33,241 nucleotides of DNA, taken from positions 1 through 33,241 of the IMG/VR virus record IMGVR_UViG_3300038760_000027. One strand, 5' to 3'. The notes under the pieces were generated by a model. That model saw only the letters and a list, made by a program, of their open reading frames with translations. It did no database searches and was not told the DNA's origin. This DNA is from a virus. Shown in pieces: positions 1 through 33,241 of the stretch (its first letter is position 1; each line of letters opens with the position of its first letter). The translations under genes and the position numbers were made by a program.

Positions 1-141
1 AAAGTATTGTAGGTCAATGACCTCAGCTCTCTTATCGTAGACACGTACAGCCAACCAGTCTCCCTCAGTGTTATGAACAACACCAAAGGAGCAATAGTTA
101 AGGCTGCAGAGTCCTATGAGTAGAGCGAATAGTTCACTCAT
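1..141 (-). CDS. Hypothetical small protein, 3' end cut by window edge
   Basis: An ATG at 141 opens a frame of 47 codons that runs off the left edge without a stop. The start overlaps the stop of the upstream gene as ATGA, a typical coupling arrangement. The N-terminus is hydrophobic (FALLIGLCSLNYC) and could be a signal or anchor segment, followed by a more polar stretch with WLAVRVYDKR. I do not recognise a family. Its position behind the large terminase gene is where T7-like phages keep small late genes of unknown role. No lipobox is convincing, so I do not call it a spanin. Confidence 0.5.
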   Translation of the reverse strand, partial: MSELFALLIGLCSLNYCSFGVVHNTEGDWLAVRVYDKRAEVIDLQYF

Positions 142-341
142 ATTGAACCATCCTTAACACACTCGTACTTATACAACCTAATACCATTACCTACACCAAA
201 CCTTTGAGCTATCATCAGCTTAAATTCAGGTGAGTTAATGAATGTGTCACACTTATCTTTAGACCAGAACTCTATGTAGTCATAGGTCTTGGAATACTCT
301 GCTCCATTTAGTGCTAGGAACATGAACATAATCTTGAACAT
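138..341 (-). CDS. Hypothetical 67-aa protein downstream of large terminase
   Basis: The frame starts at an ATG preceded by a good Shine-Dalgarno sequence (GAGGATTCCGT then ATG). The first 13 residues (MFKIMFMFLALNG) are hydrophobic and could be a short signal or membrane anchor. The rest is polar, with aromatic residues and two cysteines. It lies just behind a promoter-like repeat at 361-381 and is coupled by ATGA to the next, truncated gene. I do not recognise the family. Its place corresponds to the T7 gene 19.5 region, but I see no sequence similarity that would justify that name. Confidence 0.6.
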   Translation of the reverse strand: MFKIMFMFLALNGAEYSKTYDYIEFWSKDKCDTFINSPEFKLMIAQRFGVGNGIRLYKYECVKDGSI

Positions 342-360
342 ACGGAATCCTCTAGTTTTT

Positions 361-381
361 ATACTAAAGGGTACGCATTGC
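361..381 (-). promoter_or_regulatory. Promoter-like repeat, copy 1 (after large terminase stop)
   Basis: On the minus strand the sequence directly after the terminase stop codon reads GCAATGCGTACCCTTTAGTA, followed by T. The same core occurs at 27725-27747 and 31812-31835, with a shorter match at 22138-22151. Copies sit in intergenic gaps right behind stop codons, which fits promoters for the phage's own RNA polymerase. The AATGCGTACCC part resembles the Syn5 phage polymerase promoter (ATTGGGCACCCGTAA, recalled from the literature). Function and direction are inferred. Confidence 0.55.
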
Positions 382-2136
382 CTATATGTTAGTGGTCCAG
401 TTCTTATTACTATTGTGTTTGTGGTCGAACATACCTAAGAATTTATCCAGTTCTATCTGCTGTAATTCAGCATCATGTTCAGCCATCAGGTCCTCTACAT
501 CTCTATTCATGAGCTCAGAGTAATAGGCCACTGCCATGGACAATACGTCTAACCTATCGTCTTTAGCTAAGGCCCCACGTTCTCGTGTCATACGTGTCAT
601 TTGATAGAACAACTGATACCTAACATCAGGCTCTCTTAAGTCTTCCTCAAATAGGTTCGAGTTAACTACCAGTCTGTGTTGGTTCATGATGGGCTCTAGC
701 GTATCGATGATACGAGCTTCCTTCTGACCAATACTCCGGTTCTCTTCTATCTGACATGGATGTATTCTCTTTAAGTAAGGCATGAAGAGTTGACTGAACA
801 TACCATCACCAAAGTTAGACTCAGTACCCACGAAGTTAACTTTCTCTTCACGAGCAATATGAGCTAGTTTGGTAAGTGTCTCTGTAGAGTAACCATCTTT
901 AAACCCACCCATCCTGCGAAGGTATAGGTAGCCATTAAGCATCTTCAAGACAACAAAGGAAGTTTCATCAGCTCCTCTACCAGAGGGGTCAATCCACATA
1001 ACTGAATGTGAGTATGGGATGAAGTCCTTATGTACAAACATTGGCTTATGTAACCTATCACCGGCTAAACCAGAGTTAGGGATATCATTAAGTATCTGTT
1101 CAGTACCACTGCCCCATGAAATCTTCACTGGAGCTATCTCACTGTCTATATCCATTACAACTAAATCAGAGAGCTTAAGGGGATACCTATCACCATCACT
1201 AATCGATGTATCAAGCATAAACTGTAGAGCAAACCCAGAGCGACCATTAGAAGCTTCACGCTCCAATAGGTCCTGCTCGTCAAACCTCAGTTCATCTACC
1301 GGTTGCCCATACTTACTATGATGTGGGCTCTCAGCTAACAAAGGGTTATCTATAAGTCTGTCTACAATGAAAGGTGCAAGCTTAGGACCGTACAGTTCTA
1401 CCTGTTCAGGTTTAGGATATCTGGCAGTCCAAATTCTCTGCTCATAACCACGCTCACCTAATACGTTGTATAGCGACATCTCTGTTTGAGGTGTTCCTAA
1501 GTAACGAATGAACCCACCTGGCTTCAGGATAGAGTCAAATTCCTTTACAGCTTCTGCAAGTTTATCTCTCATCATTTGAGTAAGAGAGTTATTCTGTACC
1601 TCGATATCATCGGGAATGATAACGTCTGCACGTGAACCTGACAGCTGACCGGTAATACCTAAAGATTTAACTGAAGGTGCATGGTCAGGTGTAGCAGGAC
1701 CAACATCGAAAGCTACACTAGAGTCACGCTGACCGTTCTTAGCTTTGAGCTCATGCAGTATCGGCATCTCTGCTATGAGTCGTTTAGTAAAGGATGAGAA
1801 GTCATCTGCTCTGTTCTTACTGGCAGAGACTACTAGCATCTTTATCTGTGGGTTACGTAGTAATATCCAACATACGAATGCTGAAGTAATCCAAGACTTC
1901 CCGACACCACGGAAAGCCATGATTATAGTTCTACGTTTACCGTACTGCAGGTAGTGGGCTATGTCGTATTGTACTGGTGTAGGTTCCGGTAACCCAAGGT
2001 GCATCCAAGTTACATATAGAAAATTCCTAAAGTCATCTAATATTGGGTCACCATATTGCTTAGTTAGGAATGACTCATCTTTAACTAGAGGCTTGTTCAT
2101 CTGCTTCATTAAAAGGTAGGGAGTATACGTTCTCAC
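382..2136 (-). CDS. terL: Terminase large subunit (T7 gp19-like)
   Basis: ATP-driven DNA packaging motor and nuclease that fills the procapsid through the portal and cuts the concatemer. The 584-aa length matches T7 gp19 (586 aa). The Walker A motif AFRGVGKS is near residues 74-81 and the Walker B-like strand DVIIPDDIEV near 171-180. T7-like blocks follow: SVKSLGITGQLSGSRAD, YLGTPQTEM, WIDPSGRGADET (nuclease acidic residue), ESNFGDGMF and KDDRLDVL. The chosen start is a GTG preceded by AAAGGG at suitable spacing. ATGs at 2109 and 2100 are alternatives. All three overlap the small terminase gene, suggesting coupling. A promoter-like repeat follows the stop codon. Confidence 0.97.
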   Translation of the reverse strand: MRTYTPYLLMKQMNKPLVKDESFLTKQYGDPILDDFRNFLYVTWMHLGLPEPTPVQYDIAHYLQYGKRRTIIMAFRGVGKSWITSAFVCWILLRNPQIKMLVVSASKNRADDFSSFTKRLIAEMPILHELKAKNGQRDSSVAFDVGPATPDHAPSVKSLGITGQLSGSRADVIIPDDIEVQNNSLTQMMRDKLAEAVKEFDSILKPGGFIRYLGTPQTEMSLYNVLGERGYEQRIWTARYPKPEQVELYGPKLAPFIVDRLIDNPLLAESPHHSKYGQPVDELRFDEQDLLEREASNGRSGFALQFMLDTSISDGDRYPLKLSDLVVMDIDSEIAPVKISWGSGTEQILNDIPNSGLAGDRLHKPMFVHKDFIPYSHSVMWIDPSGRGADETSFVVLKMLNGYLYLRRMGGFKDGYSTETLTKLAHIAREEKVNFVGTESNFGDGMFSQLFMPYLKRIHPCQIEENRSIGQKEARIIDTLEPIMNQHRLVVNSNLFEEDLREPDVRYQLFYQMTRMTRERGALAKDDRLDVLSMAVAYYSELMNRDVEDLMAEHDAELQQIELDKFLGMFDHKHNSNKNWTTNI

Positions 2137-2305
2137 TTAACCCTTTAAGCTTTTTGTTATCTGACGTGGCTTCTATACCACTGTCTTTAAGAAGCTCTCT
2201 CGCTTCTTTTAGTATAGCTGCAGGACACTCAGGGCCTTTGATTCGCTTTATAAGCTCATCTACCAATAGGTCATGCAAACTAATCATCTGTTTTGTATCT
2301 GCCAT
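2081..2305 (-). CDS. terS: Terminase small subunit (T7 gp18-like)
   Basis: Small DNA-recognition subunit that brings concatemeric DNA to the large terminase. The product is 74 aa, short compared with T7 gp18 (89 aa). It has an N-terminal helical segment (LHDLLVDELIKRIKG), then ARELLKDSGIEAT and a C-terminal SLPF motif. This is the arrangement seen in small terminases of marine T7-like phages, where LLKDNGIEA and SLPF are characteristic. The start ATG has a strong Shine-Dalgarno sequence (AAGGAG, then ACACGT). The position immediately upstream of the large subunit, overlapping it, supports the call. The assignment rests on short motifs plus context. Confidence 0.8.
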   Translation of the reverse strand: MADTKQMISLHDLLVDELIKRIKGPECPAAILKEARELLKDSGIEATSDNKKLKGLSENVYSLPFNEADEQASS

Positions 2306-2315
2306 ACGTGTCTCC

Positions 2316-2567
2316 TTAGAAACTCTTACGTAATGTTTTCTGCTTTGTGATGCAAGACTTCAGTATGTTTGATACACCACCGAAACCTCCATCATTAGAG
2401 AGGGTGTTCATAAGTTTAACTTCTAGCTTAGTCTCATGGACCAACCATCCTACTGTACGCATCTCACAAGGAGCCTCATTGAGAGACTCTTTGTCGACCC
2501 AACCTGCGTCACCTGAATGGTCTAACCATGTGACTTCTACTAGAGGAAACTTCTGATACTTATTCAT
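2316..2567 (-). CDS. Conserved phage hypothetical protein, 83 aa
   Basis: A compact beta-rich protein with the pattern VEVTWLDHSGDAGWVDKESL, then MRTVGWLVHET, a run of short strands and a basic C-terminus (KQKTLRKSF). I have seen the same layout (a W-x-D opening, a GW turn, a VGWLVHE strand) in small hypothetical proteins of podoviruses and other tailed phages. No function is known to me. The start ATG lies inside the end of the holin gene (8-nt overlap) just after AAAGGTA. It sits between the lysis genes and the small terminase and is probably expressed with them. Confidence 0.7.
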   Translation of the reverse strand: MNKYQKFPLVEVTWLDHSGDAGWVDKESLNEAPCEMRTVGWLVHETKLEVKLMNTLSNDGGFGGVSNILKSCITKQKTLRKSF

Positions 2568-2922
2568 TACCTTTGGCTATCTTGAAGCCTTGTTGTTTGA
2601 AGTACCAACGTAGACCGAATGTAGCAGCTACGATTCCAAACATTACTACTTGATACCAGTAAGGCATACCTCCTACGAACTTTAACCACTCACCTGCTTT
2701 CTCTGGGTAGAACCATGCGACAACCATAGGGCTAAACCATATGATTGTTATAAGTTCATCCTTCCAGGAATATTGCATCTGGCGCATTGCTTCAGTATCC
2801 CAGTCTGCTGCCTGTTGGGAACGAGCGACTGCTGCGGAAGCTTCAGCTTCCATACGTTTAGTCTTAGCACCGACCCATGTAGTGAAGATAGAGCTGACTG
2901 CTCCTATGATTGCTGTAATCAT
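2560..2922 (-). CDS. Probable 3TM-type holin
   Basis: Candidate inner-membrane pore former that would trigger lysis and release the amidase encoded at 29651-30097. The 120-aa product has a hydrophobic N-terminus (ITAIIGAVSSIFTTWVG), a charged stretch ending in WDTEAMRQMQYSWKDE, a second hydrophobic segment (LITIIWFSPMVVAWFY), then WYQVVMFGIVAATFGLRW as a third, and a basic tail. The WDTE...SWKDE...P...WYQ...G.R pattern matches the three-TM holin family described for gene transfer agents and many marine phages. A strong AGGAG precedes the ATG, and the start overlaps the previous stop as TAATG. It is the better of the two holin candidates in this cluster. Confidence 0.75.
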   Translation of the reverse strand: MITAIIGAVSSIFTTWVGAKTKRMEAEASAAVARSQQAADWDTEAMRQMQYSWKDELITIIWFSPMVVAWFYPEKAGEWLKFVGGMPYWYQVVMFGIVAATFGLRWYFKQQGFKIAKGNE

Positions 2923-3143
2923 TAATTACTCCTACGTCTGGTTACTTCAAGTTTGTACATCTTGACTCTCCAGTACCAGTTGATTGATATTGTTGTCACG
3001 AGAGAAACTCCCGCAATCAATACACCAACTGCTGCTGCATGATGGTCAAGGTAATCCATAACACAAGCACCTAAGCTTGTGCATACAGTAATGGCTTCAC
3101 CCACCTTTACTATTACTTCTTGATGAGTTGATAGGTCAGCCAT
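2922..3143 (-). CDS. Small membrane protein, class II holin-like
   Basis: A 73-aa protein with a moderately hydrophobic N-terminal half (VGEAITVCTSLGACVM), a clear transmembrane segment (AAAVGVLIAGVSLVTTISINWYW) and a strongly basic C-terminus (RVKMYKLEVTRRRSN). The IGVLIG-like segment followed by NWYWR and a basic tail is typical of small HP1-type phage holins. It overlaps its upstream neighbour (stop at 3143) and its downstream neighbour, the 3TM protein, by single bases. It may be a holin, an antiholin, or an accessory to the 3TM protein. The sequence alone does not decide. Confidence 0.65.
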   Translation of the reverse strand: MADLSTHQEVIVKVGEAITVCTSLGACVMDYLDHHAAAVGVLIAGVSLVTTISINWYWRVKMYKLEVTRRRSN

Positions 3144-3370
3144 TAATTAAATCCTTTAGATAGTAAGTCGTGTTTACCTTCGTCATGCTCTATGTGTCTT
3201 CTGCAGTGGTCTTCATCCACGAAGTCCAACAACCAACAAACAAAACGACATGGCTTGCAATCCGGATGTTTCCCCATCCGTGAGGATAGGGTTTCATCAG
3301 GGTCACCTGCAAATATCGTATTGATTAATTGGTCGATGGACACCAGTAGATTTAGAAAGTACTTCTTCAT
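3143..3370 (-). CDS. Conserved phage hypothetical protein, 75 aa
   Basis: The N-terminus is amphipathic (MKKYFLNLLVSIDQLINTIF), followed by AGDPDETLSSRMGKH, CKPCRFVCWLLDFVDEDHCRRHIEHDEGKH and a short tail. Five cysteines or histidines are clustered (CKPCRFVC, DHCRRHIEH), but no standard zinc-finger spacing is evident. Proteins with the GGDPDETISSR and CWLL..DPDHC pattern are common near lysis genes of marine and Vibrio phages, so I regard it as real. The function is unknown. The start is coupled to the preceding gene by ATGA and the stop to the next by TAATG, making it part of a tightly packed late operon. Confidence 0.7.
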   Translation of the reverse strand: MKKYFLNLLVSIDQLINTIFAGDPDETLSSRMGKHPDCKPCRFVCWLLDFVDEDHCRRHIEHDEGKHDLLSKGFN

Positions 3371-4017
3371 TCAGGCACTACAGGTTCTTCAGTAACAATG
3401 TCAGAAGGTATGAAGCTCATTAACTGGTCTAGGTATACCTGCTTAGTTTCATTGATAGTTGAACCTTCACAAACATCTACAGCAGCTTTACCTCCCAACC
3501 TGATAGCTCTAACAGCATCCAACACTTGGTTGTATTGTTCACCGGAAGTGATAATACTTTCTGCAGCTTCAGTGTTAGTTAAGCCACTGGCATCAGCCCA
3601 AGAGGAAACTGCAAGAGGAGCTATAGGTTTAGGGTCAGCTTCAGCTAACCACTCTTTCGCTACACCATAAGCTCGACTATATTCTTCATCAATCAGTGGG
3701 TACGCTGCAAAGTAAGAACGAACATTACCTGCGGTTACATCGATGTCGCTCTTTGCTTGTTCCCTTTGATTTGTTTCCTTCGCCACAAGGTTAGGTATAT
3801 CAACTAAAGTGAATGTCCTCGTGTGTGTCTCAAAGTCATCTGTGTAGATTTCCTTCTTGCCATACACTTCTTCAACATTAACAATAGTCATTGAGTATAT
3901 GCCAAGAGCGTTTAGCTCTGCTTCCGAGAACCTACTGAATATCTGTTGAGGATATTGAGTGTCACCGATAGTCAAAGGTATTGCTTTCTTTATTACTCTG
4001 TCATTTAAATGCCACAT
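3367..4017 (-). CDS. Putative tail fibre assembly / chaperone-like protein
   Basis: A 216-aa protein directly downstream of the large adhesin gene. The N-terminal part reads as a beta-rich module (IPLTIGDTQYPQQIFSRF, ELNALGIYSM, EVYGKKEIY), followed by an alpha-helical region rich in alanine and charged residues. The phrase 'F..SEAELNALGIY' resembles proteins encoded after phage tail fibres, where residues about 1-75 describe the fibre tip and the rest acts as a chaperone. I infer a fibre-folding or attachment role from position plus this resemblance. AGGAAACTAAT precedes the ATG. The stop overlaps the next start as ATGA. Confidence 0.55.
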   Translation of the reverse strand: MWHLNDRVIKKAIPLTIGDTQYPQQIFSRFSEAELNALGIYSMTIVNVEEVYGKKEIYTDDFETHTRTFTLVDIPNLVAKETNQREQAKSDIDVTAGNVRSYFAAYPLIDEEYSRAYGVAKEWLAEADPKPIAPLAVSSWADASGLTNTEAAESIITSGEQYNQVLDAVRAIRLGGKAAVDVCEGSTINETKQVYLDQLMSFIPSDIVTEEPVVPE

Positions 4018-4032
4018 ATTAGTTTCCTATTG

Positions 4033-6390
4033 TTAGGTTCCAAGTTGTCCCCCGTTCTTTTTGACTCCCCACCAGATATGCACTTTGGCGGAATTACCAT
4101 ACGTTGTATTCCTGTACTTAATCCCATTACTCACAAAATCTAAGGTCCGACCTGTAACTGATGCTTCTGCGGATGTCTCATTGGCTAGGAGTCCTGCTGT
4201 TGTTGGGTTGTATGTATCTCTTGCTTGGTCGAGCATATCCCAGTGTTCTGAACCAGACGTTGCTTTTGAGCAGAAAAACAACAATTCATCACTCGGAATA
4301 AACGTACCGTCAGCACTTCCATTACCTGTGTATGACCCACCCGCGAAGACATCACCGAATTTGAAGCAGTAGGCTACAATCGTGCCGCCACTTCGATTAA
4401 CGGCATTTGCTGTGCCTACACTAAATACACTTGACGTTGGTGCTGTGTCGTTCCAAACAGTATTTAAATCACTTGTTGCGTCTGTTGAATTGAGTGTTAA
4501 ATAGTCTGTTTTAGGTGCGGTTGTATTACTAGCATGATAAGTAATCCATCCATTTGCATTAGCTCTTTCTTTAACAATTATCAAATCAGGCGCTTCTGCC
4601 AGTCCGTGCCCTATTGTCGCGGCAACGCCTGTACCTGTATAAGTGACAATCGAAAAGTTAATGCCATCTGTTGCGACAGTGCTTGTAATAGTACCATCTG
4701 TATTAGATGAGCCACTTGTATTGTCTGCGAGGATGTTGAGTGACCAGTAGTCACTACCACTGTCATTAAAACCTGCTTGGCTTCCCACAGTAAAACCATC
4801 CACATCGAAAGAGACTAATGTTTCTGCTGTAGAACTTTCTGCATCTGTGGTATTCGGTTCTATGAAATTAGTAACGCCTCGAACACTGTCAGTTAAATGG
4901 TGATTCCTTGCCAAATCTCTATCTTTCACCCAAGTAAAATCAGGTTGAAACCCAACACCTGTTATTGCATTACCACCACTACCAATAGCAACACCATCAC
5001 CTGTATATAAAACGATGTTGGCATTGTCCTGTGGCTTTAGGTTATCAGGTGCGGGAAGGTTGGCGGAGGATATTTGTTTTGCGCCTGTTGGTGTTGTTTC
5101 CCAATCATCAGAATCAATATATAAATCTGCCGATGCTGGCCCAGTGGGAGACTGATACCAAAGATTAATTACATAATTGCCACTTAGATTTGTATATGCC
5201 GCCGTTCCTGAATTTTGGATAACACCTTCATTATAAAAATATATACTGTTGTTTTTCACAAGAACGCCTATGCGCTCATTATCGGTGTAGGTGTCTCCAT
5301 ACGAAGTGGCGGTATTGTTTTGCTCTTTTGTGCCTGTGCTGTTATATCCAGCACCTATAGGACTGTAACCTCCTTCCCTTCGTATTGCCCCTGTATTGTT
5401 GTTTGCGGGAGTAACACCAATATGAAAAGCAGTCCCTGAATCAGTTACCTCAACTTCAAAATAATAGCCATCAGAATCATCACTAGGGAAAGGCATTGTT
5501 CCGTCAACACCTCTGTCAAAGATAGAGACTTGATTCCCAACAGCATAAGATTTATTGCCATTAGTTAATGTTGCGCCAGTGCCTTTGCTCAAAGCATTCA
5601 ATGTCGCATGATTATCAACAGGCGTGTCACCCGTAAAACTTCCCGCGACTAAACTGTTTCCAGTCCAGTCGTTGCTATTGCCTGATTGGTCGTATATCGT
5701 TGCAGTAGTATCAGGTGTGCTTGCTCTATCGTCGTTGAAGTCAAGACTAAATCCATTAGTGCCAAAGGTTAAGCCACTTGTATCACTTGCTACCCACTTG
5801 CCTGTGTCGGCTGATTCGTGACCGAAGTCGCTTGCTGTTAAAGCTAGGCCATCAATGAAGTCTACTTTTCCCCAATACCCCCCAGATATATTTCCCGGAG
5901 TGCCCCGTGAGCCTATGTGATGAGCATTGTTTGAGTTGCATCTGGAATCATAATTAAGTGATGGCTGGTCATTAAGTAGCCAAGAAGTAACTTCTTCACC
6001 ATCAACATATAACTTACACTCAGGCACAGTTGAGTCATAGGCAACAACAACATTATACCAATGGTTTACATCCCTGTATAAAGCATTAGTTTGTATGCGC
6101 ATGTCTTCAACACCGCCTACTTCATCGACTATCTGTAAGTATCCAGTACCAGTAAAATCTATTTGAAACCGATTACTGTTATCAACGTACGCCCCATTAA
6201 AAACATAGGTTGAGCCTGCATAAACTTCACGTTTTATCCATGTGGATATTGTCCATGTTTTCCTATTCCCCGAAGCCCCGAATGTTCTAGTTATGTAGTC
6301 AGCACTGTCATCCAACACAAGAGACTTGCCTGTGTATGTGCCTCGGTCTATGCCACGAGTAGGGTTACCCTGAAAGAAGTTATTCAGCAT
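4033..6390 (-). CDS. Large tail adhesin / receptor-binding protein (LamG, SPRY-like and repeat domains)
   Basis: Probable host-recognition protein of 785 aa. Residues about 20-205 form a LamG/concanavalin-like domain (WTISTWIKRE, FQIDFTGTGYLQI, HWYNVVVAYD, CKLYVDGEEVTSW). Residues about 300-435 look like a SPRY-like domain (GYYFEVEV, FHIGVTP, ERIGVLVKNNSIYFY). The C-terminal 330 residues contain related modules (GVGFQPDFTWVKDRD with NHHLTDSVRG and SFDVDGFTVGS; then GLAEAPDLIIVKER) of a type common in marine phage fibres. The start overlaps the stop of the short fibre gene as TAATG, so the two are co-translated. I infer that this protein attaches to the T7-type fibre base encoded upstream. Confidence 0.8.
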   Translation of the reverse strand: MLNNFFQGNPTRGIDRGTYTGKSLVLDDSADYITRTFGASGNRKTWTISTWIKREVYAGSTYVFNGAYVDNSNRFQIDFTGTGYLQIVDEVGGVEDMRIQTNALYRDVNHWYNVVVAYDSTVPECKLYVDGEEVTSWLLNDQPSLNYDSRCNSNNAHHIGSRGTPGNISGGYWGKVDFIDGLALTASDFGHESADTGKWVASDTSGLTFGTNGFSLDFNDDRASTPDTTATIYDQSGNSNDWTGNSLVAGSFTGDTPVDNHATLNALSKGTGATLTNGNKSYAVGNQVSIFDRGVDGTMPFPSDDSDGYYFEVEVTDSGTAFHIGVTPANNNTGAIRREGGYSPIGAGYNSTGTKEQNNTATSYGDTYTDNERIGVLVKNNSIYFYNEGVIQNSGTAAYTNLSGNYVINLWYQSPTGPASADLYIDSDDWETTPTGAKQISSANLPAPDNLKPQDNANIVLYTGDGVAIGSGGNAITGVGFQPDFTWVKDRDLARNHHLTDSVRGVTNFIEPNTTDAESSTAETLVSFDVDGFTVGSQAGFNDSGSDYWSLNILADNTSGSSNTDGTITSTVATDGINFSIVTYTGTGVAATIGHGLAEAPDLIIVKERANANGWITYHASNTTAPKTDYLTLNSTDATSDLNTVWNDTAPTSSVFSVGTANAVNRSGGTIVAYCFKFGDVFAGGSYTGNGSADGTFIPSDELLFFCSKATSGSEHWDMLDQARDTYNPTTAGLLANETSAEASVTGRTLDFVSNGIKYRNTTYGNSAKVHIWWGVKKNGGQLGT

Positions 6391-7427
6391 TACGATAATG
6401 CCCTTGAGATTTCTATCATTGCTTTAGTTTCTCCATTAGGAACAACATATGAAATTAAGTAAGTACCTGCTGTACTTAACTCCGTAGCTGCATCAGCAGG
6501 AGCTTCAACTGTTGCTGCATTGATTGTGATTGTTTGAGGAGTAGTGTTAACCAGTTTGATTGTGCCACTACGACCTACAGTGATATTAGTAAATACTAAT
6601 TCATCAGTCCCTGCAGGAGTCCATGTGAAATGAGTGGAAGCATTCATGTCGAATGACCCATCGTTGTCTGCAAGTGTTGCTGTGGTTTGAGGAACAGTGA
6701 ATACATTTATAGTACCTACCTGCGCTCCACTAACACCATCAGCTCCTGCTGCACCTGTAGCTCCAGTATCTCCAGTAATACCTTGGATACCTTGTGAGCC
6801 TGTAGCTCCAGTATCACCAGTTAAGCCAGTTGCTCCAGTGTCGCCTGTAAGACCTCTAATGTTTCCTATAGATGCACCCCAAGCTCCACCAGTCTTAATA
6901 CCATAGACATCCCAGTTGGTAATGTTGATATACATATCACCATCGTTACCATCGGAGACATCAACAGGCGCACCTGCTTGTGTAATCCATACAGTAGCAT
7001 TAGCGTTTTCTAAATCTGTTCCTGCAGTGTTCCACCGGAGATGTTGAAGTGCTGTAGGTGTAGGTAGTACTGTACCAACACTAGAGTTAGGAGCTGTGAT
7101 TTGTAATCCTGCTCCATCGATTAACTCTTGTACGATATAAAATAATTGGTTTGAATCTAAATCAAGAGTAGCTTCGTTTAAGTTAGTAGCATCTTGATAG
7201 TCAACTACACGAGCTGACCTTGAGGTTGTTCTGCCTATCCTGAAGTTAACTGCATTAACAACTGCAGGACTTATTTGAATTTGTGTATCACTTATCCAAG
7301 TGAAACTTATAGAAGCATCAGTATCTGTATTAGTTACCGCTACATCGTTACGTGATATAAATGGAAATTGCACTGACCATAGTAAGGTAGAGCCATCACC
7401 AACTTCATCATTAAATGAATTTGCCAT
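6390..7427 (-). CDS. Tail fibre protein with T7 gp17 N-terminal domain and collagen-like repeats
   Basis: Adaptor that fixes fibres to the tail. The N-terminal 150 residues follow the T7 tail-fibre N-terminal domain pattern ([54 protein letters not shown]). Then comes a WRWNT-like linker, a segment with [14 protein letters not shown], about 16 collagen-like Gly-X-Y triplets ([10 protein letters not shown] repeated) and a beta-rich C-terminus. I place the start at 7427 because AGGAAAACAC precedes that ATG. The longer frame to a GTG at 7463 would run through the terminator hairpin at 7441-7468. At 345 aa it is much shorter than T7 gp17 (553 aa); the receptor-binding part appears moved to the next gene. 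Confidence 0.88.
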
Positions 7428-7440
7428 GTGTTTTCCTATA

Positions 7441-7468
7441 AAGAGAAAAGGGGAGCATTGCACTCCCC
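7441..7468 (-). terminator. Intrinsic terminator between gp16-like and fibre genes
   Basis: On the minus strand a six-pair GGGGAG/CTCCCC stem with loop TGCAATG is followed by TTTTCTCTTT. This is a compact intrinsic terminator shape. It ends about 14 nt before the fibre start codon, so it probably tunes fibre expression instead of blocking it, or acts as an RNA-processing site. Confidence 0.65.
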
Positions 7469-7494
7469 CTATGTGGAACTAGCGTTGCACTAGT

Positions 7495-10400
7495 TTATTT
7501 GAGTATCAAATCTTCAAAGCTTCTGAGTTCGCGTATAGCATTAGGATTGCCCTGTACTGCAGCTTTCTTAATTAACCTACCTCGAACCTGTCTAGCAAAT
7601 TCAGGGTTAGCTTGTAAGAATAGTTTTCTACCACGAGCATTGTGTTTAGCAATGACGTTACGGATAAGCATTTGCTTACTACCTTCAAACTCACCTTCAT
7701 TTTCAGTCGCTCTGTTTTTATAAGCAAAGCTATTCATCTGCTTTTCTAAAGCTTTATGTAAGCCTGTAGCTGAGAACTTCTGTAAGTCATGATATTGTTT
7801 AGAATCTAACTCAATACCATCTAGTGACTTCGCCATCCAAGCTATAGGAACTTCAAGCCTAGCTATCTCTTCACGTACAGGGTCATCGCGCATAGCACTA
7901 GTATAGATAGGAGACATAATGTCTGGACCTAAACCACCCTGATAGATTACCGGTTCCCCAAATAAATCTAAACGTGGAGGAAGGTCATTTGACCATCCAG
8001 GTATCTTAGCTTGCATAGACTCAAGCATAGTGAATGCAGAACGAGCAGTAGTATCTGATGTGGCTCTATTAGTTTGAGCCAGTAAGTTAGGTACGAATGC
8101 AGCTGCATATTGATTAAGTAACTGTTGACCAAATCTATCAGGGTCATCAGCTGCTTTAACCCACATCATGATACCCTTTAGATAAGTCTTGGAGCCTACA
8201 TTCTTCATGAAGGAACCTAGAGCATCTTGAGCTAGTTCGTCCATTTCTTTTTCAGAAACGTTACCACTAATTGCTACCATGTCTGCAGCTAAACCAAAGA
8301 ATGAACCGAAGGGGTCCATACGATTGAACGCATGCCACTCATCACCAATGCGAATAGAGTAAGGCTGTTTACCATCAGCTAACCATCCAGTTCTACTAGC
8401 AGGGTCTGATGGTCCACCACCTATAATCCGTGGGTTCTCACCACCGGCCATTGAACCGGCCAAAGCATACAGCGAAGTACCCATAGACATACGAGATACT
8501 GCTAGTTGTCTACGAGCTCCACCTGCCATGATGTCATCACGAACAGTGTCTAACAATAAGTTAGCACCTGGAGTTCTCTCTGCAACAGCTTTGAGTATGT
8601 TGGTTGGTGTACGTATGAAAGGAACAACGAACCTTAATATAGGGGCAGAAGCTACTAACTGTTGAAGCTTAGCACCAGTCTCTCCTAACTCTCTGGTATA
8701 GGTTTGATAACGTGCACCATCGACTGCAGCTAAGTGTAGTTCATCTGTTGGATTCTCTACCTGTCGCGCTATGTCAGCTATGAGGTCATCACCTGTAAAA
8801 CCTTTAGCAGTTGATTTTCTATAAGCTTGAGCATTAAGTTCCATGCGGTAACCGATAGACTTAAAGAACTCATCACCGGTTAATAGTGCTCTTCCTGGCG
8901 TTCGTATTAAACTGCCCATCATGTCTATACCTTGACCGAGTACTCCACTAGCACCTAATGACTTGGCACTGATTGCAGAATTCTCTACATGGTGTTCAAA
9001 CTTAATAGCGTTATCAACTATAGGCTCTTCAGTAGCAGCTGTACGTAAAGCGTTACCAAACTCGTCTTGTGAACCCTTCAGGGTTTCTTTAGCTTGGTCC
9101 CAACCTTCCGATACAATCTTAACTTCACCGGTAGCTTCATCCACTACACGTTTAGGCATAGTTGATACAGCTTCTTTACCGGCTTTAGCTATTGCTTTGA
9201 ATCCTTCATCAGTAATGAACATGGCATCTTTTAAGCCTTGCAGCATGCCGAAGGATTGAGCTCTGGCTTCACCGAAAGTTACACCACCTTTCTTTCTGCT
9301 TGCTAGATTAAAGCCTGCAGCCAAGTATCTCTCTGCATTATTAGTAAGTGCAAATATACCATTAGAGGTAATATTGACTACTTGTGTAGCAGGACCAGAT
9401 AGTATTGAGTTAATGAAGTATTCTAATACTGCATCTCTACTCTTAGCCCATACACCTTTACGTGTGAACTTATTGAGCTTGTTCGGTGTGTCTGCTAATT
9501 CGATAATACGCTTAAGTGACTTACGACTAACACCTTCACCACCAAGTAAACTTAAAGTATCAAATGCATCGTTAGCATCTGCACCAACCTTCATAGCATT
9601 TAACGCTCGTGCTATCTCAGTTTGTGTACCTTTAACTTCAGCCTGTAGTGCTGCATGTATAGCCATCTGTCTACGTACACGTATCATGTCTTGAGGTGTA
9701 CCAGAAGCACTGGCAATCTTGGCTATCTTAACTAGCTCATCAGCAGAGGATAACAACGTCTGACGTGCGTGAAGCATCTTATAGTCTAATCCTTTAGCAC
9801 TGTCATACAGTTCGGATATCTTCTTTAAGGGAGCTCCAGTTAAGTCAGCTAGTTCTTGAGCATTACGTTTAGTGTCTGCAAGAGACTGTACTCCACGTTT
9901 AGCTTCATCAATTAATTCAGGAGCACCTGCATCTGTAATGTCCAGTAACTTACGAACATCTTCAGAGCTGTTGATATGCTCTTGGTTGAAACTTCTAGCT
10001 GAATCATCAAGGTTGTCTGCTACTCTACCGGCTCCATGTATGGCTTGTTCTGCCATGTTGTTGATATCTTTTTCATCGAGCTTGTTAGTAGGAACTATGT
10101 CAGTCTCTACAGCTTTAGGTTTATTAGGAAGAGCTTCCATACCTGCATTATCTGTTAGATGTTTAAGCGCAGCCCTAGCTCCTGCAGATAGCTTTATACC
10201 TTCGGCTACTCCCATCTCTACATAGTCAACAAACTCAGCTACCATCTTGGAATCTAAACGTATACGAGTTCTGCCACCTTCACTACCCATAGCCTGTATA
10301 GGATTAGCAACATTGTTATCTAATCCAAAATCATGACCAAAATCATGCAGCTCTACTGCAGAGCCACCTTTCACATCTATGTTTAATAGGGTAGTACCAT

Positions 10401-11349
10401 CAGGATGTTTTTCTAATTCAGTCTTAAAAGTCTTAGAGACTTTAATCTTAGTTAGTGTACCTTCTGGCTCTGTATTAAGTGGTGCTTCTACATTCATATC
10501 AACGCTGTCAGGTACACTTGTAGTATCCTTAGCTACATCTTCAGATATAAACTCAGTCTGAACGTCATCACCTAAATCTGAAACTACTTCATCAGGGATT
10601 TCAACGTTATCAGGGTTAGCTTTAGCACGGCCTGCTGCACCAGTAGCTCGATAGGCTTTAAATGCACCCATCAATCCACGAACAGCTCCTTCACCTACAA
10701 CACCGAGTATTCCACCTTCGAGTACATTACGTAGTCTGTTAACAGCTTCATGGTCATTAGGGTCAGTAGCTAGAAACTCTGTTACTGGTTCTGCCATCCA
10801 ACCATTATCATCTAAGAAACGTGTGAGGTTAGGGTCATTAGGGTCAAAGACAATAGCATCTGCAGCACCACCGGCAGCGAAACCTGCAGCTACTGTTCCA
10901 AGCTTTGCAGCTTTGGCTAACTTGAATGCCGGTATAAATCCTGTAAGGAACTGTGTAAGACCTTTAGCTACATGACCGGCAGTACCTTCTGGCTGAATCG
11001 CCTCGTTAGTACCCATGTCTTGTAACGTATCCCATAAGGGACCATCAGTATCTACACCTACTTTTTCTGCACCCCATGCCGTAGCGGAAGCTACAGCTTC
11101 GAGTGCTTCTTTAGTGGCTTCTACTGGTCCTGCAACTGTACCTTTGAGTGTGTCTCCAACTATGCTGAAGAAACCAGAGTCATCTCCAGTTTCATCTATA
11201 GTTTGAACTTTAGTTTCTGGAGTCTTTGCCTTGATAGCTGCAGCTCTCTCACGTACTTCATCTTTCCAAGTACTGGTGCTTTCAGTAGCTTGACGTTCAA
11301 CAGCATAAGCTTCGTTTACGTCTTCACCTTCTTCAATCATTTCTTCCAT
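7495..11349 (-). CDS. Internal virion protein, T7 gp16-like (1284 aa)
   Basis: Large internal core protein, by analogy ejected into the host envelope to help translocate the genome. Length (1284 vs 1318 aa) and position after the gp15-like gene match T7 gp16. The first 100 residues are acidic. A glycine/alanine-rich hydrophobic region follows (VAKGLTQFLTGFIPAFKLAKAAKLGTVAAGFAAGGAAD), then long helical segments and hydrophobic patches such as FINSILSGPATQVVNITSNG. I see no lytic transglycosylase motif at the N-terminus, where T7 gp16 has one. The stop of gp15 and this ATG overlap as TAATG. No strong ribosome-binding site is visible, so translation probably depends on coupling. Confidence 0.85.
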   Translation of the reverse strand: MEEMIEEGEDVNEAYAVERQATESTSTWKDEVRERAAAIKAKTPETKVQTIDETGDDSGFFSIVGDTLKGTVAGPVEATKEALEAVASATAWGAEKVGVDTDGPLWDTLQDMGTNEAIQPEGTAGHVAKGLTQFLTGFIPAFKLAKAAKLGTVAAGFAAGGAADAIVFDPNDPNLTRFLDDNGWMAEPVTEFLATDPNDHEAVNRLRNVLEGGILGVVGEGAVRGLMGAFKAYRATGAAGRAKANPDNVEIPDEVVSDLGDDVQTEFISEDVAKDTTSVPDSVDMNVEAPLNTEPEGTLTKIKVSKTFKTELEKHPDGTTLLNIDVKGGSAVELHDFGHDFGLDNNVANPIQAMGSEGGRTRIRLDSKMVAEFVDYVEMGVAEGIKLSAGARAALKHLTDNAGMEALPNKPKAVETDIVPTNKLDEKDINNMAEQAIHGAGRVADNLDDSARSFNQEHINSSEDVRKLLDITDAGAPELIDEAKRGVQSLADTKRNAQELADLTGAPLKKISELYDSAKGLDYKMLHARQTLLSSADELVKIAKIASASGTPQDMIRVRRQMAIHAALQAEVKGTQTEIARALNAMKVGADANDAFDTLSLLGGEGVSRKSLKRIIELADTPNKLNKFTRKGVWAKSRDAVLEYFINSILSGPATQVVNITSNGIFALTNNAERYLAAGFNLASRKKGGVTFGEARAQSFGMLQGLKDAMFITDEGFKAIAKAGKEAVSTMPKRVVDEATGEVKIVSEGWDQAKETLKGSQDEFGNALRTAATEEPIVDNAIKFEHHVENSAISAKSLGASGVLGQGIDMMGSLIRTPGRALLTGDEFFKSIGYRMELNAQAYRKSTAKGFTGDDLIADIARQVENPTDELHLAAVDGARYQTYTRELGETGAKLQQLVASAPILRFVVPFIRTPTNILKAVAERTPGANLLLDTVRDDIMAGGARRQLAVSRMSMGTSLYALAGSMAGGENPRIIGGGPSDPASRTGWLADGKQPYSIRIGDEWHAFNRMDPFGSFFGLAADMVAISGNVSEKEMDELAQDALGSFMKNVGSKTYLKGIMMWVKAADDPDRFGQQLLNQYAAAFVPNLLAQTNRATSDTTARSAFTMLESMQAKIPGWSNDLPPRLDLFGEPVIYQGGLGPDIMSPIYTSAMRDDPVREEIARLEVPIAWMAKSLDGIELDSKQYHDLQKFSATGLHKALEKQMNSFAYKNRATENEGEFEGSKQMLIRNVIAKHNARGRKLFLQANPEFARQVRGRLIKKAAVQGNPNAIRELRSFEDLILK

Positions 11350-12995
11350 TATATTAATTCCAGTAACTTAAAGAGTTCAAGTTGTTTACGACCTTCTTCT
11401 TCAGTGAAGTCATCTAAATGTAAATTAAACTCAGCGAATGTTGGGTAGGTTAATTGCTTCTCGTAACGAGAGGTTAAGTCGTTAGTCTGCTTCTCGTACT
11501 TTTCTCGTACCTCTTTAGTGAGCTCATTCAATGAGTCGAAGTTAGCAGCATCTTCAGCATCAAGCTTCCGGACACGTCTGTAGAACTCATTCATTGCTTC
11601 ACGATAGATAACCCCTTGTTCAGGGTCTACGAAATTAATACCGGTAGCGTCTTTACGTGGCTCTATTACTTTCAGTAAACGTACACTTGCTTTGTAGTCT
11701 TCAGATTGAAAGATACCATTAGGGTCTTCCATCTCTTGTGCATCAGCCATAAGTCCTGTCCAATCTCCTGACTTCAAAGAGCTCGGGTCACTGGACCACT
11801 CTTTCATAACGTCATCACTACCTAAAGCACCTGATAGTATTCTGTAGCTCAGGACATTCTTCTTAGCTTCTCTATCACCCTCTGCAGCTTCTTTAATGTT
11901 AGAGTCTTGGTCGTTGCTTATAGAACGAACTATGCCAAACAATGCCTGTGAAGCTGAAGGTTCTATCTCATGATTAGCGGTAGCTTCAAACAGTGCACTA
12001 TAAATATCTTCACCATTCATCAACCTAGCTATTAGGTCTGACTGTTTAGCTTTCTTATTGGCTGCAATCTCTTTATCAGAAGCTTTCTGTTGAGCTTCTA
12101 GCTGTCTTGTCTGAACACCTATAGCTGAATCTAAAGCTTTATCTAACTTAGCTGTCCATTTAGGGTTGTGCCATAAACCTTGAGAGCCATTACTTCTTTT
12201 TAACTTGAAGAACTCTAATAGCTCTGGTCTACCATCATTAGCTAGTGCTATAAACCTATCGACAGTTATTTCATTCATGGTCGCATGGTCTAAACCTAAC
12301 GCTCTTCCGTTAGCTTCTGCAGCTTCCATGTTTATAACCATCTGCTCAGGAGTAGAGCCTTCTATAGATTCTGCCATCTTACCCATCATTTCACTGTAAC
12401 CAGTTTGCTTCTCTACATCGATAGCAGCTTTCTGGTAGTCAACATAGTCTAGTCTAGCTTTATCTTCTATTGCAGCTATCTCTTGTAGGAAAGGCATGCT
12501 GTAGTCAACGTCATCGAGGCCCTGCATGTTTTCATTTAAGAAACCATTAACAACAGTATCGAAGTCTCCGTCTTTCTCATAGACTTCTGTTTGTATAATC
12601 TGTTGGAGCTCTGCAGACTTACGTTGTCCTGCCATCATACCCATCATAGCTACATAGCCTTTCTGGAATGCAGCTGTCTGTTCGCTCTTTAAGGAATCAA
12701 ATGCGATACCTTCATCAACTTCATTGCCTATTGAATCTTTCTTTGCTTGCAGCTTACCTTCAAACAAATCATCATTTTCATTCTGTGTTTGCCTGGTCTT
12801 AAGGAAGGCTTTGAATTGTGGAGAAGCCTTCTCTAATGCATCACCTAGTATCGTTAAGTTACTAGTAGGTGCACCTGCATATCTTTCAACAGGTCCTGCT
12901 TGTACAGCCACGGCTGTGTTAGCTACTCGTGCTTCTGGCACTGGAGCTGATGTGACTCTACGACTGGTAGAGTCACTTCTAGATGTTACGCCCAT
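11349..12995 (-). CDS. Internal virion protein, T7 gp15-like (548 aa)
   Basis: Second component of the ejectable internal core. It is predominantly helical and charged, with long coiled-coil-like stretches (for example EKQTGYSEMMGKMAESIEG and VREKYEKQTNDLTSRYEKQ). At 548 aa it is shorter than T7 gp15 (747 aa). The identity rests on the invariant order 14-15-16 between tail tube and fibre genes and on the N-terminal region (GPVERYAGAPTSNLTILGDALEKASPQF), which resembles gp15-type proteins. TTGAGGTAATTAA precedes the ATG, a good ribosome-binding site. It is coupled to gp16 downstream. Confidence 0.8.
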   Translation of the reverse strand: MGVTSRSDSTSRRVTSAPVPEARVANTAVAVQAGPVERYAGAPTSNLTILGDALEKASPQFKAFLKTRQTQNENDDLFEGKLQAKKDSIGNEVDEGIAFDSLKSEQTAAFQKGYVAMMGMMAGQRKSAELQQIIQTEVYEKDGDFDTVVNGFLNENMQGLDDVDYSMPFLQEIAAIEDKARLDYVDYQKAAIDVEKQTGYSEMMGKMAESIEGSTPEQMVINMEAAEANGRALGLDHATMNEITVDRFIALANDGRPELLEFFKLKRSNGSQGLWHNPKWTAKLDKALDSAIGVQTRQLEAQQKASDKEIAANKKAKQSDLIARLMNGEDIYSALFEATANHEIEPSASQALFGIVRSISNDQDSNIKEAAEGDREAKKNVLSYRILSGALGSDDVMKEWSSDPSSLKSGDWTGLMADAQEMEDPNGIFQSEDYKASVRLLKVIEPRKDATGINFVDPEQGVIYREAMNEFYRRVRKLDAEDAANFDSLNELTKEVREKYEKQTNDLTSRYEKQLTYPTFAEFNLHLDDFTEEEGRKQLELFKLLELI

Positions 12996-13021
12996 TTAAT
13001 TACCTCAATAATGTATGGTTA

Positions 13022-13540
13022 CTAAACCTTCTTCTTGGTATCAGTTTTCTTCTTCTGGACTGAGCCATAAGCATCGACTCCTGCTCCGGCTAGTTGTAGC
13101 CCTGCACCAATAAGACTTGGTTGTTGTATTTGAGAAGTGCGCTGATAGTATCGGTTCTTTAAACCTTCCCTCTCACGCTCTATCTGTGATTGCTTACGCT
13201 GCCTGCCAGTTTCAACCGCAGTCTGCTCCCGACCTTCTTGAGCGTAAACATCTTGTAATAATAATTGTGTAGTTAAACCCATACCGGCATTTTCACTTGA
13301 AGCAACTTTAGCTTTACCTTTAGCTCTTAAAGCTTCGATAGCTATGTCACTCTTCTCTGCACCTGCAGATTGGTCAACTTCAAGACTCTGGTCAGTTAGG
13401 TCTTGGTTTAATTGTATATACTCTGAGTCTGCTGCAGCATATTGATAGTCTGCATCTTGCTGTGCTCCAAAGAAACTTGAAACAGTAGAGACAGCTGTCA
13501 GTGCAAAAGACATCATTGCTAATGTTGATGGTTCACACAT
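13022..13540 (-). CDS. Internal virion protein, T7 gp14-like (172 aa)
   Basis: Core protein that in T7 forms the outer-membrane part of the ejection channel. It begins MCEPSTLAMMSFALTAVST, a Met-Cys start plus a hydrophobic helix as in T7 gp14 (MCW...). A long helical Q/E-rich region follows, then a second Ala/Gly-rich hydrophobic stretch near 145-165 (LIGAGLQLAGAGVDAYGS), and it ends in a lysine-rich tail. The length is close to T7 gp14 (196 aa). AGAGGTACGCCTG precedes the ATG, and the gene overlaps the stop of gp13 by 8 nt. Order and architecture make the call fairly firm. Confidence 0.82.
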   Translation of the reverse strand: MCEPSTLAMMSFALTAVSTVSSFFGAQQDADYQYAAADSEYIQLNQDLTDQSLEVDQSAGAEKSDIAIEALRAKGKAKVASSENAGMGLTTQLLLQDVYAQEGREQTAVETGRQRKQSQIEREREGLKNRYYQRTSQIQQPSLIGAGLQLAGAGVDAYGSVQKKKTDTKKKV

Positions 13541-14000
13541 CAGGCGTACCTCTTGTTTTTATGAATGGTTGGAACTCACCTACAGTAGGCATCAAGGTAA
13601 ACCCTAAATGTCTTAGCCATGCTAGGTGAATCTTATTGTGTTTGTGTGCGTAGTTAATTAAGTTAGGATATTCATCTAACATAAACTCTACATATTCAGG
13701 ACAATGCTTAAGGAATGACTTTGCTATACGTGGCAATTCATCAGTAGCAAGCAACCAAGGTGCGCCCCAAGTCCCATGGACTGGAGCTACACCAAAGATA
13801 CCTATAGGTACATTATCACGTACAATGGTCCACACCTGTGAAGATGCTTTCCAAGAACGAGCCAAGAGTAACTGAAAGTCTGCATCGACACCGTGGATAG
13901 CTTGAAGCTCCAACTGGTCGGCAGTCCTTAAGTTATTAGAAACTGTTATTGCATCCAATAAGGTTGCACGTCTAGCTTCAGGTACGTGGTACGTTTCCAT
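13533..14000 (-). CDS. Internal virion protein, T7 gp13-like (GNAT-like fold)
   Basis: Equivalent of T7 gp13, a protein needed for virion maturation. The product (155 aa from the chosen start) reads METYHVPEARRATLLDAI, then SWKASSQVWTIVRDNVPIGIFGV, then FLKHCPEYVEF...NLINYAHKHNKIHLAWLRHLGF. This has the look of an acetyltransferase-like fold, as expected for the gp13 family (DUF2833, recalled). I chose the ATG at 14000, which overlaps the gp12 stop by 23 nt and is preceded by TGGAA. The ATG at 14054 would overlap the tail-tube gene by 77 nt. No active acetyltransferase site is claimed. Confidence 0.8.
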   Translation of the reverse strand: METYHVPEARRATLLDAITVSNNLRTADQLELQAIHGVDADFQLLLARSWKASSQVWTIVRDNVPIGIFGVAPVHGTWGAPWLLATDELPRIAKSFLKHCPEYVEFMLDEYPNLINYAHKHNKIHLAWLRHLGFTLMPTVGEFQPFIKTRGTPDV

Positions 14001-16035
14001 GATATAATGCGTTCCATTCTGCTGATTGAATAATACTCGGTAAGTGTGAGTCATTCGTCAGTGTTATTGTTAACTCCCTTGAGTCAGCTCTAAGTGGAAC
14101 TGTAAACTCACCATCAACTACTTGCAGTGAACCCAATAAGAAACCACCTGCTCCCAATACTTTACCTGTGAACTCATAAGTGTATGGGTTACGGTATAGT
14201 GGGGTAACAGTTACCTTAAAGTATCCACTATCAATATAGTGAAGCTGCATGTCTTTCATCATTAATCTGCCATTGCGTAAAGCATTCTTATTGGCATCTC
14301 TTAGATAGAACTCTGAGAATGTATATGTTTTTGAATAAGGCTTACCAACGAAACATGTTCCAGATGAATAGTCACCTTGAGCTGTTACGGTAGTAGTGGA
14401 AGGATAAGAAACATTAAGCTTCTTGCCGATACTGTTAGTGAATGAATCACCTAGAATAACTTCTAGCTCATTTATATGAGGACAAGCAACCGTCCATGTA
14501 GTTAATCCTGTACCTGAGCTGTAGCTACCGGTTAACTCTTCTCGTCTATCAAGTAGACATTGGTAACCGTTATTACCATCTGTCAGGTTCTCTTGTAACT
14601 TGATGACTTCTAAGTATGTACCATCGGTACGTTTAGAAACTACATACAAGTCTGTTTGAATCATACCTGTACCCATCAGTACATCGTTAGCTCCAAACTC
14701 CCATGTGGACCATGAGGACTGAACCTTCTCGTCACCCTGCCAGAAATACTTATAGAGCCACAACTTGTTACGCTCATTAGTACTTAGTGCAATCAATACA
14801 TCTTCATTAGAGGAAGCCTCTAGTTCAAACACATTGCCTGCTATATAAGTAGGTGCATGCGCTGTTATGTCTGCAGCATCATTAGTAGTGACTTCATCTT
14901 CTACAAAGTATTCACGTACACCAGAGAACTCACCTTTAGGAACAATGAAATATACATTAGGACCTGCACCTACCGGCTTAGCTGCTACAGAAGCTTCAAA
15001 CTCTGTAGTCACATCTATAGTAGCTGAGGAAGGTGTTAGTATATTGGAGCCTGATAATATGAACTGTGTTTGCTCAGAGAATAATAGTAATGACTGGTCG
15101 AAGGGTACAGCATGATACAGGGTAGATACCTTAGTATGTGAAGCTGCAATATCGATAGGGTCAGAATCTATAAGCACTGTTGCTGATTCTCTGAAGAAGT
15201 CGAAGTCTGAACTAGGAGAAGTGGACAGGATGATGTTATCACCTGCTAAGAATCCTAATCGGTTCCTATGGAAGAATATATCATTAATGTTCTTACCAAT
15301 GAATGAAGGGTCCGGTGAAGACGTTAAGTCTCCTACATCTCGTGTACCCCAAGCAACTACATCAAAAGTAAACGTAGAGGCTCCAGTACGTGCGAGTGTA
15401 TGTGGCATGGTTGTATCGGTTATGGTATTTGCTATACCAACCTTCGGGCTTTCTCTCCAAGTACTACCATCCCATTTAACATAGTAATTATCAAAGGCAT
15501 TGTTTACATCACCTGCAACTTCATACACATCATTAGTTGTTGGAGAACCTGGCAGTGACGCAAAGTCCTGTACTGTACCTGCAGCTGTACCACCGGTCAC
15601 ACCTCCTGCCATTGTGACAGTCTTTTCTTTATTCACTATGAATGTATAGTCAGCAATGGTAACCACTGAGAACACGTCACGAGGAGCTCCTGTGCAGTCT
15701 AAATAGGTAGCACTGGCTGTGTAAGTAATAGTGTTACTGGAAGCATCCGATAAGTCGTATACATTCAATGAACCATCTTTAATGATTAATACATACTGTT
15801 CAGTAGTGTCTCTGTTTATGTAATGTACAAAGCTATCTTCATCAGTGTCAGCATTAAGTTTACCTACCTTACGAGCAGGAGGTCTTTTCTGTAGTCCTTC
15901 TACAAGTGAGGCATAGCAGTTGGACTGTAGCTCTGCTTGAGAGTCTAGACGTAGAGCTGCCGGTTGTTGGCTTATGCCATTTATAAGACTAGCTATTGGT
16001 TTGTTGACTAAGTTGGAAGTAGTTTTAGTTCCCAT
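13978..16035 (-). CDS. Tail tubular protein B (T7 gp12-like nozzle)
   Basis: Structural nozzle of the short tail, binding below the gp11 adaptor ring. The N-terminus contains NGISQQPAALRLDSQAE and GLQKRPPARKVG, the hallmark of T7 gp12 (GGISQQPDILR...GLQKRPP). The length is 685 aa against 794 in T7. Other family-like blocks are FFHRNRLGFLAGDNIILS and LFSEQTQFILSG. GAGGCGATAAG precedes the ATG; this ribosome-binding site lies in the last codons of gp11, and the two genes are one base apart. The C-terminus overlaps the gp13-like gene. Confidence 0.95.
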   Translation of the reverse strand: MGTKTTSNLVNKPIASLINGISQQPAALRLDSQAELQSNCYASLVEGLQKRPPARKVGKLNADTDEDSFVHYINRDTTEQYVLIIKDGSLNVYDLSDASSNTITYTASATYLDCTGAPRDVFSVVTIADYTFIVNKEKTVTMAGGVTGGTAAGTVQDFASLPGSPTTNDVYEVAGDVNNAFDNYYVKWDGSTWRESPKVGIANTITDTTMPHTLARTGASTFTFDVVAWGTRDVGDLTSSPDPSFIGKNINDIFFHRNRLGFLAGDNIILSTSPSSDFDFFRESATVLIDSDPIDIAASHTKVSTLYHAVPFDQSLLLFSEQTQFILSGSNILTPSSATIDVTTEFEASVAAKPVGAGPNVYFIVPKGEFSGVREYFVEDEVTTNDAADITAHAPTYIAGNVFELEASSNEDVLIALSTNERNKLWLYKYFWQGDEKVQSSWSTWEFGANDVLMGTGMIQTDLYVVSKRTDGTYLEVIKLQENLTDGNNGYQCLLDRREELTGSYSSGTGLTTWTVACPHINELEVILGDSFTNSIGKKLNVSYPSTTTVTAQGDYSSGTCFVGKPYSKTYTFSEFYLRDANKNALRNGRLMMKDMQLHYIDSGYFKVTVTPLYRNPYTYEFTGKVLGAGGFLLGSLQVVDGEFTVPLRADSRELTITLTNDSHLPSIIQSAEWNALYHGNVPRT

Positions 16036-16036
16036 C

Positions 16037-16627
16037 TTATCGCCTCACTATAGCTTCACCGGTAGCTGCATCATCAAGAATGTTATGCTTTGCTGACCGA
16101 TGTTCTTCTCGCTCTATGTTAGCTCGAGCTCTGTCTTCATCACCTGTGGTATATACATGGATGGTATCACTACCAAACTGTCTGTCTTGAAAGGTACGAG
16201 CAGCTCTGATTGTAATGTATCTACGAGCAGGCTCTGGTAAGTCTATGAGGTCTAGAAACATTATAATGTTAAACTTAAGTGTTTCAGTGAACACATAAGT
16301 GTTGTTCTCTCGGTCCCACATCTTGACACCACGAAGGGTGACATCTTGTGTAGGAAAGTATTTTGTAAGTTCTAAGCTCAACGTATTCGTAGGGACATTT
16401 ATATATCCACTCACGTCCGGAGCTATAGCGTAATCAATGTTAGTGTTGAAGTGCCAACCTTCTTGCAGCACGTCACGAGCTATTTCTCTTAATACAGACT
16501 CAGCAACTACAGCATCAACTAGAGCATTAGATTCTGAAGCCGATGGAAGTACGCTAATAGGTGACTGACCTATTGTTCCAAGCATGATGTTGACAGCTTC
16601 AAGCTCAGTAGTTGGGGTTAGTATCAT
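16037..16627 (-). CDS. Tail tubular protein A (T7 gp11-like adaptor)
   Basis: Head-to-tail adaptor ring between portal and nozzle. The chosen product is 196 aa, equal to T7 gp11 in length. It opens MILTPTTELEAVNIMLGTIG, like T7 gp11 (AAELSAVNDILASIGEPPV). It continues with QEGWHFNTNIDY, a block typical of the family (GWxFN), and PEPARRYITIRAARTFQDR. I place the start at 16627 because CAGGAAAACAT precedes that ATG. The longer frame to 16675 would begin inside the terminator hairpin after the capsid gene. Confidence 0.93.
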   Translation of the reverse strand: MILTPTTELEAVNIMLGTIGQSPISVLPSASESNALVDAVVAESVLREIARDVLQEGWHFNTNIDYAIAPDVSGYINVPTNTLSLELTKYFPTQDVTLRGVKMWDRENNTYVFTETLKFNIIMFLDLIDLPEPARRYITIRAARTFQDRQFGSDTIHVYTTGDEDRARANIEREEHRSAKHNILDDAATGEAIVRR

Positions 16628-16647
16628 ATGTTTTCCTGAAGTATAAT

Positions 16648-16686
16648 TAAAAAAATCCCCTCGATGAATTAACAAGGAGGGGATTT
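16648..16686 (-). terminator. Strong intrinsic terminator after major capsid gene
   Basis: Reading the minus strand, AATCCCCTC pairs perfectly with GAGGGGATT around a 14-nt loop, followed by a run of T residues. This is the position of the T7 late terminator T-phi, directly behind gene 10. It should set the high capsid-to-tail expression ratio by partial read-through into gp11. Confidence 0.9.
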
Positions 16687-16708
16687 GGTTGGGTTACTTA
16701 AACTACGA

Positions 16709-17470
16709 TTAAGCAGATTTAAGTTCTACTGCACACTCAGGTTGTAAGATACCGTGACCAACAGCGTACTTAGCAATCATAAGATTACCTTGTCTGCGCA
16801 TGTCGTATTCGGTTTCAATACCTAAGTCCATAAGCTTAACAGTACCGGCTGCATCCTTGTGGTAAACCAAACCCTGTAGGGTTGCGAAGTTACCTTGGTA
16901 TGCTGCAGGACCAGTCGTTACGTTGGTAGAAGGAAGTTGATTGGTCTTCACGAATGAAATACCGGCAACCTTTAATACCTTACCATCAGCGTAAACACCA
17001 GAACCACCCCAGTCACGATTAATGACATCAGTGGTCTGCGCTACTAAGTAGTATTGTGCAGGACGTAAGTTACAATAGCGGTCATCTTCAGGTGCGTTGT
17101 GTTCATCCAATGCTTGAGCAGCATCAAATACACCGGCAGCTATAGTAGAACCAGTCGTTGCATAACCTGCAGCGGTTAGTACCGTACCACCATCACCACC
17201 AGTAATCGTAGCTGCAGCACGAGCTGCAAGACAAATTACCTGTTGAACGTTAGCATCATATACATTAGAAAGCTTAGTACCTTGCTTCTTAGAATAGACA
17301 CCACGTACATCGTAGTGAGACTTAGCTTCATCGATGTTTGCAATAAACACATCAGACAATAGAACATCATCGATTACGATAACCTTCTCATTGTGAGCGA
17401 TTGCAGTACCAACGATTTCAGCACCTGGAGTATGATAAGCTGCGCTTGCATCACCAACTACTGGGAATTG
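16709..17470 (-). CDS. Major capsid protein, exon 2 (T7 gp10-like, residues 56-308)
   Basis: Main shell protein of the icosahedral head. This exon codes for 253 residues beginning QFPVVGDASAAYHTPGAEI and ending CAVELKSA. T7 gp10 has GKSAQFPVLGRTQAAYLAPGE at the same place, so the sequence continues exon 1 (ending NGKSA) exactly. Further T7-like blocks are EKVIVIDDVLLSDVFIANIDEA and HYDVRGVYSKKQG. Splicing out 17471-18055 gives an in-frame protein of 308 aa (T7 gp10A has 345). An open frame continues upstream to ATGs at 17482 and 17473, but those codons lie in the intron and have no ribosome-binding site, so I do not take them as starts. A strong terminator follows the stop. Confidence 0.95.
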   Translation of the reverse strand, partial: QFPVVGDASAAYHTPGAEIVGTAIAHNEKVIVIDDVLLSDVFIANIDEAKSHYDVRGVYSKKQGTKLSNVYDANVQQVICLAARAAATITGGDGGTVLTAAGYATTGSTIAAGVFDAAQALDEHNAPEDDRYCNLRPAQYYLVAQTTDVINRDWGGSGVYADGKVLKVAGISFVKTNQLPSTNVTTGPAAYQGNFATLQGLVYHKDAAGTVKLMDLGIETEYDMRRQGNLMIAKYAVGHGILQPECAVELKSA

Positions 17471-18055
17471 CATTATATTCATTAAGGTTCGTTACACCTT
17501 AATCGCCTTTCGGCTGCTGCATATTGCTATGCAGAGTAGACTATATCTTATTACTTTCTAAGTAAGTGATTGCAGACATTAATCTTTCAGGACTATCTTT
17601 TAATAGACCTAAAGCTGTGTTGCATTGTGTGCATAATAGACCTCTTACTCTGCCACTTCTATGGCAATGGTCTATAGCAAACTTGGTATATCGGGATGAG
17701 TTCATTTTAGAACTACATATACCACACTTACCCTGCTGCTTGATGAACATCTTCTCATAGTCAAGATTAGTTATTCCATACTTACGTACAGCTTCACGTT
17801 CCTTTACACACGTCTTACATTCGTTCTTATGTGTATTTGAATCTTTTCTAAAATAGTATTCGTCAAGAGGCTTTTCAGTCCCGCAGAGTTTACATATTTT
17901 TATGTTGTAATTTTCCTGTTTCCATCCACTTGGATGTACTCGCTTACGCGATAGTCGTTGAACGTTCCTACCTTTCGGTTAGGCTTCGCTGCTGATTGTC
18001 TCGTAGAGATGTTCCAGCAATTAAAGAAATGTTTAGAGAGAACCCAATTTTGTTA
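17471..18055 (-). ncRNA. Group I self-splicing intron (IA-like) in the major capsid gene
   Basis: 585-nt intervening sequence. The 5' exon ends in U (GCU) and the intron ends in G, as group I chemistry requires. P1: exon AGAGUGCU pairs with GGUUCUCU at 18044-18037, with a terminal G-U and one U-U mismatch. P4: GCUG 18018-18015 with CAGC 17994-17991. P5: UCUC/GAGA 18009-17999. P6: CCUA-CC with GAAA loop, 17983-17967. P7: GACUAU 17956-17951 with AUAGUC 17544-17539. P7.1: CGC-GUAA-GCG 17950-17941. P7.2: CAUCC/GGAUG 17936-17923. P9: CUGCAUA-GCAA-UAUGCAG 17534-17517. P9.1: GCC-GAAA-GGC 17514-17505. P9.2: AUUAAGG/CCUUAAU 17503-17481. P7.1/P7.2 and the P4-P5 segment resemble the IA introns of T4 td type. 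An HNH reading frame occupies the P8-side loop. Confidence 0.93.
17541..17750 (-). CDS. Intron-encoded HNH endonuclease (endonuclease VII-like)
   Basis: Probable homing endonuclease that would cut intronless capsid genes and spread the intron. From the first ATG the 69-aa product has GKCGICSSKMN, FAIDHCHRSGRVRGLLCTQCN and TALG, the zinc-binding and HNH core of the endonuclease VII family (C..C, DHCH, LLC..CN). The same frame stays open upstream for about 75 codons and encodes a typical N-terminal zinc ribbon (KICKLCGTEKPLDEYYF, then NECKTCVKERE) with no ATG, GTG or TTG in frame. The natural start may therefore be an unusual codon (AUA at 17903 or 17897, about 10 nt or more after AGGA), or the N-terminus may be lost. 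The stop codon TAG lies inside the P7 core. Confidence 0.8.
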   Translation of the reverse strand: MFIKQQGKCGICSSKMNSSRYTKFAIDHCHRSGRVRGLLCTQCNTALGLLKDSPERLMSAITYLESNKI

Positions 18056-18220
18056 AGCACTCTTACCGTTAGAGATATTACGTGTGCGATGCTTATCTTG
18101 CATCACATTTACATTGTCGTATGTTGCTATAATTTCACCGGAGTAAACTTTTAGAAACATAGAATCCACGTCACCGGCTTTATTTACTTGGCCTAGACGT
18201 GAGACTGTAGCAGCAGTCAT
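18056..18220 (-). CDS. Major capsid protein, exon 1 (residues 1-55)
   Basis: ATG at 18220 starts a 55-codon frame: MTAATVSRLGQVNKAGDVDS, then MFLKVYSGEIIATYDN, then HRTRNISNGKSA. T7 gp10 has LALFLKVFGGEVLTAF and SISSGKSA at the same positions, so this is the capsid N-terminal arm. The exon ends on a codon boundary; the first intron codon is TAA, so an unspliced transcript would give only this 55-aa fragment. AGGT lies 9 nt before the ATG, a modest ribosome-binding site. Exon 2 continues at 17470. Confidence 0.93.
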
Positions 18221-18242
18221 ATTATTATTACCTATTTTGAAT

Positions 18243-18277
18243 TGACAAATGTTCCTTGCGGAACGGAGGGGTTGTCA
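18243..18277 (-). promoter_or_regulatory. Hairpin in capsid gene leader
   Basis: The 137-nt gap between scaffold and capsid holds a two-part stem-loop. An outer TGACAA/TTGTCA stem encloses an internal loop and an inner GTTCC-GCAA-GGAAC stem with a GNRA tetraloop. It could be an RNase III-type processing site or a stabilising 5' element of capsid mRNA, like structures ahead of T7 gene 10. The function is inferred. Confidence 0.55.
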
Positions 18278-18348
18278 TTCTTTCTGTCAGTCATTGTCAA
18301 AAGTTGTCCAACCTCAGTCGGGCTATTGGTGACTACTTCTTGAATCGA

Positions 18349-18357
18349 CAGGTACGT
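18349..18357 (-). promoter_or_regulatory. Weak promoter-like motif after scaffold stop
   Basis: Minus strand reads ACGTACCTG directly after the scaffold stop codon. It shares only GTACC and the post-stop position with the clear repeats at 361, 22138, 27725 and 31812. The place is where T7 has its strongest promoter (phi10). Tentative. Confidence 0.25.
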
Positions 18358-19215
18358 CTAGAAGAAAGATTCAGGGGTTGCCTTAAGCTTGTCTTCTATT
18401 TGTTTTGTGTACTGCGGGTCTTGACCATAACGCTTGTCATTAATCGCACCAGTCATTTCTGACCGTGTACTGAAGCCACTATTAGAATCAGTAACTTCGC
18501 TTCCACCTATTAGTTCACCACCTACACCAACAGAGTCGGTATACTTAGTGTACATATTAGATATAGCATTTTGTGTAGTAGTAAGATTTTCAGTAGCTAC
18601 TTGTTCATTGTATGCTTTCATCTCTTCAGGCTTTAAATTAGCAGCCATCCATGAAGTCATCTTCGTGAACTCTTCTTCACCACCGATAGGTTCTAGAGTA
18701 GTAGCTCGTTGCTGATTAGCTAGAGCTTCCTGTCCTGCTATAAAGGCATTAACCATGCTTTCTGGTATACCGGCCTTGTCTAGCTTGTCATAACTGTCTT
18801 TCGATAGCTCACCTGTTGCAGCGAACTCCTCGTTAAACTCAGTCATCTCTAAGCCTTTCTCTTCCAGTACCTTTTCAGCTTCCTTTACATCCTTATCTTC
18901 AGCCTTGACTTCTTCCTCACCTTCTTTAGGTTCAGGTTTGTCTTCATCTTTATCTTCTACTTTGTCTTCAGTTTTACCTGAAGCTTTCTTTTGTAGATAT
19001 TCCATCTCGGTATTCCAAGATGCATAATCAATTACACCTGTTTCAGTATTCCAGTATTTATCTGGTACACCTTCAGGCTTACTGGCAGGGATACTCTCCG
19101 TATCGTCCTCTTGTTTAACATCCTCAGAATTATTCCCTAATCGTTCATCAGACAATGCAATCATTGCTGCATCATATTCGGGAGTTCCAGGTTCGGGACT
19201 GTTTTCGGTTGCCAT
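18358..19215 (-). CDS. Scaffolding / capsid assembly protein (T7 gp9-like)
   Basis: Assembly protein that directs procapsid formation and leaves before DNA packaging. The 285-aa product is very acidic, with long Glu/Lys/Asp runs (residues about 80-120) and predicted helices, as in T7 gp9 (307 aa). Conserved-looking pieces are VPDKYWNTETGVIDYASW, a common scaffold motif in T7-like phages, and the C-terminal helix INDKRYGQDPQYTKQIEDKL. It lies between the portal and capsid genes, as in T7. The ATG overlaps the stop of the 55-aa ORF upstream as TAATG. Confidence 0.92.
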   Translation of the reverse strand: MATENSPEPGTPEYDAAMIALSDERLGNNSEDVKQEDDTESIPASKPEGVPDKYWNTETGVIDYASWNTEMEYLQKKASGKTEDKVEDKDEDKPEPKEGEEEVKAEDKDVKEAEKVLEEKGLEMTEFNEEFAATGELSKDSYDKLDKAGIPESMVNAFIAGQEALANQQRATTLEPIGGEEEFTKMTSWMAANLKPEEMKAYNEQVATENLTTTQNAISNMYTKYTDSVGVGGELIGGSEVTDSNSGFSTRSEMTGAINDKRYGQDPQYTKQIEDKLKATPESFF

Positions 19216-19382
19216 TAGTTCTGTGTACGTATCGTGCCGTTAGGCAATTCGTAAGTTCCACGTAGCGCATTACCATCTTCATCACGCATTTCATTCGCAG
19301 ACTTAATTTTAATTGGAGTCTTATTCAGTGGTTTAACTACAGGAGCCACTGGGTCCATGTTTACTGGTTTAGCGTTCGCCAT
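19215..19382 (-). CDS. Small ORF between portal and scaffold, 55 aa
   Basis: A short frame that fills the portal-scaffold gap exactly. ATG at 19382 lies 9 nt after the portal stop, and the TAA overlaps the scaffold ATG by one base. The product is basic and proline-rich at the N-terminus (MANAKPVNMDPVAPVVKP), then NKTPIKIKSANEMRDEDGN and RGTYELPNGTIRTQN. I do not recognise a family. Perfect packing between two structural genes and normal codon use argue that it is translated. A minor head protein or a scaffold or portal partner is possible; that is inference from position only. Confidence 0.7.
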   Translation of the reverse strand: MANAKPVNMDPVAPVVKPLNKTPIKIKSANEMRDEDGNALRGTYELPNGTIRTQN

Positions 19383-19390
19383 ATATTTCT

Positions 19391-20941
19391 CTACTGTTGT
19401 TGGTTAATATTATCACCCATAGCTTTGACTGCAGGTCCTACGCCTTTCGACATAGCTTCCTGTGCCATAGCTTCTTGTTTAGCTTGTGCATCACTGGCAG
19501 CTACATCTTCAGCTGACCGGATTAATCCATCCGTATCTACTGATAGCGCTACACCACGTCTGCGTATGTATTCTGAAATGTCTACATACTTATTAGCTAA
19601 CTGAGGGTCTAATTGAAATAGGTTATTAACAAGAGCATCTAACTTAACAAGTTCCTGAGTACGGCCTAGAGCATCTAACCCTGTCGTAATGACTGGAGTT
19701 ACAATATCTTTAGGCATGTTCGGCAGTATGTTCTTGCGTTCCATATCAAGCATTACACGAGTTACTAGAGGGAGCTGTAGTTCTTGTGACAGAATAGAAT
19801 ACACACCACCTAGGGCATCATCTAATTCTGCAGCCATGAACTTAATCTCTTCTGCAGTTACTCGCTCAGCATCTCTCTGTACAGACTCTCTCAGCATGAA
19901 TGCTGTGGTAAGCCTGTCTTCAAGTCTGCCTATAGTTTCTAGAGCTACACGGAAGTCATTGAATTTATCCAACTGTAAAGTTGAGATATCATTCGAGTCA
20001 CCGGTAATAAAATCACCAGACTCTGCTGCCGTTACATCTCTTGATTTGGTTACACCATTTGGTCTATTAAAGAATACAACCTTTGCAGCTGCAGCACTTC
20101 CTTTGACAATAGATTTCATTAAAGATTCTAGTGATACTAAATCACCAAGATACTCTTCAACTAAACCTCTACCATAATCCTCACCATCAATCTTATGCAG
20201 ACGTAGGGCGAACCATGGGAGTTTATCTTTAGGGTAATGACCGTGAGAGTCGGGAACAGTTACTCCATTAAGCTCTTGCCTAACGAACCACTTATTCTTA
20301 GAGGCACTCCATATGATTTGTGTGTATAAGTCATGAGACTTCTTATCATCTTCACCTTTGATACCACACACTTTAACAATGTCTGGAGACAACGCTGCAG
20401 CACTGACAGATTCTTTAGTAATGATTTCTAGTATCTGTCCGACTGGTGAACGTTTGACAACATATTTAGCTAGAGGATAGACACGCATATCAGCGGTCTT
20501 CTCTTTGTTATCAGGGAGATGTATTAGCGCATTACCGCCAACGATAAGATGTTTCAGAGCTTCATATACGGAGACTCTTATAGGGGAAGCTTCGATGTAT
20601 AGCATCACTGCCTTTTCTACATCTGATAAAGCTTTAGTGAACTTACCTTCAGCTACATCGTCACCTGCCATTTCTGCTCTAGTAAACTTATCGATATCAA
20701 GTTTAAAGAACACATTGCCTGCAGGGAGAATTGCTAGTAATAGTTTGGCTGCTAGATTAGAAACACCTCTAGCACCTAACGATTGGTAAGGAGTGGGATA
20801 TTCAGAGGAGCCGGTAGCTCCATCTTTTGGTACGAGGTAAGGCAATGTTAATTCTGCTGCCCTTCGAGCTCTGGTCAAGAATGGGTTGCGGTTCTGTTCG
20901 AGCTTCCCATACTTGGACTTTAGTGGTCCATCATCATTCAT
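19391..20941 (-). CDS. Portal (head-to-tail connector) protein, T7 gp8-like
   Basis: Dodecameric portal through which DNA is packaged and ejected. The length of 516 aa is close to T7 gp8 (536 aa). Family blocks visible are RARRAAELTLPYLVP near residue 25, GARGVSNLAAKLLLAILPAG, PLAKYVVKRSPVGQILEI, LRLHKIDGEDYGRGLVEEYL, and the C-terminal region ESVQRDAERVTAEEIKFMA. AGGATAATAT precedes the ATG; it overlaps the end of the upstream gene, three bases away. The C-terminal tail is rich in Gln and Ala. Confidence 0.96.
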   Translation of the reverse strand: MNDDGPLKSKYGKLEQNRNPFLTRARRAAELTLPYLVPKDGATGSSEYPTPYQSLGARGVSNLAAKLLLAILPAGNVFFKLDIDKFTRAEMAGDDVAEGKFTKALSDVEKAVMLYIEASPIRVSVYEALKHLIVGGNALIHLPDNKEKTADMRVYPLAKYVVKRSPVGQILEIITKESVSAAALSPDIVKVCGIKGEDDKKSHDLYTQIIWSASKNKWFVRQELNGVTVPDSHGHYPKDKLPWFALRLHKIDGEDYGRGLVEEYLGDLVSLESLMKSIVKGSAAAAKVVFFNRPNGVTKSRDVTAAESGDFITGDSNDISTLQLDKFNDFRVALETIGRLEDRLTTAFMLRESVQRDAERVTAEEIKFMAAELDDALGGVYSILSQELQLPLVTRVMLDMERKNILPNMPKDIVTPVITTGLDALGRTQELVKLDALVNNLFQLDPQLANKYVDISEYIRRRGVALSVDTDGLIRSAEDVAASDAQAKQEAMAQEAMSKGVGPAVKAMGDNINQQQ

Positions 20942-20944
20942 ATA

Positions 20945-21619
20945 TTATCCTGTAGGTACAGTAAAGCCTGCACTGCTGCCTGCTCCACTATTAGTATCAG
21001 GGACAACAGTAAAGCTAGATGTGCCTTTCTTTTTAGCAGAGCCTCCATTCCGTAAGGAAGAAGAAGCTTTGGATTGTTTGGGATGTGTAGCTATGCCTCG
21101 TGTATCAGATGCACGTCTTACTCGCTGCTTATCATTCTGTTCAGCGATACCTAGCTTCCCATCAATTAAGGAGTACTCACCGTGAGGACGGCTTGAGAAT
21201 TTATAACGCCCATATTCATTAGTACCATCTGCTCGTTTGCGAGAAGTAATGTTACCTAGATAGGAACCATCTGCTTGACGTGAAACTGCAGACCTGGCTT
21301 CTTGATTAGCTGCTACTTGTTTGTTTGGTTGGACTACGCCTGTAGCTTTGAGAGCTGCGTCAGTTATACCAGAGGCTGCATACTTTCGGTTACCGAAGTG
21401 GCCTACTGGTAGATTCTCTATAGTTTTCTGAGTCCAGTAACCTTTTACCTTACCTTGATGCGGTACGTACTTATCTGCTACCTGCAAGTTGAATCCAGAA
21501 GCATCGACTGAATCATCAGCCATAAAATCTACAGCACTGAAGTTATCCCCTACATAAAACTGGGAATACTTATCAGCTGTAGTGACAGCAGTATTAGCTG
21601 CGGGGGCTTCATTACACAT
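20945..21619 (-). CDS. Hypothetical virion-region protein, 224 aa, with AKKKGTSSF motif
   Basis: Encoded just upstream of the portal gene. It starts Met-Cys (MCNEAPAANTAVTTADKYSQF), has a central region with KGYWTQKTIENLPVGHFGNR and GSYLGNITSRKRADGTNEYGRYKF, and a basic, Ser/Gly-rich C-terminus containing AKKKGTSSFTVVPDT. The next gene upstream carries a near-identical AKKKGTSGF motif. Such proteins are frequent between replication and portal genes of marine T7-like phages and are likely virion or tail-assembly components similar in position to T7 gp7.3. No enzymatic motif is visible. The ribosome-binding site before the ATG is weak. Confidence 0.7.
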   Translation of the reverse strand: MCNEAPAANTAVTTADKYSQFYVGDNFSAVDFMADDSVDASGFNLQVADKYVPHQGKVKGYWTQKTIENLPVGHFGNRKYAASGITDAALKATGVVQPNKQVAANQEARSAVSRQADGSYLGNITSRKRADGTNEYGRYKFSSRPHGEYSLIDGKLGIAEQNDKQRVRRASDTRGIATHPKQSKASSSLRNGGSAKKKGTSSFTVVPDTNSGAGSSAGFTVPTG

Positions 21620-21625
21620 GATTAG

Positions 21626-21847
21626 TTATACTGTACTAGGAACGGTTAGAGCGTCCTCACCTTCAATGCCTTGTAAATCTATTTGGAATCCTGACGTGCC
21701 TTTCTTCTTAGCGTAGCTCTTCTTACCTTCTTTATCAGGTGAACCGAATACTGGAGGAGGCTTGTTAGGTTCTGGAGTTACAACTTGAGGAGCTTGTTGC
21801 ACTACTTGAGGTGGTGCTTGCATTTTAGGGGATGAGCTTAGGCACAT
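21626..21847 (-). CDS. Small proline/glutamine-rich protein, T7 gp7.3-like position
   Basis: A 73-aa protein starting MCLSSSPKMQAPPQVVQQAP, with proline- and glutamine-rich repeats, a lysine-rich block (KEGKKSYAKKKGTSGF) and an acidic end. The Met-Cys start, low complexity and basic AKKKGTS segment resemble small virion proteins encoded before the portal in T7-like phages (T7 gp7.3 is a lysine-rich tail-assembly protein). I infer a virion role. Similarity to gp7.3 is compositional, not a sequence alignment. It is 6 nt from the next structural gene and in the same operon. Confidence 0.6.
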   Translation of the reverse strand: MCLSSSPKMQAPPQVVQQAPQVVTPEPNKPPPVFGSPDKEGKKSYAKKKGTSGFQIDLQGIEGEDALTVPSTV

Positions 21848-21852
21848 TAGTG

Positions 21853-22053
21853 TTAGTCCTTATTAAGTGTGGAGGCTAAAGAGTCTTCGTCAGCTTGCTT
21901 GAGTTTAGTTTCAAGGAAAGCGATTAGGTCCACTCTTCCTGCATATCTATTAGCTTCTGCAAGTGTGTCTTCAGGTGCAATACATTGAGGAGGGAATAAT
22001 TCTTTAAGCCAAGGGATGAGGTCTACTGTTGTAGCGGGTATGTAATTTGTCAT
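21853..22053 (-). CDS. Hypothetical protein, 66 aa
   Basis: First gene after the promoter-like motif and hairpin at 22073-22151. The product (MTNYIPATTVDLIPWLKELF, then PPQCIAPEDTLAEANRYAGRVDLIAFLE) has an amphipathic helical pattern. A segment of the form 'P..TL.E.....GR..LI.FL' recurs in small phage proteins before the portal. No function is known. No strong Shine-Dalgarno sequence lies at normal distance; GGGAGG is about 15 nt too far upstream unless the leader folds. Confidence 0.6.
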   Translation of the reverse strand: MTNYIPATTVDLIPWLKELFPPQCIAPEDTLAEANRYAGRVDLIAFLETKLKQADEDSLASTLNKD

Positions 22054-22072
22054 ATTGTTTACTCAGTTAAAC

Positions 22073-22110
22073 CTCCCTGCACTACACCGAGGTTGGCATA
22101 ACACAGGGAG
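22073..22110 (-). terminator. Stem-loop upstream of structural operon (terminator or processing site)
   Basis: CTCCCTG and CAGGGAG form a perfect seven-pair stem around a 24-nt loop. Only GGTTT follows on the minus strand, so it is not a classical intrinsic terminator. An RNase III site or phage-polymerase pause site is equally likely. It separates DUF3310 from the structural genes. Confidence 0.45.
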
Positions 22111-22137
22111 TAACTTTAGGAGGAGATTTCCGTAGGA

Positions 22138-22151
22138 GGGTACGCTTTGCG
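22138..22151 (-). promoter_or_regulatory. Promoter-like repeat, copy 2 (after DUF3310 stop)
   Basis: Minus strand reads CGCAAAGCGTACCC immediately after the DUF3310 stop codon. The upstream half (CAAAGCGTACCC) is identical to the copy at 27725-27747. The downstream half differs (TCCTACGG instead of TTTAGTAT). The site would drive the structural genes. Confidence 0.5.
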
Positions 22152-22499
22152 TTAAGTCTTTGATTCTATTGTAATGGAACCAGTAGACTTAAACTCACAT
22201 AGCCAGTTCAGGTACACCTTTGCTTTCTCTAAATCTTTGATACCATCCTTAAGATGATACCGAGAGATATACTTGATGATGTTACCTTCAAGGTAGCCAC
22301 AGAATTGAGGAGGACTCATACGTGACTGCATGTATTCTATAGGCTGTATGCCATCAATGTAGTGTACCTGTGACGCTACGTTAGGTTTAGCTGTAGAAGC
22401 CTTACCTAATGCTGTTAAACTTTCATAACTGTTACGCCATGTTTCTAAGTTTCTATCATTGTACATTTCTTCGATAGACTTCTTTGTTACGGATTCCAT
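22152..22499 (-). CDS. DUF3310 protein (T7 gp1.7 nucleotide kinase-type domain)
   Basis: The C-terminal half carries the DUF3310 pattern: HYIDGIQPIEYMQSRMSPPQ, then FCGYLEGNIIKYISRYHLKDG, then DLEKAKVYLNWL. In T7 gp1.7 a related domain belongs to a protein reported to have nucleotide kinase activity, so a role in nucleotide metabolism is plausible, but activity cannot be read from this sequence. The N-terminal 40 residues are not conserved in my memory. The ATG lies within the end of the exonuclease gene (13-nt overlap) with AAGGAAATATT before it, a good ribosome-binding site. It closes the replication block. Confidence 0.8.
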   Translation of the reverse strand: MESVTKKSIEEMYNDRNLETWRNSYESLTALGKASTAKPNVASQVHYIDGIQPIEYMQSRMSPPQFCGYLEGNIIKYISRYHLKDGIKDLEKAKVYLNWLCEFKSTGSITIESKT

Positions 22500-23248
22500 A
22501 ATATTTCCTTCTGGTTAATAAAATCATAATCTTGATAACGACACATTCGTGCTACTCGAGCCATGCATAATGCATCCTCTTCAGCACACCCATTGTCCTC
22601 ATATACTTCCACTACCGTTTCCCACATAGTCTTGTGGTCCTGTAGTCCTTCGAGTAGTAGCTTGTAAGCAGTACCTTCACCAATCCCTAGAACACCTTGG
22701 TAACCATCGGCAGTGTCACCTACCAGTGTCTGGACCATATGAAACATGTCAGCTACTTCGTGTGTTATCTCTTCAACACCACGGTCAGCTTTATTCCAGT
22801 TAAATATATATCCAGGTATTTGGTATAAGTCTTTATCAGTGGTACAGATAATTCTCTTACCCTGAAACTCTCTACCATCAGTACTCAGTATTCCCATCAC
22901 ATCATCAGCTTCCAGTCTGTCCTTCCTGCGAGTCTTATAGTTTGACTCCAAGTATTTATGGGCTGCTGATAATAAGAGTGGAGGGTCGGTGTCCTTGCGG
23001 TTGTGTTTATAGCTAGGCAGAACGTCATACCGAAAGTTATCTTTACCAGATAGGCAGATGATAGCTTTAGTCGCTTCAGTTTTTTCTAGCAAATACTCGA
23101 TGAAACTATCTATCTCACTGTGTAGCCATGCCTCGTCCCTTGTAAGTCTAACTATTGGTTCTTCTGTGAAACCTTCGATAGTGTCCTGACATTTAATGGC
23201 TTGTTGGAAAGCAACAATGTCTGCATCTATTAAAGCTGTAACTGTCAT
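22487..23248 (-). CDS. 5'-3' exonuclease (T7 gp6-like, FEN family)
   Basis: Degrades host DNA and removes RNA primers and 5' ends during phage replication and recombination. At 253 aa it is a little shorter than T7 gp6 (300 aa). The metal-binding acidic residues of the family are visible: LIDADIV at the N-terminus, RLEADDVMGIL, CTTDKDLYQIPG, and the helix-hairpin-helix region VGDTADGYQGVLGIGEGTAYKLL. CCGGAGAAGAGT precedes the ATG, a good ribosome-binding site. It is 12 nt behind the free-standing HNH gene and overlaps DUF3310. Confidence 0.93.
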   Translation of the reverse strand: MTVTALIDADIVAFQQAIKCQDTIEGFTEEPIVRLTRDEAWLHSEIDSFIEYLLEKTEATKAIICLSGKDNFRYDVLPSYKHNRKDTDPPLLLSAAHKYLESNYKTRRKDRLEADDVMGILSTDGREFQGKRIICTTDKDLYQIPGYIFNWNKADRGVEEITHEVADMFHMVQTLVGDTADGYQGVLGIGEGTAYKLLLEGLQDHKTMWETVVEVYEDNGCAEEDALCMARVARMCRYQDYDFINQKEILWNP

Positions 23249-23260
23249 ACTCTTCTCCGG

Positions 23261-23710
23261 TTATGTCTCGTTAGTGGAACTATTAGTTAATAAAGTACTT
23301 CCTTCACGTAGAGCTTTATGCTCCAGTGCATGACAGTTAGCACATAGCAAGTGACACTTCTCTGCTTCAAGATGGTGTGCACTTCCTAGCGCAAACTTAT
23401 TACTATTAATACCTTGTTCCTTTAATGATGGGTCACCATGATGAAACACGTATACTTCCGAGTCATAACTCGCCTCGCATATCTCACACTTACCTCCTCG
23501 TGATTCAATGTAATTAGAGTAATTCTTTCTATTTGTTTTACGGGTATCAGAAGCTCTCTTATTATCACAGTCCTTACAGCGTGACTGTTTACCATCCCTT
23601 TCACGTTTACACTTACTAAATCTTTCGATAGGCTTAACTTCATCACAATTACCACAGCACTTCCTTGTGCGTAATAACCATACGTTAATGAGTCTGACTC
23701 CAGTTATCAC
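23261..23710 (-). CDS. Free-standing HNH homing endonuclease between pol and exonuclease
   Basis: Site-specific DNA endonuclease, probably a mobile homing gene. The product has an N-terminal zinc ribbon (RKCCGNCDEVKPIERFSKCK...RCKDC) and a C-terminal HNH module (KCEICEASYD, VYVFHHGDPS, CHLLCANCHALEH). The frame opens with GTG at 23710, 26 nt inside the DNA polymerase gene. No ATG lies between there and the zinc ribbon. GGAG at 23702-23699 followed 8 nt later by ATT (23689) could instead mark an AUU start just before the polymerase stop. The polymerase reading frame is intact and ends normally (GDNWSQTH), so this is an inserted neighbour, not an intron ORF. Confidence 0.8.
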   Translation of the reverse strand: MITGVRLINVWLLRTRKCCGNCDEVKPIERFSKCKRERDGKQSRCKDCDNKRASDTRKTNRKNYSNYIESRGGKCEICEASYDSEVYVFHHGDPSLKEQGINSNKFALGSAHHLEAEKCHLLCANCHALEHKALREGSTLLTNSSTNET

Positions 23711-25544
23711 CGATAGCAGAACTACCCGCTAACGGACATCTAAAGTTATAGTACAATCCTGCTTCTTCTATAGACAAACACGCAAAGTCTCCAAATGATT
23801 TAGCCTGCTCCTCTAACACTTCAGCCTGAAACTCATCGTGGACATTTGCCGTAAACTCATAGTCATGTCCTACTTCTCTGGCGTGGTCATCAAGTAAACA
23901 TAAAGCTTTCTTCATGATAATCGCACCACACCCTTGCAGTAAAACATTCAATGCTGCATGTTGATTACGTACTGGGAGTAGACGACCATCCAATGCAACC
24001 AAGTGACCTGTTGCCTTAGCTTTTTTCTTAACTGCCTTGGTGAGTTTCGCTAACGCAGGTAGGTTCTCCTCGAGGTTAACCTTCGATGCTTTTCCTAACT
24101 TCATGAACAGAGCTTTAGAAGCTTTAGGTCGAGTCTTCTTGTTCATGTCCTCGTAAACAATTGAGCCCAACTTTTCATCTCCCGCTCCATATATGAGCGC
24201 ATAGAAATACGTCTTCGCATTATCTCTAGTATTGAGCCCAACAGCTTTTTGATTAACTGAATGAGCGTCAGTACCATCTTCCTTACGACCTTTAACGACA
24301 GTCTCTGCATACTTACCTCCATCAAATAATGCCATGTAGTGTGCTAAACAACGCAGCTCTAAACCATCAGCATCACAGCCGACTAGCTTCTTGCCTTTAG
24401 GAACTCCAAAAAGTGCACGGCACTCAGTACCATACGGACTGTAGCTTGCAGGTACTTGTGCCATGTTAGGATGTGAATGTGTCATACGACCTGTGATAGC
24501 ACCGTTAGTCTTTACACTTCCATGCATCCTTGAGTTACTCACTCGATACTTCTTCAACCAAGCTTGATTACCAGTAGCTATCTGAGAGATTCTCTTAGCT
24601 ATGGTTGCGTACTCTACTAGTTCTTCAATACCTTTATACTTAAGTGCACCTAGTATTTCTGCATCAACCTTTACCTTGCCACTCTTAGTGTATTCTTGAG
24701 GCTTCCACTTATAGTCACGTTGTAATACGTAAGCTACATGGTCGTTGCTTGAAGGATTGAACACTACAGTTTTGGAGCGTGGAACTGGAACACCTGCTAC
24801 ATACCCTTTGGTTTTATTATTCCGTTTGGGAATGAAGTCTGGGAGTTTAATTTCCCATGATGGATACTGCTTCTCTAGGACACTGAATAGTTCTTGTTCT
24901 CTTAGCTTCAGTTTGCCATACAGTTTACCGGCTGCTTCAACATCAAACAGAAAACCATGTCTCTCTTGACGAGCTATGATGGTCTGAGTGTGATGTTCCA
25001 GTTCCAAACATTCTTCACTATACTTCTTAGCTGCTAACTTCTTGTACAACGTAACGTTAGTCGTTACATCCTGTACGCAGTAGTCTTCCATGTCTTGGTT
25101 CCACTCTGCCCAAGGGTCAATACCTTTCTCTTTACATCGAGCCTTGTAGTCATCTTTAGGGCAACCTAATCGTGCACCCCAAGATTCCAATGAGTGTCTA
25201 CCAAATAAGAATGGAGCTATCCAGGTACGCTTAGCAGACATGGCATAGTCAGCATCCATCATGTTCGGATAGATAACTGAAGACATCGTTAGTGTATCTC
25301 TGATAACACCTTTAGGTTTGAACCATGGATACATCTTCTGAATAACAGGTATGTCATAACCAATGATGTTGTGACCACTTATCTCTGGTGCATCTTGAAT
25401 CATTGTTAAGTGGTCCAACATGTCAGACATCTTGTTTCTATTAGACACACGCTTCTCACCAGTCACTGTATCTTCAGACGCTACACAATGAATCTTATTA
25501 ACATCCGGAAGTAGTCCGTTTGTTTCTATATCAAATACCAACAT
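23685..25544 (-). CDS. DNA polymerase (family A, T7 gp5-like)
   Basis: Replicative polymerase with proofreading. The 3'-5' exonuclease domain has all three motifs: LVFDIETNGL at the N-terminus, SGHNIIGYDIPV, and DYCVQDVTTNVTLY. The polymerase domain has motif A (VGCDADGLELRCLAHYM), motif B (TRDNAKTYFYALIYGAG) and motif C (ANVHDEFQAEV). The end GDNWSQTH matches T7 gp5 (PNWAICH), so the protein is complete. At 619 aa it is shorter than T7 gp5 (704 aa), as in several marine relatives. CCGGAGGTGGTTCG precedes the ATG, a strong ribosome-binding site. It partners the primase-helicase upstream. Confidence 0.97.
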   Translation of the reverse strand: MLVFDIETNGLLPDVNKIHCVASEDTVTGEKRVSNRNKMSDMLDHLTMIQDAPEISGHNIIGYDIPVIQKMYPWFKPKGVIRDTLTMSSVIYPNMMDADYAMSAKRTWIAPFLFGRHSLESWGARLGCPKDDYKARCKEKGIDPWAEWNQDMEDYCVQDVTTNVTLYKKLAAKKYSEECLELEHHTQTIIARQERHGFLFDVEAAGKLYGKLKLREQELFSVLEKQYPSWEIKLPDFIPKRNNKTKGYVAGVPVPRSKTVVFNPSSNDHVAYVLQRDYKWKPQEYTKSGKVKVDAEILGALKYKGIEELVEYATIAKRISQIATGNQAWLKKYRVSNSRMHGSVKTNGAITGRMTHSHPNMAQVPASYSPYGTECRALFGVPKGKKLVGCDADGLELRCLAHYMALFDGGKYAETVVKGRKEDGTDAHSVNQKAVGLNTRDNAKTYFYALIYGAGDEKLGSIVYEDMNKKTRPKASKALFMKLGKASKVNLEENLPALAKLTKAVKKKAKATGHLVALDGRLLPVRNQHAALNVLLQGCGAIIMKKALCLLDDHAREVGHDYEFTANVHDEFQAEVLEEQAKSFGDFACLSIEEAGLYYNFRCPLAGSSAIGDNWSQTH

Positions 25545-25565
25545 CGAACCACCTCCGGTTTGTTA

Positions 25566-27197
25566 TTAAAATTCCCCTGAACTTGCTACTTCATTATCAA
25601 AAGGGTTATCGCTATCCTCAAGATTTCTCCCAGTCTCAGGGTTGTAACGTAAGTGAATAACCTTACCCACTGCCTGACCTGTTAGTCTGTCTTTAAGACA
25701 ACGTAGTTGTGATGTGTTTGTCTCGTCACCTTGTTGGTCACGTTCCATACCGAACACAATGTTTGCGTACTGAGTTGCTGCCTTACCACCTGAGAAGTCA
25801 TCCATGTAGACACGTCCACCTTCTTCATGTGGCTTGCGTCCATTGGTTGCTTTACGTAAGTGTGAGATGTAGTGCAGCGTGAAGGGTAACTCTTTGTTAA
25901 GGTCGTTGAGTCCACGCATCAGTCTCTTCATAGCACTGAGCTGTGCATCACCTTCCTCTCCATCGAGTATGTAAGTTATGTGGTCCAAGAAGATATGTTC
26001 ACAACCTTCAGCAACTACCATGAATCTGATAGTTGTCATAAGTGTTTCAATATCTAGTGCACCACCTACCTGATACATCACCAACATTTCCCTTAGAGAT
26101 TCTTTAGTGGCTTTGTATTTAACTTCATCTCTATCTGCAATGTTCACATGATAGATAGCTGAGTCCATCTTACCGGCTACAGTTGACAAGGTTAGGTTCA
26201 GGTTAGGTTCTTCCATGAGTATGGTTCCACACTTCTGCTTGTGTACCTTCATGTTGTGGGCCAGTATTTCTTTGAAGGTATCAGTCTTACCTACACCTGT
26301 ACCTGCACCGTAACCATAGATTTCATGTGGTCGTTGACCATGTGTTATCTCAGTTACACTGTCCCAAGGAAATGACTTACCCTCTTCTAGCTCTACCATA
26401 TGTCCATCGAGTACATCACCGGCAGAGAACACTCCATCAATCTTGATACCTTTAGCATTCCAGATAGCAGCGATAATCAAATCTTTGCGACCTGCTTGCA
26501 ATGCTTCATTGGCATCCTTGAATCCATCGATGTATGTAACCTTCAGCTTTGATGGCGTGAGTAAGCCAACACAATTAGCCACTGCTCTGTGTCCCGCTTC
26601 ATCATCATCAAACATTAAGATTACTTCTTCAAAGGACTCCAGGTATTCTAGATTGTTGGTCAATGCTTTCTTAGCAGAGGTAGCTCCAATGGGTAGAGAG
26701 ACTACAGGCCACTTATCGTCTTGAACTGTAGAGACTGACAGACAGTCGAGCTCACCTTCAGTAACAATTATCTTTCGACCACCACGTTTCCATAGATGCA
26801 TCCCATAGAGTGGAGGTTTCTTAGTGTCACCTACTAGTTTGAAGTCTTTGTTAGCCCATCGAATCTTCTGGCATTTCTCATTGCCTTCTTCATCTTTGTA
26901 GTTAGCTAACTGGACCTTCTTACCTTTACTATCTTCACCTACATAGTATCCAAACTTACGACAAGTCTTCTCAGGTATCTTACGTTTACCTAAAGGTAAA
27001 ACTTCACCAAGTAAGAATGAAGTTTGTCGTATGACATCTGGCTTGCTACTGCTATCACCACCATCGGTAGCATGCTCGTAATGCTCACAACCAAAACAGT
27101 AACCGTGACCATCATCATAACGTGCAAGATTATCCTTGCTGCCACATTCCGGACACGGCGCCATTGCAACCAGTTCGCTTTCAGTTTCATGAGGCAT
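25566..27197 (-). CDS. DNA primase-helicase (T7 gp4-like)
   Basis: Bifunctional fork protein: primer synthesis plus hexameric 5'-3' unwinding. Cys15, Cys18, Cys34 and Cys37 form the zinc-binding domain (PCPECGS...YCFGC). The TOPRIM primase core shows VTEGELDCLS (about 145-154) and MFDDDEAGHRA (about 195-205). The RecA-type helicase has Walker A GAGTGVGKT (297-305), a Walker B region EHIFLDHITYIL, and the downstream HYISHLRKAT and DFSGGKAATQYAN motifs. At 543 aa it is close to T7 gp4A (566 aa). GAGGTAGCGA precedes the ATG. The start overlaps the preceding gene by 11 nt. The C-terminal tail is acidic and ends in Phe, as needed for contact with polymerase in T7. Confidence 0.97.
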   Translation of the reverse strand: MPHETESELVAMAPCPECGSKDNLARYDDGHGYCFGCEHYEHATDGGDSSSKPDVIRQTSFLLGEVLPLGKRKIPEKTCRKFGYYVGEDSKGKKVQLANYKDEEGNEKCQKIRWANKDFKLVGDTKKPPLYGMHLWKRGGRKIIVTEGELDCLSVSTVQDDKWPVVSLPIGATSAKKALTNNLEYLESFEEVILMFDDDEAGHRAVANCVGLLTPSKLKVTYIDGFKDANEALQAGRKDLIIAAIWNAKGIKIDGVFSAGDVLDGHMVELEEGKSFPWDSVTEITHGQRPHEIYGYGAGTGVGKTDTFKEILAHNMKVHKQKCGTILMEEPNLNLTLSTVAGKMDSAIYHVNIADRDEVKYKATKESLREMLVMYQVGGALDIETLMTTIRFMVVAEGCEHIFLDHITYILDGEEGDAQLSAMKRLMRGLNDLNKELPFTLHYISHLRKATNGRKPHEEGGRVYMDDFSGGKAATQYANIVFGMERDQQGDETNTSQLRCLKDRLTGQAVGKVIHLRYNPETGRNLEDSDNPFDNEVASSGEF

Positions 27198-27462
27198 TCG
27201 CTACCTCTTGTCGAGCAGCAATCTTCTCTGCTTTAATACGGTTACGCATGTCATTCGACCAGTCCTTACTGGTGACCTGCTTATGGCTAACACTGTTCCA
27301 CCATTGTCGTCTGAATATTATTCCAGAATTTCTTCGCAGTTCTTTCTTCACACGAGAGCGTAAAGAAGAACCACTGTTATTAGAAACTGCCTCTTGAAGA
27401 GCAGCACGTACAGGTAAAACTACCTTGTTGTTCTTGGTTACTTCAGTTTGATTACCGTACAT
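27187..27462 (-). CDS. Hypothetical basic protein, 91 aa
   Basis: Lies directly upstream of the primase-helicase and overlaps it by 11 nt. The product is strongly basic and helical (SSLRSRVKKELRRNSG, then RRQWWNSVSHKQVTSKDWSNDMRNRIKAEKIAARQEV), suggesting nucleic-acid or protein binding. I do not recognise a family. AAGGAGTCAAC precedes the ATG, one of the best ribosome-binding sites in this block, so it is surely translated. A replication accessory role is inferred only from position. Confidence 0.7.
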   Translation of the reverse strand: MYGNQTEVTKNNKVVLPVRAALQEAVSNNSGSSLRSRVKKELRRNSGIIFRRQWWNSVSHKQVTSKDWSNDMRNRIKAEKIAARQEVANAS

Positions 27463-27471
27463 GTTGACTCC

Positions 27472-27666
27472 TTAAGCTAGTTTATATTGGGCGTACTTCT
27501 TACCTGACTCATCAGCTTTCATGTTGGTTACAATATCTAACCCTGCTTGTCGCAGTGTTAAGATGACTGCTGATAGTCGATAGATGCCGTACACCATGAG
27601 TGCTTCCATAGGGGTGATAGACTTGTTGTCTTTTAAGTGTTGTTTAATTCGTTCTACTTGTGTCAT
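27472..27666 (-). CDS. Small helix-turn-helix protein (HTH_39-like)
   Basis: A 64-aa protein consisting of one winged-helix-like module: TQVERIKQHLKDNKSITPMEALM, then VYGIYRLSAVILTLRQAG, then DIVTNM and a short YAQYKLA strand. The 'I...L....SIT..EA...YGI.RLS..I..LR..G' pattern is the small HTH domain common in T7-like and other phages. It may bind DNA or act as a replication accessory. I chose ATG 27666 because GGAGAATCCT precedes it; the ATG at 27678 has a weaker context. It is the first gene after the terminator-promoter cluster at 27685-27747. Confidence 0.75.
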   Translation of the reverse strand: MTQVERIKQHLKDNKSITPMEALMVYGIYRLSAVILTLRQAGLDIVTNMKADESGKKYAQYKLA

Positions 27667-27684
27667 AGGATTCTCCATCCGTTA

Positions 27685-27718
27685 AAATAAAAAACCCCAC
27701 TCAATTTCTTGAGCAGGG
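27685..27718 (-). terminator. Intrinsic terminator after ribonucleotide reductase gene
   Basis: Minus strand: CCCTGCTCAA-GAAA-TTGAGTGGGG, a ten-pair stem with two G-T wobbles and a GAAA tetraloop, followed by TTTTTTATTTT. A clear intrinsic terminator. It lies downstream of the promoter-like repeat at 27725-27747, so RNA from that repeat would meet it within about 50 nt. Confidence 0.9.
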
Positions 27719-27724
27719 CTGTTG

Positions 27725-27747
27725 TTAATACTAAAGGGTACGCTTTG
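27725..27747 (-). promoter_or_regulatory. Promoter-like repeat, copy 3 (after RNR stop)
   Basis: Directly after the RNR stop codon the minus strand reads CAAAGCGTACCCTTTAGTAT and TAA, nearly identical to copies 1 and 4. It is a probable phage RNA polymerase promoter for the replication genes. The opposite strand of the same site contains ACTAAAGGG, the T3-promoter core, so the direction is not settled by sequence. Confidence 0.55.
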
Positions 27748-29661
27748 CTAAATTTCGCAGGACGGACCAACACACGCAAGCGTTTGACTTGATGTTGTGT
27801 TGTCCTCGTTCTCTACTAGTTCAGTCCAATCTACTTCAGGTGTTAGTGCTAGTAACTCCTCGTACTCTTCCTTGGTACAGTCTTGATAAGGTGCTTGCTT
27901 ATAACTCCCTCCATCAAATGGTAGGAATGATACGCCTGACATATAATCAAAGTGCTTATACACCCACGCACCTACTTCCATCCATTCATGTTCCATAACA
28001 TAAACAGTGATTGAAGGTTTGTGTTCACACCAATGCAGCTGATAGGTAAGCCATAGTTCTAATTGCTCTATAGCATTTCTATCGTCACGCATCAGTGAAT
28101 TCTCAGGGCTCTTGGCAGGAAAACTAAAGACAGTTGTTGTGTCTTCCTTTCCGAAAGCAGGCTCATGTACAAACCCCTTATCAATCATGAACTGAGTGAG
28201 TGGGTCCTTGTTGTCCTGCCTTACAGTCCTAACATAGTAGTCACTGTGTCTAGGATGGATACCACTAGCTGTGTCGGTGAGCTGAGATACAGTACCACTA
28301 GGCTTAACACAGGTGATACTGGTACTAACAGGAATACCAAGCCTATCTGCCCAAGTCTTGTTCGTTTCAATAGCCACCTCCTTCATTTCTCGTAGCCATT
28401 TCTCCAGTCTCAACTTCGGCATGCGTGTCTGTCCATCAGTAGTTAAATCTGTATAGACAACACTAGCTCCTCCATTCAAGATTGGATGGTCACATATGCC
28501 AGTCAGGGAAACTCCAAGTAACCTTTCCTCCTCTGTATTTTTCTGCCAAATACTGCGGAGGTATCTGAAGTTAGTAAGGGTAGATTGGAATGTACCTATA
28601 ATGGTTGCTATACGTACCTTCTCCTTGAGTTCATCAAGTGTGTCTTCAGGTCTGACTATAACTTCTGTTAAGTTACAGAACTGATTAGGTCGTAATACAA
28701 TTTCACTACAAGGGTTAGTACCAAACTCATGGTCTGTATCTCTACGTTCAGGAGCTAACTTCTTAGCTGCGTTACGGTTAAAGATTCCACGCTCACCAGA
28801 CTTACTCATGTAGAGAGCTTTCCACTCTTTCATGAATGCAGTCATGTCAGGTTTCTCAGTATATGAAACAGAGTTGTTAGCTAATGCTCGTTGACTGTCG
28901 TGTTCCCACCACTGTCCACTCTTAGCTTCACGCATTCTGTCATCTGATAAGTTAGACAATGATATAAGTGCAGACCTACGGACCCCACCTACTACTACTA
29001 TCTCACCTACCTTACACATCAAGTCATGACATTCTAACGAAGATAACTTTCTGCCTGCTCCTCGCTTAAATGTGGCAATAGTAAATCGGAACAAATCTTC
29101 AAGAGGTTCTGCTCCGCTAGCTCTTCCTCCGAAAGTTTTAAGCCGTTCACCCGCACCTCGCACCCCACTAACGTCCCATTCCGGAATCCTGCCTTGATAG
29201 AGAAGGGCAATAAGTTCTTTGTAAGCAGAAGCCCATCCAATTTTACTGTCACGGACTTTGATAGTTGTAGATGTTTCATGAAATTCCTCCGAGACTACTG
29301 GTAGTTTGCTAGTGAACTGTCTTTCAACAGAGAACCCCACACCAGTACCACACATGAGGATGTACATTGCTTCATCGAATGCTCGAGGATGGTCTATAGG
29401 TAGATAGCTACAGTTATATCCTGCAACATTATCTCTATCTAAAGCATCGCCTGCAGTCATCAATGAACGCATACTTGGCATTACATCTAGATTAAGGATT
29501 GCGTCTTCTATCTCAGACAAGTCTTCCTTACCATCAAGCTTCTCGTACCAATAACTTATAAGTCTATCGACAGTCTCACTCCAAGTTTCTCTACGTCCTT
29601 CTACATCTCTGAATCTTGCGTACCTGGATAAGTGAATGAACTCTTGGTATTTAGTCGGAAG
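27748..29661 (-). CDS. nrdJ: Adenosylcobalamin-dependent ribonucleotide reductase (class II)
   Basis: Converts ribonucleotides to deoxyribonucleotides for phage replication, using vitamin B12 coenzyme and no separate radical subunit. From the chosen start: Cys85 (GYNCSYLP) and Cys330 (NQFCNLTEV) are the redox pair, Cys319 and Glu321 (TNPCSEIV) the radical site. The 11-residue spacing 319/330 equals that of C408/C419 in the Lactobacillus enzyme. The C-terminus ends CVGPSCEI, the CxxxxC pair that is re-reduced by thioredoxin. Other blocks: FGGRASG, GVRRSALISL, SGIHPRHSDYYVR. I start at ATG 29661 because GGAGG lies 4 nt before it, inside the amidase gene. At 637 aa it is shorter than the 739-aa bacterial enzyme. 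Confidence 0.95.
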   Translation of the reverse strand, partial: LPTKYQEFIHLSRYARFRDVEGRRETWSETVDRLISYWYEKLDGKEDLSEIEDAILNLDVMPSMRSLMTAGDALDRDNVAGYNCSYLPIDHPRAFDEAMYILMCGTGVGFSVERQFTSKLPVVSEEFHETSTTIKVRDSKIGWASAYKELIALLYQGRIPEWDVSGVRGAGERLKTFGGRASGAEPLEDLFRFTIATFKRGAGRKLSSLECHDLMCKVGEIVVVGGVRRSALISLSNLSDDRMREAKSGQWWEHDSQRALANNSVSYTEKPDMTAFMKEWKALYMSKSGERGIFNRNAAKKLAPERRDTDHEFGTNPCSEIVLRPNQFCNLTEVIVRPEDTLDELKEKVRIATIIGTFQSTLTNFRYLRSIWQKNTEEERLLGVSLTGICDHPILNGGASVVYTDLTTDGQTRMPKLRLEKWLREMKEVAIETNKTWADRLGIPVSTSITCVKPSGTVSQLTDTASGIHPRHSDYYVRTVRQDNKDPLTQFMIDKGFVHEPAFGKEDTTTVFSFPAKSPENSLMRDDRNAIEQLELWLTYQLHWCEHKPSITVYVMEHEWMEVGAWVYKHFDYMSGVSFLPFDGGSYKQAPYQDCTKEEYEELLALTPEVDWTELVENEDNTTSSQTLACVGPSCEI

Positions 29662-30097
29662 CATGTAACCTCCACCACTCACCGGCATCAAATGATGGGC
29701 AAGCTTTGTTTGTACCCTTCACATCTCGATGACCTATGACTGAACAGTCTTGGCTTGGATATAGTCCTTTGAAATAAAGGATTGCATAACGTAAAGCTAC
29801 GTATTGCTCAGGCGTATAGTTCTGCTCTGGATTCTTATTACGTTCATCCATACCACCTACTAAGCAGATACCTACAGACTTAGAGTTAGCACCATAAGCA
29901 TGTGCGCCTATTTCATTAGGAGCTCTGCCCCATTCGACCTTACCGTTTCTACGGATTACTGCGTGATATCCTACTTTGAAGAAGCCCTGTTCTCGATGCC
30001 ACCTATCTATATCATCCACACCTATGTCCATCTTGGCGGGAGTAGCAGAGCAGTGGACCACAATGTAGTCCACCCTCTGTAATTTCTTTTGTGTCAT
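29651..30097 (-). CDS. N-acetylmuramoyl-L-alanine amidase (T7 gp3.5 lysozyme-like endolysin)
   Basis: Zinc amidase that cuts the amide bond between N-acetylmuramic acid and the peptide stem. In T7 it also binds and restrains the phage RNA polymerase. Motifs: VDYIVVHCSATPAK (first zinc His), FFKVGYHAVIRRNGKVEWGR, IGAHAYGANSKSVGICLVGG, and GHRDVKGTNKACPSFD (second zinc His, catalytic Lys and zinc Cys, as in T7 HHEVAPKACPSF). The length of 148 aa matches T7 (151). It is the only cell-wall hydrolase I see in the window. No clear ribosome-binding site precedes the ATG; the leader is AT-rich. The 3' end overlaps the RNR start. Confidence 0.96.
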   Translation of the reverse strand: MTQKKLQRVDYIVVHCSATPAKMDIGVDDIDRWHREQGFFKVGYHAVIRRNGKVEWGRAPNEIGAHAYGANSKSVGICLVGGMDERNKNPEQNYTPEQYVALRYAILYFKGLYPSQDCSVIGHRDVKGTNKACPSFDAGEWWRLHASD

Positions 30098-30098
30098 A

Positions 30099-30524
30099 TT
30101 ATTTATAATTATTTATTGTTATGTATGTGCCTTGAGGAGTATCCGTCTTAGCAAATTGTTTATGAGATAGTTTCTTACGTACCAGACAATCGTCAGTCCA
30201 TATGTCTGTATACGAGGTGATTGCATCCATAGCTGCCTTATCGTAGTTATCGATATCAGGTCTAGGATATTCAAGCTTTGATGTTCGTGGTTTGACTACA
30301 ACATGGTTAAGCTGTAGCTCTACTGCTTGTGTAAACTGTTGGGTTACAGTTGGAGGGTTATCTAGAAGATACTTTTCAGCATCCTTTCGCCATTGTGTAT
30401 ATTTCTTCCCATAATAAACGCCCCACCTCGTCACCCGAGGGCGAGAGGCAGGGACAGGGTTAAGGGGAATATATAAACTAAGACGAGGAGGACTAGAAGT
30501 CGTCTGATTCCCCTTCAGAATCAT
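30099..30524 (-). CDS. RusA-like Holliday junction resolvase
   Basis: Structure-specific endonuclease that resolves branched DNA before packaging. Motifs: LYIPLNPVPASRPRVTRWG near the N-terminus (RusA-type P.P..RPR.T..G), then RPDIDNYDKAAMDAI (the two catalytic aspartates in D-x-DN) and DIWTDDCLVRKKLSHKQFA (the third Asp region, DD..V....). The length of 141 aa suits the family. It occupies the slot of T7 gene 3 endonuclease I, which has a different fold. The ATG lies 32 nt inside the SSB gene and has no good ribosome-binding site, so translation is probably coupled. Confidence 0.88.
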   Translation of the reverse strand: MILKGNQTTSSPPRLSLYIPLNPVPASRPRVTRWGVYYGKKYTQWRKDAEKYLLDNPPTVTQQFTQAVELQLNHVVVKPRTSKLEYPRPDIDNYDKAAMDAITSYTDIWTDDCLVRKKLSHKQFAKTDTPQGTYITINNYK

Positions 30525-31107
30525 CAGCAGCTTCTGCTACTTCAGCAGCTTCAGGTAGAGCTTCAGTTTCAAATCCGAAAGCATCTGCTGAGCCACCTGA
30601 ACCAGAAACTAACTCAAGTACTTGTACTGCACGTAACCGTAGTGAACAACCTACAGCTTTATCTTTGCCTATGAAGTAAGGTACTAGTTCATATGCACAC
30701 TTAACTCGACTGCCACCATAGATGTTATCGGTAACTGTCGTGCCATACTTATCAAACAAATCAGGTGACTGTTTGAAAGTCTCATCTTTCTTAGTAACGA
30801 TGGTATGGTTCATCTTAAACTTGAAGCCAACATCACCAGTCTCTTCACCGGTATCATCACATACATTCTCGTATGGAAACTGTTTGACAATCTTCTTCTT
30901 GTCTTGAGGTTTAGCTTTCTCTACTCGGTCAGCGTACTCAGTTTCAATTACTTCATTAATCAGGTGAGTAATATCTTCAGCATCTTCTGCCGTTAACTCT
31001 AGAGTAAGCTTGAACTCTCCACCTTTATTAAACTTCGTGTCAGGTGTATTCAACCATGGGTATACTGCTTTACCTTCTGGTGACGTTAAGTATTTTTTCT
31101 TAGCCAT
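30493..31107 (-). CDS. Single-stranded DNA-binding protein (T7 gp2.5-like)
   Basis: Coats single-stranded DNA and coordinates polymerase and helicase. The N-terminus MAKKKYLTSPEGKAVYPWL resembles T7 gp2.5 (MAKKIFTSALGTAEPYAY), and the core IYGGSRVKCAYELVPYFIGK with GCSLRLRAVQVLELV matches GGGSKLKVKYSLVPY...GASVKLQLESVMLVEL. The last 25 residues are acidic and end in DDF, the C-terminal Phe tail needed for partner binding. At 204 aa it is slightly shorter than T7 gp2.5 (232 aa). AAAGGAAAC lies 12 nt before the ATG. The 3' end overlaps the resolvase start. Confidence 0.95.
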   Translation of the reverse strand: MAKKKYLTSPEGKAVYPWLNTPDTKFNKGGEFKLTLELTAEDAEDITHLINEVIETEYADRVEKAKPQDKKKIVKQFPYENVCDDTGEETGDVGFKFKMNHTIVTKKDETFKQSPDLFDKYGTTVTDNIYGGSRVKCAYELVPYFIGKDKAVGCSLRLRAVQVLELVSGSGGSADAFGFETEALPEAAEVAEAADDSEGESDDF

Positions 31108-31127
31108 ATTATTTGTTTCCTTTAAAG

Positions 31128-31268
31128 TTATATTTCGTGTTGTTCTTTAAGAGCAGGGACATCACATCCCATTTCCATTAGTGAAGCTTCAAGGTCTACC
31201 GGTATCGGGTCACCTCGTTTCATTGTTAGTACAGCATTATGGTACGCCCATGTTTCTTCAATTCGCAT
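31128..31268 (-). CDS. Small hypothetical early protein, 46 aa
   Basis: A short frame filling the gap before the SSB gene. ATG at 31268 overlaps the end of the 84-aa gene by 11 nt and the TAA is 20 nt before the SSB start. The product reads MRIEETWAYHNAVLTMKRGD, then PIPVDLEASLMEMGCDVPAL and KEQHEI. It is acidic and probably helical. I do not recognise a family. Tight packing and the absence of any other gene in the gap support translation. Confidence 0.6.
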   Translation of the reverse strand: MRIEETWAYHNAVLTMKRGDPIPVDLEASLMEMGCDVPALKEQHEI

Positions 31269-31512
31269 TGCATAACTCCTTACGTTTAAGCTTACGTTGC
31301 TCTAGTGCGACCATCCTGCGTGTGGAACGAGGCATGCCATATTTGATGGTTCGACCTACTGAATTAACTTGAGTAACTACTCCAGTATCTTCATCAGTTA
31401 TGCTGATAACTTCTGTAGCTTGAAACATGCGGACCTCTTCAGATTGAAACTTGAAGTGATTAGGCATGAGTGTAACTCCAGGCTTAGTGTTCTTGTTCTG
31501 AATCTTTATCAT
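31258..31512 (-). CDS. Hypothetical early protein, 84 aa
   Basis: Encoded between two other small early genes, overlapping the 92-aa gene by 4 nt (ATGA-type) and the 46-aa gene by 11 nt. The product has a polar N-terminus, a central beta-like stretch (ATEVISITDEDTGVVTQVNSVGR) and a strongly basic end (STRRMVALEQRKLKRKELCNAN). An internal ATG at codon 16 is possible as start. I do not recognise the family. The early location behind RNA polymerase is typical for host-takeover or accessory genes, but no function is supported. Confidence 0.6.
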   Translation of the reverse strand: MIKIQNKNTKPGVTLMPNHFKFQSEEVRMFQATEVISITDEDTGVVTQVNSVGRTIKYGMPRSTRRMVALEQRKLKRKELCNAN

Positions 31513-31787
31513 GGTAGTTCTTTCTCCAGATACTCTTCAATAGCAGTCCACTGCCTTGCCCAATATCGATTGTCTTCATGGTCCTTCATCACTCTATCTA
31601 CATGCTCTAAAGCCCAGTTAGGTGACACGTTGTATCTCTTACAAATAAGTAGAAAAAGTGAGGACAAAGCCATCACTTGATGTTCTTCTGGAAGTGTCTG
31701 CAGCCGGTCTATCAAATAGAACGTACTTACAGCTGTGTCTTCACTATTTGCAAAGTTAAATTTGTCTCTGCTAATTAATTCATTCAT
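31509..31787 (-). CDS. Hypothetical early protein, 92 aa
   Basis: First gene after the RNA polymerase gene and the promoter-like repeat at 31812-31835. The product is helical (TFYLIDRLQTLPEEHQVMAL, then FLLICKRYNVSPNWALEHVD, then DNRYWARQWTAIEEYLEKEL). The 'N..P..AL......M...' segment resembles small early hypothetical proteins of marine T7-like phages. No function is known to me. GAGGACTGG precedes the ATG, a good ribosome-binding site. Confidence 0.7.
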   Translation of the reverse strand: MNELISRDKFNFANSEDTAVSTFYLIDRLQTLPEEHQVMALSSLFLLICKRYNVSPNWALEHVDRVMKDHEDNRYWARQWTAIEEYLEKELP

Positions 31788-31811
31788 CCAGTCCTCTCAA
31801 AGTTGTTGTGG

Positions 31812-31835
31812 TTAATACTAAAGGGTACACATTGA
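31812..31835 (-). promoter_or_regulatory. Promoter-like repeat, copy 4 (after RNA polymerase gene)
   Basis: Minus strand reads TCAATGTGTACCCTTTAGTA followed by TTAA, in the 85-nt gap behind the RNA polymerase gene. It shares TACCCTTTAGTAT and the AATG-GT-ACCC framework with copies 1 and 3. It would be the first middle promoter read by the phage enzyme, as T7 promoters cluster behind gene 1. Confidence 0.55.
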
Positions 31836-31872
31836 ATATCTCGTCCCTGAGATACTCTCATTTGCGGAATCA

Positions 31873-33241
31873 TTAGGCGAAGAAAAACTCTGATTGTAAG
31901 ACCAAAGATAAATCCAATGTGCCTTTGGGCGGTATGTCAGGTAGCTTTTCTATTAGCTTGTCCGGTAGCTGCTTCATGATTTCCTGTTTGAATTCCTCCA
32001 GTAAGTCTGGAGTGTACTGCTCAATGAAAGCTTCTCGTAAGCAGGTAGCCATAGTCTCCACATCGCATGCGTGTGTACCATAGCTATCATGAATCATAGA
32101 GAAGTGTTCAATGCCTGCATCCTTACACTTAATGATAGTACGCATCATGTGTGCAGCATCCCACGAGTGAACAACATTAGGTGCAATACCTTGTGCCATC
32201 CTTCGTTTGTTAATACGTGTGCTGTCAACCTGAGTACGTAGAGATATCTGTTGTGTACCCATCATGACTCGAACACGCTTAACGTCAGACTCGTAGTAGT
32301 TCTGTAGGACCGGAAAGCCCATAGGTGTGTGCCAGTGTATTGGTAAGCCATCTTTAGCAGCTATACGAGCAACAGACTGTAACCAGTCCATAGCTTGCTT
32401 AGCTGCAATAACAACCTCTCCGATAGAGCTGTAGATGATAGCTGCAAGGTCACCACAAGATTTGTAGGTATCCTTTTCATTAAGACCTAGATAAGAAACA
32501 CCAGTCTCTTCTTCAATCTTAACGACTTCTTCTATCACCTGTTGCCTCATGCCAAACTGACTCGCACCATAAGGTAGTGTCATGACCGGACGTTTCACAA
32601 TCTTACGTGTTACTAACCCTTTCCACGGACTGTCAACTGCGAGTTTACCAATAACTACATTCATGACTTCAGTATAGATATCTTGAGGTGTTTCACTTGG
32701 TAGCAAGTTAACAGCCTTACCACCAACTTCATCACGTAGAACTGCAGAGAAGTTCTGGAGGCCATTACAGCTTCCATCCATAGCTACTGGAAGATGCGAT
32801 ATATATTTATTACCATCAAGTTGATAACCAAACCACTCGAAGCATGCTGCTAATGCACACCACGGCTTGTCTGCCCCGCACCAGAACCTTTGCCCATCCA
32901 ACGGACTAATCGCTGAGTCCAAGATTTCTTCTTCATGGTCGTACACCCACTGCACTCGCTCGTCAAAACTGCATTTATCAACTCCAAACAGTCCTGCGAT
33001 ATGTACAGCAAGCCAGTATCCCCCATTCTCACCAAGCTTTTTTCCTTCAGCGAACTGGAGTAGTGCCTTTCCAGAATCGTCTGCTTGTGGGTGCATAAAG
33101 CTTGCGAGGGGATAAGCTCTTCCTCTCCAATCAAGTGTCCAGACATAATAGAATGCTTCCTTTTCTTTAAATCGTTCAGCCACCATTAGTTGTGAGCTGA
33201 CAGATATACGTTTAGATTTAAGTCGCAGGTTCATCTGTCGA
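31873..33241 (-). CDS. Phage RNA polymerase, C-terminal part (T7 gp1-like), 5' end beyond window
   Basis: Single-subunit DNA-directed RNA polymerase that transcribes middle and late phage genes. The open frame continues past the right edge (CGA, CAG before the first ATG), so about 455 residues of a protein near 800-880 aa are present. Catalytic landmarks: WTLDWRGRAYPL, the palm Asp in PVAMDGSCNGLQNFSA, LRDEVGGKAVNLLPSETPQDIY, the O-helix Lys and Tyr in KRPVMTLPYG, the specificity-loop region HWHTPMGFPVLQNYY, and the second palm Asp in MIHDSYGTHA. The C-terminus ends SEFFFA, like T7 (SDFAFA). The repeats at 361, 22138, 27725 and 31812 are its likely promoters. Confidence 0.97.
   Translation of the reverse strand, partial: RQMNLRLKSKRISVSSQLMVAERFKEKEAFYYVWTLDWRGRAYPLASFMHPQADDSGKALLQFAEGKKLGENGGYWLAVHIAGLFGVDKCSFDERVQWVYDHEEEILDSAISPLDGQRFWCGADKPWCALAACFEWFGYQLDGNKYISHLPVAMDGSCNGLQNFSAVLRDEVGGKAVNLLPSETPQDIYTEVMNVVIGKLAVDSPWKGLVTRKIVKRPVMTLPYGASQFGMRQQVIEEVVKIEEETGVSYLGLNEKDTYKSCGDLAAIIYSSIGEVVIAAKQAMDWLQSVARIAAKDGLPIHWHTPMGFPVLQNYYESDVKRVRVMMGTQQISLRTQVDSTRINKRRMAQGIAPNVVHSWDAAHMMRTIIKCKDAGIEHFSMIHDSYGTHACDVETMATCLREAFIEQYTPDLLEEFKQEIMKQLPDKLIEKLPDIPPKGTLDLSLVLQSEFFFA

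Follow-up and report, generated by a model that had tools for sequence, protein, structure and literature searches.

Several group I introns that carry an endonuclease gene have been described in phages. The T4 td intron interrupts a phage protein gene and holds the I-TevI reading frame, the 3' end of which extends into P7 and the ribosome site of which is sequestered by intron structure (PMC3073962). The intron in the SPO1 DNA polymerase gene has an HNH reading frame located in P8 with a small overlap of P8 itself (PMC3073962, table 1). A third case is the Cluster J mycobacteriophage LittleE, where a spliced group I intron interrupts the major capsid gene and is accompanied by a nuclease gene (PMC3706429).

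Here we describe a related arrangement in an IMG/VR virus record that is linear, 33,241 bases long and T7-like in gene order; all of it was analyzed, and it is called the window below. Its major capsid gene, located on the minus strand, is interrupted at 18055..17471 by a td-like group I intron that contains a nuclease gene with ATA in place of the start codon found in related introns. We regard it as somewhat probable that this is a mobile intron whose L8 nuclease, a member of the endonuclease VII family, is produced only in small amounts through weak initiation at AUA, with a Shine-Dalgarno sequence embedded in P3. Features of the locus are collected in Table 1.

The capsid gene intron and its nuclease

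The capsid exon-1 frame runs directly into a TAA that constitutes the first codon of the intron, and predicted splicing joins the two exons so that both the reading frame and the family sequence are restored. The resulting junction, NGKSA/QFPVVG, matches that of intronless relatives, which are uninterrupted across the site (for example ANGKAAQFPVMGRASA in L119). The intron covers the whole of Rfam model RF00028 with 47.3 bits (E 9.5e-11), which is 2.7 bits short of the 50-bit gathering cut-off, and the related introns L002, L003 and L270 score 74.4, 49.4 and 56.4 bits, respectively. We consider the group I core to be real despite the sub-gathering score since the exon junction, the U.G pair of P1, P10 and P7 all agree independently. 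With this core, the U.G at the 5' splice site and a terminal G read from the sequence at 17471, the insert is classified at the sequence level as a group I catalytic intron. We take its core to resemble that of the T4 td intron, including P7.1 and P7.2. Helix P8 occupies a homologous place across 16 introns, joining the segment that follows P7 to the segment just before J8/7, and its strands are better matched within than between introns (15.0 for native pairs versus 11.8 for pairs swapped between introns; 0 of 20,000 permutations, 16 introns). No close annotated phage genome with this intron was found in searches, which detected similarity to introns of phiKZ-type and other phages in the core alone.

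Starting at 17978, immediately after the TAA at 17981..17979, the HNH frame remains open as far as the TAG at 17543..17541 and encodes KICKLCGTEKPLDEY..NECKTC from 17900 onward. A frame scan bore out the claim of the initial annotation that this frame has no ATG, GTG or TTG 5' of Met52 (17750). The same annotation had described the product as an endonuclease VII-like HNH protein with an N-terminal zinc ribbon, an assignment that stands: the reading frame matches Pfam PF02945 (Endonuclease_7) at 1.9e-25 and phrog_2633 at 6.5e-37 and retains the DH, N and Cys4 residues that, together with the profile, place it by sequence in the PF02945 family. The N-terminal ribbon cysteines C4, C7, C29 and C32 do not vary among 26 relatives and are conserved as strongly as the catalytic core, where D78, H79, N95, C60, C63, C91 and C94 are also invariant among relatives. 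An AlphaFold model gives a pLDDT of ~96 for residues 1-30 and 88.6 overall. Searches of the PDB align Hpy99I residues 76-196 with residues 2-116 of the window protein, a region that includes both zinc ribbons, and match T4 endonuclease VII to the core; global TM-scores on the query reach only ~0.43 to 0.46 for the structural matches, which leaves the local core and the sequence as the basis of the fold match. Because the ribbon is invariant, confidently folded and matched over its full length by Hpy99I, the protein must begin at or before the N-terminal ribbon. A scattered distribution and insertion sites that are nearly identical fit an intron-borne homing role for this putative nuclease.

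The window also contains a second HNH gene (23261..23710, minus strand; phrog_2255 match, 7.5e-26) with a similar Cys4 ribbon that is apparently freestanding, and the GTG start of which overlaps the 3' end of the DNA polymerase gene.

Table 1. Location of capsid exons, intron helices and nuclease features in the window.
Feature	Position	Strand	Evidence or remark
Exon 1, major capsid protein gene (MTAATVSRLG...RNISNGKSA)	18056..18220	-	Joins exon 2 in frame as in intronless relatives
Exon 2, major capsid protein gene (QFPVVGDASAAYHTPG...)	16709..17470	-	Sequence; comparison with relatives
Group I intron, 585 nt, td-like core with P7.1/P7.2, ORF in loop L8	17471..18055	-	RF00028
P10, AAUUG adjoining the guide, with exon 2 CAAUU	18049..18045 with 17470..17466	-	Read from sequence
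Internal guide sequence GGUUCUC	18038..18044	-	P1 with exon 1 GAGUGCU (18062..18056), U.G at splice site
P3 5' strand UUUCUU	18024..18029	-	Inferred pairing with 17917..17912; Rfam alignment consistent
P3 3' strand AGGAAA	17912..17917	-	Also the only Shine-Dalgarno-like run 5' of the ATA
P7 5' strand GACUAU	17951..17956	-	Rfam alignment
P7 3' strand AUAGUC	17539..17544	-	Contains the TAG stop of the ORF (17543..17541)
P7.2 hairpin, CATCC (17936..17932) with GGATG (17927..17923)	17923..17936	-	Includes out-of-frame ATG 17925; same hairpin in L208
P8 5' strand AUUAC	17907..17911	-	Pairs with GUAAU 17554..17550
P8 3' strand GUAAU	17550..17554	-	Within 3' end of ORF
HNH (endonuclease VII family) ORF, 120 codons plus stop from ATA	17541..17903	-	Frame, profiles, relatives
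ATA at the homologous start codon of the HNH gene	17901..17903	-	ATG in L208, L002, L053, L169; L287 MKICKLC
N-terminal Cys4 zinc ribbon (CKLC...CKTC)	17808..17900	-	Conserved in all relatives; AlphaFold; Hpy99I
GGGACTGAAAAGCCT hairpin, GAAA tetraloop, in 5' coding sequence	17868..17882	-	Codons unusually conserved across clade
Beta-beta-alpha-metal core, second Cys4 site (C60, C63, C91, C94), DH..N catalytic residues intact	17553..17777	-	

The homologous start codon and its initiation signals

Protein, alignment and conserved-DNA searches of viral contigs recovered a clade of capsid-gene introns that carry the same nuclease (clade A). Alignment with these related intron proteins, as the initial annotation had proposed, maps the start in 15 of the 17 distinct clade A proteins to the window's ATA or slightly upstream: their ATG precedes the lysine codon just after the ATA by 3 to 24 nt, and is thus either the homologous codon or a codon up to ~8 codons upstream. 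The closest relative, L208, encodes a 69.5% identical protein, is inserted at the same site (GGTAAGAGTGCT^CAATTCCCAG) and is represented by 12 contigs that are identical around the start. The L208 start reads ...AAAAGGAAACATAT ATG AAA ATA TGT while that of the window reads ...AGGAAAATTACAAC ATA AAA ATA TGT, a single G-to-A difference at the start codon. The ATGs of L002 (ATG AAG AAA TGT), L053 (ATG AAA ACA TGT) and L169 (ATG AAA GAA TGT), like that of L208, align gap-free with the ATA, and the freestanding relative L287 begins MKICKLC. As the ATGs of relatives align there, the homologous start codon of the window's HNH gene is, on this alignment, the ATA at 17903..17901. Loss of the ATG is specific to the window sequence, and a pattern scan for a second contig with the ATA, or for a matching ATG form, returned only one unrelated match and the freestanding L287, in searches from which near-identical records may have been absent. 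A start farther upstream in the frame, in the style of clade B (below) or L275, is blocked by stops at 17981, 18023 and 18035. Homologues beginning at the methionine of KMFIKQQG, the outcome that the initial annotation had set against an upstream start, are not seen; homologues include the ribbon, and Met52 aligns with internal Met, Leu or Phe residues. With an ATA at the family start position and no alternative before the conserved domain, the window's HNH gene qualifies on sequence as a candidate AUA-initiated gene.

The only other clade A member without a nearby ATG is L275 (L206 1938-2460), where GTG and TTG are likewise absent from the vicinity of the zinc ribbon; here the frame crosses the entire core without a stop from a TTG just past the exon-1 stop, a clade B-like arrangement. 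Additional variation occurs in insertion. The related introns of L002 (L276) and the window are offset by 9 bp within the same capsid codons (GGT^AAGAGTGCT and GGTAAGAGTGCT^CAA), which amounts to a small site shift between related nucleases. In L174 (10700-11068, reverse strand numbering) a freestanding nuclease relative with the GGGACTGAAAAGCC stretch is located directly 3' of the capsid gene.

The AGGA at 17917..17914 is separated from the ATA by 10 nt and forms an anti-Shine-Dalgarno duplex of -4.3 kcal/mol, an energy similar to that of ATG-bearing relatives. The suggestion that the start is buried in intron helices divides into two parts: the start codon itself is not buried, being 3 nt past the P8 5' strand in loop L8 and outside the core helices, whereas the Shine-Dalgarno AGGA is part of the P3 3' strand. 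In L208, L270 and L276 the ribosome site is located in L8 between P8 and the ATG, and the window is without such a site. Because AGGA belongs to P3 and L8 has no Shine-Dalgarno, the window would combine a non-AUG codon with a ribosome site that is available only with P3 open. Initiation at AUA occurs at a few percent of the AUG level or less. Non-AUG starts together with poor ribosome sites are a described means of down-regulating intron reading frames (PMC3073962).

At the other end of the gene the TAG stop is located within the P7 3' strand, as initially annotated, and this placement is ordinary for the family, being found also in L275 and the majority of clade B introns. Elsewhere in clade A the frame mostly passes the P7 3' strand and terminates at a TGA or TAA 6 to 18 nt later, while that of L272 stops before it. 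The "core creep" idea predicts a 3' end that varies in this way (PMC3073962). In L265, L266, L269, L272, L273 and L276 there is complementarity between the first Cys-Arg codons (TGTCGC or similar) and Arg-His codons close to the 3' end of the reading frame (GCGACA), and these could possibly form an extension of P8 built from coding sequence at both ends. The 5' coding sequence also contains a hairpin (GGGACTGAAAAGCC in most members), closed by a GNRA loop in all but one of the 17 clade A members and with compensating changes in L279 (GAGGUU-GAAA-AACCUC) and L228 (GGGGUU-GAGA-AACCCC). The Thr, Glu and Lys codons of this hairpin vary far less than most others (ACT 12/13, GAA 15/16, AAG 14/16) and its folding is somewhat stronger on average than that of synonymous shuffles (mean z -1.34); it is possibly an RNA tertiary contact or a start-proximal element.

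The intron, its exon junction, the positions of P3, P7 and P8, the homologous start codon and an intact, constrained protein can be read directly from the DNA. In the AUA reading, the ATA at 17903..17901 would function as the start in place of the ATG present at this codon in relatives, and L8 would carry a putative two-zinc-ribbon homing nuclease of the endonuclease VII family that is synthesized at a low level from either unspliced RNA or the excised intron. With AGGA doubling as P3, folding of P3 would block the Shine-Dalgarno and initiation would compete with the folded core, a competition that may throttle the nuclease and shield splicing of the abundantly needed capsid message. If correct, this would be a compact natural throttle on a selfish nuclease in an essential, highly expressed gene, with ribosome and ribozyme contending for the same six bases.

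Decay and other readings of the start region

Among the three options originally offered for the start, namely an AUA codon, a +1 frameshift and a gene in decay, AUA is best supported by its alignment with the ATG of relatives, the frameshift fails, and decay is tenable only if it is very recent. Gain-and-loss cycles of homing nucleases are well established, and it is a serious possibility, if one we consider less than probable, that a homing cycle has here reached fixation, that the ATG has become ATA and that the nuclease is no longer made from a coding sequence that is still clean, with the intron persisting because splicing continues. The missing ATG and the absence of a Shine-Dalgarno in L8 of the L208, L270 and L276 kind fit this scenario, and the latter weighs against AUA initiation, as do the low rate of initiation at AUA and the long 10-nt spacing from AGGA: a two-step loss of initiation signals would look alike in a gene that has just died. 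The coding sequence limits how old such a loss could be. A stop would arise from about 5% of point mutations, and half of neutrally drifting frames would have been lost by 0.04 substitutions per site, so the gene was evidently under selection until recently, and its clean frame is compatible with loss within ~0.04 substitutions per site. Against L208, pN is 0.228 and pS 0.651 (dN ~0.27 and dS ~1.5, the latter near saturation), and 53 of the 110 differences are at third positions (29/28/53 by codon position). In a leave-one-out comparison the window keeps 36 of the 37 columns in which at least 90% of the other members agree; the single departure is a Thr-to-Ser change also present in L228, and relatives depart 0 to 4 times, which is to say that there is no excess deviation at conserved positions. 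There are no further lesions in the 120 codons, the catalytic and zinc residues are intact, and all relatives examined have intact coding frames. On the basis of the invariant columns and of dN versus dS, a pseudogene that has lost coding constraint is rejected. If the gene is nevertheless dying, the window captures the first step of nuclease loss.

The remaining readings appear much weaker. The true population could contain an ATG, the base in this contig being wrong or rare; the ATA is indeed present in a single metagenome contig while nearly all other clade members have ATG. Substitution errors are rare in assembled contigs, however, the absent L8 Shine-Dalgarno would still need explaining, and the large reading frames of the window (capsid exon 2, portal, internal virion protein and polymerase) are unbroken, making this explanation unlikely. 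Translation from the Met at 17750, the first in-frame ATG, would yield a 69-residue nuclease without the first zinc ribbon, and to our knowledge T4 endonuclease VII also has no ribbon of this type ahead of its core. We reject this start as very improbable given that the ribbon is conserved in all relatives and confidently folded, that Met52 aligns with Met, Leu or Phe inside a helix, and that there is only a weak ribosome site, GAGAAG, directly before the ATG. The initial annotation correctly noted an ATG at 17925 in another frame that reaches a stop after 11 codons close to an A-run (17901..17897), and proposed a +1 shift from it into the HNH frame. Such a shift, or a one-base indel in the run, would give a product, METGKLQHKICKLCG, similar in length to the N-termini of L273 and L278. 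This ATG is however part of the P7.2 3' strand; in L208 the same hairpin and ATG open a dead 8-codon frame with a clean, real ATG farther downstream, and there is no known +1 shift motif. The frameshift is consequently rejected and we attach next to no likelihood to it.

A sister clade and comparison with known systems

A sister group, clade B, comprises 18 distinct capsid-gene introns (the L177-L198 set) that have a different core and are inserted at the same GKSA^QFP site that L208 uses; among those scanned, most match RF00028 below its gathering score. In 17 of the 18 (L177, L178, L179, L180, L181, L182, L184, L185, L187, L188, L189, L190, L192, L193, L194, L196 and L198) the endonuclease start lies within the P1 loop, adjacent to the exon-1 stop at the 5' splice site, and the frame continues through the ribozyme core. 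This frame is free of stops over ~125 nt of the P1-P7 core, other than the exon-1 stop itself in frame-0 cases, while other frames through the core have 1-5 stops. For reference, the largest overlap tabulated in a review is 81 nt (PMC3073962). The phase of the nuclease start relative to exon 1 is 0, +1 or +2, variation suggesting that a start next to the stop has been maintained independently. Amino-acid selection was not detected on the core-coded stretch (third positions 0.248 versus 0.218/0.234, p = 0.32), and protein-level selection on this extension is rejected as third positions are no more variable than others; only the open frame and the start appear to be kept there. A start in the P1 loop next to the exon-1 stop suggests termination-reinitiation coupled to capsid translation. 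A limited literature search found no description of this arrangement, which is not proof of novelty.

We tentatively propose, while judging it rather more apt to be wrong than right, that T7-like capsid introns set nuclease output by where the start is positioned relative to ribozyme helices. The window, with AUA in L8 and its Shine-Dalgarno in P3, would represent the lowest setting, while in clade B ribosomes would re-initiate after exon 1 on the unspliced message and translate through the P1-P7 core. If so, nuclease synthesis and splicing would be mutually exclusive for each RNA and nuclease dosage would track capsid translation. Clade B offers a ready test of how far a reading frame can creep into a ribozyme.

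The systems nearest to the window are the introns of its own clade in T7-like contigs (L208, L002, L053, L169/L270, L265, L273 and L278), which share the host gene and nuclease but have an ATG at the homologous codon or at most ~8 codons upstream, L275 alone being without one. Among described introns, T4 td resembles the window in interrupting a phage protein gene, in the extension of the endonuclease gene into P7 and in a ribosome site sequestered by the intron. I-TevI is however a GIY-YIG enzyme encoded in P6 with its start behind a dedicated hairpin, whereas the window has an endonuclease VII-type HNH gene in L8, an AUA and a proposed sequestration by P3. The SPO1 intron shares the HNH reading frame in P8 with its small overlap, but differs in host gene and nuclease subfamily, that of the window being a two-ribbon endonuclease VII, and in the AUA at the window's start position. 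Hpy99I and T4 endonuclease VII share the beta-beta-alpha-metal core, with Hpy99I alignable over both zinc ribbons, yet the former is a restriction enzyme and the latter a resolvase, and neither is intron-borne. Finally, LittleE combines, as the window does, a nuclease gene with a group I intron that interrupts the major capsid gene, but its capsid is of the HK97 type and its nuclease is encoded on the opposite strand and is not endonuclease VII-like (PMC3706429).
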